Origin: Brucella pseudogrignonensis
GTDB taxonomy: Bacteria > Pseudomonadota > Alphaproteobacteria > Rhizobiales > Rhizobiaceae
DNA length: 64,000 nucleotides
Direction of reading: 5' to 3'
NCBI RefSeq assembly: GCF_002252525.1
Contig: NZ_NNRM01000011.1
Coordinates: 62,001 to 126,000, forward strand
Made by a program: the position numbers and the translations under genes. Each line of letters starts with the position of its first letter. Position 1 is the first letter of the stretch. This document shows, in pieces, positions 1-64,000 of this stretch. The notes beneath the pieces were generated by a model that saw only the letters and a program-made list of their open reading frames with translations, did no database searches and was not told the DNA's origin.

Positions 1-568
1 GGCTCGGGTAATAAGTATAGCTCACATCATCTGCCTTACGGCGATTGTGATAGGACACAGGAAGGCCAAAAGCTTCGACACGATGCGCAATCGCCTTGCC
101 AATGCGACCGAGGCCAAAAATACCGACAGAGCGGCCGCGCAGTGACAATTTGGAGAGCGGATAGCGCCCTTCCTTTGGCCAGCGACCAGCGCGCAGAAAC
201 TCCTGCGATTTGGACAATTCGCGCACGGTATCAATCAGAAGGCCAAGCGCAGTATCTGCAACTTCTTCCGTCAGAACGTCCGGCGTATTGGTGACCATGA
301 CGTCATTGGCACCGGCATGTTTCGCATCAACAGCATCATAACCAACCCCGAAATTACCGATAATTTCAAGATTAGGCAGCGCATCAATCAGCTTTGCATC
401 GACCGTCGACATGCTGGCAACGCCTTTGACATCACCAGCCCAGGCTGCCTCAACCAGCGCCGCATCGCCTTTGGGAATCCGCTTGATATTGAACTCGCCT
501 GAAAGCCGTTGCACGGCATAATCGTTGAAATTACCGAGCACCAGAATGGTCGCTTCACGTTGAGTCAT
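1..568 (-). CDS. D-2-hydroxyacid dehydrogenase (NAD(P)-dependent), 3' end cut off by window edge
   Basis: The N-terminal 189 codons of a D-isomer-specific 2-hydroxyacid dehydrogenase, the family that includes glyoxylate/hydroxypyruvate reductases and phosphoglycerate dehydrogenase. The protein starts MTQREATILVLGNF, has the conserved substrate-domain stretch IIGNFGVGYDAVD near residue 75, and the Rossmann dinucleotide loop GIFGLGRIGKAIAHR near residue 150. The catalytic Arg/Glu/His region lies beyond the edge. The start is an ATG preceded by a GAGGAAG ribosome binding site. It lies 72 bp downstream of the LacI-type regulator gene on the same strand, so the two are probably co-transcribed and the regulator may respond to a sugar- or hydroxyacid-related compound (inference). 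The exact substrate cannot be told from this fragment. Confidence 0.88.
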   Translation of the reverse strand, partial: MTQREATILVLGNFNDYAVQRLSGEFNIKRIPKGDAALVEAAWAGDVKGVASMSTVDAKLIDALPNLEIIGNFGVGYDAVDAKHAGANDVMVTNTPDVLTEEVADTALGLLIDTVRELSKSQEFLRAGRWPKEGRYPLSKLSLRGRSVGIFGLGRIGKAIAHRVEAFGLPVSYHNRRKADDVSYTYYPS

Positions 569-640
569 GGCAGCTTCCTCATGTTCAAGCAGAATCCATC
601 GGGCCAGAGGACCTGGCCCGGCTAATAAGACAGATCAGGC

Positions 641-1654
641 CTATTTGGGCTTGGAAGTCGATTGCCGGATATGCAACTCCGGTTTAATCAGTTCCTGATC
701 ATGCGAAACTTCAATGCCATTCAGCTGGTCGAGCAGCGCGCGCGCCGCACGGCGACCGACTTCGCGCTGGCCGTTCCACACAGTGGTCAGCGCCGGTGTC
801 GCGATGGCCGCTTCTTCCAGATCGTCATATCCGGTGACGGAAATGTCTTCACCCGGAACAAGCCCTGCACGCGCGATACCGTTCATCAAACCGATAGCAG
901 TCAGATCGTTCCAGCAAACGGCTGCGGTCGGCTTGTCTTTGAGCGCAAGAAACTGTGGCGCAACTTCAAAGCCGCCCTGCTTGGTACGCGGCCCCGAAAT
1001 GCGCCATTCAAGCTTCACTTCAAGTCCGGCCTTATGCATGGCCTGCAAATAGCCCTGATAACGGTCACGGCCTGTCGAAGTCTGATCGGTACCACCGATC
1101 ATGGCGATGCGGGTGTGCCCAAGCGAAATCAGATGATTTGTGGCAAGGCCGATACCATAGGCATCATCCCCCCGGAAAACCGGTGCATGAACATCTTCAA
1201 CATCACGCGCGATCAGAACGACCGGCAGGCCGTTATCTTCCGCAAGCTGGATATCTTCCGGTGGTGTGCCGATGGCCGGCGACATGATGACGCCATCCGC
1301 GCCAAGCTGCAGCAACGTATCCATGAAAGTGCGCTGCTTTTCCAGCTGGTCATAATGGTTGGACAGAATGAAGGTCTGTCGCGAACGGTCCAGCTCCGTT
1401 TCAATCGACCGCAAAATTTCGGCGAAGAACGGGTTCATGATGTCATGTACGACAACACCCACGATCCCGGAACGGGACGTGCGCAGGCTGGCAGCGCGAC
1501 GGTTATAGATGTAACCGATGGCGCGGGCATGTTCCTTGATCTTTTCGCGTGTCTGATCGGCGACAAGAGGACTGTCGCGCAATGCCAGCGAAACGGTGGC
1601 CGTCGAAACACCAAGCGCATCTGCGATGGTCGAAAGCTTGATTTTCTGAGCCAA
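641..1654 (-). CDS. LacI family transcriptional regulator
   Basis: A 337-residue repressor of the LacI/GalR family. The N-terminus carries the helix-turn-helix and hinge (LSTIADALGVSTATVSLALR, residues 7-26), followed by a periplasmic-binding-protein-like ligand domain with the usual GVVVHDIMNPFFAEI, DGVIMSP and SVTGYDDLEEA segments. The length is typical of the family. The start codon appears to be TTG, supported by a strong GGGGAGG about 6 bases upstream. No ATG fits better. It probably controls the adjacent 2-hydroxyacid dehydrogenase gene; the effector is unknown. The long open frame on the opposite strand (662-1741) is a shadow of this gene. Confidence 0.93.
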   Translation of the reverse strand: MAQKIKLSTIADALGVSTATVSLALRDSPLVADQTREKIKEHARAIGYIYNRRAASLRTSRSGIVGVVVHDIMNPFFAEILRSIETELDRSRQTFILSNHYDQLEKQRTFMDTLLQLGADGVIMSPAIGTPPEDIQLAEDNGLPVVLIARDVEDVHAPVFRGDDAYGIGLATNHLISLGHTRIAMIGGTDQTSTGRDRYQGYLQAMHKAGLEVKLEWRISGPRTKQGGFEVAPQFLALKDKPTAAVCWNDLTAIGLMNGIARAGLVPGEDISVTGYDDLEEAAIATPALTTVWNGQREVGRRAARALLDQLNGIEVSHDQELIKPELHIRQSTSKPK

Positions 1655-1804
1655 GTCGCCTCCCCGAAAAGGTCATTGCCACAGTCGAAACAGGAAGGCG
1701 CCGGCAAGACAATAAAGAGGAGCGGCCATCCCATCTTGTAGATGGTTATGCCATTGCAATCATTGAATTGGAAGTTTTTTCAACGTTCCTTGATGGCCAT
1801 CTAC

Positions 1805-2296
1805 CTATTCAACATCGTCGTCATCAACAACTTCCTTGTCCAACTCGTCCGTCAGACGCGCCGCGCCACGCGCAGCAAGGTTGCTTTCCATGCGACCCAG
1901 CATCTTCAGGAAGGTTTTACGCTCCTTCTTGTCGAGGCCTTTCAGCATATCTTTTTCGGTTTTCTTGATCGACTTTTCGATGATGCGGATCGCTTCGATG
2001 CCCTGCGGCGTGAGATAGACATGCGACTGGCGCTGATCTGTCTCAGATGCCCGCTTGACCACGAAGCCCTGGCTCTGCAGCCGGGTAATGGTCTTGGTGA
2101 TTGTCGGTGGACGCACGCCGAGGCGCTGAGCCAGAACGCCCGGAGGCAAACCATCTTCAGCGGCAAGTTGCAGCATCACTGCATCCTGACCTGCATAAAG
2201 CCCAAGCTCCAAAAGACGTGTAGCCAGTACGGTTCGTGTAAGACGCGCTACCGACTGCATCCGGTAAAGCATCACTGCCTTGTTGTCCTTACTCAT
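1805..2296 (-). CDS. MarR family transcriptional regulator
   Basis: A winged-helix MarR-type regulator of 163 residues from the chosen start (MSKDNKAVMLYRMQSV). The DNA-binding region reads GLPPGVLAQRLGVRPPTITKTITRLQSQGFV, typical of MarR recognition helices, followed by the wing (RQSHVYLTPQGIEAI). The C-terminus is unusually acidic (ELDKEVVDDDDVE). Two upstream in-frame ATGs (2335 and 2317) would add 13 or 7 residues; the chosen start has a GAGGTG-like site upstream. It is divergent from the creatininase-family gene at 2570 across a 270-base intergenic region, which it may control (inference). Confidence 0.88.
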   Translation of the reverse strand: MSKDNKAVMLYRMQSVARLTRTVLATRLLELGLYAGQDAVMLQLAAEDGLPPGVLAQRLGVRPPTITKTITRLQSQGFVVKRASETDQRQSHVYLTPQGIEAIRIIEKSIKKTEKDMLKGLDKKERKTFLKMLGRMESNLAARGAARLTDELDKEVVDDDDVE

Positions 2297-2569
2297 CGCC
2301 ACCTCGCCCTTGGTCATCCGACTAATAAAGTTCAATCTACAGTAAAATATTGTCCGACTTATGAAGCTTCAAGAACAAGCAATGACTTAGGGTTAACTTT
2401 GTACCCAAAGCATGTTCTTAGGCACGAAAGAATGAATTTCGCGGCTAACATTGCACGAGTTTATGGGCGGCGAAACCCAAATGTCGGAATCAGACAACCG
2501 ATTGCTGTTTTATTCGATCACCATTAGGTTCAAACTGTTCGTTTAAAAATATTCAGCACGGAGGAAAAT

Positions 2570-3343
2570 ATGAATAACCTGCGCGACCAGAACAGCGACA
2601 TGATCGTCGTCCTGCCACTTGGCGCCCACGAGCAGCATGGTCCTCATCTGCCATTTGAAACAGATACGATTATCGCCGAAGGCATTGTCGCGCGCATCAA
2701 TGACGCACTGCCTGCCGATCTCAACGTCAATTTCCTGCCTGCCCAGCCGGTTGGTTATTCCATCGAACATATGGACGTCGAAGGCACCCAAAGCCTCGCC
2801 TTCTCGGAAGCCGTCAATCAATGGATCGGCATGGGTGAGAACCTTCATGCAGGCGGCATTCGCAAGCTGGTTATGCTCAATGCCCATGGCGGCAACTCAC
2901 CGCTGATGACCATCGTTGCAACCGAGCTTCGCACCCGCCTTGATATGCTGGCTGTAGCCACAAGCTGGACACGCTTCGGTATGCCGGAAGGGCTGATTAC
3001 ACCGGAAGACAAGTCGCTCGATATTCATGGCGGCTTTATCGAAACATCCGTGATGCTGGCGCTGCGCCCCGATCTCGTCGATATGACGAAGGCCACAGAC
3101 TTCTCGAATGCACAGTCCGACTTCGCAAAAAAATTCAAGCATTTGCGCGCCTATGGCCCTCATGCCTTCGGCTGGAAGATGCAGGATCTGAATACGGAAG
3201 GTGTCGCAGGCAATGCGGCAGCGGCAACCGCTGAGGCAGGCGAAAAAATCCTCGCGCACGCTGTTGCAGGCTTTATTGAGCTGCTCCACGATGTGGATCA
3301 GTTTGATCTCGCTCGCTTTTCGCCCAAACAACTCGTGGTCTGA
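2570..3343 (+). CDS. Creatininase family protein (creatinine amidohydrolase-like metal hydrolase)
   Basis: A 257-residue member of the creatininase/MftE amidohydrolase family. The family metal-binding segments are visible: VLPLGAHEQHGPHLPFETD near residues 15-33 and LNAHGGNSP near residues 104-112, followed by the IHGGFIETSVML region around residues 155-165 that holds the conserved Glu. The start has a good ribosome site (CGGAGGAAAAT). Family members hydrolyse cyclic amides such as creatinine or formamides of pterin/flavin precursors, or trim the mycofactocin peptide; nothing here shows which applies. No other creatine genes are nearby, so the true substrate is unknown. Confidence 0.85.
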   Translation: MNNLRDQNSDMIVVLPLGAHEQHGPHLPFETDTIIAEGIVARINDALPADLNVNFLPAQPVGYSIEHMDVEGTQSLAFSEAVNQWIGMGENLHAGGIRKLVMLNAHGGNSPLMTIVATELRTRLDMLAVATSWTRFGMPEGLITPEDKSLDIHGGFIETSVMLALRPDLVDMTKATDFSNAQSDFAKKFKHLRAYGPHAFGWKMQDLNTEGVAGNAAAATAEAGEKILAHAVAGFIELLHDVDQFDLARFSPKQLVV

Positions 3344-3487
3344 TTCCGAGCACCTAAATAGTCATCTCGTGGATGCTTTGAATTTGACGTTTGAAACAAC
3401 GCTCATGTGCGCGCCATATATCAAACGTCACATTCAATCCGCGAGCGAAAACGTGATTGGCCGTAAGCGAGAACGTGATCGGTACAG

Positions 3488-3509
3488 ATGTAATAATATA
3501 GCATTGCAT
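3488..3509. promoter_or_regulatory. Candidate Zur-type operator upstream of the COG0523 GTPase
   Basis: An imperfect inverted repeat with arms ATGTAAT and ATTGCAT around a TATA centre; 16 of 22 positions agree with the reverse complement. It sits 106 bases before the GTPase start at 3616. Zur boxes of alphaproteobacteria are AT-rich palindromes with a TATA core (general knowledge), and COG0523 GTPases are commonly Zur-regulated. The assignment is inference. Confidence 0.35.
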
Positions 3510-3615
3510 ATAGCATTCGCGGGCACCTTCCCTTATATGAAATACCCGATCTGAAGCCCCGGTCGCGTGGATTTGCGCGCGCACCAAAAGGCAGCAACTT
3601 CAAGAGGCATGAACA

Positions 3616-4800
3616 ATGAGCCAGGCTGAAGCCCACACTGAGGACAAGTCAAACACAGATGCTGGCACAAACGCTGGCCGTATTCCCGTTACCGTTCTGA
3701 CCGGATATCTGGGCTCGGGTAAAACGACGCTTCTCAACCGCATCCTTACCGAAAATCACGGCAAGCGTTATGCGGTCATCGTCAACGAATTCGGCGAGAT
3801 CGGCATCGACAACGATCTGATCGTCGAGTCTGACGAAGAAATCTACGAAATGAACAATGGCTGCATCTGCTGCACCGTGCGCGGAGATTTGATTCGCGTG
3901 GTGGAAGGCCTGATGCGCCGTCCGGGCCGCTTCGACGCCATTATCGTTGAAACAACCGGTCTTGCCGATCCGGTTCCTGTCGCGCAGACCTTTTTCATGG
4001 ATGACGATGTCCGCGCCAAGACAGGCCTTGATGCCGTTGTCGCTCTGGTTGACGCAAAGCACCTTCCGCTGCGCCTCAAGGACAGTCGCGAAGCAGAAGA
4101 CCAGATTGCATTTGCCGATGTGGTTCTGATCAACAAAACCGATCTGGTGACACCGGAAGAACTGGCAGCGATTGAAGCAACGGTTCGCGCCATCAATCCA
4201 CACGCCATTATTCACCGTACAGAACGCGCATCGATTCCGCTTGATCGCGTGCTTGATCGCGGTGCATTCGACCTGAAGCGTGCGCTAGAAAACGATCCGC
4301 ATTTCCTCGATCATGACCATCCGGACCACGTTTGCGGCCCTGATTGCGATCACGATCATGGCCACGACCATCATCATGGGCACCACCATGATCATGAGCA
4401 TAGCTGCGGCCCAGACTGCAATCACGACCATGGGCATGACCACGGACATGACCATCACCACCATCATGATCACGATCATCATCATGCCTCGCCGATCCAT
4501 GATGTGACGGTGACTTCCGTGTCGCTGCGTGCGGGTGAAATCGATCCGGCTAAATTCTTCCCCTGGATTCAGAACATCACCCAGACACAGGGTCCAAACA
4601 TTCTGCGTCTCAAGGGGATCATCGCGTTCAAAGACGATCCGGACCGCTACGTGGTTCAGGGCGTTCATATGATCATCGAAGGTGATCACCAGCGCGCATG
4701 GAAGCCTGAAGAAAAGCATGAAAGCCGTCTCGTCTTCATCGGACGTCAGCTCGATGCAGCTGAACTCAAAGCCGGTTTTGAAAACTGCCAATCAAAGTAA
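3616..4800 (+). CDS. COG0523 (CobW/YjiA/ZNG1-type) metallochaperone GTPase with long His-rich insert
   Basis: A 394-residue G3E GTPase. Walker [15 protein letters not shown] is near residues 31-44, the family metal-binding CxCC motif [13 protein letters not shown] near residues 79-91, switch motif [11 protein letters not shown] near residue 113, and base-specificity NKTD near residue 173. A long histidine/aspartate-rich insert (roughly residues 232-295) contains two CGPDC units and more than 30 histidines, a likely Zn/Co/Ni reservoir or chelating arm. The C-terminal CobW domain ends [11 protein letters not shown]. The family inserts or delivers metals to client enzymes, often under zinc limitation. 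No cobalamin genes are nearby, so a zinc role is more likely than CobW (inference). The WD40 gene starts 12 bases downstream. Confidence 0.92.
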
Positions 4801-4812
4801 AATTGGACACTG

Positions 4813-5787
4813 ATGCCTACAGTTGCCCCGCTCGACCTTGATGGTCATTGCCTCTACGCCCGTTTTATCAGCGGCGTTCCATTCTTTGCTCTGGCCGATG
4901 GTTCTATCCATCGGCTGGACAATGGCCACCAGACCAGCGCCGCTCATAACGGGCTTCTCAGCGCAACGCTGACCTTTGATGGAAAAGCGTTGGTAACGGG
5001 CGGTGAAGATGGCCGCGTTTGCCAGACTGCATCGGATGGCACAGTCACAGAACTCGCAAAAGTACCGCGCAAGTGGATGACCGCGGTTGCAAGCGGCCCC
5101 AACGGAACGGTCGGCTTTGCCTCTGGCCGCTCGGCATGGGTCCGCACATCCAACGGCAAGGTGCAGGAATTTGCACAGGAACGCAGCGTCGAAGGCATTG
5201 CGTTTGCGCCAAAGGGCCAGCGTCTGGCAATCGCGCGCTATAATGGCGCAACATTGATCTGGACTGGCACGGAAGCAAAGCCTGTCGAGCTTGAATGGAA
5301 AGGCGCGCATATCGGTGCCACCTTCTCGCCAGATGGCCGCTTCCTGATTACATCCATGCAGGAAAATGCGCTGCATGGATGGCGTCTGGAAGACAGCAAG
5401 CACATGCGCATGACAGGCTATCCTGCCAAGGTCAAAGACTGGTCATGGAGCGTGAAAGCCAAGTGGCTTGCCACTTCCGGCGCACCGGCCGCTATTGTCT
5501 GGCCGTTTGCTGGCAAAGATGGCCCTATGGGGAAGGCACCTCTGGAGCTTGGTCTGCGCGGAGACAGCATGGTGACATCGGTCGCCTGCCACCCAATCGA
5601 AGACATCACCGCCATTGGCTATAATGACGGCATGATTCTTCTGGTGCGCTTCGAGGATCAAAAGGAAGTGTTGCTGCGTCGTGGCGGCAAAGGCGCGATC
5701 ACCAGCATGGGCTGGGACGGTCAGGGCACTCGTTTAGCCTTCGGGTCAGAAACGGGCGACTGTGGCGTTATTGATATGACGAGCTAA
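4813..5787 (+). CDS. WD40 repeat protein linked to the COG0523 GTPase
   Basis: A 324-residue cytoplasmic protein with no signal peptide, built from repeated beta-propeller blades: recurring G-H/D...D/L-W or S-type segments such as LTFDGKALVTGGEDGRV, IAFAPKGQRLAIARYNG, ATFSPDGRFLITSMQE and VACHPIEDITAIGYNDG. The length fits one six- or seven-blade propeller. It follows the GTPase gene by 12 bases, so the two are almost certainly translated from one mRNA and may work together, the propeller serving as a scaffold for a metal-client complex (inference). No catalytic residues are recognisable. Confidence 0.85.
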   Translation: MPTVAPLDLDGHCLYARFISGVPFFALADGSIHRLDNGHQTSAAHNGLLSATLTFDGKALVTGGEDGRVCQTASDGTVTELAKVPRKWMTAVASGPNGTVGFASGRSAWVRTSNGKVQEFAQERSVEGIAFAPKGQRLAIARYNGATLIWTGTEAKPVELEWKGAHIGATFSPDGRFLITSMQENALHGWRLEDSKHMRMTGYPAKVKDWSWSVKAKWLATSGAPAAIVWPFAGKDGPMGKAPLELGLRGDSMVTSVACHPIEDITAIGYNDGMILLVRFEDQKEVLLRRGGKGAITSMGWDGQGTRLAFGSETGDCGVIDMTS

Positions 5788-5792
5788 GTAGT

Positions 5793-5841
5793 TAGGGCAG
5801 TAGGGCATTATGTTTCGCTAATTTGAAAACATACTGCCCTA
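5793..5841. terminator. Inverted repeat between convergent genes
   Basis: A perfect 10-base inverted repeat (TAGGGCAGTA / TACTGCCCTA) with a 29-base loop lies between the ends of the WD40 gene and the hydrolase gene. It could act as a weak bidirectional terminator. The loop is long and there is no clear T-run. Confidence 0.35.
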
Positions 5842-5875
5842 TTCACCTGCTGCCTTATTGCCTTACTTGGCTGCC

Positions 5876-6763
5876 TTATTTGGCCTTCATCGTAACTGTC
5901 GGACCACCATCCGGGCCAAGCGACGCAACCCACTGACTGATTGCGGAAGCGTCTTTTTCACCAAGCATATGATCGGCTTCGATCGTGCGGGCATCGACCT
6001 TTGCACCGCCAGAGCGCAGCAGAGCTGAAAGAGCCGGTGCGAAAGGCGAATAAAGCTTGTCTTCCTGGCCTGTAATCGTCAGCACGCGCGCCTTGCCCAG
6101 ATTGGCAACCGGCACGTTGTCCAGAACGGGCATCGAGCGCATCAGCACCGCACGCTTCACCAGATCGGGGTGCAGCATCATTGTTGCAGCCAGCAGATTT
6201 GCGCCATTGGAATAACCAACGAAGGTTGCATGTGGGAGATCGAGATCCTTCTCATCGGCAAGACGCGAGAGGAAGGTCACGAATGCATTGGCTTCAAGCT
6301 TCACATCTTTCTGGTCGAACTTGACCGGCGTGATGCGCTTGTACCAGCGCGTGCCGCCATCCTGCATGACGCGACCACGAACACCAAGCAGCGTTGCACG
6401 CGGCCAGATCTTGGATGCCATCGGCACGAGGCTTGCTTCATTGCCGCCTGAACCATGCAACAGGACAATCAGTTCGTTGGAAGCGTTTTCAGGCTTATAG
6501 AAACGATAGATGAACTGCTTGCTGCGTGAAAAATTCTGTTCCGGCGTTGTCTCAGCATCCATTTTCTTTTCACGCATCGTTACGCCCTCTCCCAGCTTGG
6601 GAGCGACTGTTTCATCTTTCGTCGATGTAGCCATGCTGTTCAGGGCCATGCCCTGCGCCTTGCTCACAACCTTTATAGGCGTGGGCTGTCCTTCCGCCAG
6701 AGCGGAACCAGTCATTGCTGCAAACGCCATCATGATGGCGGCTGTAAACGTCTTCTTTACCAT
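5876..6763 (-). CDS. Exported alpha/beta hydrolase (dienelactone hydrolase/esterase-like)
   Basis: A 295-residue protein beginning with a clear Sec signal peptide (MVKKTFTAAIMMAFAAMTG...ALA, cleavage after about residue 23). The mature part has an alpha/beta-hydrolase fold: LIVLLHGSGGNE supplies the oxyanion region, FVGYSNGANLLAA holds the nucleophile Ser (G-x-S-x-G variant GYSNG), and EADHML carries the probable catalytic His. The open frame extends 30 codons further upstream (to 6853, preceded by AAGGAC), but the hydrophobic signal argues for the inner ATG. It resembles phospholipase/carboxylesterase (YpfH-like) and poly(3-hydroxybutyrate) depolymerase-like enzymes. The substrate is unknown. 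It stands alone, convergent with the WD40 gene. Confidence 0.82.
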   Translation of the reverse strand: MVKKTFTAAIMMAFAAMTGSALAEGQPTPIKVVSKAQGMALNSMATSTKDETVAPKLGEGVTMREKKMDAETTPEQNFSRSKQFIYRFYKPENASNELIVLLHGSGGNEASLVPMASKIWPRATLLGVRGRVMQDGGTRWYKRITPVKFDQKDVKLEANAFVTFLSRLADEKDLDLPHATFVGYSNGANLLAATMMLHPDLVKRAVLMRSMPVLDNVPVANLGKARVLTITGQEDKLYSPFAPALSALLRSGGAKVDARTIEADHMLGEKDASAISQWVASLGPDGGPTVTMKAK

Positions 6764-7050
6764 AAGCTCAACTTGCCACTGAGATGTTAATGAAGGTTTT
6801 AAAGCAGCTCCGCTTGGACCATCTTTTGTGTCCTCGCCGGCTCTGATTAGCATGTCCTTAACAACAGATATTTAGCGAGAATGTGACGAAAACACGGAAA
6901 ATAACCCATTGTTACATTTGCGTGACACTTCACGAGGCCATCAACAACGCGTGAACCATAATCGAGTGGCAAAAAATTCATGTTTTTGACGCGTTTAGGG
7001 GGACAATGGGATATCATTACAAAAATTGTACGAGGGAACGGATTTTTGAC

Positions 7051-8010
7051 ATGAGCAGCTTCAAGCCAGGCCGTTTTTCGTCTGCCCGCCTTAATTCAAG
7101 CGACGTGACGCCGAAAAATCTTTATCTGCGTCGCCGCGAATTTCTGATCGGCGCGGGCGCACTGGCCGCGACCGGCATTGCATCAGCCGCATTTGCCGAT
7201 CCGCTCACGGCCAAAGCCTCGGCCTATAAAGTCGATGAAAAGCTGACGCCGAAAGAATCTGTCACGACCTATAACAACTTCTATGAGTTTGGCACGGACA
7301 AGAGCGACCCTTCTGCGAATTCCGGTGATTTCAAACCATTGCCATGGCGGCTGAAAGTCGACGGGTTGGTCAAGCAGCCCAAGGAATTCGACATTCAGGA
7401 CCTGATGGCCAAGATGCCGCTTGAAGAACGCATCTACCGGATGCGCTGCGTTGAAGCCTGGTCAATGGTCATTCCATGGATCGGCTTTCCGCTGGCAAGC
7501 CTGCTGTCTCAGGTCGAACCACTTGGCTCGGCCAAATACATCGCCTTCACGGGCGTCGTGCGCCCTGAAGAGATGCCGGGTCAGAAAGGGCTGTTTCAGG
7601 TGCTCGACTGGCCTTATGTCGAGGGCTTGCGTCTGGACGAAGCCATGCACCCGCTGACCATCCTTTCCGTTGGCCTTTATGGTGAAACGCTTCCCAACGC
7701 CAATGGCGCGCCTATCCGGCTCGTTGTGCCGTGGAAATATGGTTTCAAGGGTATCAAATCGATCACCAAAATCAGCTTCGTGGAAAAGCAGCCGCCGACA
7801 TCGTGGCAGCAGCAGGCCGCCAATGAATATGGCTTCTATGCCAATGTGAACCCGGACGTCGATCATCCCCGCTGGTCACAGGCAACCGAGCGGCGTATCG
7901 GCGAAGGCAGCTTCTTTGGCTCCAGCCGTCGTCCTACCTTGCCGTTCAATGGCTATGCCGAAGAAGTCGCTTCGCTTTATGCAGGCATGGACCTGCGGGC
8001 AAATTACTGA
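7051..8010 (+). CDS. msrP: Protein-methionine-sulfoxide reductase catalytic subunit MsrP
   Basis: The periplasmic molybdopterin enzyme (YedY) that repairs oxidised methionines in envelope proteins. A twin-arginine signal ([13 protein letters not shown], followed by ASAAFA) is near residues 26-46. The molybdenum-ligand Cys lies in [15 protein letters not shown], and the substrate/cofactor stretch [14 protein letters not shown] and the family C-terminal [12 protein letters not shown] follow. From the chosen ATG it has 319 residues, close to family length. An upstream in-frame ATG at 7006 has a good AGGGGG site and would add 15 residues, so the start is not certain. The stop is 1 base before msrQ, the usual two-gene unit; MsrQ delivers electrons. 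Confidence 0.95.
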
Positions 8011-8011
8011 C

Positions 8012-8689
8012 ATGGCCGTCGCAGCCACGATCCAAGCCAAAAAGCCCAACCGTCAGACCCGATTCAAACCGGGCTGGTGGAAGGTATGGGCGCTTTATGT
8101 GGTCGGCTTCATTCCCGCCTTATGGGCGTTTTATCTCGGCGCAACCGACCAGCTCGGCGCAGACCCTGTTAAAAGCTTTGAGCATATGCTCGGCCTCTGG
8201 GCACTGCGCCTTCTCATTCTGACCCTGCTGGTGACACCCATCCGTGACCTGACAGGTATCAGCCTGTTGCGCTACCGCCGCGCACTTGGCCTGCTCGCCT
8301 TCTATTATGTGCTGATGCATTTCGCGGTCTATATGGTGCTGGATCAGGCGCTCAATCTGTCTACGGTGATAGCCGATATTGTCAAAAGACCGTTCATCAC
8401 CATCGGGATGATCAGCCTCGCCCTTCTGGTGCCGCTCGCAATCACTTCGAACAACTGGTCAATCCGCAAACTGGGGCGGCGCTGGACCACGCTGCATAAG
8501 CTCGTCTATGTGGCCATTGCAGGTGGAGCGATCCATTTCCTGATGTCGGTCAAAAGCTGGCCAGCAGAACCCGTCATCTATGCTCTGATCGTAGCGGCGC
8601 TGCTGCTCTGGCGTGTAGTGCGTCCGCTCTTCAAAGGACGCAGACAGATAAAACCCCAGCGGGAAGCTGCTGTAATGCTAAAGAAATAA
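8012..8689 (+). CDS. msrQ: Heme-binding membrane subunit MsrQ
   Basis: The YedZ/MsrQ quinol-linked heme b membrane protein that passes electrons to MsrP. It has 225 residues with about six hydrophobic segments, e.g. WALYVVGFIPALWAFYLG, ALGLLAFYYVLMHFAVYMV and PLAITSNNWSIRKLGRRW. Histidines in LMHFAVY, TTLHKLVYV and GGAIHFLM are candidate heme ligands. The ATG lies 1 base after the msrP stop, so translation is coupled. The reading frame continues upstream inside msrP, but that part is out of frame with msrP and is not coding. The length matches the family. Confidence 0.95.
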   Translation: MAVAATIQAKKPNRQTRFKPGWWKVWALYVVGFIPALWAFYLGATDQLGADPVKSFEHMLGLWALRLLILTLLVTPIRDLTGISLLRYRRALGLLAFYYVLMHFAVYMVLDQALNLSTVIADIVKRPFITIGMISLALLVPLAITSNNWSIRKLGRRWTTLHKLVYVAIAGGAIHFLMSVKSWPAEPVIYALIVAALLLWRVVRPLFKGRRQIKPQREAAVMLKK

Positions 8690-8826
8690 GATATAATATC
8701 CTTGTTTTTATAAAGTCTAATCTACGAGATAAAACGCCTTTCCGGCAGGATAGGCCATGACATTCCAATGCAAATCATGTCAGTATCGCCACAACTTCGG
8801 TAAATGAAGCGTCAGGCGAATACGGG

Positions 8827-9828
8827 ATGTCCATGTCTTCTATCTTGAAATCAAAGCCCGTCCGCTTTCTCGGCAAGTTCGTCTTCGTATTATTCGTAAT
8901 CATCTTTGCAATCTGGTCCAGCTTTGCCATGTGGTTCCAGTTGCCTTTCGGCAATGCTGTGCGCGGCTCGATCATCGCCGTCTGGCTGGCAATCGCGCTG
9001 TGGGTCATCGCAGGCGAGCGAAACTTCTATTGCATGCGCAAGCGACTGTTCTTCTGCCTGCTGGCACTGTTGATGCTCGGCTGGTGGGCCACCATCCGCC
9101 CATCGCTCGACCGCATCTGGGCACCAGACGTCGCGCGAACCGTTACCGGCAAGATTGATGGCGATAATGTTACGCTTTTCAATGTTCGCGATTTCGACTG
9201 GCGAACACCAAATGATTTCACACCCAACTGGAAAGAAGCCACCTACGATCTGAGCAAGATAAACTCTGTCGATGTTTACCTCTCCTATTGGGCGGGCCCG
9301 GCCATTGCGCATACGCTGTTGTCGTTCGGGTTTGAAGACGGCAGACACGTCGTCTTTTCTGGCGAAATCCGCAGGGAGCATCACGAGGTCTTTTCATCCA
9401 TAGGTGGATTTTTTCGCGAGTTTGAACTGGCGATGATCGCGGCGGAAGAAAGCGACATCATCTATCTGCGGACCAATGTGCGCAAAGAAAATGTCTTTCG
9501 CTATCGGGTAGACCTGCCCCCGGCAGGCGCAAGAGAGCTTTTCCTCTCTTATGTCGAGCTTGGCAATGAGCTGGCAGCCACACCCAAATTCTACAACACG
9601 CTGACCGCCAATTGTACGACGATCATTTTCACAATGGCGCGCGTGCTCGATCCGACCTTCCCATTTGATTATCGGATCCTGCTTTCAGGCTATCTGCCGG
9701 GATATCTCTACGACCATGGCTGGCTCGAAAATAATGGGACTCTGGAGCAGATAGAGGAACGTGCATCCATCGACGCCAAGGCGCAGGCTGGCGGACGTGA
9801 CGGCTATTCTGAACGCATACGCCAATAA
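8827..9828 (+). CDS. DUF4105 membrane protein
   Basis: A 333-residue protein with three N-terminal membrane segments (FVFVLFVIIFAIWSSFAMWF; SIIAVWLAIALWVIA; LFFCLLALLMLGWW) and a periplasmic DUF4105 (Lnb-like N-terminal) domain. Typical for the domain are VDVYLSYWAGPAIAHTLLSFGF, the VFSGEIRRE stretch and the conserved YNTLTANCTTIIF with its Cys near residue 262. The domain resembles thiol-peptidase-like folds, but its function is not established. ATG starts exist at 8827 and 8833; the first is kept. A strong hairpin terminator follows at once. Confidence 0.82.
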   Translation: MSMSSILKSKPVRFLGKFVFVLFVIIFAIWSSFAMWFQLPFGNAVRGSIIAVWLAIALWVIAGERNFYCMRKRLFFCLLALLMLGWWATIRPSLDRIWAPDVARTVTGKIDGDNVTLFNVRDFDWRTPNDFTPNWKEATYDLSKINSVDVYLSYWAGPAIAHTLLSFGFEDGRHVVFSGEIRREHHEVFSSIGGFFREFELAMIAAEESDIIYLRTNVRKENVFRYRVDLPPAGARELFLSYVELGNELAATPKFYNTLTANCTTIIFTMARVLDPTFPFDYRILLSGYLPGYLYDHGWLENNGTLEQIEERASIDAKAQAGGRDGYSERIRQ

Positions 9829-9831
9829 AAG

Positions 9832-9855
9832 AAAACCCCGCTTGAGCGGGGTTTT
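9832..9855. terminator. Bidirectional rho-independent terminator
   Basis: The sequence AAAACCCCGC TTGA GCGGGGTTTT forms a perfect 10-bp stem with A- and T-runs on either side. It lies between the ends of the DUF4105 gene (+) and the RidA gene (-). Confidence 0.85.
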
Positions 9856-9875
9856 CAATCAGCAACTGCAGTTAA

Positions 9876-10220
9876 TTAGATTGCAGCGGTGATGATGATT
9901 TCGACCTTGTAGTCAGGCGTTGCAAGCGCTGCTTCACCGGTCGCGCGGGCAGGCGTGTTGGCCTTGTCGACCCAGCTGTCCCAGACTGCGTTCATTTCAG
10001 CGAAGTCCTTCATGTCTGCAAGCCAGATGATCGCCTGAAGGATCTTGGACTTGTCGGAACCAGCAGCTGCCAACAGACGATCAACTTCAGCCAGAACGGC
10101 CTTGGTCTGATCGGTCACGCTCGCGCCTGGCTCGCCAACCTGGCCGGCGAGATAAACTGTATTGCCGTGAACGACGGCCTGGCTCATGCGTGGTCCGACT
10201 TCGATACGACGGATGCTCAT
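9876..10220 (-). CDS. RidA family protein (Rid/YjgF/YER057c/UK114)
   Basis: A 114-residue RidA-superfamily protein. Members deaminate reactive enamine/imine intermediates made by PLP enzymes and so protect amino-acid metabolism. Typical features are the N-terminal GPRMSQAVVHGNTVYLAGQVG, DQTKAVLAEVDRLLAAAGSDKSKI in the middle, and the active-site Arg segment TPARATGEAALATPDYKVEI near residues 90-110. The full family length is present. The ribosome site is GAGGAG. Several RidA subfamilies exist; the substituted residues after PARAT (family RidA has PAR-S-C/T) place it outside the core RidA group, perhaps Rid4-7 (inference). Confidence 0.9.
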   Translation of the reverse strand: MSIRRIEVGPRMSQAVVHGNTVYLAGQVGEPGASVTDQTKAVLAEVDRLLAAAGSDKSKILQAIIWLADMKDFAEMNAVWDSWVDKANTPARATGEAALATPDYKVEIIITAAI

Positions 10221-10400
10221 GGTGAACTCCTCTCATGACTACTGCGGAAACGGGCCCGCATTTAAAAATGTTGCGCATCCTTATTAAAGCCCCTGCCCGC
10301 TTTGGCAATGGCTGTTTGAAGCCTCATCCGGACAATTCAAATAAAAACGCACTCCAGGCCGCCTGCTGTGCTACGACAGCGACAAGAGGAGAGAAACAAT

Positions 10401-10799
10401 ATGCCCGCAGAAACTGACGATGCAAAAACACCTTCGCAACTGATCGATGGCAGGATCAGGGAACTTGCAGACTGGAGAGGCAAAACGCTTTCTCATATCC
10501 GCGACATTATCCTGAAGGCCGACCCGGAGATTATCGAAGAATGGAAATGGCGCGGTGTGCCGGTATGGTCCTGCTCGGGGATCATATGCACAGGCGAGAC
10601 CTATAAGAGCGTTGTGAAACTCACTTTCGCGAAAGGTGCGTCGCTGGACGATCCTTCCAGCCTTTTCAATTCAAGCCTTGAAGGCAACGTACGTCGCGCG
10701 ATTGATATCCGTGAAAACGAAGAAATCGATGCAAAAGCTCTGACGACGCTGATCCATGCTGCAATCGCGCTCAATAAGCTCAAACCACCGCGTCGCTGA
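10401..10799 (+). CDS. DUF1801 domain protein
   Basis: A 132-residue cytoplasmic protein of the DUF1801 (YdhG/YjhX-like) family. Characteristic segments are LADWRGKTLSHIRDIILKADPEI, EEWKWRGVPVWSCSGIICTGETYKSVVKLTF and the C-terminal region KALTTLIHAAIALNK. The start ATG has the strong site AGAGGAGAG; the reading frame extends 11 codons upstream but without a site. The biochemical role of the family is not established. It stands alone, divergent from the RidA gene. Confidence 0.85.
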   Translation: MPAETDDAKTPSQLIDGRIRELADWRGKTLSHIRDIILKADPEIIEEWKWRGVPVWSCSGIICTGETYKSVVKLTFAKGASLDDPSSLFNSSLEGNVRRAIDIRENEEIDAKALTTLIHAAIALNKLKPPRR

Positions 10800-10929
10800 T
10801 CGTGTAGAATATTTGCGGGGCAATTGACTCCTGACGGCCCTTTCCCTATAAGCCGCAGCACGTTCGCCCATAGGGTTAATGGATGGCTTGTGCTATCCTG
10901 CTTTTTGGGAAAAGAACCAGCTCCTGTTC

Positions 10930-10980
10930 AATAGAGCATGATACCGAAAAGTGAAAACCGGTTTTCGGCAAAATCATACT
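10930..10980. repeat. RIME-like palindromic repeat, left half only
   Basis: Contains AGCATGATACCGAAAAGTG followed by AAAACCGGTTTTCGG, the first half of the family of palindromic intergenic elements seen about ten times in this window. It lies in the promoter region of rpmH. Confidence 0.6.
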
Positions 10981-11029
10981 CGATGAAAAGACAGAACCAA
11001 GAAGGGCCGCACACCGCGGTATTAAATAA

Positions 11030-11164
11030 ATGAAGCGCACTTTCCAGCCATCCAATCTCGTCCGCAAGCGTCGTCACGGTTTCCGTGCACGCATGGCTAC
11101 TGCCGGCGGTCGTAAGGTTCTTGCCGCTCGCCGCGCACGCGGCCGCAAGCGGCTTTCCGCTTAA
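11030..11164 (+). CDS. rpmH: 50S ribosomal protein L34
   Basis: A 44-residue basic protein, [20 protein letters not shown] at its start and GRKRLSA at its end, a standard bacterial L34 of full length. It sits directly upstream of rnpA and yidC, the conserved bacterial order. It is a small frame, supported by the almost invariant family sequence. Confidence 0.98.
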
Positions 11165-11198
11165 TCTTTCCCGCGCGACCAGCGCGGTGATTAAAGAT

Positions 11199-11624
11199 AT
11201 GAAAAAGCAGAAACAAATACTCCGCCTTCGCAAGAGAGCGGAGTTTTTGTCTGTTAGGAATGGTGAAAAACGGCGTGGTCCCCTATTTCTTCTTGAAGTC
11301 CGGAAACGGACGGAGGAAGAATCCGAAGCTGCCAAAATCGGCGAAAAACCCCGCGCAGGCTTCACCGTCACCAAGAAAAACGGCAATGCGGTGGTTCGAA
11401 ACCGCATACGTCGCAGACTGAGAGAAGCGGTTCGTTGTCACGTAGGGAGTGACATGGCGCCTTCGACCGACTATGTGATCGTAGCGCGCGAGCAAGCACT
11501 CACTGCGCCCTTCTCGAAACTGACCGGGGAACTTTCCCGCCGCATCACGGCACCGGAGGGACGGCGGGACGAGAAGAAACGCCGAACGGAAAGACCGGAA
11601 TCAGGACCCGTCAATGGAAAATAA
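11199..11624 (+). CDS. rnpA: Ribonuclease P protein component
   Basis: A 141-residue basic protein subunit of RNase P, which matures the 5' ends of tRNAs. It carries the family signature as [21 protein letters not shown] near residues 66-86 and a preceding [20 protein letters not shown]. The C-terminus is a charged tail longer than in enterics ([20 protein letters not shown]), common in rhizobia. The ATG at 11199 lies 34 bases after the rpmH stop; longer frames reaching back into rpmH are judged spurious. Its last 11 bases overlap the start of yidC, so translation is coupled. Confidence 0.95.
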
Positions 11625-13434
11625 TCGTAATTTCTTCATCACCATTGCCCTGTCCATCCTCGTATTAACGCTGTGGCAAGTATTCTATCTGGGACCGAAA
11701 ACGGAAGCCCAGCGGGAGCAGACACGCATTGAGGAGCAGCAGCGCCAGACCCAGCAGGCAGCCCAGGGCGGCTCGCAGGGTGATACTCCACAAATGTCCG
11801 GCACCGCCGGCGCAATTCCAGGCCACAGCGATGGCACAGCCGCAGGCGGCACGCTGACCCGTGAAGCCGCAACCGCACAGTCGCAGCGCATCGATATCGA
11901 CACAGCTTCGCTGCGTGGTTCGATCAATCTGACCGGCGCGCGCCTCGATGATCTCTATCTCAAGAAGTATCACGAGACTGTAGACGACAAGTCGCCTGAA
12001 ATCGAACTACTCGCACCATCGGCTCTCAAGCAGGGTTATTTCGTTGAACTCGGTTTCACCGGCAACGACGCAACCGGCGAAGTTCCTGGTCCAAACACTG
12101 TCTGGACCGTTGAAGGCAACAACAAGCTGACGGCATCGACGCCTGTTACTCTGACATTCACCAACGACAAGAACATCACATTCAAGCGCGTCATCTCGGT
12201 TGATGATGCCTACATGTTCGAAGTCGACGATACGGTCACCAACAACACCGGCGCACCGATCTCGCTTGCTTCTTATGGCCGCGTAACGCGTTTCAACCAG
12301 CCTGAACATGCAAGCGCTACCTATGTTCTCCATGAAGGCCTTATCGGCGTCATGGGTCAGGATGGCCTTCAGGAAATCAAGTATTCCAAGGTTGAAGACG
12401 ACAAGGACATTTCGTTCAAGGACGTGACTGGCGGCTGGGTCGGCATCACCGACAAGTATTGGGCGGCAACGCTCGTACCTCCGCAGAACGAAAAGTTCAC
12501 CGCACGTTTCTCGCACTTCACCAATGACCGTCCGCGCTACCAGTCGGATTTCCTCAGCGCGCCGATCACGGTTGCAGCTGGCGAAGCCAGCACCATCAAG
12601 AACCACGTTTTTGCTGGCGCCAAGGTTGTCTCGGACATCAAGAACTACGAAGAAAAGCTCGGCATCAAGCAGTTTGAACTGCTGATTGACTGGGGCTGGT
12701 TCTACTTCATCACCAAGCCGATGTTCTACCTCATCGACTGGATCTACAAGTTCTCCGGCAATTTCGGCATCGCCATTCTGGTTGTCACCGTTCTGCTGAA
12801 GGGCCTGTTCTTCCCGCTCGCCAACAAGTCGTACAAGTCGATGGCTCGTATGAAGCTGGTGCAGCCGAAGATGACGGAAATCCGCGAGAAATATGCGGAT
12901 GACAAGATGAAGCAGCAGCAAGAAATGATGCAGCTCTACAAGCAGGAAAAAATCAATCCGCTTGCAGGTTGCTGGCCAGTGCTGGTCCAGATTCCGGTGT
13001 TCTTCGCGCTCTATAAGGTTCTCTACGTCACCATTGAAATGCGCCATGCGCCGTTCTTTGGCTGGATTCAGGATCTTGCAGCACCCGATCCAACATCGAT
13101 CTTCAACCTGTTCGGCCTTCTGCCGTTTGCGGTTCCAGCGTTCCTGATGATCGGCGTCTGGCCAATCATCATGGGCATCACCATGTTCCTGCAGATGCGC
13201 ATGAACCCAACGCCTCCAGATCCAACGCAGGCGATGATCTTCACCTGGATGCCGATCATCTTCACCTTCATGCTGGCATCGTTCCCAGCAGGCCTCGTGA
13301 TCTATTGGGCATGGAACAACACGCTTTCGATTACCCAGCAGGGCATCATCATGAAGCGTCAGGGTGTTAAAATCGAACTTTTTGACAACCTGAAAGACCT
13401 CTTCAAGCGAAAGCCGAAAGAGGCCAAGAAGTAA
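11614..13434 (+). CDS. yidC: Membrane protein insertase YidC
   Basis: The 606-residue Oxa1/YidC insertase, which inserts and folds inner-membrane proteins with or without SecYEG. It has an N-terminal membrane anchor ([20 protein letters not shown]), a Gln/Gly-rich linker, a large periplasmic beta-domain (about residues 90-345), and the conserved core with [19 protein letters not shown], the cytosolic [19 protein letters not shown] loop, [19 protein letters not shown], and a C-terminal [20 protein letters not shown]. Length and order match Gram-negative YidC. It overlaps the end of rnpA and is followed by a strong terminator. Confidence 0.98.
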
Positions 13435-13440
13435 AAAGAC

Positions 13441-13470
13441 AAAAAGCCCCGCATCTGCGGGGCTTTTTTT
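13441..13470 (+). terminator. Rho-independent terminator after yidC
   Basis: AAAAAGCCCCGCA TCT GCGGGGCTTTTTTT forms a GC-rich stem with a long T-run, directly after the yidC stop. Confidence 0.92.
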
Positions 13471-13556
13471 GTGCTCGTTGATCCAGAGCGGTTGACAATG
13501 CGGCGCGTAACCGTGATGCGTGTCTTTTACGGAATATACGGATCAGGAAGACCACA

Positions 13557-14279
13557 TTGAGCGATCAGGACAAAAAGCAGGCAGCCATCAATGCCGCTCA
13601 GGCAGCAGCAGATGCGACCCGTGCAGCCCATGCGGCTTTGGTCGAGGAAGGGCGCCTGCTCTTCAAGAAGTCGTGGATCTTCATCCGTGGCGTGCCTTCG
13701 ATGAAGTTTCTGCCACTGGAAGGCCCGGTTGAAATTGCTTTTGCCGGACGTTCAAATGTCGGCAAATCTTCGCTCATCAATGCGCTTGTCGGCAAAAAGG
13801 GTCTTGCCCGTACCTCCAACACACCGGGCCGAACGCAGGAACTCAACTATTTCGTTCCAGATGGCTATTCCGGCGAGAATGGCGACCTTCCGCCATTGGC
13901 ACTCGTCGACATGCCGGGCTATGGCTTTGCCGAAGCACCCAAAGCCCATGTCGATGCGTGGACACGTCTCGTGTTCGATTACCTGCGCGGCCGCACCACG
14001 CTGAAGCGCGTCTATCTGCTGATCGACTCACGCCATGGCATCAAGAAGAACGATGCTGAAGTGCTTGACCTGCTCGACAAGGCTGCGGTTTCTTATCAGA
14101 TCGTGCTGACCAAGATCGACAAGATCAAGGCCGCTGGCATTCCACGTCTGATAGAAGAAACCCACGCGCTCACCAAAAAGCGCGCCGCCTGTTTCCCGGG
14201 CATCATCACGACATCGTCAGAAAAAGGCCTCGGCCTTGATGAGCTGCGCGCTGCCATCGCGCTTGTTGCCAAGGAATAG
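13557..14279 (+). CDS. engB: Ribosome biogenesis GTP-binding protein EngB (YihA/YsxC)
   Basis: A 240-residue TRAFAC GTPase needed for 50S subunit assembly. Motifs: G1 [14 protein letters not shown] near residues 64-77, G2 [12 protein letters not shown]3 [12 protein letters not shown] near residue 119, G4 TKIDK near residue 182. The N-terminal 50 residues form an Ala-rich extension before the GTPase domain, longer than in E. coli. The start appears to be TTG at 13557 with AGGAAG about 8 bases upstream; no ATG or GTG lies further upstream in frame. It follows yidC as in other alphaproteobacteria. Confidence 0.95.
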
Positions 14280-14285
14280 GCAGTC

Positions 14286-14383
14286 GGTCGCGGAAAAGTG
14301 GGAACCGGTTTTTCGATCCCAACATGCGTAAAACAACAAAATAGAGCGAGCGTGGCGTGTATGATTAAGCACGACGCGCTCCA
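14286..14383. repeat. RIME-like palindromic repeat
   Basis: Left half GTCGCGGAAAAGTGGGAACC...GGTTTTTCGATCC, linker with AAAACAACAAA, and right half AGAGCG...CGCGCTC. It shares its architecture with the other elements listed in this window (a variant with GTCGCGG instead of GCATCCCG). Confidence 0.7.
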
Positions 14384-14398
14384 GGAAAAGACATCAGT

Positions 14399-15001
14399 TT
14401 AGCGCGGGCAGCTTGCCGACTGATTGTTTAGACCCTGCTTGAGCTGTTCAAACCGCGTGGTGGTTTTTGCACCATCACGCGTGATACGCAGAACATACAT
14501 GCTGTCGAAGTCTTCCCGCGGCCACTTCGGCACGAGAGCCTTGTCACCACCGCTATCCTTGACGATGCTTCTGGCAAGCTTCACGATCTGCTTGTGTTCC
14601 CAACCCACCAGTACTGTCGCGTTGCGATATCCAGGCTGCGCGAGCGTCGCCTGCAGTTCCTCAATATCCTTGAAGCCAAAGCGCGTATCAACAGGCATTC
14701 CAAACGTGATAGCTGTCGGTTCGACCGTAGCAAGCGGGCGGTTATAGGAATAGATCGCGCCCTTGTCTTCTTTCAGCTGCGCCGGATTGGGCGCAAAGAT
14801 GAAATCCGGTTTTCCGAATTTTTGCTTGATTACGGCAGGCAGTTTCAGCGAGCGATTGAGGCCTTGGCAATTGAGCTGTCCAAGCCCCTGCTCCGGCTTT
14901 TCACCATGGCGTAACATTATGATCGTTTCGGTCGTCGCTGCCGCCTGCGAGGCGCTGATGCCCGCCAGAAAAATCAAAGCCGTAAAAAATGCGCGTCGCA
15001 T
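14399..15001 (-). CDS. Exported histidine phosphatase family protein
   Basis: A 200-residue protein with a signal peptide (MRRAFFTALIFLAGISASQAAA) and a histidine phosphatase-like domain: the phosphate-pocket motif IIMLRHGEKPEQGLGQL has the catalytic RHG, and VGWEHKQIVKLA may provide the second catalytic His. The central part (ELQATLAQPGYRNATVLVG) is compact compared with classical phosphoglycerate mutases. The inner ATG is preferred over a frame start at 15091 because of the signal peptide and GGAG site. The substrate is unknown. It is divergent from argB. Confidence 0.82.
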   Translation of the reverse strand: MRRAFFTALIFLAGISASQAAATTETIIMLRHGEKPEQGLGQLNCQGLNRSLKLPAVIKQKFGKPDFIFAPNPAQLKEDKGAIYSYNRPLATVEPTAITFGMPVDTRFGFKDIEELQATLAQPGYRNATVLVGWEHKQIVKLARSIVKDSGGDKALVPKWPREDFDSMYVLRITRDGAKTTTRFEQLKQGLNNQSASCPR

Positions 15002-15190
15002 GAATCTACTCCGTTCAAGAGCGGGCGTTATGCGCAATCTTCTAGCACTCTCCAAGGATTTTAATTGGGCGATCTTTGGCAACGCATTCAAATAATCGCG
15101 AACAAAACGCCTAAAACCGTTTTACAGAACAGTGCATATTGCTTAGAAAAGCCTGCCTCTCTTGCCCTGTCGCCAGCCATGGAGCCCGCG

Positions 15191-16081
15191 ATGACGACTC
15201 TTGAAAATCCTGAAATGCAAGCGCAACTCCTTTCCGCAGCTCTGCCTTATATGCAGCGCTACGAAAACAAGAATGTCGTAGTGAAATATGGCGGTCACGC
15301 CATGGGAAACCCTGAACTGGGCAAGGCTTTTGCCCGCGACATCGCGCTTTTGAAGCAGTCAGGCATCAATCCGATCGTCGTTCATGGCGGTGGCCCACAG
15401 ATTCAGGCGATGCTCTCGAAGCTCGGCATTGAATCGCGCTTTGAAGGTGGTCTTCGCGTCACCGACGAGAAGACGGTTGAAGTGGTGGAAATGGTTCTCG
15501 CCGGTTCCATCAACAAGGAAATCGTCGCTCTCATCAACGCCGAAGGCGAATGGGCCATCGGTCTTTGCGGCAAAGACGGTAACATGGTTTTCGCGCGCAA
15601 GGCGCATAAGACGGTTATCGATCCGGATTCAAACATCGAGAAAGTTCTTGATCTGGGCTTTGTTGGTGAACCCGCAGAAGTTGACCGCACGCTTCTCGAT
15701 CTTCTGGCGCGTTCAGAAATGATCCCGGTTATTGCGCCGGTTGCACCCGGTCGCGATGGTCATACCTACAACATCAACGCAGACACCTTTGCAGGCGCTA
15801 TCGCTGGCGCGCTGGCTGCAACACGTCTTCTGTTCCTGACCGACGTTCCCGGCGTTCTCGACAAGGACAAGAAGCTCATCAAGGAGCTTTCGGTCGCCGA
15901 CGCTCAGGCGCTGATAAAGGACGGCACGATCTCCGGCGGCATGATCCCTAAGGTCGAAACCTGCATCGATGCAATCCGTCGCGGCGTTGAAGGCGTTGTT
16001 ATTCTCAACGGCAAAACACCGCATTCGGTACTGCTTGAGCTTTTCACGGAGCATGGTGCAGGAACATTGATTGTACCGTAA
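15191..16081 (+). CDS. argB: Acetylglutamate kinase
   Basis: The 296-residue N-acetyl-L-glutamate kinase, second step of arginine biosynthesis. Family features: [12 protein letters not shown] near residue 30, [22 protein letters not shown] near residues 64-85, [46 protein letters not shown], and C-terminal [24 protein letters not shown] at 15191 has GGAG upstream; an ATG four codons earlier is possible. The N-terminal helix preceding the kinase core suggests an arginine-inhibited hexameric form (family knowledge). A terminator follows. Confidence 0.97.
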
Positions 16082-16087
16082 TCCAGT

Positions 16088-16110
16088 AGCCGCCTTCGGG
16101 CGGCTTTTTC
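16088..16110 (+). terminator. Rho-independent terminator after argB
   Basis: AGCCGCC TTC GGGCGGCTTTTTC, a stem of GCCGCC/GGGCGGC with a T-run, begins 7 bases after the argB stop. Confidence 0.88.
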
Positions 16111-16138
16111 TTGGCCCGCCTTCGTGACATAAAGACTT

Positions 16139-16843
16139 ATGACCAATCAACCTGATGCTCCGGCCTTTGCCCACGTTACCGACTGGGTATTCGACCTCGA
16201 CAATACGCTCTATCCGCACGCAGCCGATCTGTTTTCCCAGATCGATGTACGTATGACGAGTTATGTCGAGAACCTCCTGAAATTGCCGCGTGACGAAGCG
16301 CGCAAAATTCAGAAGCAGTTTTATCTGGAATATGGCACCACGCTGAAGGGCCTGATGGAGTGCCATGAGATCGATCCTGATGACTTTCTCAAGAAGGTCC
16401 ACGACATCGACTATTCATGGCTGAAACCCGATCCCGCACTCGGGGCAGCCATTCGTGCCCTGCCCGGCCGCCGTTTCATTTTCACCAATGGTGATCGCGG
16501 CCATGCGGAACGTGCAGCACAGCAGCTCGGCATTCTTGATGATTTCGACGATATTTTCGACATCGTTGCAGCAGGCCTGACGCCTAAGCCAGAACGTGTC
16601 ACTTATGATCGTTTTCTCGGCGCATTCGGCGTTGACGCACAAAAGGCTGTCATGTTTGAAGATCTGGCGCGCAATCTCGTCGTGCCGAAGACATTGGGCA
16701 TGAAAACCGTGCTGGTGGTTCCAAACAATTTCGAGCCAACATTCTCCGAAATATGGGAAAGCGACCCGGAATTCACCGATCAGGTCGATTATGTAACCGA
16801 CAATCTGACCCAGTTTCTGGAAACCATAATTGCAGACCGATAG
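16139..16843 (+). CDS. Pyrimidine 5'-nucleotidase-like HAD hydrolase
   Basis: A 234-residue HAD-superfamily phosphatase, the alphaproteobacterial relative of yeast Sdt1/Phm8 pyrimidine 5'-nucleotidase. HAD motif I is WVFDLDNTLYPHA (residues 14-26, nucleophile Asp), motif II RFIFTNGDRGHAER, and the motif III/IV region is KPERVTYDRF...AVMFEDLARN. The helical cap lies between motifs I and II. It frequently follows argB in rhizobia. Its last 14 bases overlap the start assigned to the DUF817 gene. Confidence 0.88.
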   Translation: MTNQPDAPAFAHVTDWVFDLDNTLYPHAADLFSQIDVRMTSYVENLLKLPRDEARKIQKQFYLEYGTTLKGLMECHEIDPDDFLKKVHDIDYSWLKPDPALGAAIRALPGRRFIFTNGDRGHAERAAQQLGILDDFDDIFDIVAAGLTPKPERVTYDRFLGAFGVDAQKAVMFEDLARNLVVPKTLGMKTVLVVPNNFEPTFSEIWESDPEFTDQVDYVTDNLTQFLETIIADR

Positions 16844-17714
16844 GCAGTTTACCGGCCTTGAAAAACGTATCGATAAGGCGGCTCATCGCCTTCTCGACAG
16901 CTTGCCAAGGCATCGCATCAGTGATGCGCTGATTGAGTTTCTGGTTTTTGGATTGAAGCAAGCATGGGCCTGCCTGTTTGGCGGCGCGATGCTGGGTCTC
17001 ATCATCCTCACACGGTGGTTCTGGCCAGAAGATGGTGCAGGATTTATCACCCGCTACGATTTCCTGTTTCTCTCCGCTGTTGTGATCCAGCTTGGAATGC
17101 TTGTCTTCAAGCTGGAGGCTTGGGAAGAAGCCAAGGTCATCGTCATTTTCCATATTGTCGGAACGGCTATGGAAGTGTTCAAAACCCATGCCGGATCATG
17201 GATCTATCCGGAGGAAAACTTCTTCCGGATCGGTGGCGTGCCACTGTTTTCAGGCTTCATGTATGCGGCTGTCGGTTCCTATATGGCGCGTATCAACCGC
17301 ATCTTCGATATCAGGCTCAACCACTATCCGCCGCTCTGGACGACTGTTGTGCTGGCAGCTGCGATCTATATCAATTTCTTCGCCCATCACTTCATCTGGG
17401 ATATGCGCTGGGTGTTGTTTGCCGCAACCTTCGCGCTCTATTGGCGCACGACCATGCATTATCGCGTGTTTCGCTTCCGGCATAAAATGCCGCTGCTGGT
17501 TGCGTTCCTGCTCACATCGCTGTTCATCTGGATCGCTGAAAACATCGGAACCTGGTCGAAAGCCTGGCTCTATCCCAACCAGCGCAATGGCTGGGAGCTG
17601 GTTTCAATGAGCAAGCTCGGCTCATGGTATCTGCTGATGATTATTTCCGTTGTGCTGGTGACACTCGTTCACCGCCCGCGCGAATATTCAGAAAACGAAA
17701 ACGCCCGATCATAA
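16830..17714 (+). CDS. DUF817 integral membrane protein
   Basis: A 294-residue polytopic membrane protein of the DUF817 family. There are about seven to eight hydrophobic segments, among them CLFGGAMLGLIILTRWFW, FLFLSAVVIQLGMLVF, FSGFMYAAVGSYMARI and WYLLMIISVVLVTLV. Conserved polar motifs include WEEAKVIVIFHIVGTAMEVFK and HHFIWDMRW. The function of the family is unknown. The start is taken as TTG at 16830, overlapping the HAD gene by 14 bases; no ribosome site is obvious and the true start could be slightly downstream. The last codons overlap a small hairpin (CGCCCG...CGGGCG). Confidence 0.82.
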   Translation: MQTDRQFTGLEKRIDKAAHRLLDSLPRHRISDALIEFLVFGLKQAWACLFGGAMLGLIILTRWFWPEDGAGFITRYDFLFLSAVVIQLGMLVFKLEAWEEAKVIVIFHIVGTAMEVFKTHAGSWIYPEENFFRIGGVPLFSGFMYAAVGSYMARINRIFDIRLNHYPPLWTTVVLAAAIYINFFAHHFIWDMRWVLFAATFALYWRTTMHYRVFRFRHKMPLLVAFLLTSLFIWIAENIGTWSKAWLYPNQRNGWELVSMSKLGSWYLLMIISVVLVTLVHRPREYSENENARS

Positions 17715-17728
17715 CAGACCGGGCGCTT
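17702..17728 (+). terminator. Possible terminator at the end of the DUF817 gene
   Basis: A CGCCCG/CGGGCG stem with a short loop followed by CTTTGG. It overlaps the DUF817 stop codon and has a weak T-run. Confidence 0.4.
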
Positions 17729-17737
17729 TGGAAGCTT

Positions 17738-17840
17738 TACAGCGGTTCCAGTTAAAAAGGAATCGTTGGAACCGCTGTAACTGTTTGTTTTTACGCATTA
17801 TCCGGCGCAAAACCGCTTCGCACTTTTGCTGGAAATGCTA
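17738..17840. repeat. RIME-like palindromic repeat, reverse orientation
   Basis: Right-half palindrome AGCGGTTCCAG...TGGAACCGCT first, then TTTGTTTTTACGCAT and CAAAACCGCTTCGCACTTTT. This is the reverse complement of the usual order and has diverged from the consensus. Confidence 0.6.
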
Positions 17841-17852
17841 TAATCGAAGAGA

Positions 17853-18692
17853 TCAAAGCTTATAGAAGTTCTTGATCTCGTTCCATGCTTCGTCAGCCGT
17901 TTCCACGAAGGTCAGCAGCTCAATATCGGCGGGCGAAATTGTGCCCTGTTCTGCGAGAAACTCGATGTTGATCGCCTTGGTCCAGAATTCCTTGCCGAAC
18001 AGGATGAGCGGCATACGCTCCATACGATCTGTCTGGATCAGCGTCATGGCTTCAAACAGCTCATCCATCGTGCCGAAGCCGCCGGGGAATACGCAGACAG
18101 CCTTTGCGCGCATGAGAAAATGCATCTTGCGCAGCGCAAAATAATGGAAGTTGAAGCAAAGTTCCGGCGTCACATAAGCGTTTGGTGCCTGCTCATGCGG
18201 CAACACGATATTAAGACCGATGGTCGGCGCACCAACATCGGCGGCACCGCGATTGCCTGCTTCCATCACGCCCGGACCTCCGCCAGTCACCACGATGAAT
18301 TCGCGATAATAGGTGGTCGCTGAATATTCGGAGCAGATCCGGGCAAACTTCCGCGCTTCTTCATAATAGCGCGAATTGGCCTCAAGGTTCTTTTTCTGCA
18401 CTTCGTTTTTCGCAGCCCAGGCGTCACCACCCGGCTCCGGAATACGTGCACCACCGAACATGACGACCGTCGACTTGATGCCGCGATCAGCAAGGATCAG
18501 TTCTGGTTTCAGAAGCTCAAGCTGAAGCCGCACGGGACGCATATCGCGTCGCGTCATGAAGTCATCATCCATGAAGGCAAGACGATATGCGGGAGCTTCG
18601 GTCTGAGGTGTCTGAGGCACAGTGCGTGCCTGTTTAGCAGCGTCCTCAGAATTGGGGAAAGGCGTCCAGCCAGACTTCTCCATTGGGTTCAT
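17853..18692 (-). CDS. LOG family protein (TIGR00730 Rossmann fold, lysine decarboxylase-like motif)
   Basis: A 279-residue LOG-fold protein. It contains VVTGGGPGVMEAGNRGA near residues 135-151 and the family PGGxGTxxE motif as VFPGGFGTMDELFEAMTLIQ near residues 206-225, which bind and cleave nucleotide 5'-monophosphates in cytokinin-activating LOG enzymes and in PpnN. It is about 80 residues longer at the N-terminus than plant-type LOG, with the extension ending in LILADRGIKSTVVMFGGARI. The ATG at 18692 has AAGGAGC upstream. Without cytokinin genes nearby, a general nucleotide 5'-monophosphate nucleosidase role is likelier (inference). Confidence 0.87.
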   Translation of the reverse strand: MNPMEKSGWTPFPNSEDAAKQARTVPQTPQTEAPAYRLAFMDDDFMTRRDMRPVRLQLELLKPELILADRGIKSTVVMFGGARIPEPGGDAWAAKNEVQKKNLEANSRYYEEARKFARICSEYSATTYYREFIVVTGGGPGVMEAGNRGAADVGAPTIGLNIVLPHEQAPNAYVTPELCFNFHYFALRKMHFLMRAKAVCVFPGGFGTMDELFEAMTLIQTDRMERMPLILFGKEFWTKAINIEFLAEQGTISPADIELLTFVETADEAWNEIKNFYKL

Positions 18693-18897
18693 GCTTGCCT
18701 GCTCCTTCAATTACAATGCGTATTGATGCTTTAGCATCAATTTTGGCGCTAAATTCTTAATCTGTCTCGAATAGGGCCGCGCAATTCGCGTAACAACGCG
18801 ATTGACCCATATGGTACCTTCGCTTAATCACTTCTGTGACAACTGCCGACCACAAAGACGGCAGCCGCTTATCCTGCCATTTTATGGAGACCGCCAT

Positions 18898-19752
18898 ATG
18901 ACCAAGCCAGATTTCGCCTCCCTTGAAAAGGTCATCGAAAAGGCTTTTGACGAACGCGATGGCATCAACACGGCAACCCGCGGCGAAGTTCGCGATGCAG
19001 TTGAGCAGTCGCTTCTTATGCTCGATCGCGGTGAAGCGCGTGTGGCAGAAAAACAGGCGGACGGCAACTGGCAGGTCAATCAGTGGCTCAAGAAAGCCGT
19101 GCTGCTTTCTTTCCGTCTCAACCCGATGCAGATCATCAAAGGCGGTCCCGGCGAAGCCTCTTGGTGGGACAAGGTTCCTTCAAAGTTCGACGGCTGGACA
19201 GCCAATGAATTTGAAGCTGCTGGCATTCGTGCAGTGCCAAATTCAGTTGTTCGCTTTTCGGCTTACATTGCGCCAAACGCGATCCTGATGCCATCCTTCG
19301 TCAATCTCGGCGCTTATGTCGATGAAGGCACAATGGTCGATGCATGGGCAACGGTTGGTTCCTGCGCACAGATCGGCAAGAATGTGCATCTGTCGGGCGG
19401 CGTCGGCATCGGCGGCGTCCTGGAGCCAATGCAGGCTGGCCCGACCATCATCGAAGACAATTGCTTCATCGGCGCCCGTTCGGAAGTCGTTGAAGGTTGT
19501 ATCGTTCGTGAGGGTGCCGTGCTCGGCATGGGCGTCTTCATCGGCAAGTCGACCAAGATCGTCGACCGCGCAACTGGTGAAATCTTCTACGGCGAAGTAC
19601 CGCCATATTCGGTAGTTGTTGCAGGCACGATGCCGGGCAAGCCATTCCCGAATGGTGAAGCTGGTCCCGGCCTCTATTGCGCCGTGATCGTCAAGCGCGT
19701 CGATGAAAAGACCCGCTCGAAGACTTCGATCAACGAGCTGCTGCGCGACTAA
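18898..19752 (+). CDS. dapD: 2,3,4,5-tetrahydropyridine-2,6-dicarboxylate N-succinyltransferase
   Basis: A 284-residue succinyltransferase of the succinylase branch of lysine/diaminopimelate biosynthesis. The N-terminal helical domain ([15 protein letters not shown]) is followed by a left-handed beta-helix of hexapeptide repeats ([36 protein letters not shown]), then [28 protein letters not shown]. Length and motifs are standard. The ATG follows ATGGAGACCG. dapE, dapB and this gene are scattered within the window. A long perfect hairpin follows. Confidence 0.97.
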
Positions 19753-19753
19753 T

Positions 19754-19790
19754 ACCAAAACTCCATGAGTCATACTCATGGAGTTTTGGT
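19754..19790 (+). terminator. Long perfect hairpin after dapD
   Basis: A perfect 17-bp stem, ACCAAAACTCCATGAGT with its complement, and a CAT loop, starting at the dapD stop codon. The ends are A/T rich; the stem is unusually long for a terminator and may instead be a small palindromic repeat. Confidence 0.6.
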
Positions 19791-19818
19791 TAAGCCCGAG
19801 TGGCGATTGAACTTTTTC

Positions 19819-19852
19819 AAGGCGTGATGCGTTAGCATCTTAGCGCCTTGGT
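19819..19852. repeat. Short palindrome
   Basis: CAAGGCG near 19819 is repeated in inverse as CGCCTTG near 19846, with TGATGCGTTAGCATCTTAG between (itself partly self-complementary: GATGC...GCATC). Its origin is unknown; it may be a degenerate repeat element. Confidence 0.45.
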
Positions 19853-19862
19853 ATAATTTGCC

Positions 19863-19925
19863 TGCATAGAGCGGTTTCAGCGAATACTAAGTCATTGAAA
19901 CCGCTTCACACTTTTCAGGATGCAC
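19863..19925. repeat. RIME-like palindromic repeat, reverse orientation
   Basis: AGAGCGGTTTCAG...TGAAACCGCTT, then CACACTTTTCAGGATGCACTC. It corresponds to the right-half palindrome joined to a piece of the left half in reverse order. Confidence 0.6.
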
Positions 19926-19932
19926 TCGCATC

Positions 19933-19968
19933 AAAAAAAGGCGAAGCCCGAGAGCTTCGCCTTTTTTT
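19933..19968 (-). terminator. Rho-independent terminator for the small exported protein gene
   Basis: AAAAAAAGGCGAAGC CCGAGA GCTTCGCC followed by seven T's: a strong stem with A- and T-runs on both sides, lying just after the stop of the minus-strand gene at 19987. Confidence 0.85.
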
Positions 19969-19986
19969 GTTTCACTGCCAGAATGA

Positions 19987-20220
19987 TTAGTTCTGGTAGC
20001 TCGAAGGCGATGCATCGCCGAAGCGGTGTGCAGAACCGTCGCTATAGGTCTGGTTCTGGATCGAAGCAGGAGCGGTGTAATCAACGCCCTGTGTTGCAAC
20101 TGGCGTACGATCGTTTGCATAAAGATCAGCTGGTTCACCAACATGTGGGTTTTCAGCGAAAGCAGCACCGGCGCTAAGGGCAACGGCTACGGCAGCAAGA
20201 GCAAACTTCTTCATTTTCAT
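19987..20220 (-). CDS. Small exported protein, DUF680-like (copy 1)
   Basis: A 77-residue protein with an N-terminal signal peptide (MKMKKFALAAVAVALSAGAAFA) and a mature part of about 53 residues (ENPHVGEPADLYANDRTPVA...). It resembles the short DUF680-type exported proteins known from rhizobia (recognition from memory). A close paralogue lies at 20429-20656: both share NPxVGEPADLYANDRTPVA and the C-terminal FGDASPSSxxN. Either of two ATGs (20220 or 20214) can be the start after an AAGGATT site. Function unknown, presumably periplasmic or surface. It has its own terminator. Confidence 0.75.
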   Translation of the reverse strand: MKMKKFALAAVAVALSAGAAFAENPHVGEPADLYANDRTPVATQGVDYTAPASIQNQTYSDGSAHRFGDASPSSYQN

Positions 20221-20428
20221 AATCCTTATATCACCCCATCGGATGGCAACTTGCCTTTCCCTTCGGGGACTCCGGGATGACATGAAGCCATCCTCCGGGG
20301 AGATTCGTTAAAATCGTTGAGTATATAAATCCGGCAGTAAGAACCTTGGGAGGCCGCACTCACTGCCTTCATGTCTTGCTATTCCGATCTGCAATCAGAC
20401 CGGGATAGCAAAGCTCACTATCGAACGC

Positions 20429-20656
20429 TTAGTTCGAGAAGCTGGAAGGCGATGCATCACCGAAACGGTTTGCAGAACCATCCATGTAGGTCGACTGGCC
20501 GATTGCAGCAGTCGCGGTGTGATCAACGCGCTGAGCAGCAACTGGAGTACGATCATTTGCATAAAGGTCGGCTGGTTCGCCTACGCGTGGGTTTTCAGCA
20601 AAAGCAGCACCGGCGCTAAGTGCGAGAGCAGCAGCAGCAAGAACAAACTTATTCAT
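20429..20656 (-). CDS. Small exported protein, DUF680-like (copy 2)
   Basis: A 75-residue paralogue of the neighbouring protein: signal peptide MNKFVLAAAALALSAGAAFA, mature ENPRVGEPADLYANDRTPVAAQRVDH..., and the C-terminal RFGDASPSSFSN. A strong AAGGAGATAG site precedes the ATG. The two copies are about 208 bases apart in tandem, implying a local duplication followed by divergence mainly in the middle of the mature part. No cysteines or catalytic motifs are seen. Function unknown. Confidence 0.75.
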   Translation of the reverse strand: MNKFVLAAAALALSAGAAFAENPRVGEPADLYANDRTPVAAQRVDHTATAAIGQSTYMDGSANRFGDASPSSFSN

Positions 20657-21049
20657 TTTCTATCTCCTTAGTCAGATGGGCGACGTTCTGTGCGTCGTCC
20701 TCATGCATCTCAAATGGGTGACAGTGGGAGAAAGTTCCAGTCACGAAAATGTTTTCTTAATCACACATTCGTGCAGCCAATTTTTTCGAAATTGGATATA
20801 AAAACGAAAATTATTAATTAGAAACAGCATGTTAAATCATATATCAGCATTCACAGAACTGTTATATAGGTATTTTTGTTCATTTTCGTTGAACAGACTG
20901 TTTGCAATCACTGTATAATAATAGCGAACAATGAGGCCCATTGGCGACAGTTGTGTGGCTGATCTTTTCAACGTTGCCACGATTTGCAAACCGCAAAAAA
21001 TTCAAACGAAGCGCCCTCTTCCAACACAACAAGAGGCTCACAATAAAAT
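20657..21049. other. AT-rich intergenic region, no gene seen
   Basis: About 390 bases without a supported gene. It includes the upstream region of the second small exported protein gene. The small open frame 20931-21140 has no family resemblance or ribosome site and is not called. Confidence 0.5.
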
Positions 21050-21070
21050 AGGGCCGCGAGACGCGACCCT
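21050..21070 (-). terminator. Terminator for the BTLCP gene
   Basis: AGGGCCGCG AGA CGCGACCCT, a 9-bp stem with one G-T pair followed on the minus strand by ATTTTATT. It lies 60 bases past the stop codon. Confidence 0.65.
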
Positions 21071-21129
21071 GTTAAACTTTGTAATTACCATGCCGGTTTG
21101 GAACTCAGTCAAAAACCGGGCGCCGGACC

Positions 21130-21714
21130 TCAATTATTAGCAACAGCTACCGAACGTCCCGCAATAGAGACCCACTGGCCAGAATTGGCTGGCGATTGCA
21201 TCTTGATATAACGGTAGGAGGTCTTCTCCACCGGCAGCACTTCCCCGCGCATATTGTCGAGAATGTAATCACCGTGATCCGTCCTTGCCGACAACACAAT
21301 ATGCGGCTCGCTTCCCTGCACCATGGTAATGAGCAACTGCGATGGGCTGATGCCCCGCGCCATCAGCTTGGCGCGCTTCATCAATACATAATCTTCGCAG
21401 TCGCCCTTCCCATTACGGGGAATGGTCCAATAATCGCGCTTGCCGTAATTTTCCTGATCGGAAACAGGCTTGATCGCCGCATTGACCGATGCGTTCACGC
21501 TTTGCAGAAGCTTCATGCGATCCGGCGTCAGCTTCATCGGCGCCAAAGCGCGATGAGCGCCGCAATCACGCGGATTACGTTTGCAATAATCAAGATGACC
21601 GTATGGAATACTGGTAATCCCGCCTGCTTCACTCCATTGAGCTGCCTTGGCCGGAACCAGCGTCGCCCCGGATAAAGCCATTATACCTGCTGCCGCAGAA
21701 ATCAGTAGACGCAT
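21130..21714 (-). CDS. Exported transglutaminase-like cysteine peptidase (BTLCP family)
   Basis: A 194-residue protein with a signal peptide (MRLLISAAAGIMALSGATL...KAA). The catalytic triad of the bacterial transglutaminase-like cysteine proteinases is visible: Cys in KGDCEDYVLMKRAKL near residue 105, His in SEPHIVLSA near residue 138, Asp in GDYILDNMRGEVL near residue 153. In other bacteria the family (LapG relatives) cleaves surface adhesins, but many rhizobial members have no known target and no LapD/LapA partner is seen here. Two extra Cys (YCKRNPRDCG) may form a disulfide. Confidence 0.87.
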   Translation of the reverse strand: MRLLISAAAGIMALSGATLVPAKAAQWSEAGGITSIPYGHLDYCKRNPRDCGAHRALAPMKLTPDRMKLLQSVNASVNAAIKPVSDQENYGKRDYWTIPRNGKGDCEDYVLMKRAKLMARGISPSQLLITMVQGSEPHIVLSARTDHGDYILDNMRGEVLPVEKTSYRYIKMQSPANSGQWVSIAGRSVAVANN

Positions 21715-21985
21715 GACGGATTCCCATTATTAAAAATGTCCCTTGGAACAATTCCCCGGTGACCGGTCCGTTTTCCGGATCTCGCTATCAACCTTTTTTT
21801 AACTAACGATGACAAAGCCCCTCTGGTCAAGGAAATTTCATTCCCGAATTGCAACGATCTGAGAAAAGCTGCGATTTTTGCGCGTCCTCGAACTTGTTTA
21901 TCTAAAGAGGCGATTGCTATTTCATCTGGGAGCTTCCCGATCTAATCTCAAGCCCATACGATTCTCAGAATGAAGCTTTGACATC

Positions 21986-23173
21986 ATGAGCCTTCCTACC
22001 AATCCCGCCGATAACCTCGCCGCTCTCATCCGCTGTCCTTCCGTAACGCCCGCAGAAGGCGGCGCGCTTACGGCACTCGAAGCGATGCTTGAGCCAATGG
22101 GCTTTTCCGTTCAGCGCCCCGTCTTCACTGAAGAAGGCACGCCGGACATCGAAAACCTCTATGCGCGTAAATCCGGAAACGGTGCTCATCTGATGTTTGC
22201 CGGCCACACCGATGTCGTGCCTCCGGGCAATGAGAGCGACTGGAAACATCCGCCTTTCTCTGCCGCTATCGAAGACGGCATCATGTATGGCCGCGGCGCA
22301 GTCGATATGAAGGGTGGCATTGCCTGCTTTGTGGCTGCTGTCGCACGGCATGTTGAAAAGCACGGCAGCCTCAAGGGCAGCATCTCCTTCCTCATCACAG
22401 GTGACGAAGAAGGCCCGGCAATCAACGGCACCGAAAAGCTGCTGCAATGGGCCAAGGATCGTGGCGAAACATGGGATGCTTCGCTTGTCGGCGAACCAAC
22501 CAATCCGGACACGCTCGGCGACATGATCAAGATCGGGCGTCGTGGCTCAATCTCCGGCACGATCACAGTGCATGGCGTGCAGGGTCATGCTGCCTATCCG
22601 CATCTGGCAGAAAATCCGGTTCGCGGTGTAACCACACTCATCGACGGCCTGCTTTATCCGGCTTTCGATGAAGGCACGGATGACTTTCAGGCCAGCAATA
22701 TGGAAGTGACGACGGTTGATGTGGGCAACACAGCAACAAACGTGATTGCAAACAAGGCAACCGCTTCCTTCAACATCCGCTTTAACGATACTTGGACCGC
22801 AGACAGCTTGAAGGCTGAGATCGTCTCGCGTCTCGAAAAGGCTTCGCGCAACGACCGTCTGCGCCCGGGCCGTGAAACGCCAATCAAGTATGAACTGACA
22901 TGGCGCGAACACCCGAGCCATGTCTTCCTGACCCGCGATGAGAAGCTGATCGGAACACTGACCTCTTCAGTGGAAGCTGTCACCGGCAAACGCCCTAAGC
23001 TTTCCACATCAGGCGGCACGTCGGACGCGCGATTCATCAAGGATTATTGCCCGGTGGTGGAATTTGGCCTCGTCGGACAGACCATGCACATGGTCGATGA
23101 ACGTGTGGCTCTTGCCGACCTCGAAGGACTGACACAGATTTACGAACGTTTCATCGCTGATTTCTTTGGGTAA
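21986..23173 (+). CDS. dapE: Succinyl-diaminopimelate desuccinylase
   Basis: A 395-residue M20-family zinc enzyme that releases succinate from N-succinyl-LL-diaminopimelate for lysine and cell-wall synthesis. Metal-ligand motifs: [14 protein letters not shown] near residues 68-81, [27 protein letters not shown], and the C-terminal [18 protein letters not shown] dimerisation domain lies between. The length is typical. The ATG is preceded by a weak site. A membrane protein gene follows after 9 bases, probably on the same transcript. Confidence 0.97.
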
Positions 23174-23182
23174 AGGAATTAC

Positions 23183-23788
23183 ATGCCCAATCTGGATAAT
23201 ATTTTCAGATACTTCACGGGCGTCTGGAAGATGATGCTTGGCCGCAAAGACGGCCTTGCATATCTCGATATCTCCGCAGAAGATTTCTGGACATCATTCT
23301 ATGCGATTGTCGTTGCTCTGCCGCCGCTTCTGGCGACCTGGGTTGCCTATTCGGCTGACCTCACGGCCGGACGCGAAGAAGCTGGCCTTCGCCTGGCAAT
23401 CGTCATTCGTGCAGCAACCGTCGATATCGCAGCATGGGTGATACCGATTGTTATTGTCGGCCTGCTTGCCAAACGTATAGGCATTGCAAAGCGCTACGCC
23501 GCTTATGTGATTGCAACCAACTGGGGCAGCGCGCTTCTTGCATGGCTTTTCGCGCCAATCACGCTGCTGCAGCTGTTCTTTCCGGGATTTCTTGATGTCG
23601 CGACGCTGTTTGCATTCGTGCTCTTCGGCATCTCAATTATCCTGAGCTACCGGCTAACCTTTATTGTGTTGCAACGTCCACACGCTTATGTCGCACCGTT
23701 CTTTGCCTGCATGTTCTTCGGCTCACTGTTCATTACAGTGATCCTGCAACAACTCTTCGGCATCGGGATTGGTACGGAGAGTTTTTAA
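23183..23788 (+). CDS. Integral membrane protein of unknown function, co-transcribed with dapE
   Basis: A 201-residue protein with about five membrane segments: FYAIVVALPPLLATWVAYSA, a segment around AAWVIPIVIVGLLA, NWGSALLAWLFAPITLLQLFF, ATLFAFVLFGISIILSYRL and FFACMFFGSLFITVILQQ. The short cytoplasmic N-terminus reads MPNLDNIFRYFTGVWKMMLG. The spacing suggests a small conserved rhizobial membrane protein (Yip1-like or transporter-like annotations are both possible); I do not recognise a specific family. The ribosome site is AAAGGAAT. Confidence 0.75.
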   Translation: MPNLDNIFRYFTGVWKMMLGRKDGLAYLDISAEDFWTSFYAIVVALPPLLATWVAYSADLTAGREEAGLRLAIVIRAATVDIAAWVIPIVIVGLLAKRIGIAKRYAAYVIATNWGSALLAWLFAPITLLQLFFPGFLDVATLFAFVLFGISIILSYRLTFIVLQRPHAYVAPFFACMFFGSLFITVILQQLFGIGIGTESF

Positions 23789-23888
23789 AGCGCGTCCCGA
23801 AAAGTGTGAAACGGCTTTCGGACAAGATACGCGCCTAAACAAAGAATGAGAGCGCCGATCTGATTCAATCACATCGAAAGGCGCTCTA
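23789..23888. repeat. RIME-like palindromic repeat
   Basis: GCGCGTCCCGAAAAGTGTG...ACGGCTTTCGGAC...GCGC, then a linker with AAACAAAG, then AGAGCGCCGATCT...GGCGCTCT. It is a full two-part element, and its end overlaps the stop region of truA. Confidence 0.75.
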
Positions 23889-24641
23889 AAACGGAAACGG
23901 GTAATCAACGCCAATCAGATAGAGGCCATAGGGCGGCGCGACCTGACCGCAGGCTTTGCGGTCCCTGGCCTCAAGTGCTGCCTGCAGATCATCAGCCGTC
24001 CAGCGGCCAACGCCAACTTCCATCAGGCTTCCCGCAAAGGAACGCACCTGATTATGCAGGAACGAACGCGCTGAAACGCGCATTTCGACATAGTCGCCAT
24101 TGCGCGTGATATCCAGCCGGTCGAGTGTCTTTACCGGACTTTTTGCCTGACATTGCGTTGCGCGAAATGTCGTGAAGTCATGCTCACCCAGAAGCCGCTT
24201 TGCAGCCTCATGCATCGCTTCGTGGTCAAGGCGTTTCTGCACCCACCACACGCGCTGATAATCGATTGCCAGCGGCGAACGTCGATTGTGAATGCGATAA
24301 AGATAGTGCCGTCCACGCGCTGAGAACCGCGCGTCAAAAGCATCCGTCGTCTTCTCGACATTGAGAATGCTGATGCGTTCATCTGCCATCACCAGATGCG
24401 CATTGAGCGCATCGCGCACTTTCGCAGCACCCCAATCTTTTGTCAGATCAACATGAATGACCTGCGCGCTCGCATGAACGCCTGCATCGGTGCGGCCTGC
24501 CGCACTTAGCGTCAGATCTTCTCCACAGAACTTCTTGAACGCCTGCTCAATCGCGTTCTGCACGGCATGGCCGTTTTCCTGCCGCTGCCAGCCGACATAG
24601 GGCGTGCCGTCATATTCGACAGTGATCTTGTAACGAGGCAC
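23886..24641 (-). CDS. truA: tRNA pseudouridine(38-40) synthase
   Basis: A 251-residue TruA enzyme that isomerises uridines 38-40 in the tRNA anticodon stem-loop. It begins [20 protein letters not shown], has the catalytic Asp in [18 protein letters not shown] near residue 51, and [12 protein letters not shown] and [19 protein letters not shown] in the C-terminal half. Normal family length. It lies 3 bases after fmt and completes the def-fmt-truA operon. Confidence 0.97.
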
Positions 24642-24644
24642 CGC

Positions 24645-25565
24645 TCAGAGAACCTTCGTCACAGACGCTCCACGCAGAAACTCCTGCGCGGGCAGAGGTT
24701 TACCGCCTGAACGTTGTAACGTTACGAGCCGCACAGCACCCTCGCCGCACGCAATCGTCAGGCGATCATCAAGTATAGTTCCCGGAGCGCCGCTTCCCTC
24801 GCCCAATGTGGAGCGCTGGAGTTTGACACGTTCAACGACACCGTTGATTTCCATCTCGCACCAGGCGCCCGGAAATGGTGAGATGCCACGGATCGTATTG
24901 TGAACGTCCTTCGCAGGCTTCGACCAGTCGATACGCGCTTCGGCCTTATCGATCTTGGCGGCATAGGTCACGCCTTCCTCTGGCTGCGCCTGAAGTGTGA
25001 GGCTTTCGCGCTCAAGCGCACCCAATGCGCGCACCATCAGGTCAGCACCGATAAGGCTTAAACGATCATGCAGCTCACCTGCAGTCATGTCCGGCGTGAT
25101 CCCAACTTTTTCGGCCATAGCGACAGGACCCGTATCAAGCCCCGCATCCATTTTCATGATCATCATGCCGGTTTCTGTATCGCCAGACATAATAGCCCGC
25201 TGAATGGGAGCAGCCCCGCGCCAGCGCGGAAGAAGCGACGCATGACCGTTGTAACATCCAAGGCGCGGAGCATCGAGAATGGCCTGTGGCAGCAGCAGGC
25301 CATAAGCCACGACAATTGCGACATCGGCTTCAAGGCTCGCAAAAACGTCCTGCTCTTCGGTGCCTTTGAGACTTTTCGGCGTGAAAACCGGAATGCCAAA
25401 TTCCTCAGCCTTTTCGTGCACCGGCGACTTGGTCAGTTCCAGTCCGCGACGGCCAGCCGGACGCGGTGGCTGCGAGTAAACCGCAACGACTTCATAGCCC
25501 TGTCCGATGATGGCTGTGAGGATTGGCACGGAGAAATCCGGCGTCCCCATAAAGACAATCCGCAT
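24645..25565 (-). CDS. fmt: Methionyl-tRNA formyltransferase
   Basis: A 306-residue enzyme that formylates initiator Met-tRNA. The start [16 protein letters not shown], active-site Nx[10 protein letters not shown] motif ([20 protein letters not shown]) near residues 105-125, [17 protein letters not shown], and the C-terminal OB-like domain are all present. Its start codon overlaps the def stop by 1 base (TAATG), so translation is coupled. Its stop lies 3 bases before truA. Confidence 0.97.
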
Positions 25566-26092
25566 TACAAAGCCCTGTTTGATGCACGCTGACTGGCGAG
25601 CTTCTTGAACTTCTTGATGACCATATCGCGCTTGAGCTTGGAGATATGATCGATAAACAGCACGCCATTGAGATGGTCGATTTCATGCTGCAGGCAGGTC
25701 GCCATCAGCCCATCGGCTTCCATCGACTTTTCCTTGCCGTCCGCATCGAAATAATTGACCTCGATGGTCGCAGGCCGCTCGACCTCTGCATAATAATCCG
25801 GGATCGAAAGACAGCCTTCTTCATAGACGCTGCGTTCGTCCGATGAGGCGACAATCTCCGGATTGATAAAGACATGCGGCGCCTTCGGCTCGTCTTCCTT
25901 GGCGAGATCAATCACCAGCATCCGCAGAGGCTCGCCCACCTGAATGGCGGCAAGGCCAATGCCCGGCGCGTCATACATGGTGTCGAACATGTCGCCGGCA
26001 AATTTGCGCAACTGATCGTCAAAGCGCTCGACAGGCTTGGAAAGCTGGCGCAGGACGGGATCGGGAAGGATGATGAGCGGTTTAATAGACAT
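25565..26092 (-). CDS. def: Peptide deformylase
   Basis: A 175-residue metalloenzyme that removes the N-formyl group of nascent proteins. All three motifs are present: [10 protein letters not shown] near residue 44, EEGCLSIP near residue 92, and [14 protein letters not shown] near residue 133 supplying the metal-binding His pair. The inner ATG ([15 protein letters not shown]) is chosen; the frame extends 16 codons upstream without support. It is the first gene of the def-fmt-truA operon and divergent from rmuC. Confidence 0.97.
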
Positions 26093-26193
26093 GCGCTTCA
26101 CGTAATCGCTTGCGCGAGAATCGTCAATTGTAACTTGCAAAATGTTCTTGTTTTGATCTCATCAAGGCGACACGAATCAGTTAAGCTTGCGCA

Positions 26194-27420
26194 ATGGAAA
26201 ACCAGAATCTCTTGAACGAACCGCTTTTGCAGCTTGGTGCAACCTCCTTCACGCTGGGAGATATTCTCCTTGCGGGCATTGTCGTGCTGGTCCTGTGCCT
26301 CGCCATTTTCCTCATTGCGGCAGCGCGTTCTGCACGTCTTCGCGCGGTTGCGGAAGCACAGGCTGAAGACCGTGCGCGTGATGCGGAATATCGCATGGCG
26401 GAGATTCTGAAAGCACAATCCGAAATGCAGGGCCGGATGCAAACCATGGCCGAAGTGTTCGGTTCACGGCAGGCAGAGCTCAACCAGTCGATCCGTGAAC
26501 GGCTCGACGGTATGACGCATCGCATCGGCCAGACCATGACCGAGCAGACCCGTTCGACACATGAAAACCTCGCAAAACTGCAGGAGCGTCTTGCAGTCAT
26601 CGACACAGCTCAGAACAATATCCAGTCGCTTGCCGGTCAGGTCGTGCAGTTGCAGGCGATCCTTGCAAACAAGCAGACGCGCGGTGCCTTTGGCCAGTCG
26701 CGCATGGAAGCGATCATTGCCGATGGTCTGCCGCAGGGCGCTTACGAGTTTCAGGCGACACTATCCAACGGCACGCGCCCCGATTGCCTTGTAAGGATGC
26801 CAAACAACGCGCCTTCACTGGTCATCGACGCGAAGTTCCCGCTTGAAGCATGGAACTCCATGCGCGAAACGGAACAGCCGGAAGCACGCAAGACAGCCGT
26901 TGCACAGTTCCGCCGCGATATGGAAGTGCATATCAAGGATGTTTCCGACAAATATCTGATTACAGGCGAAACACAGGATACGGCTTTCCTGTTCGTGCCA
27001 TCGGAATCTATTTTTGCCGATATTCATGAGCATTTTGAAGCGCTGATCCAGCGCGCGCACCGGGCGCGGATCGTTATTGTCTCGCCATCGCTCCTGATGC
27101 TGTCAATTCAGGTTATTCAGGCGATCCTGAAAGATGCCCGTATGCGCGAACAGGCGCATGTCATTCAGGGTGAAGTGATCCGTCTGATGGAAGATGTAGG
27201 CCGCCTTGATGAGCGTGTGCGCAAGCTGCAAACCCATTTTGTGCAGGCCAACAAGGATATTGACGACATTCTGGTGTCTTCCAATAAGGTCACCAAGCGC
27301 GGTGCGAAGATCGAAGCACTGGAATTTGGCCCGGCACCGGCTGAAGAGCCCCAGCGCCCGACGCGACAGTCGGATAACGCTCCAACCCAAATGCGCCTGC
27401 GCGTGGTGGATGAGGATTAG
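26194..27420 (+). CDS. rmuC: DNA recombination protein RmuC
   Basis: A 408-residue RmuC-family protein with an N-terminal membrane anchor (FTLGDILLAGIVVLVLCLAIFLIAAARS), a long coiled-coil (about residues 48-150, e.g. QAELNQSIRERLDGMTHRIGQ), and a PD-(D/E)XK-like nuclease domain with ARMPNNAPSLVIDAKFPLEAWN-type core near residue 210 (VRMPNNAPSLVIDAKFPLE in this protein). The family limits inversions at short repeats. Transcribed divergently from def. Confidence 0.95.
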   Translation: MENQNLLNEPLLQLGATSFTLGDILLAGIVVLVLCLAIFLIAAARSARLRAVAEAQAEDRARDAEYRMAEILKAQSEMQGRMQTMAEVFGSRQAELNQSIRERLDGMTHRIGQTMTEQTRSTHENLAKLQERLAVIDTAQNNIQSLAGQVVQLQAILANKQTRGAFGQSRMEAIIADGLPQGAYEFQATLSNGTRPDCLVRMPNNAPSLVIDAKFPLEAWNSMRETEQPEARKTAVAQFRRDMEVHIKDVSDKYLITGETQDTAFLFVPSESIFADIHEHFEALIQRAHRARIVIVSPSLLMLSIQVIQAILKDARMREQAHVIQGEVIRLMEDVGRLDERVRKLQTHFVQANKDIDDILVSSNKVTKRGAKIEALEFGPAPAEEPQRPTRQSDNAPTQMRLRVVDED

Positions 27421-27520
27421 AGCGCATCCGGAAAAGTGTGAAACGGTTTTCGGATAGAGATGCGCGTTACAACAAGAATTTAGAGCGACGATCTGATCCA
27501 CTCGGATCGAAACGCGCTCC
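27420..27520. repeat. RIME-like palindromic repeat
   Basis: A full element: AGCGCATCCGGAAAAGTGTG...CGGTTTTCGGAT...ATGCGC, linker TTACAACAAG, then AGAGCGACGATCTGATCC...GGATCGAAACGCGCTC. It starts at the last base of the rmuC stop. Confidence 0.8.
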
Positions 27521-27537
27521 AAATCCTACCAACAAAG

Positions 27538-27561
27538 AAGCCCGCAACTTGCGGGCTTTGT
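27538..27561. terminator. Terminator between rmuC and the SelT/W/H gene
   Basis: AAGCCCGCA ACT TGCGGGCTTTG, a 7-8 bp GC stem flanked by A and T. It can serve rmuC (+) and the convergent gene (-). Confidence 0.75.
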
Positions 27562-27562
27562 C

Positions 27563-27871
27563 TTATTCAGGTTTTGAAGTCCTATCAGAGTGACCAAGAT
27601 CGCGATCCGGCCAGACCAGATCGCGCACGCGTTGCTTCAATACCTTGGCTTCCGGAAACCCACCGTCACGCTTACGCTCCCAGATGAGTTCATCTTGACC
27701 GCCCGGCATAGACAGATGGATTTCAAACACACCACCTGTGCCGGACCGCAAAGCCACCTCGCCCAAGTCCTGCCCGAATGTCTGCAACAGCTCCTGCGCC
27801 AGCCATGCAGCCCGCAGCATCCAGTTACATTGCGTGCAGTAAGTGATGGAAATGCGAGGTAAAATATCCAT
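27563..27871 (-). CDS. SelT/SelW/SelH (Rdx) family thioredoxin-like protein
   Basis: A 102-residue protein of the Rdx family with the redox motif in ITYCTQCNWMLRAAWLAQELL (C-x-x-C near residues 12-15). The selenocysteine of animal SelW is replaced by cysteine. The rest, GTGGVFEIHLSMPG and WERKRDGGFPEAKVLKQRVRD, is typical of bacterial members. The inner ATG (MDILPRISI) is chosen; it has a weak site. The redox partner is unknown. It lies between rmuC and lepA. Confidence 0.9.
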   Translation of the reverse strand: MDILPRISITYCTQCNWMLRAAWLAQELLQTFGQDLGEVALRSGTGGVFEIHLSMPGGQDELIWERKRDGGFPEAKVLKQRVRDLVWPDRDLGHSDRTSKPE

Positions 27872-27917
27872 CAAATTTGTCTCGGTTTCTGTCCAACAAT
27901 AATACCAAAACAAAAAA

Positions 27918-27937
27918 GAGGTGCCCAAAGGCACCTC
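27918..27937 (-). terminator. Terminator after lepA
   Basis: GAGGTGCC CAAA GGCACCTC; on the minus strand it is followed by a T-run (TTTTTTGTTTTGG). Located 10 bases beyond the lepA stop. Confidence 0.85.
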
Positions 27938-27946
27938 ATTGTATTT

Positions 27947-29755
27947 TTAATCATCACCCATCTTGAGTGCCTGAATGAAGGCCTCTTGCGGGATTTCCAC
28001 CTTGCCGAACTGACGCATACGCTTCTTGCCTTCCTTCTGCTTGTCCAGAAGTTTGCGCTTACGCGAAATATCGCCACCATAGCACTTGGCCGTCACGTCC
28101 TTGCGCAGCGCTGAAATGGTTTCGCGCGCCACGATACGGCCGCCAATGGCTGCCTGAATAGGAATCTTGAACATGTGCTGCGGGATCAGCTCCTTGAGCT
28201 TTTCGCAAAGCACACGGCCACGCTTTTCAGCAGCAGAGCGGTGAACCAGCATCGAAAGCGCGTCCACAGGTTCTTCATTCACAAGGATCGACATCTTGAC
28301 CAGATCGCCCTCACGGTAATCCGAGAGATTATAGTCGAACGAAGCATAACCCTTCGAGATCGACTTCAGACGATCGTAGAAATCGAATACGACTTCGTTG
28401 AGCGGCAGATCATAGGTGATCATCGCACGCGGACCAACATAGGTCAGATCGATCTGGAGGCCGCGACGCTCCTGACAGAGCTTCATGATCGCGCCGAGAT
28501 AATCATCCGGCGTCATGATGGTTGCGCGAATCCACGGCTCTTCAATCGCTTCGATCTTCACAACATCCGGCATATCCGCTGGGTTGTGCAGCTCTTTCTG
28601 CGAGCCGTCCTGCATGTTCAGACGATAGACAACCGAAGGTGCCGTCGTGATGAGGTCGAGATCGAACTCACGTTCAAGACGTTCCTGAATGATTTCGAGA
28701 TGCAGAAGCCCCAGGAACCCGCAGCGGAAGCCGAAGCCGAGCGCCGCAGAGGTTTCCATTTCAAACGAGAACGACGCATCGTTAAGACGCAGCTTGCCCA
28801 TGGCAGCGCGCAAGTCTTCAAAGTCGGCAGCATCAACCGGGAATAGTCCGCAGAACACAACCGGCTGTGCAGGCTTAAAACCTGTCAGGGGTTTTTCCGT
28901 CGGGCGGCGGTCTTCGGTGATGGTATCACCGACGCGGGTATCAGCCACTTCCTTAATGGAAGCAGTGATGAAGCCCAGTTCACCCGGTCCGAGTTCATCC
29001 ATCTGAACCATTTTCGGCGTAAATACGCCAGTCCGTTCAACCGGATATTTCGCGCCCGTACCCATCATGCGGATGGTCTGGCCCTTTTTCAGCACACCGT
29101 CGATAACACGGACCAGAACAATAACGCCGAGATAGCTGTCATACCAGCTGTCGACCAGCATCGCCTTCAACGGCGCATTGCGGTCACCCTCTCTCGGAGG
29201 AGGCAGCTGCTCGACAATAGCTTCGAGCACATCAGGAATGCCGAGGCCAGTCTTGGCCGAGATCATCACGGCGCGGCTTGCATCAATGCCGATCACTTCT
29301 TCGATCTGGCTCTGAACGCGCTCAGGCTCTGCCGCCGGAAGATCAACCTTGTTCAGCACCACCACGATGTCGTGATTGTTGTCGATGGCCTGATAGACAT
29401 TGGCCAGCGTCTGCGCTTCAACGCCCTGTGAGGCATCCACCACCAGAAGCGAACCTTCGCACGCAGCCAGCGAACGCGAGACTTCATAGGCGAAGTCGAC
29501 GTGTCCGGGGGTGTCGATAAGGTTCAGCACATAGTCCTCGCCGTTCTTCGCCTTATAGTTAAGACGAACGGTCTGGGCCTTAATGGTGATGCCGCGCTCG
29601 CGCTCGATATCCATCGAGTCGAGGACCTGGTCCTTCATCTCACGCGTGTCCAGCCCGCCCGTCAATTGAATGAGGCGGTCGGCCAGCGTCGATTTGCCGT
29701 GGTCGATATGGGCGACGATCGAAAAATTTCGAATATGGTCAAGTGGTGTGCTCAT
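27947..29755 (-). CDS. lepA: Elongation factor 4 (LepA)
   Basis: A 602-residue translational GTPase that back-translocates or remodels ribosomes. GTPase motifs: [15 protein letters not shown] near residue 14, [12 protein letters not shown] near residue 81, [10 protein letters not shown] near residue 135. The LepA-specific C-terminal domain is complete, ending with [21 protein letters not shown] near residue 560 and [12 protein letters not shown]. The length is standard for the family. Upstream, the divergent gene is the NDUFA9-like reductase. Confidence 0.98.
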
Positions 29756-29961
29756 GCGCGCGATTTACCAGTAAGCCGCGAAATCTCAAAGCGGTATTGC
29801 GTGTTTAATACGGGAAAAGCGGCCTTTGTCGCAGTCGTGACAACAAGTCCCCTTTGCGTTGTTGCCAAAAGGCGATAAATCACCGCCAGAAAACATGCCG
29901 CAATGATAAACTCGGGCATCATATCCGGCGTTATAATCAGGCTTTCATGCAGGAGTTCAGG

Positions 29962-30948
29962 ATGAAGACCGAACCGAACGAAGTTCACAACAGACCAAAG
30001 CTGGTCACTGTTTTCGGCGGCTCTGGCTTTGTTGGGCGCGCGGTCGTAGCAAGCCTCACCAAGCGCGGCTATCGTGTACGCGTCGCCGTACGCAAGCCAG
30101 AGGTCGCTTATTACATGGCGCCGCTCGGCAATGTTGGCCAGATCCAGATGGTTCAGGCCAATGTCCGCCACCGCTGGTCGGTTGAACGCGCCATCATGGG
30201 CGCTGATCATGTCATCAATCTCGTCGGCATTCTTTCGGAAAGCGGCAAGCAGCGCTTCAACAGCGTTCAGGTGCTTGGCGCAAAGAACATTGCCGAAGCC
30301 ACCAAAGCAGCCGGCCTCAAGCTGACGCATCTTTCGTCGCTTGCAGCAGACGCAAAATCTCCTTCGGATTATGCACGTACCAAGGCAGAAGGCGAAAACG
30401 CCGTTCTCTCCATTCTGCCGGATACGGTAATCCTGCGTCCGTCGATCATTTTCGGCCATGAAGATCGCTTCTTCAACCGCTTTGCCAACATGGCACGCTT
30501 TTCGCCGTTCCTGCCGGTTATCGGCGGTGGTGAAACCAAGCTGCAGCCGGTCTATGTCGGCGATGTCGCGGAAGCTGTTGCACGCGCAGTCGATGGCAAG
30601 CTTGAAGCCGGTAGCGTGTATGAACTGGGCGGCCCGGACGCACAGCCATTCAAGAACTGGATGAAGGACATGCTCGGCGTTATCGCCCGCAAGCGCGTCA
30701 TCGTCTCGATGCCTTTCTGGGTTGCCCGCCTTCAGGCATCCGTTCTTGGCTTGCTGCCAAATCCGCTGCTCACCAATGATCAGGTGACGCTGCTGAAATT
30801 CGATAATGTCGTTTCGGAAAAAGCCACCAAGGAAGGCCGCACACTTCAGGGCATGGGCATTACGCCAGAAGCCGTGGATGCAATCCTTCCAGCCTATCTC
30901 TGGCGCTACCGCGTTGCCGGTCAGTACACCAAGACCGGGTTTGCGTGA
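29962..30948 (+). CDS. NDUFA9-like complex I-associated NAD(P)-binding protein
   Basis: A 328-residue atypical short-chain dehydrogenase of the family that includes the mitochondrial complex I subunit NDUFA9. The nucleotide loop is VTVFGGSGFVGRAVVASL near residue 15, followed by the strand RVRVAVRKPEVA. The Y-x3-K pair is represented by SDYARTKAEGENAV near residue 137. The C-terminal half is longer than in classical SDRs and ends with ILPAYLWRYRVAGQYTKTGFA. Alphaproteobacterial members associate with complex I (family knowledge). The inner ATG is chosen because of GGAG/AGG sequences just upstream. Confidence 0.87.
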   Translation: MKTEPNEVHNRPKLVTVFGGSGFVGRAVVASLTKRGYRVRVAVRKPEVAYYMAPLGNVGQIQMVQANVRHRWSVERAIMGADHVINLVGILSESGKQRFNSVQVLGAKNIAEATKAAGLKLTHLSSLAADAKSPSDYARTKAEGENAVLSILPDTVILRPSIIFGHEDRFFNRFANMARFSPFLPVIGGGETKLQPVYVGDVAEAVARAVDGKLEAGSVYELGGPDAQPFKNWMKDMLGVIARKRVIVSMPFWVARLQASVLGLLPNPLLTNDQVTLLKFDNVVSEKATKEGRTLQGMGITPEAVDAILPAYLWRYRVAGQYTKTGFA

Positions 30949-30958
30949 GACGAAAATC

Positions 30959-31064
30959 TAGAGCGCATCCCGAAAAGTGCGAAGCGGTTTTCGGAGCAAG
31001 ATGCGCGTAAAAACAAATTGATAGAGCATTTCCAATGACTCAATCAAAACAGGAAATGCTCTAA
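30959..31064. repeat. RIME-like palindromic repeat
   Basis: GAGCGCATCCCGAAAAGTG...GCGGTTTTCGGAGCAAGATGCGC, linker AAAAACAAATTGA, and the right half TAGAGCATTTCC...GGAAATGCTCTA. Confidence 0.8.
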
Positions 31065-31070
31065 ATGAAT

Positions 31071-31094
31071 AAAGGGGCCGAAAGGCCCCTTTTC
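31071..31094. terminator. Bidirectional terminator between the NDUFA9-like gene and uppP
   Basis: AAAGGGGCC GAAA GGCCCCTTTTC: perfect GC stem with A/T ends, oriented to serve uppP (-) and the + strand gene. Confidence 0.85.
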
Positions 31095-31115
31095 TTTTGT
31101 CCGTTCTTTGCGGGT

Positions 31116-31922
31116 TTACCCCCAGATAAGCAATGCCGCCATTCCAAGTGCGCCGACGATCAAACGCCACCAGGCAAACAGCTTGAAACCGTGGCGAGAA
31201 ACATAGTCGAGCAAATGGCGCACAACAAATACGCCTGAGATGAAAGCCATCACAAATCCGACTGCGATCAGCGCGCCATCATTCATCGACAGCATATTAT
31301 GGCTCTTATAGAGATCATAAGTGAAAGCGCCGGCCATAGTTGGCATGGCGAGGAAGAACGAGAATTCAGCAGCCGAACGCTTGTCTGCTCCAAGCAGAAG
31401 CGCACCAACAATCGTTGAGCCTGATCGCGATACGCCGGGGATCATGGCAAGGCACTGGACAAAGCCAATCGCCAGACAGATCGGCAGCGGATAATCCATC
31501 ACATCGCGATAACGTGGCTTGAGTTCCAGCTGGTCCACCCAGAGCAGAATGAAACCACCGATGATAAGCATGGCGCAAACCAACATCGGCGTTTCAAAAA
31601 GCACGCTCTTGATGAAGCCATGTGCCATTGCGCCGATGACAGCTGCAGGCAGAAATGCAACCAGAATACCCAGCACGAAGCGCCGTGTGCGGGCATCGCG
31701 CGGAAAGTCGGTCAGAATTTTGATCAGCTTCGCGGAATAAACCGTCAGAATTGCCAAAATCGCACCGAGCTGAATAAGCACCTCGAAGGTCTTGCCCGTC
31801 GATTCAAAGCCAAGAAAATGGCCAACCAGCAACAAATGGCCTGTGGAGGAAACGGGGATGAACTCCGTCAAACCTTCGATGAGACCAAGAAAAGCGGCTT
31901 CCAGAAGATTATAAATTTCCAT
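31116..31922 (-). CDS. uppP: Undecaprenyl-diphosphatase
   Basis: A 268-residue polytopic enzyme (BacA type) that dephosphorylates undecaprenyl pyrophosphate to recycle the lipid carrier of peptidoglycan and other surface polymers; overexpression gives bacitracin resistance. The catalytic segments are visible: [16 protein letters not shown] near residue 17 and the [17 protein letters not shown] motif near residue 160. About eight membrane segments, e.g. [18 protein letters not shown]. Normal length. Confidence 0.97.
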
Positions 31923-32176
31923 GAAGTCAGTACCTTAGGGAGGTGAGCAGGATGAAAGCGGTGCGTCTTGACGAGCTGTTAAGCATGAAAGTGCTACAAT
32001 AAGCGCTTCCAGCGATTGCTTGTCTCCCGCAGGCATAGCCCTTATAGACTAAATATTCCGTTGAGGTGGCTCGAATCGCCTGACAGCAGAAATAACCTGC
32101 TGCCGGTGCAAACGCTAGCCGCAGTGCCTCACCGGGGATCAATTAAAGCTTGTCAGTCGAGAGTACCGCGTCGATT

Positions 32177-32869
32177 ATGCTTACGCTTTTTCATCATCCT
32201 ATGTCTTCAGGCTCGCGCTATGTGCGGCTTATTCTCGGCGAATATGATGTGGAAGCCGAACTGATCGAGGAACGTCCATGGTCGCGCCGCAAGGAATTTC
32301 TGGCGCTGAACCCTGCTGCAACACTTCCTGTATTGCTGGCTGAACGCGATCTGCCGGTTGTTGGCGCAACCGTCATTGCAGAATATCTCGATGAAACGCG
32401 CGGCGCCTTAAAACGCAGTCGTCGTCTTTTGCCCGAAAGCCCGATGGAACGCGCAGAAGTGCGGCGTCTGGTCGACTGGTTTCTGCTCAAGCTCGAAAAC
32501 GAAGTGACACGCCATATTGCACGCGAACGCGTTTTCAAGCTTCAGATGGCTGATGAAATGGGCGGCAGCGCGCCGGATTCGACCGCCATCCGTGCAGCCC
32601 GCACCAATATTCGCCAGCACATGAAATATATCGACTGGCTGGCCGCTACCCGTGACTGGCTCGCAGGCAGTCATCCAAGCTATGCGGATATGGCGGCCGC
32701 AGCGTCCATTTCTGTGCTAGACTATCTCGGCGAAATTGAATGGGGCGAGACAAAAGCCGCGCGCGACTGGTATGCTCGCATGAAATCGCGCCCAGCCTTC
32801 CGCCCGCTGCTGGCTGATCGCGTGCGCGGACTAGCTCCAGTGGCTCACTATGGCGACCTCGACTTCTGA
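32177..32869 (+). CDS. Glutathione S-transferase family protein
   Basis: A 230-residue GST. The N-terminal thioredoxin-like domain (LTLFHHPMSSGSRYVRLIL, with Ser in the catalytic region, then NPAATLPVLLAERD and GATVIAEYLDE) is followed by the all-helical domain. The ATG is chosen over a TTG nine codons upstream. The last 20 bases overlap the queG start, implying translational coupling. The substrate is unknown. No GSH-linked degradation pathway is near, so a general detoxification role is the default. Confidence 0.85.
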   Translation: MLTLFHHPMSSGSRYVRLILGEYDVEAELIEERPWSRRKEFLALNPAATLPVLLAERDLPVVGATVIAEYLDETRGALKRSRRLLPESPMERAEVRRLVDWFLLKLENEVTRHIARERVFKLQMADEMGGSAPDSTAIRAARTNIRQHMKYIDWLAATRDWLAGSHPSYADMAAAASISVLDYLGEIEWGETKAARDWYARMKSRPAFRPLLADRVRGLAPVAHYGDLDF

Positions 32870-34016
32870 TACTAGCCAAGCTTCGGACAAAGCTCTCAAG
32901 CTGAAACGCTTTCTGATCGAAGAAGCGAAAGCTGTCGGCTTTGATGCGGTCGCTTTCACAGGGCCGGACGCTATTCCGCAGGCACCTCAGCGCTTGCGGC
33001 AATATATTGCCGATGGCCACCACGCGGACATGCTTTGGATGGAAGAGACCGAAGAGCGCAGGGCCAACCCTAGCGTTCTCTGGCCGGAAGTGCGTTCGAT
33101 CATGGTGCTTGCCATGAATTACGGTCCGGATAGCAACCCGCTCAGCATTCTTGAACATAAAGACCGGGCGGCAATCTCGGTCTATGCCCAGAACCGCGAT
33201 TATCACGACATCATCAAGGGCAAGCTCAAGCACATCGCGAGCCGCTTTGCTGCACGCGCCGGACAGGACGTAAAAGTCTTCGTCGATACGGCACCTGTGA
33301 TGGAGAAGCCGCTTGCGCAGGCCGCGGGCCTTGGCTGGCAAGGAAAACACACCAATCTGGTCAGTCGCGAACTCGGCTCGTGGCTGTTTTTAGGCTCGAT
33401 CTTCACCACGGCTGAAATTCCGCCGGATGAACCGGATCGCGATCATTGCGGCTCCTGCCGCGCCTGTCTCGATGCCTGTCCGACAAAAGCTTTCCCCTCG
33501 CCTTACCGGATCGATGCGGGACGCTGCATTTCCTATCTCACCATCGAGAACAAGGGGCCGATCCCGCACGAGTTTCGCAAAGCCATGGGCAACCGCATTT
33601 ATGGTTGTGACGATTGCCTTTCAGTTTGTCCGTGGAACAAGTTTGCGCAAGCGACCAGCGAGATGAAGCTGAAAGCACGCGATGATCTCAAGGCACCAAA
33701 GCTTGCGGATTTTCTTGCACTCGACGATCCGGCCTTCCGCACACTGTTTTCGGGTTCACCCGTCAAACGCATCGGTCGCGACCGTTTTCTGCGCAATGTG
33801 TTGATCGCAACCGGCAATTCGGAAGACCAGACGCTGGTGCCGCAGGTGGAAAGCCTGCTTGAAGATCCGGCACCTGTTGTGCGTGGTGCTGCTGTCTGGG
33901 CTTTGAAACAGCTTGTAAGCACAGATCGTTTCAAAATTTCACAGAAACGTCTGGCCTCACGCGAAGAGGATGCTACGGTGCGCGCAGAATGGAGCTTAGA
34001 GCACCAGTCTGATTAA
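32850..34016 (+). CDS. queG: Epoxyqueuosine reductase
   Basis: A 388-residue cobalamin-dependent enzyme that makes the last step of queuosine tRNA modification. It has a flavodoxin/nitroreductase-unrelated N-terminal domain and two [4Fe-4S] ferredoxin motifs: CGSCRACLDACPTKAF near residues 200-215 and CDDCLSVCPWNKFA near residues 250-263, then a HEAT-like helical region. Length is normal. The final codons (about EHQSD, then the stop) lie inside a RIME-like repeat at 33997-34096, so the C-terminus has probably been reshaped by the element's insertion. Confidence 0.95.
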   Translation: MATSTSDTSQASDKALKLKRFLIEEAKAVGFDAVAFTGPDAIPQAPQRLRQYIADGHHADMLWMEETEERRANPSVLWPEVRSIMVLAMNYGPDSNPLSILEHKDRAAISVYAQNRDYHDIIKGKLKHIASRFAARAGQDVKVFVDTAPVMEKPLAQAAGLGWQGKHTNLVSRELGSWLFLGSIFTTAEIPPDEPDRDHCGSCRACLDACPTKAFPSPYRIDAGRCISYLTIENKGPIPHEFRKAMGNRIYGCDDCLSVCPWNKFAQATSEMKLKARDDLKAPKLADFLALDDPAFRTLFSGSPVKRIGRDRFLRNVLIATGNSEDQTLVPQVESLLEDPAPVVRGAAVWALKQLVSTDRFKISQKRLASREEDATVRAEWSLEHQSD

Positions 34017-34096
34017 GTCAGATTGGTGCATCTCAAGCTTTTGTTTAAACACGCATCTTTTCCGAAAACCGTTTCACACTTTTCGGGATGCGCTCT
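33997..34096. repeat. RIME-like palindromic repeat overlapping the 3' end of queG
   Basis: Begins with TAGAGCACCAGTCTGATTAA, TCAGATTGGTGCATCT completing the first palindrome, a linker with TTTGTTTAAAC, then GCATCTTTTCCGAAAACCG...CACTTTTCGGGATGCGCTC. The first palindrome supplies the last sense codons and the stop of queG. Confidence 0.85.
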
Positions 34097-34110
34097 GGAG
34101 GATAGCTAGA

Positions 34111-34980
34111 ATGCGCATTTTTCTGTTTGGAGCCGGTTATTCTGCGAGAGCCTTTTCCCGCCTGATGACCGGAGAGGCAGAGCGCATCGATGGCACCACC
34201 CGCAACGAGCAGAATTTCCCCCTCCTCGAAAAATCCGGCATCGCACCGATCATCTTCGACGGCGAAACCGCCTCGCCTGATCTGATCGACCGCCTTGCAA
34301 AATCAACCCATGTCGTCATTTCGATTTCGCCGCGCGAAAGCGGCGATCCATCGCTTGCAATTGTTGAGGAGGCTTTACGCCGCCCCGGCAATACCATTCG
34401 CTGGATCGGCTATCTCTCGACGGTAGGTGTTTACGGAAATCATGACGGCAACTGGATTGATGAAACAGCACCTTTAGCCCCGACATCGCGCCGTTCGCTT
34501 GAACGTGTGGAAGCGGAAAGCGCATGGGAAGCACTAAGCGAACGCCATGGCACACCGGTAGCACTTCTGCGTCTGTCGGGCATCTATGGTCCAGGCCGCA
34601 ATGCATTCGTCAATCTGGAACGCGGCACCGCGCGGCGCATCATCAAGGACGGTCAGGTCTTCAACCGCATCCATGTGGATGATATCGCCGGAAGCCTGCG
34701 TTTTCTGGCAGGCACCAATAGTGGTGGCGCCTTCAACATCACCGATAGCGAACCCGCCCCGCCACAGGATGTCGTCGCTTATGCTGCCGAGTTGATGGGC
34801 GTTGCCATCCCGCCGGAAATTCCATTTGAACAGGCTGACCTCACGCCAATGGGACGCTCATTCTACGGCGAAAACAAACGCGTCTCCAACCTGCGCATCA
34901 AGGCTCTGGGCTATGATTTTATCTATCCTGATTACAAAGCAGCCTTTTCGGCCATGTGGCAGGATGATCATTGGCGCTAA
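34111..34980 (+). CDS. NAD-dependent epimerase/SDR-type protein (YeeZ-like)
   Basis: A 289-residue extended SDR protein. It starts with MRIFLFGAGYSARAFSRLM (a Rossmann nucleotide motif), contains IGYLSTVGVYGNHDGNWIDE near residue 103 and the RLSGIYGPGRNAFVNLERG stretch near residue 150. The Tyr-x3-Lys pair of true SDRs is not obvious; the family resembles YeeZ of enterics. The catalytic activity and substrate are unknown. It is preceded by the 34000 repeat. Confidence 0.8.
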   Translation: MRIFLFGAGYSARAFSRLMTGEAERIDGTTRNEQNFPLLEKSGIAPIIFDGETASPDLIDRLAKSTHVVISISPRESGDPSLAIVEEALRRPGNTIRWIGYLSTVGVYGNHDGNWIDETAPLAPTSRRSLERVEAESAWEALSERHGTPVALLRLSGIYGPGRNAFVNLERGTARRIIKDGQVFNRIHVDDIAGSLRFLAGTNSGGAFNITDSEPAPPQDVVAYAAELMGVAIPPEIPFEQADLTPMGRSFYGENKRVSNLRIKALGYDFIYPDYKAAFSAMWQDDHWR

Positions 34981-35121
34981 CACATGCCCCCAAAAGTGGA
35001 CGTCAGTTTTGAGGTGAAGGCTGCGTAAAATGAGTAGTTGATTGCCGTTCTGGCGAACGCAAAGCATAATCCGGCCCATCAGCTCGAATGATTCGAGCAA
35101 AAGTTTTATGGAAAATTGCCC

Positions 35122-36066
35122 ATGGCAAAGAGATCCAGCTCGAAATTCTGGTCGCGACTTGTTCTTGCAACCTGTCTTGCCACAATGATCGCACCAGACT
35201 TTGTCCCGCAAGCTTTGGCGCAGGATGCCCCTGCCAAGCAGGCATTCGGCAGCAAGAAACTTCCGGTTTTGGCGCAGTCGCCGCAATCCATCGGCTTTTA
35301 TGCCAAGGGCTGCCTTTCAGGTGGCGTTGCCCTCCCAATCGATGGCCCCAACTGGCAGGTCATGCGGCTTTCGCGCAATCGCAACTGGGGGCATCCGCGC
35401 ACCATTGGCCTTCTGGAAAAACTATCCCGCGACGCCGCAAAAGACGGGTGGCCCGGCCTGCTGGTCGGCGACATTTCACAGCCACGCGGCGGTCCAATGC
35501 TGACAGGTCATGCTTCGCATCAGGTTGGACTTGATGCCGATATCTGGCTGACACCGATGCCAAAGAAGCGCTTCACCGATGCAGAGCGTGAAAGCGTCTC
35601 GGCTGTATCCATGCTGAAGAAGGATTCGCTTTACGTCGATCCGCAGAAGTGGACGCCAGCGCGCACAGCACTCATCAAACACGCTGCCAGCTACCCGGAA
35701 GTTGAACGCATCTTTGTGCATCCCGGCATCAAGAAACAGCTTTGCGATACCGTAACAGGAGACCGCAGCTGGCTTGGCAAAGTGCGCCCATACTGGGGCC
35801 ATTTCTATCATTTCCACGTCCGACTGCATTGCCAGCCGGGATCGCCCGATTGCAAGCCGCAGCCAAAAGTGGCGGCGGGTGACGGCTGCGACAAGTCGCT
35901 GGCATGGTGGTTTACAGATGAACCGTGGAAGCCTGCAAAGCCATCCAAGGAGCCGCCGAAGAAACCAAAGCCAGTCATGGTGTCGGATTTGCCAAAGGCA
36001 TGTGCCGCCGTGCTGAATGGCCCGTCGCCGGATTCGATCGCAGATGTTATCTATGGTGCCAATTAA
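35122..36066 (+). CDS. mepA: Penicillin-insensitive murein endopeptidase
   Basis: A 314-residue LAS-family (M74) zinc endopeptidase that cuts D-alanyl-meso-diaminopimelyl bonds in peptidoglycan. A signal peptide (WSRLVLATCLATMIAPDFVPQALAQ) precedes the enzyme. The metal-ligand segments are GHASHQVGLDADIWL near residues 131-145 and GHFYHFHVRLHC near residue 230. The other conserved parts are CQPGSPDC and KSLAWWF. The ATG at 35122 is chosen over a TTG two codons earlier; the ribosome site is weak. Confidence 0.95.
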   Translation: MAKRSSSKFWSRLVLATCLATMIAPDFVPQALAQDAPAKQAFGSKKLPVLAQSPQSIGFYAKGCLSGGVALPIDGPNWQVMRLSRNRNWGHPRTIGLLEKLSRDAAKDGWPGLLVGDISQPRGGPMLTGHASHQVGLDADIWLTPMPKKRFTDAERESVSAVSMLKKDSLYVDPQKWTPARTALIKHAASYPEVERIFVHPGIKKQLCDTVTGDRSWLGKVRPYWGHFYHFHVRLHCQPGSPDCKPQPKVAAGDGCDKSLAWWFTDEPWKPAKPSKEPPKKPKPVMVSDLPKACAAVLNGPSPDSIADVIYGAN

Positions 36067-36170
36067 CGCATGTCGCGGAAAAGTGGGAACCGGTTTTCCG
36101 ATAACGACATGCGTGGAAATAAAGAGATAGAGCGGGCGTAATGGCTACTATAAAATGCGACACGCTCTAG
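36067..36170. repeat. RIME-like palindromic repeat
   Basis: GCATGTCGCGGAAAAGTGG...CGGTTTTCCGATAACGACATGC, linker with AAATAAAGA, then TAGAGCGGGCG...CGACACGCTCTA. It is the TCGCGG variant, like the copy at 14286. Confidence 0.75.
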
Positions 36171-36260
36171 CATCTGTCAGAAAACATGCTTTTCACGGAC
36201 CTATGGTGTCGCTATAGGTTTCAAACGATTTAGAACGCAAATGACAAGGTTATCAATCTC

Positions 36261-36638
36261 ATGACGGAACGTCTGCGCATTGCCCTGATCGCTCATGATC
36301 TGAAGAAGGACGAGATGGTCGCCTTTGCGCGTACGCATGAGAAAGCCTTGTCTCTTTATGATATTGTCGCCACCGGTACCACTGGCGGTCTCATTCAGGA
36401 GGCTTGTCCTTCGCTGAATATCCATCGCGTCAAAAGCGGCCCGCTTGGCGGCGACCAGCAGATTGGCGCAATGATCGCGGAAGGCACGGTGCAGGCCTTG
36501 ATTTTCTTCATCGATCCGCTCTCACCGCTCCCTCACGATGTCGATGTGAAGGCCCTCACCCGTCTCGGCAGCGTCTATGACATTCCGATGGCGCTGAACC
36601 CGGCAACAGCCGAAAAGCTGGTGCAAGTGCTGGACTAA
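36261..36638 (+). CDS. mgsA: Methylglyoxal synthase
   Basis: A 125-residue enzyme converting dihydroxyacetone phosphate to methylglyoxal and phosphate, an overflow bypass of lower glycolysis. Motifs: [16 protein letters not shown] near residue 8, [16 protein letters not shown] near residue 34, [17 protein letters not shown] near residue 59, and [18 protein letters not shown] with the catalytic Asp. The family length is complete. It precedes glucokinase by 60 bases on the same strand, suggesting shared control of sugar phosphate stress (inference). Confidence 0.97.
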
Positions 36639-36697
36639 TAGAGCCACTCTGAACACGCCCGCAAACAATAAGAACAGTCGAAGCAGCAAGGCAGACC

Positions 36698-37717
36698 ATG
36701 ATTAACGCTGACCAGAGTTTCAAGTTTCCCGTCCTCGTCGGCGATATTGGTGGAACCAATGCGCGCTTTGCGCTTCTTGTTGATTCTCATGCAGAGCCTA
36801 AAGAGTTTCCGGTCGTCCAGACCGCCGATTATGCAACGATAGACGATGCAATCGAACAAACGGTGCTCAACCACACTTCCATTCGTCCCCGTTCTGCTAT
36901 TCTGGCTGTTGCAGGCCCGGTCGATGGTGATGAGATTGATCTCACCAATTGCGATTGGGTTGTCCGCCCGAAACAGCTGATCGCCAATCTCGGATTTGAA
37001 GACGTAACCGTCCTCAATGATTTTGAAGCCCAGGCACTTGCCGTTGTTTCAATCGAAAAAGAATATCTGCATCAGATTGGCGGAAGCGAAGAAGAAGTCG
37101 TTGCCACACGCGTCGTGCTCGGCCCTGGAACGGGCTTAGGCGTTGCAGGTCTTGTGCGCACCAGAACCGCATGGGTTCCCGTTCCCGGTGAAGGTGGCCA
37201 TATCGACATCGGCCCGCGCAGCGAGCGTGACTATCAGGTCTTCCCGCATATCGAAACCATCGAAGGCCGTGTAGCGGCCGAACAGATCCTCTGCGGACGC
37301 GGTCTGCGTAATCTTTATCTCGCAATCTGCGCTGCCGATAAGGTGACACCCGTTCTAGACACGCCACCCGATATCACTGCAGCGGGTCTTGATGGCAGCA
37401 ATCCTCAGGCTGTCGAGACGCTTGAACTCTTCGTGACCTATCTGGGCCGCATTGCCGGCGATTTGGCCCTCATCTTCAAGGCACATGGCGGCGTCTATCT
37501 TTCAGGCGGCATTCCCCAGCGCATCATGTCTGCGCTGCAAGCAGGGTCGTTCCGCGCAGCCTTTGAAGACAAGGCCCCGCATACGCATTTCATGCGCGAT
37601 ATTCCGGTACGCGTCGTCGTTCATCCGCTGGCAGCCCTCAGCGGTCTTTCAGCTTTCGCACGTACTCCGATGCGGTTTGAGGTTGCCACCGATGGCCGCC
37701 GCTGGCGCGTCAGCTAA
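36698..37717 (+). CDS. glk: Glucokinase
   Basis: A 339-residue ATP-dependent glucokinase of the bacterial Glk (ROK-unrelated) type. Motifs: [18 protein letters not shown] near residue 13 (ATP site), [15 protein letters not shown] near residue 106, [11 protein letters not shown] near residue 144, and [16 protein letters not shown] with the catalytic region. The C-terminal [17 protein letters not shown] completes the fold. Normal length. It follows mgsA and is followed by a terminator-like hairpin. Confidence 0.96.
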
Positions 37718-37770
37718 GCGGCTTCGCTTTCTCAGGCATGGTCAAGCGACAAAGATAACGCTATAGAAGC

Positions 37771-37801
37771 GCTGCAATGAAAACACTCATTGCAGCCTTT
37801 T
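37771..37801 (+). terminator. Terminator after glk
   Basis: GCTGCAATGA AAACAC TCATTGCAGC followed by CTTTT: a 10-bp stem, T-run, 53 bases after the glk stop. Confidence 0.75.
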
Positions 37802-37881
37802 GTCGTTTCCAGTCCAAAAGGACGCGCGAAAATGCATGATCAACGACAGCCAGCGGCTGCTAGATAAAAAGCACTTTGCCC

Positions 37882-39705
37882 GTGAGCCTATTCAAAAAGA
37901 AAAAAAACAAGATCGACCCGAGCGAAGCCACCCGCGTCATTCGTCGTATGCTATCGGAAAACGGAAGCCAGTATAAGGCGAGCTATGCGATTGCCATCGC
38001 TGCTTCGCTGATCGTAGGCGTTTCCAATGGTGCGCTTGCTTATCTGATGAAGCCGATGATCGACAAGATTTTCTATGAACAGAAGATCGGTCTTATCTGG
38101 GTTATCTGCGGCGCCATCCTCGGAATTTTCGTGCTTCGCGGACTTTCAAGCTATGTTCAGGCGGTCGAGCTTGCCAAGATTGGCAACAATCTGGTCGCGC
38201 GCTATCAGAAGCGCATCTTCGATCACCTGCTCAAGCTCGGGCTGGATTTCTATAATGATACACGCTCCGGCCATCTGGCAGCGCAGATCAATCAGAATGT
38301 GAATGGCATCCGCGATCTTCTGAACATGACGATCACGTCGATCGCGCGCGATTTCGTCGCGCTGATCGGGCTGATCGGTATGATGTTCTATACCGATCCG
38401 TTTATGTCTACGGTTGTCTTCCTCGTAGGCCCGCCACTTGTGCTGGCGGTTGCCTATATTTCGCGCCGTATCCGGTCCGTCACGCGCGATCTGGTGCATC
38501 TCAATTCCCATCTTCTGGGCGCAATGCAGGAAACTGTGCAGGGCATTTCCATTGTGAAAGCCTTCACCATGGAAGATCAGCTGCGCGGCAAGATCAGCAC
38601 GCTGATCGATCAGGCTGAAAACCGCAGCAACAAGATCGCGCGCGTTTCCGAACGCACGACACCTATTGCCGAAATTCTTGCGGGCTGTGCTATCGCAGGC
38701 GTTTTGGCCTATAGCGGCTATAATGCGATCCTCAACCAGCAGCCTCCCGGTGCGATGTTCGCCTTCATCACGGCTCTGCTTCTTGCCTATGATCCGGCAC
38801 GGCGTCTGGCACGTCTGCAGGTCGGTCTTGAACGCGCTCTCGTTAATGCACGCATGATCTATGAAGTGCTGGATATTGAGCCTAACCAAGGTGACGCACC
38901 TGACGCCAAGCCGCTTACGGCTGGCCCCGGCGAGATCGATTTCAAAGACGTTCGCTTCTCTTACAGCGACATCGCGCCCGTTCTGCACGGTGTGAGCTTT
39001 ACAGCCAAAGCGGGCGAAACCACAGCGATTGTCGGCGCTTCGGGTGCAGGCAAGTCCACACTGATCAATCTCGTGCAGCGGTTCTACGATGTTACGGGCG
39101 GGCAGATTCTGTTCGACGGACAGGACATCGCCAAAGTGACAAAGGAATCGCTTCGTCACTCCGTGGCCTATGTTTCGCAACAGCCTTATCTGTTTGAAGG
39201 AACGATTGCCGACAACATCCGCTATGGACGTCCGGATGCAACGCAGGAAGAAATCATCAAGGCGGCAGAGCTTGCCAACGCTCATGAATTCATTCTCCAG
39301 CAACCACAGGGCTACGATACACCTGTCGGTGAAAACGGTGTGACTCTCTCAGGCGGTCAGCGGCAGCGCCTTTCGATTGCCCGTGCAATCGTGCGCAATG
39401 CTCCCGTATTGCTGCTCGATGAAGCGACATCTGCACTCGACAACGAGTCAGAAAAACGCGTGCAGCAGGCGCTTGATCACATCATGCAGGAGCGCACGAC
39501 CATCGTCATTGCGCACCGCCTTTCCACCGTCGTCAATGCCGACCGCATTGTTGTCATGGAAGCAGGTCATGTGGTTGAAGAAGGTCGTCATAACGATCTC
39601 ATCACAATACCCAATGGTGTCTATGCCCGCTTCTACCAGCTTCAGAGCGGCAAGGACGACATACTGATCGGGAACACTGTTACAGAGGAAAAATCCAATG
39701 GCTGA
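37882..39705 (+). CDS. MsbA-like lipid/drug exporter ABC transporter (fused permease-ATPase)
   Basis: A 607-residue half-transporter with an N-terminal six-helix exporter domain (e.g. [40 protein letters not shown]) and a C-terminal ATPase: Walker [14 protein letters not shown] near residue 388, Q-loop [10 protein letters not shown], signature [12 protein letters not shown], Walker [14 protein letters not shown] and H-loop IAHRLSTV. The family includes MsbA (lipid A flippase) and multidrug exporters; no operon partner decides which. The start is taken as GTG at 37882 (a TTG two codons earlier is possible). Its end overlaps dapB by 8 bases. Confidence 0.92.
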
Positions 39706-40522
39706 TAGTGCAGAAATCGGGCTCGTTGTTGTGGGCGCAAATGGTCGAATGGGACAGGCTCTCATCCGCGCCATCCACGCGATTGACGAAGCGCGTCTCA
39801 CTGGCGCCATTGCGCGTCCCGGCTCGCCATTTCTGGGCAAGGATGCGGGCGAAGTGGCAGGCGTGGGCAATCTCGGTGTCGCGATTACCGATGATCCGCT
39901 GCCGGTTTTTGCAAAGGCGCAAGGCGTGCTCGACTTCACCGCGCCGGCGACAACGCTCAACTATGCAGGCCTCGCAGCACAGGCACGCATTGCGCATATC
40001 ATTGGCACCACGGGCCTTTCGGTCGAAGACGAAGAAAAGATCCGCGCCGCAGCGCGTCATGCCACAATCGTCAAGTCCGGCAATATGAGCCTTGGCGTCA
40101 ATTTGTTGTCCGGTCTCATCAAGAAAGCAGCACAGGCGCTCGGCCCTGAAGATTTCGACATCGAAATCCTCGAAATGCACCACAAGCACAAGGTTGACGC
40201 GCCTTCCGGCACCGCCCTTCTGCTTGGTGAAGCAGCAGCGCAAGGTCGCGCTATCAATCTCGCAGAAAAGAGCGTGCGCGTACGCGACGGTCACACCGGC
40301 CCGCGTGAGCAGGGCACAATCGGCTTTGCAACCCTGCGCGGCGGCTCGGTTATCGGTGACCATGAAGTGATTCTTGCAGGCGAAGGAGAGCGCATCACCC
40401 TCGCCCATCATGCTCAGGACCGCACAATCTTTGCTCGAGGCGCCGTGAAAGCAGCTCTTTGGGCACATGGAAAGAAACCCGGCCTTTATTCCATGCTCGA
40501 TGTTCTCGGACTTAACGACTAA
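39698..40522 (+). CDS. dapB: 4-hydroxy-tetrahydrodipicolinate reductase
   Basis: A 274-residue NAD(P)H-dependent reductase of the lysine/diaminopimelate pathway. The N-terminal nucleotide motif is [18 protein letters not shown] near residue 8, and the family-specific motif is [20 protein letters not shown] near residues 160-180. The middle contains [14 protein letters not shown] and [13 protein letters not shown]. The length is standard. Its ATG overlaps the end of the ABC exporter gene. gpmA follows 28 bases after. Confidence 0.97.
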
Positions 40523-40550
40523 CTTACAATTATCCCAACGGAGTGCTGCG

Positions 40551-41171
40551 ATGTCTCGTACCCTCGTCCTGGTCCGCCATGGCCAAAGCGAATGGAACCT
40601 CAAAAACCTGTTTACCGGCTGGCGCGATCCGGGCCTGACCGAACAGGGCCACGCCGAAGCCAAGGCTGCTGGTGAACGCCTGAAGGCCGCAGGCCTCAAG
40701 TTCGACCTCGCATATACTTCGGGTCTGTCGCGCGCGCAGGTCACATGCCAGCACATTCTTGACGAGCTGGGCCAGTCCGACCTCGAAACGATCCGCGATC
40801 AGGCTTTGAACGAACGCGATTACGGCGATCTTTCCGGACTTAATAAAGACGACGCACGCGAAAAGTGGGGCGAAGAGCAGGTTCACATCTGGCGCCGTTC
40901 TTACGACGTCCCTCCTCCGGGCGGCGAAAGCCTGAAGGATACCGGCGCACGCGTCTGGCCTTATTACCTGCACACCATCCAGCCGCATGTGCTGCGTGGC
41001 GAAACCATCCTGGTTGCAGCCCACGGCAATTCGCTGCGCGCACTTATCATGGCGCTCGATGGCCTGACACCCGAAGAGATTCTCAAGCAGGAACTCAATA
41101 CCGGCGTGCCAATCATCTACAAGCTGAACGCCGATTCGACCGTCGCTTCCAAGGAAGTGCTTTCTGCATAA
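40551..41171 (+). CDS. gpmA: 2,3-bisphosphoglycerate-dependent phosphoglycerate mutase
   Basis: A 206-residue glycolytic dPGM. Active-site motif [20 protein letters not shown] near residue 6, [22 protein letters not shown] near residues 86-107 (catalytic Glu), and [18 protein letters not shown] near residue 167 with the second His. Length is that of the shorter alphaproteobacterial form. The inner ATG is chosen: GGAG is 8 bases upstream, and the longer frame runs into dapB. Confidence 0.97.
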
Positions 41172-41297
41172 TGATTTTTCGGGCGCGGGCGCAATGATGC
41201 ACCGCGCCTGATCTCTGTTTTCATCTCGGTTCCCTGGCCTTTTTCAGCCTTCACGACAGGAATGTGAAAAAAAGCTGATTGAACTGCGAAATCGTGA

Positions 41298-41326
41298 TTG
41301 ACAGAGACAGGCCGACCCCTTAGATC
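41298..41326 (+). promoter_or_regulatory. Candidate sigma-70 promoter of tRNA-Leu
   Basis: TTGACA (perfect -35) with a 17-base spacer to TAGATC (-10, partial match). The expected start point is about 11 bases before the mature tRNA 5' end at 41337. Confidence 0.6.
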
Positions 41327-41336
41327 GGTCCTCGTC

Positions 41337-41423
41337 GCCCAGATGGCGGAATTGGTAGACGCACCAGCTTCAGGTGCTGGCGCTCGCAAGGGCGTGGAGG
41401 TTCGAGTCCTCTTCTGGGCACCA
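41337..41423 (+). tRNA. tRNA-Leu (anticodon CAG)
   Basis: An 87-nt leucine tRNA with encoded CCA. Acceptor stem GCCCAGA/TCTGGGC; the anticodon stem CCAGC/GCTGG encloses TTCAGGT with anticodon CAG; a long variable arm (GGCGCTCGCAAGGGCGT) is typical of class II tRNA-Leu; T arm GGAGGTTCGAGTCCTC. Reads codon CTG. Confidence 0.97.
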
Positions 41424-41816
41424 TTTCCAAGTCTTCAGACCACTACCAAGGTCCAGAAGCACCCCAAAAAGCCCGCGCAAGCGGTCTTTTTTGTTGCCTG
41501 TGTTTGACCATTGAGCCAAGCACCAAACGGTTCGGCAAAGACCGAAATCACATCTCATTGCGCAAACACATAAGCGTGATCTGAGCTACTCCAAACCAGA
41601 ATGAAACTGAAAATCAACGGTTTCAAAATAGACCACGCATCGGGTGGGTTTGGATGAAATCATGGCCGTATATGGCACATGAATGGAAGCGATTTGTTCT
41701 TCGATAGAGCATTTCGAAACAGCAGTCTTTTCACCCAACTGACGAGCTTTCCGGCATCCTTCCCAACGGGTGGGTTTCCCGAACGCTTGAGTTCGAAAAC
41801 CATAGGAAATGAAGAT
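41424..41816. other. Intergenic region after tRNA-Leu
   Basis: About 390 bases with no supported gene. A weak hairpin AGCCCGC GCAA GCGGTCT followed by TTTTT near 41470-41492 may terminate the tRNA transcript. No remnant of an integrase is seen next to this tRNA. Confidence 0.4.
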
Positions 41817-41963
41817 ATGAAGAAGCAGACACTCTCCCTCATCGCTGTAATGCTTATTGCTGTGGCAGCAGCGGGATGTCAGTCGACGGGCAACAAGACA
41901 CGCGACTGGGGCAACAACAGGTCGGACGCACCTAGCCGCTCGGCAACTTCACAGTCCATGTAA
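41817..41963 (+). CDS. Small lipoprotein
   Basis: A 48-residue peptide, MKKQTLSLIAVMLIAVAAAGC then QSTGNKTRDWGNNRSD..., with a signal peptide ending in the lipobox AAGC. The predicted mature lipoprotein has 28 residues. The ribosome site AGGAAATGA is good. It resembles the entericidin-like/small rhizobial lipoproteins in size only; the function is unknown. A strong terminator follows about 45 bases later. Confidence 0.65.
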   Translation: MKKQTLSLIAVMLIAVAAAGCQSTGNKTRDWGNNRSDAPSRSATSQSM

Positions 41964-42006
41964 GGAATTGGGGCTACGCCGCGCGCGTGGCTACAGTCGT
42001 AAAATG

Positions 42007-42037
42007 AAAAAGGCCGGCAAATTGCCCGGCCTTTTTT
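42007..42037 (+). terminator. Terminator after the small lipoprotein gene
   Basis: AAAAAGGCCGG CAAATTG CCCGGCC followed by TTTTTT: strong stem-loop with T-run. Confidence 0.9.
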
Positions 42038-42221
42038 ACGCTGTCATCAGTGCTGGTACATCCGCAGTCACGACAACAGCTATAACGCCATAGTGAGCGT
42101 GATTGGTTAATAAATGGTTAACGAACAATGGCTTCGTAATCTCGCAATGCTTTGGGCCTTGCCACATGCGAGAACTCCGCGCATCCTTCATTCAAGAATT
42201 GCGATTTGAAGGACAAATCAG

Positions 42222-42386
42222 ATGGAGCAACCTGCCTATGACCTTGAGTTTGGGGAGATGATCCGCTGGCTCCGCGAGCATGGGCTTATTCTGCAGTCCG
42301 ATCTTGAAGGCAATGCCGAACTCTCTACGCGCGCAGAACGGTTGGGTCGCAAACGTCGGCGTGAGGCAGAACAGACAAAACAATAG
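42222..42386 (+). CDS. Small hypothetical protein (54 aa)
   Basis: An unlisted 54-codon open frame, MEQPAYDLEFGEMIRWLREH..., ending in a strongly basic tail rich in Arg/Lys (RKRRREAEQTKQ). An AAGGA sequence lies about 9 bases before the ATG. It sits alone between the lipoprotein and YhhN genes. No family is recognised. The basic tail could bind nucleic acid. The coding status is supported only by the start site and the even spacing of codons. Confidence 0.45.
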   Translation: MEQPAYDLEFGEMIRWLREHGLILQSDLEGNAELSTRAERLGRKRRREAEQTKQ

Positions 42387-42450
42387 TCGGATTTACAGGC
42401 TCAAAAACAATAATCATATCAGCCTGGGACGAAGCAAAAGGGGGAGAAGA

Positions 42451-43170
42451 ATGCGCCATAAGGGCTTACTGGATTTTGGTAGAAACGGCCTGTTTTATCG
42501 GTTGTTTCTAGTGAGCGCGATCTGCGCAATCCTGAGCAGCGTATTGAGCCAGAATGGGGAGATTCCGTTCTGGCGCTGGGTTCATTATCTAACCAAACCA
42601 ACCGCGACACTGCTTCTGCTTTTCGCAATTCTGAACGCCCCTCGTCTCAACTCCAAAACATACGGATTTGCAATCGCGCTTGGGCTTGCATTTGCAGCCG
42701 CTGGCGACTTTTTCCTGATGCTTCCCGGTGAATATTTTCTCACTGGTCTGATTTGCTTTCTCATAACTCATTGCATTTACATCTATGCACTGTGCCGAAA
42801 GACGCGCTTTGCAGAAAGCAAACTCGCCTTCCTGATCTTTGCAGTGCTCGCAATTTCGATCATTGTGGGTCTGTGGGGCAAATTGCCGTCAGCCATGAAA
42901 ATCCCCGTTGCCATTTATGCTTCAGCAATTGGCATCATGGCGGCTCAGGCCTTTAGCCGTGCGCTTTCGACAAGCCCCGACACCGCGGTACGCTATGCCG
43001 CATGGCTTGCCGCTGCGGGCGGCATTTTCTTCATGGTGAGTGATACGCTGCTCGCATTCAATCGTTTTCACACGCCTATTCCGCTCGCGGGCCTCTGGGT
43101 TCTCACCACCTATTATGTGGCGCAGTTCCTTTTCGCGCGCTCAACAGAGAGTTTTGCCTATGAGCGCTGA
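42451..43170 (+). CDS. Lysoplasmalogenase / YhhN family membrane protein
   Basis: A 239-residue polytopic protein of the YhhN/TMEM86 family with about eight membrane segments. Conserved polar motifs for this family are YLTKPTATLLLLFAIL, AAAGDFFLMLPGEYFLTGLICFLITH and the later DTLLAFNRF. Members hydrolyse the vinyl-ether bond of lysoplasmalogens in animals; in bacteria the role is unclear. The ATG at 42451 has GGGGGAGAAGA upstream; the longer frame is not used. The last 11 bases overlap the next gene. Confidence 0.88.
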   Translation: MRHKGLLDFGRNGLFYRLFLVSAICAILSSVLSQNGEIPFWRWVHYLTKPTATLLLLFAILNAPRLNSKTYGFAIALGLAFAAAGDFFLMLPGEYFLTGLICFLITHCIYIYALCRKTRFAESKLAFLIFAVLAISIIVGLWGKLPSAMKIPVAIYASAIGIMAAQAFSRALSTSPDTAVRYAAWLAAAGGIFFMVSDTLLAFNRFHTPIPLAGLWVLTTYYVAQFLFARSTESFAYER

Positions 43171-44581
43171 TCAGCCTGCTTCGCCACAATACCAATTGCA
43201 GGCGACATTAAAGCGTTTGCGACAAAGCTGGCTGGATGATCGACCAGCCTATGAGCAACGCATAGATGACCTGCGTAATCTGCGTAGAACTCTCCATGAG
43301 CGTCTTGAGGAGATGGCACAAGCCATCAATGCCGACTTTGGCAATCGCTCGACCCATGAAACCTTGTTGGGCGAAGCCAGCGTTGTTTTCGCCGAAATCG
43401 ATCATGCGCTGCATCACCTGAAACGCTGGATGAAGCCACAACGCCGAACCGCAGGCTGGAAACTGTGGCCCGCAAAGGCCGAGCTTCGTTTTGTACCTCT
43501 TGGCGTGGTTGGTATTATTTCGCCGTGGAATTACCCGGTCAATCTTGCACTGGCGCCGCTGGTGGCAGCGGTCGCCGCTGGCAACCATGTTTTTCTGAAA
43601 CCGTCCGAGCATACGCCACACACATCAGAATTTCTGCGCAAACTGATCGCCGACGTCTTTCCTGATGATCGGGCAACGGTGGTACTTGGCGATGCGCATC
43701 TTTCCACTGAATTTTCATCGCTGCCTTTCGACCACCTGTTCTTCACCGGCTCGACCGCCGTTGGTCGCAAAATCATGAAAGCGGCAGCCGAAAACCTCAC
43801 ACCCGTAACTCTGGAGCTGGGTGGCAAATCGCCAGCCATTATCGGTGAAGGAGCAAGTCTCAAACGCGCCGCAAGCTCCATTGCTACAGGCAAATATTTC
43901 AACGCGGGTCAAACCTGCATTGCGCCGGACTATGTGCTGATCCATCAAAGCAAACGCGATGCCTTCGTAACCTTGCTGCGCGAAGAAACTCGCAAGCGCT
44001 ATGGCGAGGGATCAGCGCAAAGCGACCGCACGACGATCATCAATGATGCGCAATATGCGCGCCTGTCCTCGTTGTTGCACGATGCAGAGGATGACAGCGA
44101 AGCAATCGTTCCACTGATGGATGCACCGACTTCACAAAGCCACCCACGGCTGATGACGCCAACAGCAATTCTGGAGCCCGGTCCGACCAGCGCAATCATG
44201 CGCGAAGAGATTTTCGGCCCCCTGCTTCCGATTATAAGCTATCGCTCAATTGATGAGGCAATCGCTTATGTTCTCAATCATGAGCGGCCGCTGGCGCTTT
44301 ATTGCTTCAACGACAACACAGCTGAAATCGAGACCGTGCTTTCTCAGGTCGTTGCAGGCGGTGTCTGCATCAATGACACGCTCTATCATTTTGCATGCGG
44401 AAATCTGCCGTTTGGTGGCGTTGGCCATAGCGGCATGGGGCATTACCACGGCAAAGATGGCTTCCTGACCTTCTCGAAAGCCATGCCAGTCCTGACCAAA
44501 TATACGCCTGCAGCAACGGACCTGATCAAGCCACCCTATACTGGACTTGTTGACCGGGTAATCCGTTTCATCACGCGATGA
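43160..44581 (+). CDS. Coniferyl-aldehyde dehydrogenase-like aldehyde dehydrogenase
   Basis: A 473-residue NAD(P)-dependent aldehyde dehydrogenase of the group including coniferyl aldehyde dehydrogenase and fatty aldehyde dehydrogenases of class 3. NAD-binding segment VGIISPWNYPVNLALAPLV, FTGSTAVGRKIMKAA, catalytic Glu region VTLELGGKSPAII, and catalytic Cys in FNAGQTCIAPDYVLIH near residue 250. It is well short of 500 residues, typical of the class 3-type. It overlaps the YhhN gene, so the two are co-translated; that link with ether-lipid or aldehyde turnover is inference. Confidence 0.9.
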   Translation: MSADQPASPQYQLQATLKRLRQSWLDDRPAYEQRIDDLRNLRRTLHERLEEMAQAINADFGNRSTHETLLGEASVVFAEIDHALHHLKRWMKPQRRTAGWKLWPAKAELRFVPLGVVGIISPWNYPVNLALAPLVAAVAAGNHVFLKPSEHTPHTSEFLRKLIADVFPDDRATVVLGDAHLSTEFSSLPFDHLFFTGSTAVGRKIMKAAAENLTPVTLELGGKSPAIIGEGASLKRAASSIATGKYFNAGQTCIAPDYVLIHQSKRDAFVTLLREETRKRYGEGSAQSDRTTIINDAQYARLSSLLHDAEDDSEAIVPLMDAPTSQSHPRLMTPTAILEPGPTSAIMREEIFGPLLPIISYRSIDEAIAYVLNHERPLALYCFNDNTAEIETVLSQVVAGGVCINDTLYHFACGNLPFGGVGHSGMGHYHGKDGFLTFSKAMPVLTKYTPAATDLIKPPYTGLVDRVIRFITR

Positions 44582-44688
44582 GCTGAACTGAAAACAATCT
44601 TGTCAGCAATCTGTGATCCAACACTACTGTTCAAACCGCAAAATGACCTATTTAAAAGGATATCCAAAACGGCACGAGGTAGCGGCGG

Positions 44689-45555
44689 GTGAAGAAAAAG
44701 AAAACACCGGGTCGAATTTCTACAAAAATATTGACGGCTATCCGTAATCGGCCCGGCTTCCGACCGCTGCATACCAATGTTGCAGACGGCGACATCGTGA
44801 TCGCCTCCTACAATGTCCATAAATGCATTGGTGTGGACAAGATCTTCGATCCCCAGCGCACAGCCGACGTTATCAGCGAAATCGATGCCGATGTGATCGC
44901 TCTGCAGGAAGCAGACAAGCGTTTCGGCGAGCGATCCGGCCTGCTGGACTTAGGGCTGCTTGAGCGCCGCCACGGTCTTGTTCCCGTACCGATCACATCG
45001 ACAATGCCCAAAGGCCATGGCTGGCACGGCAATGTTCTGCTGTTTCGCGAAGGTGTTGTGCGCAATGTGCGCCAGCTTGCTTTGCCAGGGGTAGAGCCGC
45101 GCGGCGCACTGGTTGCCGACCTGCAATTCGCATCCGGCCCTCTGCGCGTAATCGCAGCACATCTGGGGCTTTTGAAGCGCTCTCGCGAACAGCAAGCGGA
45201 AAGTATTCTTTCCGCATTGCAGGAAGCCGACACCCTGCCAACGCTGCTGATCGGCGACCTCAATGAATGGCGTATCGGCAAACGATCCTCACTGGCATCG
45301 CTCATGCCGGTGTTCAATCATGTATCAACTGCAGTACCCAGCTTTCCATCCCGCTTTCCAGTATTTGCGCTGGATCGCGTTCTTGGAACGCCGCATAATC
45401 TGGTAACGGCTGTAGAGGTTCACAACACACCGCTGGCGCGTATGGCTTCTGACCATCTTCCGATCAAGGCGCACCTCGATCTTAAAACCGCAGCGCAGCT
45501 CCTCGAAGAATTCAATCCTTCACTGCTGACCAGCAACTCAAGTTCAGGCAGCTAA
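44689..45555 (+). CDS. Endonuclease/exonuclease/phosphatase family protein
   Basis: A 288-residue EEP-superfamily protein. Motifs: ASYNVHKCIGVDKI near residue 45, DADVIALQEADKRFGERSGL near residue 66 (metal-binding Glu), IGDLNEWRIG near residue 188 and the C-terminal ASDHLPIKAHL with catalytic Asp-His. It begins with a highly basic segment (MKKKKTPGRIS). The start is GTG. It has no signal peptide and the substrate (nucleic acid, phospholipid or inositol phosphate) is unknown. It is convergent with the cls gene, which also acts on phospholipid. Confidence 0.88.
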   Translation: MKKKKTPGRISTKILTAIRNRPGFRPLHTNVADGDIVIASYNVHKCIGVDKIFDPQRTADVISEIDADVIALQEADKRFGERSGLLDLGLLERRHGLVPVPITSTMPKGHGWHGNVLLFREGVVRNVRQLALPGVEPRGALVADLQFASGPLRVIAAHLGLLKRSREQQAESILSALQEADTLPTLLIGDLNEWRIGKRSSLASLMPVFNHVSTAVPSFPSRFPVFALDRVLGTPHNLVTAVEVHNTPLARMASDHLPIKAHLDLKTAAQLLEEFNPSLLTSNSSSGS

Positions 45556-45561
45556 AAAGCC

Positions 45562-47025
45562 TTAAAGATAAGGCGATCCGAGCCAGATGATGCGGTCGAT
45601 CAAGCGTTCGTAGAACGGGCGGTTTTTGAGACGGGTCAGGTTCACTTCCCGGCTGCTGTCGATCACCTTGCCGATACGTTCTTCGACTTTCAGCGCAATC
45701 TCGCGATCCAGAATTTCGAGATCGACCTCGAAATTTAACCGCAGCGAACGGGCGTCAAGATTGGATGAGCCGACATAGGACCACGCACCGTCAATCGTCA
45801 TCAGCTTGGAGTGATTGAACGCACCCCCTGCGCGCCAGATACGACAGCCACCTTTCAGCAACTGATCGAATTGCGCGCGCATGGCGCGATCCACCAGCTT
45901 GAGATTATTGACCCCCGGAACCACCACATCAACCGACACACCACGCCGGGCAGCAGTGACCAGCGCACTGATAAGTTCGCGGTCTGGCAGGAGATAAGGC
46001 GACATGATCAGGATGTGCTCCTGCGCAATCGAGAAGGCGCCCATCATCATGCGATGATTGGTTTCAATGTTCTTATCTGGCCCCGAGCCGACCACGCGGA
46101 TAAGCTTGCCGGTTCCCGGCGGGTCTTTAGGTGCTGCAATGCTCCAAGCGTCACCGGTCAGCAATTCGCCTGTTGCAAAGCGCCAGTCTTCCGATGCGAC
46201 GTGGAAGAGATCAGCAATCGCCGGACCTTCGACGCGGAAATGCGTATCAAACGCAACCGCATCGCCAGCGATAGCTTTTACAAAGCCTGCACGAATATTC
46301 ATGCCGCCGGTAAAGGCCAGCTTGCCATCGACGATAAGGATTTTACGGTGGGTGCGCAGGTTTGCATAAGGCAGACGCAGACCCATAATGATATTGCCGT
46401 TGAACACATCAACAGCCACACCATTTTCCTTCAGCAGATTAACGATGCTGGGAATGGAATAGCGCGCGCCGACAGCATCCACCAATACACGAACCTCGAC
46501 ACCACGCTTGACGGCATCACCCAGCGCATCGGCAAATTGCTGGCCGATTGCATCACGGTCAAAAATATAGGTTTCAAGCATGATGCTGCGTTCAGCTTTG
46601 CCGATAGCATCCAGCATTGCCGCATAGGCTTCATCACCGGTTTCCAGCATTTCTATGCTGTTGCCGCTGGTAAAATCATAAAGGCTTACAGTGTCGCCAA
46701 GAATTTTCATCGCCCCGAACTGACGTCCGAAGGCCGCGCGCACGAGATCATTGGTCGTGTCGAAATGCGATAAATGATAAAGCGCAATATTGCCCATATT
46801 ATCGCGCTGATGCCCGAGGGTGCTGCGCCGGATACGGTTCACACCTGCCAGCGCATAGACAACCGCACCGACGATTGGCGAAAGCACAATCACACCAACC
46901 CAGCCGAGCGCGGTCCGCACCTCATCCTTGGTCATTGTCGCGTGGATAGCTGCAATCGCTCCCAGAACGATCGACAGAACAGCCAGGATATGCGGCCAAT
47001 AGTGCGAAACCAGATCAAACATCAA
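45562..47025 (-). CDS. cls: Cardiolipin synthase
   Basis: A 487-residue phospholipase-D-type enzyme that joins two phosphatidylglycerols into cardiolipin. Two N-terminal membrane segments (HYWPHILAVLSIVLGAIAAI; ALGWVGVIVLSPIVGAVVYALAG) precede two HKD motifs: RTHRKILIVDGKLAFTGG near residue 225 and NHSKLMTIDGAWSYVGSSN near residue 406. The length fits ClsA. The long open frame at 45811-46773 on the other strand is an antisense shadow. Confidence 0.95.
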   Translation of the reverse strand: MMFDLVSHYWPHILAVLSIVLGAIAAIHATMTKDEVRTALGWVGVIVLSPIVGAVVYALAGVNRIRRSTLGHQRDNMGNIALYHLSHFDTTNDLVRAAFGRQFGAMKILGDTVSLYDFTSGNSIEMLETGDEAYAAMLDAIGKAERSIMLETYIFDRDAIGQQFADALGDAVKRGVEVRVLVDAVGARYSIPSIVNLLKENGVAVDVFNGNIIMGLRLPYANLRTHRKILIVDGKLAFTGGMNIRAGFVKAIAGDAVAFDTHFRVEGPAIADLFHVASEDWRFATGELLTGDAWSIAAPKDPPGTGKLIRVVGSGPDKNIETNHRMMMGAFSIAQEHILIMSPYLLPDRELISALVTAARRGVSVDVVVPGVNNLKLVDRAMRAQFDQLLKGGCRIWRAGGAFNHSKLMTIDGAWSYVGSSNLDARSLRLNFEVDLEILDREIALKVEERIGKVIDSSREVNLTRLKNRPFYERLIDRIIWLGSPYL

Positions 47026-47189
47026 ACTGACTTTAAGCCAAAAAAAGTTTTTACTGCAAAGACATACCGTGTTCTGGCTCTTACACCAACAGGAGATTTT
47101 TGGGCGAGTTCAAGCCTCGGATCCATCTCTGGCCAAATCTTCAGTTTGGCTTATATTGCTGATCGGGAATGAAAATTGAGGGACATCTT

Positions 47190-47750
47190 ATGGCAACAGC
47201 ACAGAATGACTTTAATCGTCCTACCCTTCCAACCGAGGTCTCATCAAAATGGGGCTGGTTCGTCGCTCTCGGCGTCGCACTGCTAATCCTCGGCGGTATT
47301 GCTTTCGGCAATCTGGTTCTCGCGACGGTCGTTTCCGTCTACTATGTCGGCATCATGATGCTGGTCGCAGGGATCATCGAAATCATTCATGCTTTCGGCG
47401 TGAAGACCTGGGGCAGCTTCTTCTTCTGGCTGCTGAGTGGCTTGCTCTATGCAGCCGCAGGCATTGTAGCCTTCTTCAATCCAATTCTCGCCGCAGGCGT
47501 GCTGACCTTCCTGCTTGCAGCCGCTCTTCTGGGTTCCGGCTTCTTCCGTATCTGGATGGGCTTCAAGTCAAAGCCAGCAGCAGGCTGGGGCTGGATTGTT
47601 GCAGCGGGTGTTATCACCGCTCTCGCAGGTCTCGTCATTGCAATGCAGTGGCCGGTCAACAGCCTGTTCATTCTGGGCCTGTTTTTGGCAATCGACCTGA
47701 TCTTCCAGGGTTGGTCGTTCATTGCATTCGGCCTCGGCATCAAGCGCTAA
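47190..47750 (+). CDS. HdeD family (DUF308) membrane protein
   Basis: A 186-residue protein with six hydrophobic segments, e.g. WFVALGVALLILGGIAFGNLVLA, YVGIMMLVAGIIEIIHAFG and FFWLLSGLLYAAAGIVAFF, arranged as repeated pairs, the standard DUF308/HdeD fold. HdeD is linked to acid resistance in E. coli, but no hdeAB genes are nearby, so the role here is unknown. The start is ATG at 47190, 11 bases after GAGGGA, rather than 47169. Confidence 0.87.
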   Translation: MATAQNDFNRPTLPTEVSSKWGWFVALGVALLILGGIAFGNLVLATVVSVYYVGIMMLVAGIIEIIHAFGVKTWGSFFFWLLSGLLYAAAGIVAFFNPILAAGVLTFLLAAALLGSGFFRIWMGFKSKPAAGWGWIVAAGVITALAGLVIAMQWPVNSLFILGLFLAIDLIFQGWSFIAFGLGIKR

Positions 47751-47910
47751 AATCATAAACAACAAATTTGCGAAGCGGCGTTCCTCACGCCGCTTTTTCA
47801 TTTCAAACACCGGGCTTGTTGAGATTTTGGCCAATGACTGCTAGATGCAGCGCAACATCTTCGCAGCGCGCGTTTCGCGCAGCCATCACTTCGCCATTAC
47901 GAGTTTCTTC

Positions 47911-49488
47911 ATGCCCGCTGATCATCCTGTTTCAAAGCGCCGTACCTTCGCGATCATCGCGCACCCGGATGCTGGTAAAACCACGCTGACCGAAAAGCTT
48001 CTGCTGTTCGGTGGCGCCATCCAGCTTGCCGGTGAAGTGAAGGCCAAGAAGGATCGCATCCAGACCCGTTCGGACTGGATGAACATCGAACGCGATCGCG
48101 GTATCTCGGTTGTCACTTCCGTGATGACCTTTGAGTATAAGGACTGCATCTTCAACCTGCTCGATACACCGGGCCACGAAGACTTCGCGGACGACACCTA
48201 TCGCACGCTGACCGCTGTGGATTCTGCCGTCATGGTCATCGACGCCGCAAAAGGTATCGAGCCACGGACGCTGAAGCTATTTGAAGTCTGCCGTATGCGC
48301 GATATTCCAATCGTGACCTTCGTCAACAAGATGGACCGCGAAGCACGCGATCCACTCGAAATTCTTGACGAGATCGAAGAAAAGCTGGCGCTTGATACAG
48401 CGCCGATCACCTGGCCTATCGGTTCGGGCAAAAGCTTTGCTGGCACTTATGATCTGCACAGCAACACTGTGCGCCAGAAGGATGCCGAAGAGCAGCCCAC
48501 CAAGGTCAGCGGACCGGAAGAAGCAGCGAAGCTTCTGCCTGAAAACGAACGTGAAGCATGGATTGAAAGCGTCGAACTTGCGCGCGGCGTCTGCCGCCCG
48601 TTTGACCTCGCATCCTTCCGCGAAGGCCATATGACACCGGTTTATTTCGGTTCAGCACTGAAAAATTACGGTGTGCGCGATCTGATTGAAGCCTTCTGCG
48701 ATTTCGGCCCAAGCCCACGCGACCAGCAGGCAGATAGCCGCATGGTTGGCGCGACCGAAGACAAAATGACCGGTTTCGTGTTCAAGATTCAGGCCAATAT
48801 GGACCCGAACCACCGCGACCGTATTGCCTTCCTGCGCGTCTGCTCCGGCAAGCTTTCACGCGGCATGAAGGCCAAGCTGGTACGTACCGGCAAGCCGATG
48901 AGCCTGTCTGCGCCACAGTTCTTCTTTGCACGCTCCCGCCAGATCGCCGACGAAGCTTTCGCGGGCGATGTTGTCGGCATCCCGAACCATGGCACATTGC
49001 GCATCGGTGACACGCTGACCGAGGGTGAAGACATCCTGTTCCGTGGCGTGCCGAATTTCGCGCCGGAAATTCTGCGCCGCGTCCGTCTTGATGATGCGAT
49101 GAAGGCGAAGAAGCTGCGTGAAGCGCTTCAGCAAATGGCAGAAGAAGGCGTCGTGCAGCTCTTCGTGCCGGATGATGGTTCACCGGCAATTGTCGGGGTG
49201 GTTGGCGCGCTGCAGATCGACGTTCTGACCGAACGTCTCAAGATCGAATATTCTCTGCCTGTCGGCTTTGAAATGTCGCGCTTCTCGATTTGCCGCTGGA
49301 TCACAGCGGATGAACCGGCGGAGCTCGACCGCTTCATTGCCTCGCATCGCGCTGATATCGCACACGATCTTGACAATGATCCGGTATTTCTCGCGCAGAA
49401 TGGCTTCTCGCTCAACTACGAAGCCGAGCGTTGGAAGGCGATCCGCTTTGCCACGATCAAGGACTATCAGGTCCGCGACAAGGCCTGA
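47911..49488 (+). CDS. prfC: Peptide chain release factor 3
   Basis: A 525-residue translational GTPase that recycles RF1/RF2 from the ribosome. GTPase motifs: FAIIAHPDAGKTTLTEKL near residue 13, DTPGHEDFADDTYRTL near residue 87, NKMDREARDPLE near residue 139. The length and C-terminal domain (SICRWITADEPAELDRF...) fit RF3. The inner ATG (MPADHPVSKRR) is chosen; the frame goes 22 codons further upstream without support. Confidence 0.97.
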   Translation: MPADHPVSKRRTFAIIAHPDAGKTTLTEKLLLFGGAIQLAGEVKAKKDRIQTRSDWMNIERDRGISVVTSVMTFEYKDCIFNLLDTPGHEDFADDTYRTLTAVDSAVMVIDAAKGIEPRTLKLFEVCRMRDIPIVTFVNKMDREARDPLEILDEIEEKLALDTAPITWPIGSGKSFAGTYDLHSNTVRQKDAEEQPTKVSGPEEAAKLLPENEREAWIESVELARGVCRPFDLASFREGHMTPVYFGSALKNYGVRDLIEAFCDFGPSPRDQQADSRMVGATEDKMTGFVFKIQANMDPNHRDRIAFLRVCSGKLSRGMKAKLVRTGKPMSLSAPQFFFARSRQIADEAFAGDVVGIPNHGTLRIGDTLTEGEDILFRGVPNFAPEILRRVRLDDAMKAKKLREALQQMAEEGVVQLFVPDDGSPAIVGVVGALQIDVLTERLKIEYSLPVGFEMSRFSICRWITADEPAELDRFIASHRADIAHDLDNDPVFLAQNGFSLNYEAERWKAIRFATIKDYQVRDKA

Positions 49489-49503
49489 TTTCACGGAGAA
49501 ACA

Positions 49504-50304
49504 ATGGACGACCCTGTTCTGGCTGCTCTCAATCTGCCCGATGCACTTGCGCATTCTCTGGCAGGCTATCGCAGTCAGCAGGATGGTATTGGCCGATCCA
49601 CGGCCAATGTTCTTCTTCTGGAGCACCCGGAAAGAGCCCCGCTCGTTTTAAAGATTGAGCCCGCAAGCCCTGTCGGCGAGCTTGCCGATGAAGCGGCCCG
49701 GTTGAACTGGCTCAGTCAGCAAAACATAGCCTGCCCTGCTATCATGAGCTTTGTTCAGGAGCCTGATCAAAGCTATCTGCTCATGACACGGCTGGAAGGC
49801 CACGACCTCGCATCTGCTGCAGATAGTCTTGCACCCCAGCGCATCATCGAAATTCTCGCAGCAGCGCTGAAATCATTGCATGAAATTGATACCACATCAT
49901 GCCCGTTTGATCATCGGGTCGATATTCGCATTGAAGACGCCAGCAAACGTGTTTTGGCAGGTGCGGTTGATGAAGATGATTTCGATGACGAACGTGCAGG
50001 ACAAACGGCTGAAGATCTGTTCGCAGAACTCTGCAGCCTTAAACCGGCAAGCGAAGATGTCGTCATCACCCACGGCGATGCTTGCCTACCCAATTTCATG
50101 GCCGCTAATGGCAATTTCACGGGCTTCATCGACTGTGGAAGACTGGGTCTTGCCGACCGTCATCAGGACTTGGCGCTGGCTTGCTGGAGTGTTGAATATA
50201 ATCTCGGCAAAGAATGGGTAATGCCATTCCTCGCTCTCTATAACGGGCTTGTAATAGACGAAAAGAAGATCGCTTTTTATCGCCTCTTGGATGAATTCTT
50301 TTAG
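49504..50304 (+). CDS. APH(3')-family aminoglycoside phosphotransferase-like kinase
   Basis: A 266-residue kinase with the signature of aminoglycoside 3'-phosphotransferases: [23 protein letters not shown] near residues 181-204 (catalytic HGDxCxPN) followed by [20 protein letters not shown], the same order as in APH(3')-II. The N-terminal part has [17 protein letters not shown] with the ATP-contacting Lys. It starts 15 bases after prfC and probably shares its transcript. Chromosomal homologues may be housekeeping small-molecule kinases; resistance is not shown by sequence alone. A repeat element follows. Confidence 0.87.
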
Positions 50305-50347
50305 AGCGCATCCCGAAAGCCGTTTCACACTTTTCGGGATGCGCTTT
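50304..50347. repeat. RIME-like half element / palindrome
   Basis: AGAGCGCATCCCGAAA GCCGTTTCACAC TTTTCGGGATGCGCTTT: the left half alone, forming an almost perfect 14-bp hairpin between two convergent genes, so it may also terminate both. Confidence 0.8.
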
Positions 50348-51224
50348 AAAACATTCTCCGCAAATGGCTGAGCTTGTCAGGATTGCGGATAAGATAGACC
50401 CCCCGGATCAATCCATCTTCGATCTCCACCGCAGCCACTTGCGGTAGGCCATCCGCCTCAAGGCTCATATGGCCGGGCAAGCCATCAAATAGCGCAAAAT
50501 GATTGATGGCAGGCACCAGCCCATCGGACTTACGCGCAATACCGTCATAAAAGCGCATGATCTTTTCACGCCCATATATCGGGTTGAGCGCTGCATTGCG
50601 GATACCACCACCGTCGGAATACATCACAGCATCTTCAGCCAGCAGACCTTTCAGCGCCGTCATGTCACCACTGCGGGACGCCTGAAAGAAAGCCTCGGCA
50701 ATCGTGCGACCGCGATCCTCGGGCATGGAAAACCGCGACTTTTCCTGTCGAACATGGCTGCGCGCGCGGCTCGCCAGCTGACGACAGGCCACAGCATCGC
50801 GATCAAGCACACGCCCGACCTCCTCAAAGCCCATATCGAACACGTCATGCAAAAGAAATGCCGCCCGCTCCAGCGGCGACAGTCGGTCGAGAGCCAGCAT
50901 CAATGTCAATGTGATATCGTCGCTGCGGTCTTCTTCATCCTCGACAAGTGGCTCAGGCAGCCATGTTCCGGGATAGGTTTCGCGTCGTACGCGTGCAGAT
51001 TTCAGATGATCGAGCGCAAGACGGCTGACCACACGCGTGAGCCAGCCCTGCGGCTCACGGATGGTTGCACGATCCGCAGCGCTCCAGCGCAGCCATGCAT
51101 CCTGCACAATGTCTTCGGCTTCGGCATGGGTGCCAACCATACGATAGGCAATGCGGATGAGCCGAGGCCGCAAGGTCTCGAACACACCCGCATCATTGAT
51201 ATTTGGCTCAAGCGGCAGCTGCAT
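50346..51224 (-). CDS. ECF41-type RNA polymerase sigma factor (SigJ-like)
   Basis: A 292-residue extracytoplasmic-function sigma factor. Sigma region 2 (LIRIAYRMVGTHAEAEDIVQDAWLRW, residues 20-45) and region 4 (LSPLERAAFLLHDVFDMGFEEV, then CRQLASRAR) are followed by an about 120-residue SnoaL-like C-terminal extension (from GDMTALKGLLAEDAVMYSDGGGI), the hallmark of the ECF41 group. Its ATG (51224) overlaps the end of the CMD-domain gene by 17 bases, and that gene is a characteristic ECF41 partner. There is no anti-sigma gene; the C-terminal domain is thought to regulate activity (family knowledge). Confidence 0.92.
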   Translation of the reverse strand: MQLPLEPNINDAGVFETLRPRLIRIAYRMVGTHAEAEDIVQDAWLRWSAADRATIREPQGWLTRVVSRLALDHLKSARVRRETYPGTWLPEPLVEDEEDRSDDITLTLMLALDRLSPLERAAFLLHDVFDMGFEEVGRVLDRDAVACRQLASRARSHVRQEKSRFSMPEDRGRTIAEAFFQASRSGDMTALKGLLAEDAVMYSDGGGIRNAALNPIYGREKIMRFYDGIARKSDGLVPAINHFALFDGLPGHMSLEADGLPQVAAVEIEDGLIRGVYLIRNPDKLSHLRRMF

Positions 51225-51669
51225 CGGCTTTGACCGGATGAACGAGACGCAGGCCCACTGCAATGCGGTTCCATGCATTGATGGTGGTAATCAGCATGGT
51301 CACATTGACGATCTCTTCGTCTGAGAAATGCGCTTTCAAAGCATCAAAATCCTTATCCGGTGCGCCCGTCTGTGCCAACAGGGTCAGCGCCTCGGTCCAG
51401 CCAAGTGCCGCCCGCTCCCGCGCAGTATAAAGCGGTGATTCACGCCATGCAGCAACCAGATAGAGACGCTCTTCGGTTTCGCCAGCCTTCCGCGCATCAG
51501 CCGTATGCATATAGATGCAATAGGCGCAGCCATTGATCTGCGAAGCGCGGATTTTCACCAGCTCATAGAGGCTATACTCAAGTCCGGATGCCGCAACGCG
51601 CTTTTCCAGTTCCACCATTGCCTGCATGATCTGCGGTGCGAAAGTGTAAGGGGCAAGTCTTAGTTCCAT
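51208..51669 (-). CDS. Carboxymuconolactone decarboxylase (AhpD-like) family protein
   Basis: A 153-residue CMD-domain protein. The AhpD-like redox motif is in SQINGCAYCIYMHTADARKAGE near residues 52-72 (C-x-x-C-x3-H), and a conserved region reads SDEEIVNVTMLITTINAWNRIAVG. It probably acts as a small alkylhydroperoxidase. It is upstream of and overlapping the ECF41 sigma gene, and family members are usually the main target of that sigma factor, so autoregulation is likely (inference). Confidence 0.9.
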   Translation of the reverse strand: MELRLAPYTFAPQIMQAMVELEKRVAASGLEYSLYELVKIRASQINGCAYCIYMHTADARKAGETEERLYLVAAWRESPLYTARERAALGWTEALTLLAQTGAPDKDFDALKAHFSDEEIVNVTMLITTINAWNRIAVGLRLVHPVKADAAAA

Positions 51670-51760
51670 GATCTCTTCTCCTGGATGTTGACCCGTATGG
51701 GTCGTTCATCATCAAGACGAGATAGCTGCATCGGAATGTGACATGCCCCGCATAAAAAAA

Positions 51761-53131
51761 TCAGCTTTTTATTTCGAGAAGCGCGGCTGCAATTTTTTCT
51801 GCAAGCTTTTCAGCAACTTGCTCCTTGCTCATTTCCGGCCATTCTTCGATGCCTGCGCGGCTCAAAACACGCACACGGTTGCGATCGCCGCCCATCACAT
51901 CACCAGACACATCATTGGCAACGATCCAGTCAGCACCTTTCTTGTCGAGCTTGCGGCTGGCATTGGCGAGCACGTCCTGCGTTTCCGCAGCAAAGCCCAC
52001 CACAAGACCGGGACGCTTCTCACTATGACCAACACCGGCCAGAATATCCGGGTTCTCAATCATGCTGAGCGTTGGTGCACCCTCGCCCGGCTGTTTCTTG
52101 ATCTTCTGATCGGCTGCATTAGCTGTCCGCCAGTCGGCAACGGCTGCAACCATCACAGCCGCATCAGCGGGAAGATGGCTTTCGACCGCCGCCTGCATTT
52201 CCCGCGCTGTTTCAACATGAGTGACGTTGACGCCCTGCGGATCAGCGATCGTGACAGGACCGGAGACCAGATGCACAGTGGCGCCCAGATGTGCTAGGGC
52301 CGCAGCGATGGCATGGCCCTGCTTGCCCGAGGAACGGTTGGCAATATAGCGCACCGGATCAATCGGCTCATGTGTCGGGCCAGATGTCATGACGATCACT
52401 TTGCCTGCAAGCGGCTTCGCCTGTGGCGCAAGCAGGTTTTCAATTGCCGCGACAATTGTCAGCGGTTCGCTCATGCGACCTGTGCCAGCCTCTCCACTTT
52501 CCGCCATCTCGCCCTTTTCAGGCCCAATGAAATGCACGCCATCCTTTTCCAATGTTAGACGGTTGCGCCGGGTCGCAGCATTGTCCCACATCGCAGGGTT
52601 CATGGCAGGTGCAATCAGCAATGGCACCTTGCGGGCGAGAAGCACAGCACTGGCCAGATCATCGGTAATGCCAGTGGCCATCTTGGCCATAAGCCCCGCC
52701 GTTGCAGGTGCCACAACAATCAGATCGGCATCGCGCGCAAGGCGAATATGGCCGACATCCTGTTCGTCCTCGCGAGAAAAAAGATCCGTAAACACATGAT
52801 CGGCGGACACAGTGCCGATGGTCAGCGGCGTCACAAACTGCTGCGCTCCTGCGGTCAGGACCGTGCGAACACGCGCGCCGCGTTCTTTCAAACGCCGAAT
52901 GAGGTCTGGTGTTTTGTAAGCTGCAATCCCGCCGCTGATGATGAGAAGAATACGCTTATCGCGCAATGAACCGGCAATCGGCGACAAAGCAGCGGCTACC
53001 GGCTTCGTCTCTTCAAAACCGCCAAGCAGAAGCCTTGCTTCTTCTTCCATGGAGCGCCCGTTTTGAGCGGCTCGCACGCGAAGCCGCTCTTTTGCAGCGT
53101 CATCAAGATTGCGGATTGTAATACTGGCCAT
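51761..53131 (-). CDS. coaBC: CoaBC, bifunctional phosphopantothenoylcysteine decarboxylase / phosphopantothenate-cysteine ligase, with N-terminal RHH domain
   Basis: A 456-residue enzyme for two steps of coenzyme A synthesis. After the N-terminal part comes the flavin-binding decarboxylase (ILLIISGGIAAYKTPDLIRRL near residue 60, PAMNPAMWDNAATRRN with catalytic His region near 180) and the CoaB ligase (VIVMTSGPTHEPIDPVRYIANRSSG). Residues 1-38, starting MASITIRNLDDAAKERLRVR and containing NGRSMEEEARLLL, form a FitA-like ribbon-helix-helix domain, which is absent from ordinary CoaBC. The preferred ATG is 53131; the frame extends 14 codons further. Confidence 0.95.
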   Translation of the reverse strand: MASITIRNLDDAAKERLRVRAAQNGRSMEEEARLLLGGFEETKPVAAALSPIAGSLRDKRILLIISGGIAAYKTPDLIRRLKERGARVRTVLTAGAQQFVTPLTIGTVSADHVFTDLFSREDEQDVGHIRLARDADLIVVAPATAGLMAKMATGITDDLASAVLLARKVPLLIAPAMNPAMWDNAATRRNRLTLEKDGVHFIGPEKGEMAESGEAGTGRMSEPLTIVAAIENLLAPQAKPLAGKVIVMTSGPTHEPIDPVRYIANRSSGKQGHAIAAALAHLGATVHLVSGPVTIADPQGVNVTHVETAREMQAAVESHLPADAAVMVAAVADWRTANAADQKIKKQPGEGAPTLSMIENPDILAGVGHSEKRPGLVVGFAAETQDVLANASRKLDKKGADWIVANDVSGDVMGGDRNRVRVLSRAGIEEWPEMSKEQVAEKLAEKIAAALLEIKS

Positions 53132-53215
53132 TTGATTGCACCGGTCTAATGCTGATGCAATCAATGAAATCACTATTTTGTTGAATAATCAACAAACAGA
53201 TGAATTATGGTGAAG

Positions 53216-54799
53216 CTAAAGCTCCATATAGAGCTTAATCGCTATCGCAGCCAATGAAATTGCAATCACTATCTGTGCTATGCGCCCCCAGCGCGAATGC
53301 CGCGCCTCGGCCCGACCAATGGCTTCTGCAGTCGCATCGTCAAAGCGCAGACCATTTGCAGCCATCTCGTCAAGCGCCACGGAAGCACGATCCATTCGTG
53401 CCACCAGCTCAGGCGTCTTGCGGGTGAAATGAAGCAGCGCATAGGCGCTGTCCTTAGCATCCAGCAACATGCCTTGCGGTCCAAGATTCTTGCGAATCCA
53501 AGCGCCCACAACCGGCTCGGCTGCTTTCCACATGTTGAAATGCGGATCGAGCGTGCGCGAAACACCTTCCACCACCACCATCGTCTTCTGAAGCATCAGA
53601 AGCTCAGGCCGTGTTTCCATGTCGAACAGCTCAGTCACTTCAAACAGAAGCGTGAGCAGCTTTGCCATGGAAATGGTTTCGGCTGGCTGTCCATGGATAG
53701 GCTCACCAATCGCGCGGATTGCCTGCGCAAAACTCGCCACATCGTGCTTGTGCGGAACATAACCGGCTTCAAAATGCACTTCCGCAACGCGCAGATAATC
53801 GCGTGTGATGAAGCCATAAAGAATTTCTGCGAGAAAGCGCCGCTGATCCTTGTTGAGCCGTCCGGTAATGCCGAAATCAACGGCGACAATAGTGCCTTTG
53901 GGATCGACGAAGAGATTACCCGGATGCATGTCGGCATGGAAAAAACCGTCGCGCAGCGTATGACGCAGGAAAGATTGGATCAGCGTTTCAGCAAGCTTCT
54001 TGAGATCGAAACCTGCCGCATTCAACGCCCCGATATCCGACATCTTGATGCCATCGATCCATTCGAGCGTCAGGACATCGCGGCCCGTCCGCTCCCAGTC
54101 AACATCGGGAACGCGGAAACCTTCATCATCCTTGATGTTCTCGGCAATCTCGGAAAGTGCCGCCGCCTCAAGCCGCAGATCCATTTCGATGCGCGTTGTC
54201 TGCTGAAGCGTTTCAACCATCTCAACAGGCCGCAAGCGGCGCGTGAAAGGCACATGCCGCTCCTGCATACGGGCAACCATGAAAAAGCTTTCAAGATCGC
54301 GCGCAAAACGCTGACGGACACCCGGACGGATAACCTTGACGGCAACCTTGTGCGGCGCGCCATCTTTCATCACATAGGCAGGATGGACCTGCGCCATAGA
54401 TGCAGCCGCAATCGGCGCATCAAAACTCACATAAAGATCATCAATCTTGCGACCGAGAGAATTCTCGACTGCCGAAACGGCTTCCGCCTGCGGGAAGAAG
54501 TCGAGCCGGTCCTGCAACAGCTCCAGATCAGCGGCAACATCCTTGCCGACAATATCCGGACGCGTGGCAAGAAACTGGCCGAGCTTCACGTAGGAAGGGC
54601 CAAGCTTGTTCATCGCACGCGAAATGCGTTCAGAGCGAGGCGCATCTTTCGCACGCTTGCGCGCAAGCACTTTGGCAAACTTGTGCCCCAGCGCAGGCAG
54701 GCCTGCAGCATCATCAACAGGCAGTGAACTCAACACGCCTTCGCGCGCCATGATCCAGCCAGCACGCATCAACCGTATGGCAGCAGAAATATTGCTCAT
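53216..54799 (-). CDS. ubiB: Ubiquinone biosynthesis regulatory protein kinase UbiB
   Basis: A 527-residue ABC1/ADCK-family protein kinase-like protein needed for ubiquinone synthesis. The KxGQ motif is LGPSYVKLGQFLATRPDIV near residue 100, the Ala-rich loop is APIAAASMAQVHPAYV, and the DFG element is IVAVDFGITGRL near residue 300. Two C-terminal hydrophobic segments (GRIAQIVIAISLAAIAIKLYM) form the membrane anchor. The ATG at 54799 lies 7 bases after the ubiE stop (54807), i.e. same operon. Normal length. Confidence 0.95.
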   Translation of the reverse strand: MSNISAAIRLMRAGWIMAREGVLSSLPVDDAAGLPALGHKFAKVLARKRAKDAPRSERISRAMNKLGPSYVKLGQFLATRPDIVGKDVAADLELLQDRLDFFPQAEAVSAVENSLGRKIDDLYVSFDAPIAAASMAQVHPAYVMKDGAPHKVAVKVIRPGVRQRFARDLESFFMVARMQERHVPFTRRLRPVEMVETLQQTTRIEMDLRLEAAALSEIAENIKDDEGFRVPDVDWERTGRDVLTLEWIDGIKMSDIGALNAAGFDLKKLAETLIQSFLRHTLRDGFFHADMHPGNLFVDPKGTIVAVDFGITGRLNKDQRRFLAEILYGFITRDYLRVAEVHFEAGYVPHKHDVASFAQAIRAIGEPIHGQPAETISMAKLLTLLFEVTELFDMETRPELLMLQKTMVVVEGVSRTLDPHFNMWKAAEPVVGAWIRKNLGPQGMLLDAKDSAYALLHFTRKTPELVARMDRASVALDEMAANGLRFDDATAEAIGRAEARHSRWGRIAQIVIAISLAAIAIKLYMEL

Positions 54800-54806
54800 A
54801 TCAGAC

Positions 54807-55598
54807 TCAGAGCTTCCAGCCTGAATGAAGCGCTGCAATTCCACCTGTGAAATTGCGATAGCTCACACGCTCAAAACCCGCTTCGCGGATCATACGCGCA
54901 AAGTCTTCCTGCTTTGGAAACTTGCGGATCGATTCAACCAGATAGCTGTAGGAATCAGCATCACCCGTGATCATCTTGCCAATCTGGGGAATGGCGTTGA
55001 AAGACCACTGGTCATAAATCTTATCAAGCAGCGGCAGTTCAACCTCGGAGAATTCAAGGCACATGAAACGACCGCCCGGCTTCAACACGCGATAGGCTTC
55101 AGACAGCGCCTTGTCGATATGCGGGACATTACGGATGCCGAATGAAATCGTGTAGGCATCGAAGCTTGCATCTTCAAACGGCAGCTCTTCCGCACTGGCT
55201 TCAACAAATTCGAGGTTTTCAGCAAGGCCCTTCTTGATGGCGCGTTCGCGACCGACACCGAGCATCGAGCCGTTGATATCGAGAATGGTTACATGGGCCT
55301 GACGCCCGGACGCTTCAACAATGCGGAATGCAATATCGCCCGTACCACCTGCAACATCGAGCGAAGTCCAGCCCGGACGCTTGGATGGAGCCAGCCAGCT
55401 GATCATCGCATCTTTCCAGACGCGGTGCATACCAGCCGACATGAGATCGTTCATCACATCGTAACGCTTGGCAACCTTATGGAAAACGTCATTGACCAGC
55501 CCCTGCTTTTCGCTTTCGTCCACTGCCTTGAAGCCGAACGAATGCTCCATGCCACCATGTGCGCCCACGCGGTCTGCATTGCCTGTCTGCTGGCCCAT
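54807..55598 (-). CDS. ubiE: Demethylmenaquinone/2-methoxy-6-polyprenyl-1,4-benzoquinol methyltransferase
   Basis: A 263-residue SAM methyltransferase making the C-methylation of ubiquinone/menaquinone precursors. Motif [17 protein letters not shown] near residue 80, motif [18 protein letters not shown] near 145, and [20 protein letters not shown] near 165 are all present, together with the N-terminal [20 protein letters not shown] typical of alphaproteobacterial UbiE. It is the first gene of ubiE-ubiB, with coaBC further downstream on the same strand. Confidence 0.97.
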
Positions 55599-55920
55599 AA
55601 CTCACCTGCCGGTTCATGTGCGAAACGAAGCCGATCTCCGTTTTCCGTTTGCCTGATGCATATAAAGCTTGTGCCGGACGATACAAGCACAGACCGCAGG
55701 CCGATACCCCTTTTGTGATCTGGTGATTAATTTCCGGCAGTTAGCGCGCATAAGCTGGTGGTCAGCCAAGATTCACACGGCAAATTCAAACCACCAGACT
55801 TGCGCAAGTGCTGAAAATGGTCAAAGACAGATAAAACTGTGCGTGTGCGCCTGCCACGCGTTTTCTCCGGCATCATTCGCCGTTAAAGTGAAAAACGATA
55901 ACAAGAAAAGTGGAAAAATC
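55599..55920. other. Divergent promoter region of ubiE and upp
   Basis: 322 bases with no supported gene between divergent ubiE and upp. The longer upp frame reaching to 55669 is not used. I see no mutM gene in this gap; in many rhizobia a mutM homologue is divergent from ubiE. Confidence 0.5.
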
Positions 55921-56547
55921 ATGGGCGTTAATGTCGTCAGCCATCCGCTTGTCCAGCACAAGCTCACCATCATGCGCAAGCGCGAAACTTCAACCGCCAG
56001 CTTCCGGCGTTTGCTGAAAGAGATTTCGCTGCTGCTTTGCTATGAAGTGACCCGCGATCTCGAACTGACCACCATGCAGATCGAAACACCGATGATGCCA
56101 ATGGAAGCACCAACGCTTGAAGGCAAGAAGCTGGTCTTCGCCTCCATCCTGCGCGCCGGTAACGGCCTGCTGGAAGGTATGCTCGATCTGGTTCCGGCCG
56201 CTCGCGTGGCGCATATCGGTCTTTATCGCGATCACGATACGCTGCAGCCAATCGAATATTACTTCAAGGCTCCGGAAGATATCGTCAACCGCCTCATCAT
56301 TGTGGTCGATCCAATGCTTGCAACCGGCCACTCCGCCATTGCAGCCATCGACAAGCTGAAGGAACGCGGCGCAACCAACATCAAGTTCCTCTGCCTGCTG
56401 GCAGCACCGGAAGGCATTGAGCGCTTTACCGCGGCTCACCCTGATGTTGACGTCTTCACCGCCTCCATTGATGATAGCCTTGATGAAAAGGGCTATATCA
56501 TCCCTGGCCTCGGCGATGCCGGTGACCGCATGTATGGTACGAAGTAA
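55921..56547 (+). CDS. upp: Uracil phosphoribosyltransferase
   Basis: A 208-residue pyrimidine salvage enzyme converting uracil and PRPP to UMP. The start [20 protein letters not shown] is typical. The active-site regions are [20 protein letters not shown] near residue 75 and the PRPP-binding [19 protein letters not shown] near residue 126, and the C-terminal [15 protein letters not shown] is diagnostic. Normal length. A GGA-like site precedes the ATG. Confidence 0.97.
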
Positions 56548-56576
56548 GTTTCAAACCATACGATAAGAGACAGATT

Positions 56577-56632
56577 GATCCGCGTTCTGACCGCTCGATA
56601 ATTGTTATTGAGCCGTCAGCGCGGATTTTTTA
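56577..56632 (+). terminator. Terminator after upp
   Basis: ATCCGCG...CGCGGAT stem extended with interior mismatches (TTCTGACCGCTC against GAGCCGTCAG) followed by TTTTTTATC. It lies 30 bases past the upp stop. Confidence 0.75.
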
Positions 56633-56639
56633 TCATCTT

Positions 56640-56848
56640 AGAACATTCCCAGCAAAGCTGCGAAACGGCTTTGCGTCAGATATTGCTATAAAAACAAAGA
56701 GATAGAGCGGCTTCAATGATTCAGTGTTAACTGGAAGCACTCTGCAGCATCGGCCCGAAAATCGATAACGATTTTCGGAAAGCACGATGCTTAGATAAAA
56801 TAGTTTAGAGCGTCTTTTGTGCGTCCAAAAGGACGCACGGCGCTCTAG
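56640..56848. repeat. Two tandem RIME-like palindromic repeats
   Basis: First element 56640-56746: AGAACATTCCCAGCAAAGCTG..., linker AAAAACAAAGA, TAGAGCGGCTTCAA...CTGGAAGCACTCT. Second 56746-56848: GCATCGGCCCGAAAATCG...CGATTTTCGGAAAGCACGATGC, linker with TAAAATAG, then TTAGAGCGTC...GACGCACGGCGCTCTA. They fill most of the upp-slyX gap. Confidence 0.65.
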
Positions 56849-56872
56849 CTTAAAGAAAATGGAACAGCGCTC

Positions 56873-57079
56873 ATGTCCACCGACGCTCGCCTGACAGAAC
56901 TCGAAATTCGGGTCGCCGAACAGGAAAAGACCATTGAAGAGCTATCATCTGTCTTGGCCGAACAATGGAAAACCGTTGATCAACTGAACAAGAAACTGAC
57001 AGCTCTCACCGATCGTTTTCTTCTGCTGGAAGAACAGACGGCACCTGACGTGCCCGTCACCAAACCTCCACACTGGTAA
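56873..57079 (+). CDS. slyX: SlyX family protein
   Basis: A 68-residue acidic coiled-coil protein with the SlyX pattern: ELEIRVAEQEKTIEELSSVL, DQLNKKLTALTDRFLLLEEQ and the conserved proline-rich C-terminus VPVTKPPHW (SlyX family ends with xxPPHY/W). Heptads run over residues 6-55. Function unknown. It is followed 4 bases later by the GNAT gene, indicating an operon. Confidence 0.92.
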   Translation: MSTDARLTELEIRVAEQEKTIEELSSVLAEQWKTVDQLNKKLTALTDRFLLLEEQTAPDVPVTKPPHW

Positions 57080-57083
57080 TATC

Positions 57084-57548
57084 ATGATTGAAATCATCAA
57101 ACTGGACGACCGCAACGATCTCGCCGCCACCTGCGCCAAATGGAACCACAAAGAGTGGGGCTATCTTTCAGGCGCAACTGAAGACCAGATCATTGACGGA
57201 ATGCACGAACTTGTCCATGCAACCGATGGTCAGGCCGTTCGTGCAGCCTTGTGGAATGGCGAACTCGCAGGCTTTGTTCTGCTAATTCATAATGATCTCG
57301 ACAGCCACCCTCACCTCAAGCCTTGGGTTGCAAGCCTGCTTGTTGCACCGGAATTCCGCGGGCGGGGTGTTGCGAAGGCACTCATGGCTTCAATTGAAGC
57401 GGCAGCCCACGAGCTCGGCTATAGTGAAGCCTATCTCTATACCGACAAGCCTGATCTTTATCGTAAAATCGCCTGGAATGATTTTGAAGAACTGACCGGT
57501 GACGATGAAGGCATGTTGATCCTGAATAAGAAAATCGCGCGGGATTAA
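57084..57548 (+). CDS. GNAT family N-acetyltransferase
   Basis: A 154-residue GNAT enzyme. The acetyl-CoA binding motif A is SLLVAPEFRGRGVAKALMASIEAAAHELG near residues 86-114 (R/Q-x-x-G-x-A/G pattern as RGRGVA). The N-terminus WNHKEWGYLSGATEDQ is a substrate-side element seen in many small GNATs. The substrate is unknown. The gene overlaps its terminator hairpin at the stop and is immediately downstream of slyX. Confidence 0.87.
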   Translation: MIEIIKLDDRNDLAATCAKWNHKEWGYLSGATEDQIIDGMHELVHATDGQAVRAALWNGELAGFVLLIHNDLDSHPHLKPWVASLLVAPEFRGRGVAKALMASIEAAAHELGYSEAYLYTDKPDLYRKIAWNDFEELTGDDEGMLILNKKIARD

Positions 57549-57563
57549 CCGCGCGATTTTTTT
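57531..57563. terminator. Bidirectional terminator between the GNAT and msrA genes
   Basis: AAAATCGCGCGG GATTAA CCGCGCGATTTTTTT: an 11-bp perfect stem with A- and T-runs, overlapping the GNAT stop codon and lying just past the msrA stop. Confidence 0.9.
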
Positions 57564-57567
57564 GCTT

Positions 57568-58224
57568 TTATGATGCGGCCGGAATCGGGCAACTCACACC
57601 CGTTCCGCGCAAGCCGCAATACCCATTCGGGTTCTTGGCCAGATACTGCTGATGATAATCCTCCGCATAATAGAATGTCGGAGCATCAGCGATTTCCGTT
57701 GTAATCGGGCCGAGACCACGCCCAGACAGTGCTGCCTGATATGCATCCCGGCTCTTCTCAACCGCTTCGCGATCCACCTCATCAAAGGTGTATATCACCG
57801 AGCGATATGTTGTACCAATATCATTGCCCTGTCGCATACCCTGCGTCGGATCATGCTCTTCCCAGAACAGCGTCAGCAGTTCATCAAGGCTCACAACCTT
57901 TGGATCGTAAACCACAAGAACTACCTCGGCATGGCCTGTGAGACCCGTGCAGGTTTCCTCATAGGTTGGATTGGGTGTGATTCCGCCCGCATAGCCAACG
58001 GCTGTCACATAGACACCCGGCACCTGCCAGAAAAGCCGCTCTGCGCCCCAGAAACACCCCATGCCGAACATGACCTGTTTCAGACCTTCCGGCCATGGCC
58101 CCTTCAGCGAATGCCCTGAAACAAAATGCGCTTGAGCAGTCGGAATTGGTGCTGCCCTGCCCGGCAGGGCATCCGATTGGGAAGGCATTTCAATTTTCTT
58201 GCGATAGCTGTCCAGAAAACCCAT
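57568..58224 (-). CDS. msrA: Peptide-methionine (S)-S-oxide reductase
   Basis: A 218-residue MsrA that repairs methionine-S-sulfoxide. Catalytic motif [21 protein letters not shown] near residue 50 (nucleophile Cys), [19 protein letters not shown], and a C-terminal resolving region ([16 protein letters not shown]). There is no signal peptide, so it is cytoplasmic, complementing periplasmic MsrP-MsrQ elsewhere in the window. Family length. Confidence 0.96.
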
Positions 58225-58317
58225 CTAACACCTCCTTATGCATGTCATGAAAGGCGGGAACCCTCACACAACACGAACAAACAAATTCATAGAGCGTAGA
58301 AGCCGAAGCTAAACCGT

Positions 58318-58641
58318 TTACCGCGCGGTGAATTGTAAAAAACGTTTCTCGCGGCGATGGCCAGCGACGTAAAACAGTAGCGCCAACACACCGAACAAGA
58401 CCCAGCCCGGCTGTTCGAGAACAGGAACGAAGATCCCGTTCCACACTCCTGACGATATATAGTGCGTCACATAGGCTTCTGCATCCCCCAGGATTTCAGG
58501 TGCTGCTCTCGCCCATATATCCAAAAGCGGCTTGGTGACAAAAGCTGAGGCGCCCACCGAGCGCGCTCCGTCCAGAATCGCAAATATGACGCCAAGCGCC
58601 AGAGAAATGACCGCGAAACCACGCAAAACAAAACGGATCAC
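58318..58641 (-). CDS. Small membrane protein of unknown function
   Basis: A 107-residue protein with two membrane segments (FVLRGFAVISLALGVIFAILDG at the start, and GWVLFGVLALLFYVAG near residue 82), and a middle segment LLDIWARAAPEILGDAEAYVTHY. It ends with a basic tail. It resembles a small conserved brucella/rhizobial protein of unknown role. No ribosome site better than weak. It is upstream of and co-directional with msrA. Confidence 0.65.
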   Translation of the reverse strand: MIRFVLRGFAVISLALGVIFAILDGARSVGASAFVTKPLLDIWARAAPEILGDAEAYVTHYISSGVWNGIFVPVLEQPGWVLFGVLALLFYVAGHRREKRFLQFTAR

Positions 58642-59003
58642 GATTCTTGTCCTGTTTCTTCAGATGCAGCGCCGTGGAAACCTGCCCGGCACCTTATCCT
58701 CACTATATCTTTGCAGCACCTTAATTATAGCATGGCACCGGGTTAAGCCCAAAGTGCAGAAATTACCACCAATCACGCAAAAATTATCCATTTAATAACA
58801 ATGAGTTACAGGGGTTACAAAAAGCTTCTCACAGGCTGGAAGATTTTAATGCGGAAAAGCCAAATAAGAGTTGAACATCAGCCCATTCTGGCTATATTGC
58901 GCGCCGCAAGGGCTTTTTTGGTAGTCAACCAATACCTGATTTGAAAGCCCTTCCTTGCTTGCGTTAGTTCTGATCATCAGACGATATCACAATAGCAATA
59001 GAC
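58642..59003. other. Intergenic region before tRNA-Ser, no gene seen
   Basis: About 360 bases with no supported gene. It includes the upstream region of the tRNA. GC falls noticeably toward its right-hand end. Confidence 0.4.
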
Positions 59004-59093
59004 GGAGAGGTGGCCGAGTGGTTGAAGGCGCACGCCTGGAAAGTGTGTATACGGGGAACCGTATCGCGGGTTCGAATCCCGCTCTCTCCGCCA
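59004..59093 (+). tRNA. tRNA-Ser (anticodon GGA)
   Basis: A 90-nt class II tRNA with encoded CCA: acceptor GGAGAGG/CTCTCC, D arm with GGTTGAAG, anticodon stem CACGC/GTGTG around CTGGAAA with anticodon GGA, a long variable arm (GTATACGGGGAACCGTATC) and T arm GCGGGTTCGAATCCCGC. Reads TCC/TCT. It is followed at once by a phage-type integrase, so its 3' end is a likely integration site. Confidence 0.96.
59070..59093 (+). other. Candidate attL of an integrated element (tRNA 3' end)
   Basis: The T arm and 3' acceptor end of tRNA-Ser are a typical attachment core for tyrosine integrases whose gene lies next to the tRNA. The matching right-hand att copy is outside the window, so the site is inferred from position only. 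Confidence 0.45.
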
Positions 59094-59176
59094 TAATCAG
59101 CTCTTAAGCACTTGATTTACTTAAAATCAATAAGTTAGCATGTACTTTTGGTACACAAATCGGTACGCATGTGCTT

Positions 59177-60514
59177 ATGAAAAAAGCTGCCATTCCCGGA
59201 TTTGAAGCTCAGTACCTATTTGTAAGAGGTGATGGTAATTACCTCTACAGAAGGCGAATCCCTGCTCAATATCGAGTGCTGGCTGAAGGGAAGCTTGAGT
59301 TTAAGGCTTCTTTGAAGTGTAAGAACCACCATCAGGTCATAGAAAAATATGGCCAGATTCATGCTTATTATGAAGGCCTGATGGACCGCCTCAAGGCAGG
59401 CAAGAGCATAAACAGCATTGAAATAGAGCCTCTGAGCACCCTCAAAGCAAAAGCTGCTCAAGTTGGCATTCAATATAAGCCGATGGATGAGCTGATTAAG
59501 GCAAATGATCCATCCTTACTGTTTAGCAGAATTAATTTGGGTGAAGGTTTGATTAATGATGAGGTTGCCCTGCAATCATTGTTTGGCATGGCACCTGAGC
59601 TACCGACCCTGAATGATGTACTGAATTTTTATGAAGAGAATACCAGAGATCAGTTGATTGGAAAAAACACCAGAGAGATTTCAAAGAAGAAAGCTCCTGT
59701 CCAACTGGCTGTCAAAAGAGCCAATGATTTCTTTGGGGTAGACAAACCCCTTTCCCAGATTACCAAACAGCTTGCCCTTAGCTACAGATCACACATGGTT
59801 GACCTGGTTCAAACTGAGGAATTGAAAGCAGGTACTGCCAACAAGCAGATTATGCATCTGAGAAAAATCATCAGGTTCTATCTGGAACAGAACGATCTCA
59901 AGCAGGATAATCCTTTCAACAAAATTAGCCTGCAAGAAGAAAAGGCGGCCCGCCCGGCCTATTCAATTCAGTTCCTGAAAGAAAAGTGGCTCAGAGGCAC
60001 CCCTTTCTCATCACTCAATGATGAATCCCTGCATATCCTTTATGCCATCATGGACACAGGAACCGGTCCGAAGGAAATATGTGGGCTGGAACCTCAGGAC
60101 ATCCATCTGGATCATGAAGTTCCTCACATTGACATCAAACCAAACAAGATCAGGAAGCTCAAAACTGGCCACAGAGGCAGACAAATCCCTTTGATTGGCC
60201 AAAGCTTGATTGCCTTCAAGAAATATCCACACGGCTTCCCCTCTCATAACGGCCCAACAGGACCAGACAATTTCTCAGCCAATGTGAACAAATATCTGAA
60301 AGCGCATGGTCTCTGTGAAACTGATGAGCATGGCATCTACAGCCTTAGGCACACCTTCAAAGATAGAATGAGAAAACATAAGCTCCCATCCGAGCTGCAA
60401 AACTACCTGATGGGGCATAAAGACGGGTCAATCGGGGCGCATTATGGCAGCGGATACCCATTAAACGACATTCTGGACTACATGAAGCTTTTAGAAGCCG
60501 ATTGGAAAAAATAA
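59177..60514 (+). CDS. Tyrosine recombinase/integrase
   Basis: A 445-residue phage-type integrase. The N-terminal DUF6538-like region (FEAQYLFVRGDGNYLYRRRIP, residues 9-29) is followed by a SAM-like core-binding domain near residues 150-240 and the catalytic domain. Catalytic elements: beta-hairpin Lys in KLKTGHRGRQIPLIG, box II GIYSLRHTFKDRM (Arg present; Tyr in place of the usual His), and box III LMGHKDGSIGAHYGSGY with the nucleophile Tyr. Box I reads DTGTGPKEICGLEPQD, where the usual Arg (TGxR) is Gly. It abuts tRNA-Ser, so it is the integrase of this element. Start is ATG at 59177; a GTG at 59171 is also possible. Confidence 0.92.
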   Translation: MKKAAIPGFEAQYLFVRGDGNYLYRRRIPAQYRVLAEGKLEFKASLKCKNHHQVIEKYGQIHAYYEGLMDRLKAGKSINSIEIEPLSTLKAKAAQVGIQYKPMDELIKANDPSLLFSRINLGEGLINDEVALQSLFGMAPELPTLNDVLNFYEENTRDQLIGKNTREISKKKAPVQLAVKRANDFFGVDKPLSQITKQLALSYRSHMVDLVQTEELKAGTANKQIMHLRKIIRFYLEQNDLKQDNPFNKISLQEEKAARPAYSIQFLKEKWLRGTPFSSLNDESLHILYAIMDTGTGPKEICGLEPQDIHLDHEVPHIDIKPNKIRKLKTGHRGRQIPLIGQSLIAFKKYPHGFPSHNGPTGPDNFSANVNKYLKAHGLCETDEHGIYSLRHTFKDRMRKHKLPSELQNYLMGHKDGSIGAHYGSGYPLNDILDYMKLLEADWKK

Positions 60515-60550
60515 GCCTTTACAATAACTTATTCAAAAGCGAGCCTATCA

Positions 60551-60682
60551 ATGCATCTGGTCAATAGCCAAAATGCATTTGATAGGCTTTTTCATGCAAA
60601 TGATAGTATATTTGCCAAAATAAATAATGTAGGAGTTCAGCAACTGCCCAACCTGAAGGAACCTTTGGCAAGTTTAATGTAA
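60551..60682 (+). CDS. Possible small ORF (43 aa) between integrase and Rep
   Basis: A 43-codon ATG frame beginning MHLVNSQNAFDRLFHAND and ending KEPLASLM. No ribosome site and no family resemblance. It could be an excisionase-like or regulatory peptide only by position. Weak. Confidence 0.2.
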   Translation: MHLVNSQNAFDRLFHANDSIFAKINNVGVQQLPNLKEPLASLM

Positions 60683-60685
60683 TTA

Positions 60686-60847
60686 ATGAACTATACTGAT
60701 GCTGAACTAATTTATTATTCTGAAAAACTGAAAAAAATGGGTGACATTTTAGTAAAAAAAGGCTATAATAATGTTATTCCGCTTTTCAATCACTATCACA
60801 ATCTGCTGAAAAATTTCAAAAATCAGTCGACCCCTCAATGGGGTTGA
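60686..60847 (+). CDS. Possible small ORF (53 aa) upstream of the HUH gene
   Basis: A 53-codon frame beginning MNYTDAELIYYSEKLKKMGD and ending NQSTPQWG. Its composition (many Tyr, Lys, Asn) is consistent with AT-rich element DNA. It begins 3 bases after the preceding small frame ends. Unrecognised; coding status uncertain. Confidence 0.3.
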   Translation: MNYTDAELIYYSEKLKKMGDILVKKGYNNVIPLFNHYHNLLKNFKNQSTPQWG

Positions 60848-60895
60848 CTAGGACTATTTTCCTATAATTGATTTTATATAATTTATTTTGTTGAT

Positions 60896-61004
60896 CGCGG
60901 CTGCCGGCGGCCGCGAACTAAATGATGTTTGGGTGAATTCCCCCTGGATTATGAATATAAAATAAACCCCGATCGGGCCTGCAACTCTGGGTAACCATTC
61001 CCAG
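60896..61004. repeat. Cluster of three palindromes upstream of the HUH gene, candidate replication/nicking origin
   Basis: Within about 110 bases: an imperfect 20-base palindrome CGCGGCTGCCGGCGGCCGCG (60896-60915), the perfect 10-base palindrome CCCGATCGGG (60968-60977) and a hairpin CTGGG ... CCCAG (60987-61004). The surrounding DNA is AT-rich. The arrangement, directly before an HUH-type gene, is what rolling-circle origins look like. Confidence 0.5.
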
Positions 61005-61047
61005 GGTAATTGTAAAACTTAACTAAAAATATGAAAGTAACATAATA

Positions 61048-61725
61048 ATGAATATACAGAATCCATCCATTTATGGATATCTGCCGACAGGCAGATCAAT
61101 AATTAACTCTAGTCATGATCAATGGCTCTATGATCTCTTTATGGAAAAATTCAGATTTGACTTTAATGATCCAAATATAAAATACAAACAGGCTCATTTT
61201 GAGAAAAATCTGTATTTCATAACAATGCAGTTCAGAACCGGATTGTTTGCAGCTAAAGATGCGAAGTCAATTTACAACTCCAGACCAATGTTTGAATCCT
61301 TCCGGCTCTGGTATTTGGATGCTGTCAGAACCGTTATGGGGCCGAGAGCAGGCAATAAACTCAAATATCAGCCCTTTACTGTAGCCTGTCTGGATGTTGA
61401 AGGCACGGCTCAAGGTGCCGCTGCAACAGTTTTTCAGACACCACATATTCATGCCTGTCTTCTGGTCCATCCAAACAATCAGCATGAATTTGAAAATCAT
61501 CTTCTGTCTTTGAAAGCCAAACAATTCAGGGACCAGATCATATCCAAGATCGACATTAAGCAGTTTAAGGATGACGGCAGGGGAATTGAGCCGATGCTGA
61601 CCTACTCATCCAAATATGCCAGAGAACAGCAATCCAGCCCAAGGCATACGGTTCTGTTGGAAGCCTATCCCGCTGTCGATGCTAAGAATTATCCGTTTTA
61701 TTCAGAGCGAACCTCACCAGATTGA
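61048..61725 (+). CDS. Putative HUH endonuclease (rolling-circle Rep-like)
   Basis: A 225-residue protein with the three blocks expected of HUH-superfamily nicking enzymes in the right order. Block 1 is YFITMQFRTG near residues 56-65 (motif FxTLTF-like). Block 2 is FQTPHIHACLLVHP near residues 129-142, containing His-Ile-His (HUH). Block 3 is MLTYSSKYAREQ near residues 187-198, a Tyr followed by Lys (YxxxK). It has a single catalytic Tyr as in Rep of plasmids and inoviruses. It lies after the palindrome cluster, a possible origin. No helicase or primase partner is visible. Confidence 0.6.
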   Translation: MNIQNPSIYGYLPTGRSIINSSHDQWLYDLFMEKFRFDFNDPNIKYKQAHFEKNLYFITMQFRTGLFAAKDAKSIYNSRPMFESFRLWYLDAVRTVMGPRAGNKLKYQPFTVACLDVEGTAQGAAATVFQTPHIHACLLVHPNNQHEFENHLLSLKAKQFRDQIISKIDIKQFKDDGRGIEPMLTYSSKYAREQQSSPRHTVLLEAYPAVDAKNYPFYSERTSPD

Positions 61726-61803
61726 ATTAATTCAGAACAGATCAGGCATTCTTCTAGCGCACTTAAACAAAGGTAAATTCTGAGCTTAAATTCTCGGTGC
61801 GCT

Positions 61804-61819
61804 TGGCCTGATAAGGCCA
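61804..61819 (+). terminator. Small hairpin between the HUH gene and the DGQHR gene
   Basis: TGGCCT GATA AGGCCA stem with 6 bp. T-run is weak. May be a terminator or simply a palindrome. Confidence 0.3.
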
Positions 61820-61917
61820 GTCGAAAATATATTGTAAACGTCAAGCTCATCATTCTTGATAATGATAATAAAATGAGTGTACTAACGCTCAGTCGAAGAA
61901 CTATTTCAAAGGTCAAT

Positions 61918-62877
61918 ATGGCAAAGGAAAGCTACGCTGCTGTTCTACTAACACAAGGTGAACACCGCTTTTATCAACTCGCTATGCCTAGCGACGTCTT
62001 AGGAGCATGCACATTTGTTTCAACAAGAGATGAAGATCCTGATAAAGGTTTTCAACGACTGCTCGATGAAAAGCGTGCTAAAGAAATTGCTGCGTATCTT
62101 GACACGGGACATGGAACCATCCCTACCTCAGTAATACTTTCCGCTCAAGAAATAGCAGAAATTGATTATGACTCACGAAACAAAACAATAAGCTTTGAAT
62201 CAACGCCTGTCTCCTTCTTAATATTAGACGGACAACACAGAGTTTATGGTTTCAGGTTAGCTGAAACAAAAATACGTGTACCTGTCATAATCTATGATGG
62301 CTTGAGCAGGCGCGACGAATCGCGTCTTTTTATTGATATAAATTCCAAACAACGCGGCGTTCCATCTGAATTATTACTTGATATAAAGAAACAAGCTGAA
62401 TACGAAAATTCAGAGGAGCAGCTGTTTAGAGACGTCTTTGACAGGATGAACAATGATCCTAGCAGCCCGCTTTATGACCAATTATCTCCATCAAAGCGAT
62501 CTAAATCAAAGATTTCACGAGTCACATTCAATGCGGCACTTAAAAGTATTTATCCCGTGATTTCTTCGCGAGGACCCGATGAGATATACGATATTATTTC
62601 TGAATACATAGCGTGCGTAAGAGATCAAATTATTAGGAATGGCGGAGAGCCTACATTAATACTCAACAGCGTCACATTTAGGTCTATAGTTTCCTTCTTT
62701 ATACACGCGGCAAGACGAGTAAAAGATCGATTTGGACCAGAATATACAATTGATAATTTTAATACGGTCTTAACTCCTCTTTTTGACAACATTCAGCTTT
62801 CGAAGCTTTCCGGATCCTCGCAATCCAAAATTGTTGAATATCTGGAAAAGCACTTTAAAGGTGAGTTTCAACTTTGA
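61918..62877 (+). CDS. DGQHR-domain protein (DndB-like)
   Basis: A 319-residue protein carrying the DGQHR signature: FLILDGQHRVYGFRLAETK near residues 100-118, preceded by TIPTSVILSAQEIAEIDYDS and followed by LFIDINSKQRGVPSELLLDI, an arrangement typical of DndB and its relatives. DndB is a regulatory protein of DNA phosphorothioate modification clusters, and relatives occur with other DNA-modification systems (family knowledge). No dndA/C/D/E genes are visible here. The ATG at 61918 (AAAGGT upstream) is preferred over 61873. The next gene starts within this stop codon. Confidence 0.8.
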   Translation: MAKESYAAVLLTQGEHRFYQLAMPSDVLGACTFVSTRDEDPDKGFQRLLDEKRAKEIAAYLDTGHGTIPTSVILSAQEIAEIDYDSRNKTISFESTPVSFLILDGQHRVYGFRLAETKIRVPVIIYDGLSRRDESRLFIDINSKQRGVPSELLLDIKKQAEYENSEEQLFRDVFDRMNNDPSSPLYDQLSPSKRSKSKISRVTFNAALKSIYPVISSRGPDEIYDIISEYIACVRDQIIRNGGEPTLILNSVTFRSIVSFFIHAARRVKDRFGPEYTIDNFNTVLTPLFDNIQLSKLSGSSQSKIVEYLEKHFKGEFQL

Positions 62878-63821
62878 ACCAGAGTGATTTGGAGCTTTTG
62901 CGTTCTCTTTGGCATCCGTTAAGCTACGTGTCTGATGATGACTGCCGTCAGACGATGAAGTTATGGCTAATGGAAGGAAACTATGACTTAAATAACTCAC
63001 CTCCGAATGCCTCGATCTATTGCCATGATAAAAATGATGTTAAAAAGTGTCTTTCATTGGATGCTTTTAAGTTTGCCTCCCATGCTGCACAGACAGTCTA
63101 TGAACTTGAAAAGACGTCCGCGTTCACCAAACTAACATCCTGGCGACTGATACAAGTCTATTATGCGGCTTATTTCTCGGCTCATTCTACTCTAAGATAT
63201 TTTGGTCGCTCATTCAGTCACCTCGAAGGCGGACACGTGAGGTTTATCAAAGATCGATGCTCGTCGGAGGTTGGATATTTACCCAAACTTCCATCCAGCT
63301 ATTATCTGATTAAGTTCTCGCCAGATAAACAAGAGATATCGCTAGAAGTTCAAGACGAGAGTCACAAAGATCTCTGGAGCTGTTACCGCACCCTTCTTCA
63401 GGAACTATCGTCAGATGCTCTCAAACTTCGTGCTTCTGAGAACAGACGGTTGAAGTTATCAAATATGTTTTCTGATATTGAAAACTCAATCAGCAACAAT
63501 GGAAAGAATCCATCAGGAAACTGGCTGTCTACTGTAAGAAATGAAGCTAACTATAAATCACTACAGGGAGTTTGGTTTCCATTTACCAAAGAAACTCCAA
63601 TATTCCGAGAGTTAATGGAAAAGGTAAAAAACTGGCGCAAGCTATCATTAGAAATTGAAAGCCCTAACTTGGCTAAAAATGAACTTGAACGTTTTTTCCT
63701 GACTGCATTCTCTGTAATTGATATCGGAATTTCTATTACTTCAGATTATAAATCACTTATAAAAAAGCCGGATAGGCGTTCAAAAGGCTACAATCACTTA
63801 CTTCAAAGCAGTGCAGCCTAA
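62874..63821 (+). CDS. Helical protein of unknown function, coupled to the DGQHR gene
   Basis: A 315-residue protein starting with TTG inside the DGQHR stop (TTGA overlap), with AGGTGAG upstream. It is rich in long helices; the segment RLIQVYYAAYFSAHSTLRYFG near residues 90-110 resembles the core helix of HEPN/YaaC-like proteins (YYAxFxAxHxxLR), and GGHVRFIKDRC follows. No catalytic RxxxxH pair could be placed with confidence. Its function is unknown; a partner of the DGQHR protein is implied by translational coupling. Confidence 0.65.
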   Translation: MNQSDLELLRSLWHPLSYVSDDDCRQTMKLWLMEGNYDLNNSPPNASIYCHDKNDVKKCLSLDAFKFASHAAQTVYELEKTSAFTKLTSWRLIQVYYAAYFSAHSTLRYFGRSFSHLEGGHVRFIKDRCSSEVGYLPKLPSSYYLIKFSPDKQEISLEVQDESHKDLWSCYRTLLQELSSDALKLRASENRRLKLSNMFSDIENSISNNGKNPSGNWLSTVRNEANYKSLQGVWFPFTKETPIFRELMEKVKNWRKLSLEIESPNLAKNELERFFLTAFSVIDIGISITSDYKSLIKKPDRRSKGYNHLLQSSAA

Positions 63822-63894
63822 ATTTCACGGTCAATATTAGCTGTATTGACTAAATTACATGTAAATTAATAAAAGATATAAATGGGGGCGGAAA

Positions 63895-64000
63895 ATGAAT
63901 ATGGTTCAACTAACATCGGTGCAAGGTATTCGCGAAGCGGGATACAATGAAGCTTGGCTTCAAGATATGATTTGGAAGAACCCATCATGTTTGGGTTTCG
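63895..64000 (+). CDS. Third gene of the element operon, 5' part only (possible nuclease family)
   Basis: Only the first 35 residues are inside the window: MNMVQLTSVQGIREAGYNEAW then LQDMIWKNPSCLGF. A GGGGGCGG site precedes the ATG. The stretch around WLQDMIWKNPSCLG resembles the start of some PD-(D/E)XK restriction-like proteins (LQxxIxxNPxLLG), but this is a weak match on a short fragment. The gap of 73 bases from the previous gene is consistent with an operon. No claim on function beyond that. Confidence 0.4.
   Translation, partial: MNMVQLTSVQGIREAGYNEAWLQDMIWKNPSCLGF

What the first reader, a model, noticed from the sequence alone, without database searches (positions are those of the whole stretch)
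61918..64000. Operon of a DGQHR (DndB-like) protein, a HEPN/YaaC-like helical protein and a possible nuclease on an integrated element
Seen: the DGQHR signature (residues 100-118), a second gene starting inside its stop codon, and a third truncated gene with a good ribosome site beginning LQDMIWKNPSCLG. Known: DGQHR proteins regulate or accompany DNA modification clusters (DndB). Inference: the three could form a compact modification-sensing or defence module on a mobile element with no dnd or restriction core visible. This is the best candidate for an undescribed system in the window.
Basis: partly seen in the sequence, partly recalled or inferred. Interest (0 to 1): 0.8.

Follow-up and report, generated by a model that had tools for sequence, protein, structure and literature searches.

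The report
Candidate two-gene phage-defence cassette
The first two of the three genes form a conserved pair that travels together on phages, plasmids and genomic islands and looks like a small, so far unnamed virus-defence cassette; the third gene is an unrelated neighbour.

Summary
In detail: a DGQHR (DndB-family) gene, a second gene starting inside its stop codon, and a third gene that runs off the window (complete on the contig). They lie on a likely 11 kb tRNA-Ser island; none of nine proteins scanned is a dnd gene. Genes 1 and 2 are a unit: in 50 of 80 related DGQHR loci the partner follows directly, and all 4 of 398 genomes with a partner hit (one is this genome) have DGQHR upstream. Gene 3 occurs at no other cassette locus examined. 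In 11 of 23 viral contigs the pair lies upstream of a P2-type portal gene, a published anti-phage hotspot. In 6 of 50 genomic pairs, one plasmid and one phage it sits beside methyltransferase or restriction genes. Models give a ParB/sulfiredoxin domain for gene 1 and, moderately, a HEPN fold for gene 2, with a conserved Arg and an alternative His. Best reading: an abortive defence module, standalone or coupled to restriction, in which an NTP switch controls a HEPN RNase. The partner has no model in PADLOC 2023, Pfam or NCBIfam. No experiment exists.

The parts
61918..62877 (+). Gene 1: DGQHR protein; N-terminal ParB/sulfiredoxin-type domain plus C-terminal helical domain. Alternative start 61873.
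62874..63821 (+). Gene 2: 315 aa partner, HEPN-like, TTG start overlapping the stop of gene 1. H164 and R222 nearly invariant in the family; the canonical HEPN His (229) is Ser here.
63895..64000 (+). Gene 3: 283 aa protein, PD-(D/E)XK-like by recall, cut by the window end (ends at window-equivalent 64746). Neighbour, not part of the conserved unit.
59004..59093 (+). tRNA-Ser(GGA), insertion site of the island; its last 15 nt recur 11.0 kb downstream (attL/attR-like)
59171..60514 (+). Tyrosine integrase of the island
   Evidence: PF00589 31.4 bits; phrog_1

Best explanation
Genes 1 and 2 are a two-gene anti-phage (anti-invader) cassette with gene 2 as effector. Gene 1 is a DndB-type ParB/sulfiredoxin-fold protein, inferred to bind and hydrolyse a nucleotide and to contact DNA. 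Gene 2 is inferred to be a HEPN-fold RNase using R222 with an alternative histidine, H164, in place of the classical Rx4-6H histidine. Most likely gene 1 holds gene 2 inactive and, when invading or improperly modified DNA changes its nucleotide or DNA state, releases it to cut RNA and stop the infection. Where restriction-modification genes stand beside it, the pair would act as a second line behind restriction, as PrrC does for PrrI. In the window it stands without such genes. Shown: the pair, its co-inheritance, its location on mobile elements and in the P2 defence hotspot, the models and the conserved residues. Inferred: defence activity, NTPase, RNase, inhibition and trigger. The confidence below is for 'defence cassette with gene 2 as effector'; defence function alone about 0.7, the whole switch-RNase mechanism about 0.45.
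For: Pairing: 50 of 80 genomic DGQHR loci have the partner within -60 to +30 nt; 20 of 23 viral DGQHR loci have it, one only as an 82 aa piece; from the partner side, 4 of 4 genomes with a hit (of 398; one is the window's own) have DGQHR directly upstream. Distance matrices of the two proteins r = 0.74 over 46 pairs (window and 45 loci), 0 of 2000 permutations reach it; shared ancestry of hosts is not removed. Paracoccus L030 shares DNA with this island only over these two genes. Mobile contexts: Pf-type filamentous phage next to the repressor, Acinetobacter phage behind cI and a methyltransferase, plasmids. P2-like phages: a portal gene lies downstream of the pair in 11 of 23 viral contigs (in L131 and L132 with one ORF between), with a replication-gene relative upstream in 8 of the 11; that gpA-gpQ interval carries old, tin and other validated systems (PMC9122126, PMC9519451, passages). 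Restriction-modification: N6/N4 MTase plus NotI-type enzyme directly upstream in L006, L068, L082, L086, L102; C5 MTase and NgoMIV-type enzyme downstream and HNH gene upstream in L053; MTase upstream and MmeI-type R-M fusion downstream in L057; MTase upstream in L026. Fold: HEPN AF0298 (2hsb) is the top structural match, Roquin ROQ domains next; PMC3710099 (passages) states that AF0298 lacks the motif His and has an alternative His between helices 2 and 3, where H164 lies. H164 in 79 of 80 and R222 in 80 of 80 partners.
Confidence: 0.55

Rival explanations
1. Regulator pair: the DGQHR protein is a nucleotide-modulated repressor (as reported for DndB) with a structural partner, controlling element or R-M gene expression rather than defending.
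For: DndB of Salmonella is reported as a regulator (PMC4507180, title and one passage; PMC10853773, passage). The pair sits beside repressors in PfAC19 and the Acinetobacter phage and next to R-M genes. The ParB N-domain matches include the repressor KorB.
Against: Most pairs have no constant neighbour to regulate. The fast-evolving partner keeps polar, catalytic-looking residues (H164, R222, Y227). Presence in the P2 gpA-gpQ hotspot fits cargo, not a core regulator.
Confidence: 0.15
2. Toxin-antitoxin (addiction) module of mobile elements: gene 1 neutralises a HEPN toxin encoded by gene 2, with element maintenance as the main benefit.
For: Two-gene operon with the putative inhibitor first; found on plasmids and phages. 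MNT-HEPN toxin-antitoxin pairs are a known class (PMC3710099, passages).
Against: Proteins are larger than usual TA partners (recalled). A Tritonibacter partner gene persists as an intact ORF with no DGQHR gene found in 12.7 kb, directly behind genes that read like IS21 (recalled), which an addictive toxin should not tolerate if expressed. P2 hotspot and R-M linkage point to defence; the two ideas are not exclusive.
Confidence: 0.15
3. Counter-defence: the pair protects incoming phages and plasmids from host restriction or modification-sensing systems.
For: Carried by phages and plasmids. ParB/Srx protein Osa acts in plasmid conflict (recalled; title cited in PMC10853773).
Against: Some copies sit inside R-M operons, which is odd for an anti-restriction device; the P2 hotspot is documented for defence genes.
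Confidence: 0.08
4. All three genes form one system, with gene 3 the DNA nuclease effector.
For: Same strand, 73 nt gap, good ribosome site; no terminator-like site between genes 2 and 3 and one after gene 3, although the number of such sites in the region (3) is what shuffles give (mean 2.9).
Against: No gene 3 relative at any other cassette locus among L001-L140; four opened relatives elsewhere have no DGQHR gene beside them. The Paracoccus homology ends with gene 2.
Confidence: 0.05

Closest known systems
DUF262 (GmrSD_N) + HEPN MAE_28990 two-gene arrangement
   Same: A ParB/Srx-fold gene followed directly by a HEPN gene; seen here in both loci opened (L141, L142, of three hits), and PMC3710099 lists MAE_28990 as in operon with a ParB nuclease and DNA methylase genes.
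   Different: Other ParB subfamily (DGSQR/DGLQR, not DGQHR) and a HEPN family with the classical motif (RNKLAH, RNDIAH); no detectable profile similarity to the present partner (hhalign probability 0.1%, against only 2 sequences).
PrrC with PrrI, and other HEPN proteins coupled to R-M
   Same: Inferred logic: an RNase held in check next to an R-M system as second line of defence (PMC3710099, passages).
   Different: PrrC has an ABC ATPase and a type I R-M system; here a ParB/Srx protein, type II enzymes, and in most pairs no R-M gene detected.
DndB of DNA phosphorothioation systems; DpdB of 7-deazaguanine systems
   Same: Same DGQHR/DndB superfamily; PADLOC's DpdB model matches gene 1 at 44.6 bits.
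   Different: Far below the NCBIfam equivalog cut-offs (DndB 10.9 of 328 bits, DpdB 48.6 of 300, DGQHR_dnd_1 85.5 of 450); no modification genes among the island proteins scanned; DndC not found in the genome.
GmrSD / SspE / BrxU / DndI
   Different: Effector there is an HNH nuclease; none here; no DUF262 match.
HEPN AF0298-like (2hsb) and AbiV
   Same: 2hsb is the top structural match; motif Arg kept, alternative His.
   Different: AF0298 is a small single-domain protein; this partner has a beta-rich insert, extra helices and its own conserved W-x5-YY and H-x3-W motifs.

Membership tests
DGQHR domain (TIGR03187) | Curated score cut-off | tested here: met
   149.9 bits against 58.85
DndB / Dnd system | DndB equivalog cut-off (TIGR03233) | tested here: not met
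   10.9 against 328 bits; the broader Pfam family PF14072 is met, 46.5 against 29.1
DndB / Dnd system | Adjacent dndCDE genes | tested here: not met
   None among the 9 island proteins scanned; no DndC in the whole assembly; DndD and DndE not searched genome-wide
DpdB / Dpd system | DpdB equivalog cut-off (NF041060) | tested here: not met
   48.6 against 300 bits
ParB/sulfiredoxin fold (gene 1 N-domain) | Fold of the N-terminal domain | tested here: met
ParB/sulfiredoxin fold (gene 1 N-domain) | Nucleotide binding or hydrolysis | not testable with these tools
   Needs biochemistry
HEPN superfamily (gene 2) | HEPN fold | tested here: inconclusive
HEPN superfamily (gene 2) | Rx4-6H motif | tested here: not met
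   Window protein has R222-x6-Ser; His at this place in 45 of 80 partners
HEPN superfamily, AF0298/AbiV-like variant | Arg kept plus an alternative conserved His between helices 2 and 3 | tested here: met
   H164 at the end of the insert; 80 of 80 by the alignment, 79 after reading L024 directly (the only row so read); R222 80 of 80. Depends on the fold being right
HEPN MAE_28990 (PF18737) | Profile similarity | tested here: not met
   Not among the 10 families matched by any of the 47 members at E 0.1; hhalign probability 0.1%
YaaC | Pfam match | tested here: not met
   No YaaC hit at E 1
GmrSD / SspE | DUF262 plus HNH/DUF1524 | tested here: not met
   Neither family hit in genes 1-3 at E 1
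PADLOC-DB 2.0.0 systems | A model matching gene 2 | tested here: not met
   No hit for P0002; of 47 partners only two stray single hits
P2-like defence hotspot cargo (relatives, not the window) | Location between replication gene gpA and portal gpQ | tested here: met
   Portal relative downstream in 11 of 23 viral contigs, replication-gene relative upstream in 8 of these (identities by PHROGs)

The most novel reading that the evidence does not exclude
A previously unnamed family of anti-phage systems, found by record title in about nine bacterial phyla and in P2-like and Pf-type phages, in which a DndB-type ParB/Srx nucleotide switch directly governs a HEPN RNase with a non-classical His-Arg active site, either alone or as the back-up arm of restriction-modification operons.
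Probability: 0.42. Interest if true: 0.75.

Novelty: new variant of a known kind. Interest (0 to 1): 0.62.

Why it matters
DGQHR proteins are mostly unexplained and known chiefly through DndB and DpdB. A two-gene unit without any modification genes isolates what such a protein does: it offers a minimal system in which to ask whether a ParB/Srx switch can arm an RNase, and what it senses. Copies inside NotI-type, NgoMIV-type and MmeI-type R-M loci, and one phage copy (L026) behind a methyltransferase with no endonuclease gene beside it in the annotation, make the modification-sensing idea directly testable. If active, the pair adds a small, portable module to P2 and Pf phages that PADLOC does not flag (for PfAC19 the paper's table lists only a toxin-antitoxin and PfsE; PMC11878078, passages).

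Tried and rejected
Gene 3 as part of the system: rejected. YaaC: no match. MAE_28990 homology: none detected, though against only two sequences. A phase-variable switch after gene 3: the inverted repeat at L002 8758-8787/8933-8962 beside a short recombinase looked like an invertible element, but the first arm is itself a terminator-like hairpin, so I dropped it. Empty insertion site: the 1005 bases right of the island matched none of 60 relatives, only the own genome, so the island ends rest on the tRNA repeat alone. Single-protein searches with P0002 reached little: 0 confirmed in viral contigs, none in phage records, and two weak genome hits (L004, L005) that the later profile did not confirm. 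PDB sequence searches gave no credible relative for genes 1-3. E. coli genomes: no DNA match with one P2-phage copy. Foldseek alone for gene 2 shows only rhodopsin-type proteins at poor scores in the 50 rows listed. No HEPN entry other than AF0298 and ROQ was among the 50 structural rows shown; this excludes nothing. An earlier thought that L057 is a methyltransferase-only copy was dropped after (MmeI-type R-M fusion downstream).

Selection to bear in mind: the genomic set is the best 80 of 383 relatives, 303 not examined; of 25 plasmid records with a gene 1 relative 7 were opened (4 with the partner: L006, L022, L023, L024; 3 without: L027, L028, L029), of 3 phage records 2 (both with the partner). 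Neighbour families were scanned for 148 proteins only (110-1000 aa, complete, within two to three genes, first 25 of 147 families shown) and 18 named proteins. Rows dropped: A3 holds the window and 46 loci (partners under 270 aa and, by my choice, L041 and L044 left out); A4 holds the window, 45 paired and 4 partnerless loci; the 80-partner count leaves out partners under 250 aa and identical copies.

Full report
WHERE IT LIES. The window is bases 62001-126000 of a 133 kb contig, so 7.1 kb beyond the window could be read (L002 = contig 118001-133083; window position = L002 + 56000). A tyrosine integrase (59171-60514) follows tRNA-Ser(GGA) (59004-59093). The last 15 nt of that tRNA gene recur exactly at L002 14079-14093, 11.0 kb downstream (17 of 18 in the reported repeat), which marks a likely island of 11 kb. 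I could not show an empty site: the right flank matched none of 60 relatives. The host genus was not identified.

THE THREE GENES. Gene 1 (61918-62877) is a DGQHR protein: TIGR03187 149.9 bits against a cut-off of 58.85, but far under the equivalog cut-offs for DndB, DpdB and DGQHR_dnd_1. Gene 2 starts with TTG inside the stop codon of gene 1, encodes 315 aa and matches no family of Pfam, NCBIfam, PADLOC or PHROGs better than E 0.1. Gene 3 (63895 to 64746) encodes 283 aa with no Pfam family; its two aligned relatives share E-R-x-Q-P-x-x-G-R-[IL]-D and Y-x-V-E-[IL]-x-L-G-x-T-D-E-[ST]-H blocks, which I read, from recall, as a PD-(D/E)XK-like nuclease. The nine island proteins scanned include no dnd, dpd or methyltransferase gene, and DndC was not found in the assembly.

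GENES 1 AND 2 ARE A UNIT. I first saw the same two-gene order on an Acinetobacter plasmid (L006), Providencia, Burkholderia glumae and Leptospira plasmids (L022-L024), a filamentous Pseudomonas phage (L025) and an Acinetobacter phage (L026). The ~300 aa second proteins align, with Y96, W168, R222, N223 and Y227 invariant in 8 of 8. A genome-wide scan with the DGQHR alignment gave 383 relatives, of which the best 80 were kept. With a profile of the partner, 51 of 80 have a partner, 50 within -60 to +30 nt; in the other (L072) both genes are interrupted. Of the 29 without, 4 run off the contig within 512 nt and 25 are real absences. By record title these 25 are 21 of Methylocystis, Methylosinus or Methylocystaceae and 4 other alphaproteobacterial or Hyphomicrobiales MAGs. 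The eight more distant DGQHR relatives (26-37% identity) found in 372 genomes of the class also lack the partner within their short flanks, as do plasmid loci L027-L029; the pairing belongs to one part of the DGQHR family. By titles the pairs occur in Pseudomonadota, Desulfobacterota (Geobacter), Acidobacteriota, Gemmatimonadota, Bacillota, Planctomycetota, Verrucomicrobiota, Bacteroidota and Cyanobacteriota (phylum assignment recalled), and in a Leptospira plasmid. The converse holds: the partner profile rings in 4 of 398 genomes of the phylum, the window's own among them, and all 4 have DGQHR directly upstream. Distances of the two proteins correlate (r = 0.74 over 46 pairs, 0 of 2000 permutations reach it; host relatedness not removed), while mean identity is 50% for gene 1 and 25% for gene 2: the partner evolves much faster. 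No ORF matched both profiles, so no fusion was seen.

GENE 3 IS NOT PART OF IT. BLAST of gene 3 against the ORFs of loci L001-L140 found it, outside its own locus, only at the loci fetched for it (Priestia, Rhodococcus and two Bradyrhizobium plasmids, of 14 plasmid records with a match), where no DGQHR gene is annotated nearby. The Paracoccus alkanivorans locus L030 (gene 1 79% identical) shares nucleotide similarity with this stretch only between L002 5927 and 7724, that is over genes 1 and 2. Genes 1-3 may still be co-transcribed: no terminator-like site lies between genes 2 and 3 and one follows gene 3, but three such sites in the region are no more than shuffles give.

WHERE THE PAIR LIVES. 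Of 23 viral-contig DGQHR loci 20 have the partner, one only as an 82 aa piece. In 11 of the 23 a P2-type portal gene, on the opposite strand, follows (in L131 and L132 with one ORF between), and in 8 of these a relative of the replication nickase lies upstream. Portal, terminase and nickase identities were checked by PHROGs for ten proteins: nine as expected, one (in L139, not among the 11) instead ParB-like. Two of the 11 (L133, L134) have identical DGQHR proteins. PMC9122126 (passages) defines the cos-proximal region between gpA and gpQ as a hotspot of anti-phage systems, including old and tin; PMC9519451 (passages) found four of its 21 systems there. In PfAC19 the pair sits between the repressor and an accessory ORF, and the paper on that phage lists only TA and PfsE for it (passages of PMC11878078). 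On a Providencia plasmid it lies between umuD and umuC.

LINK TO RESTRICTION-MODIFICATION. In L068, L082, L086 and L102 (of the 50 genomic pairs) and on plasmid L006, an N6/N4 methyltransferase and a NotI-type endonuclease stand directly upstream in the same direction, with -4 to +82 nt before gene 1. Pfam gives N6_N4_Mtase for all five; NotI is over its cut-off of 22 bits in four (37.2, 33.9, 25.9, 26.8) and just under in L086 (21.4). L053 has an HNH gene upstream and, downstream, a C5 methyltransferase followed by an NgoMIV-type enzyme (328 bits). L057 has a methyltransferase 189 nt upstream and an MmeI-type R-M fusion 317 nt downstream. Phage L026 has a methyltransferase 2 nt upstream and no endonuclease annotated next to the pair. 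The Leptospira plasmid L024 has an Mrr-type gene 277 nt downstream on the other strand. Thus 6 of 50 genomic pairs are linked to methyltransferase genes; my BLAST seeds and the 148-protein Pfam scan (N6_N4_Mtase in 5, NotI in 3) would miss other types, and I had no matched control set of loci.

MECHANISM. By analogy with DUF262-MAE_28990 pairs (seen here in L141 and L142) and with PrrC-PrrI (PMC3710099, passages), I propose that gene 1 is a nucleotide- and DNA-responsive switch that restrains an RNase encoded by gene 2 and releases it on infection. Nested confidence: defence function about 0.7; defence with gene 2 as effector 0.55; the whole switch-RNase mechanism about 0.45. The trigger is unknown; loss or absence of proper methylation is a candidate only for the R-M-linked copies.

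NOVELTY. DGQHR occurs in 6 papers of the library; I read passages of four (PMC4619093, PMC4507180, PMC3226654, PMC12757443) and saw two in the listing only. None of the passages describes a DGQHR-HEPN pair. Further searches; passages read of PMC10853773, PMC12839542, PMC3506569, PMC11662687, PMC10952713. Most subscription papers and preprints are not covered, and newer defence-system catalogues than PADLOC-DB 2023 were not at hand. ParB-HEPN association as such is known (PMC3710099), so I rate this a new variant of a known kind.

Noticed in passing
window-equivalent 67364-69859 (L002:11364-13859, - strand): 831 aa protein on the same island with an N-terminal stretch that reads like a restriction-type nuclease motif (recalled) and a P-loop ATPase domain (AAA_22 27.4 bits); matches phage family phrog_14719 of unknown function over nearly its whole length (260 bits). 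Possibly a second defence gene.
   Followed up: partly
61048-61725: 225 aa protein with a TPHIHACLLV stretch that resembles the HxH motif of rolling-circle replication proteins (recalled); no Pfam or PHROG match, no phage relative.
   Followed up: partly
window-equivalent 65022-65729 (L002:9022-9729): Second, short tyrosine recombinase on the island (Phage_integrase 69.5 bits), apparently the catalytic domain only.
   Followed up: no
L002:8758-8787 and 8933-8962: 30 nt inverted repeat (90%) 145 nt apart after gene 3, the first arm itself a terminator-like hairpin; no other copy in the genome.
   Followed up: partly
L075-L109 (Methylocystis, Methylosinus and related MAGs): 25 DGQHR loci without the partner, many with a shared convergent 230-690 aa ORF downstream: a different DGQHR context.
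   Followed up: no
L022:5950-7820: In a Providencia plasmid the pair lies between umuD and umuC.
   Followed up: no
L007:5872-6801: Tritonibacter plasmid: partner gene intact but directly behind genes that read like IS21, with no DGQHR gene found in the 12.7 kb.
   Followed up: partly
L141, L142: HEPN MAE_28990 genes directly behind GmrSD_N (DUF262) genes: a parallel ParB/Srx-HEPN pair.
   Followed up: partly
L118/L120:6716-7357 (- strand): A viral contig with the pair also has a C5 methyltransferase relative (33% over 175 aa) about 1 kb downstream.
   Followed up: no
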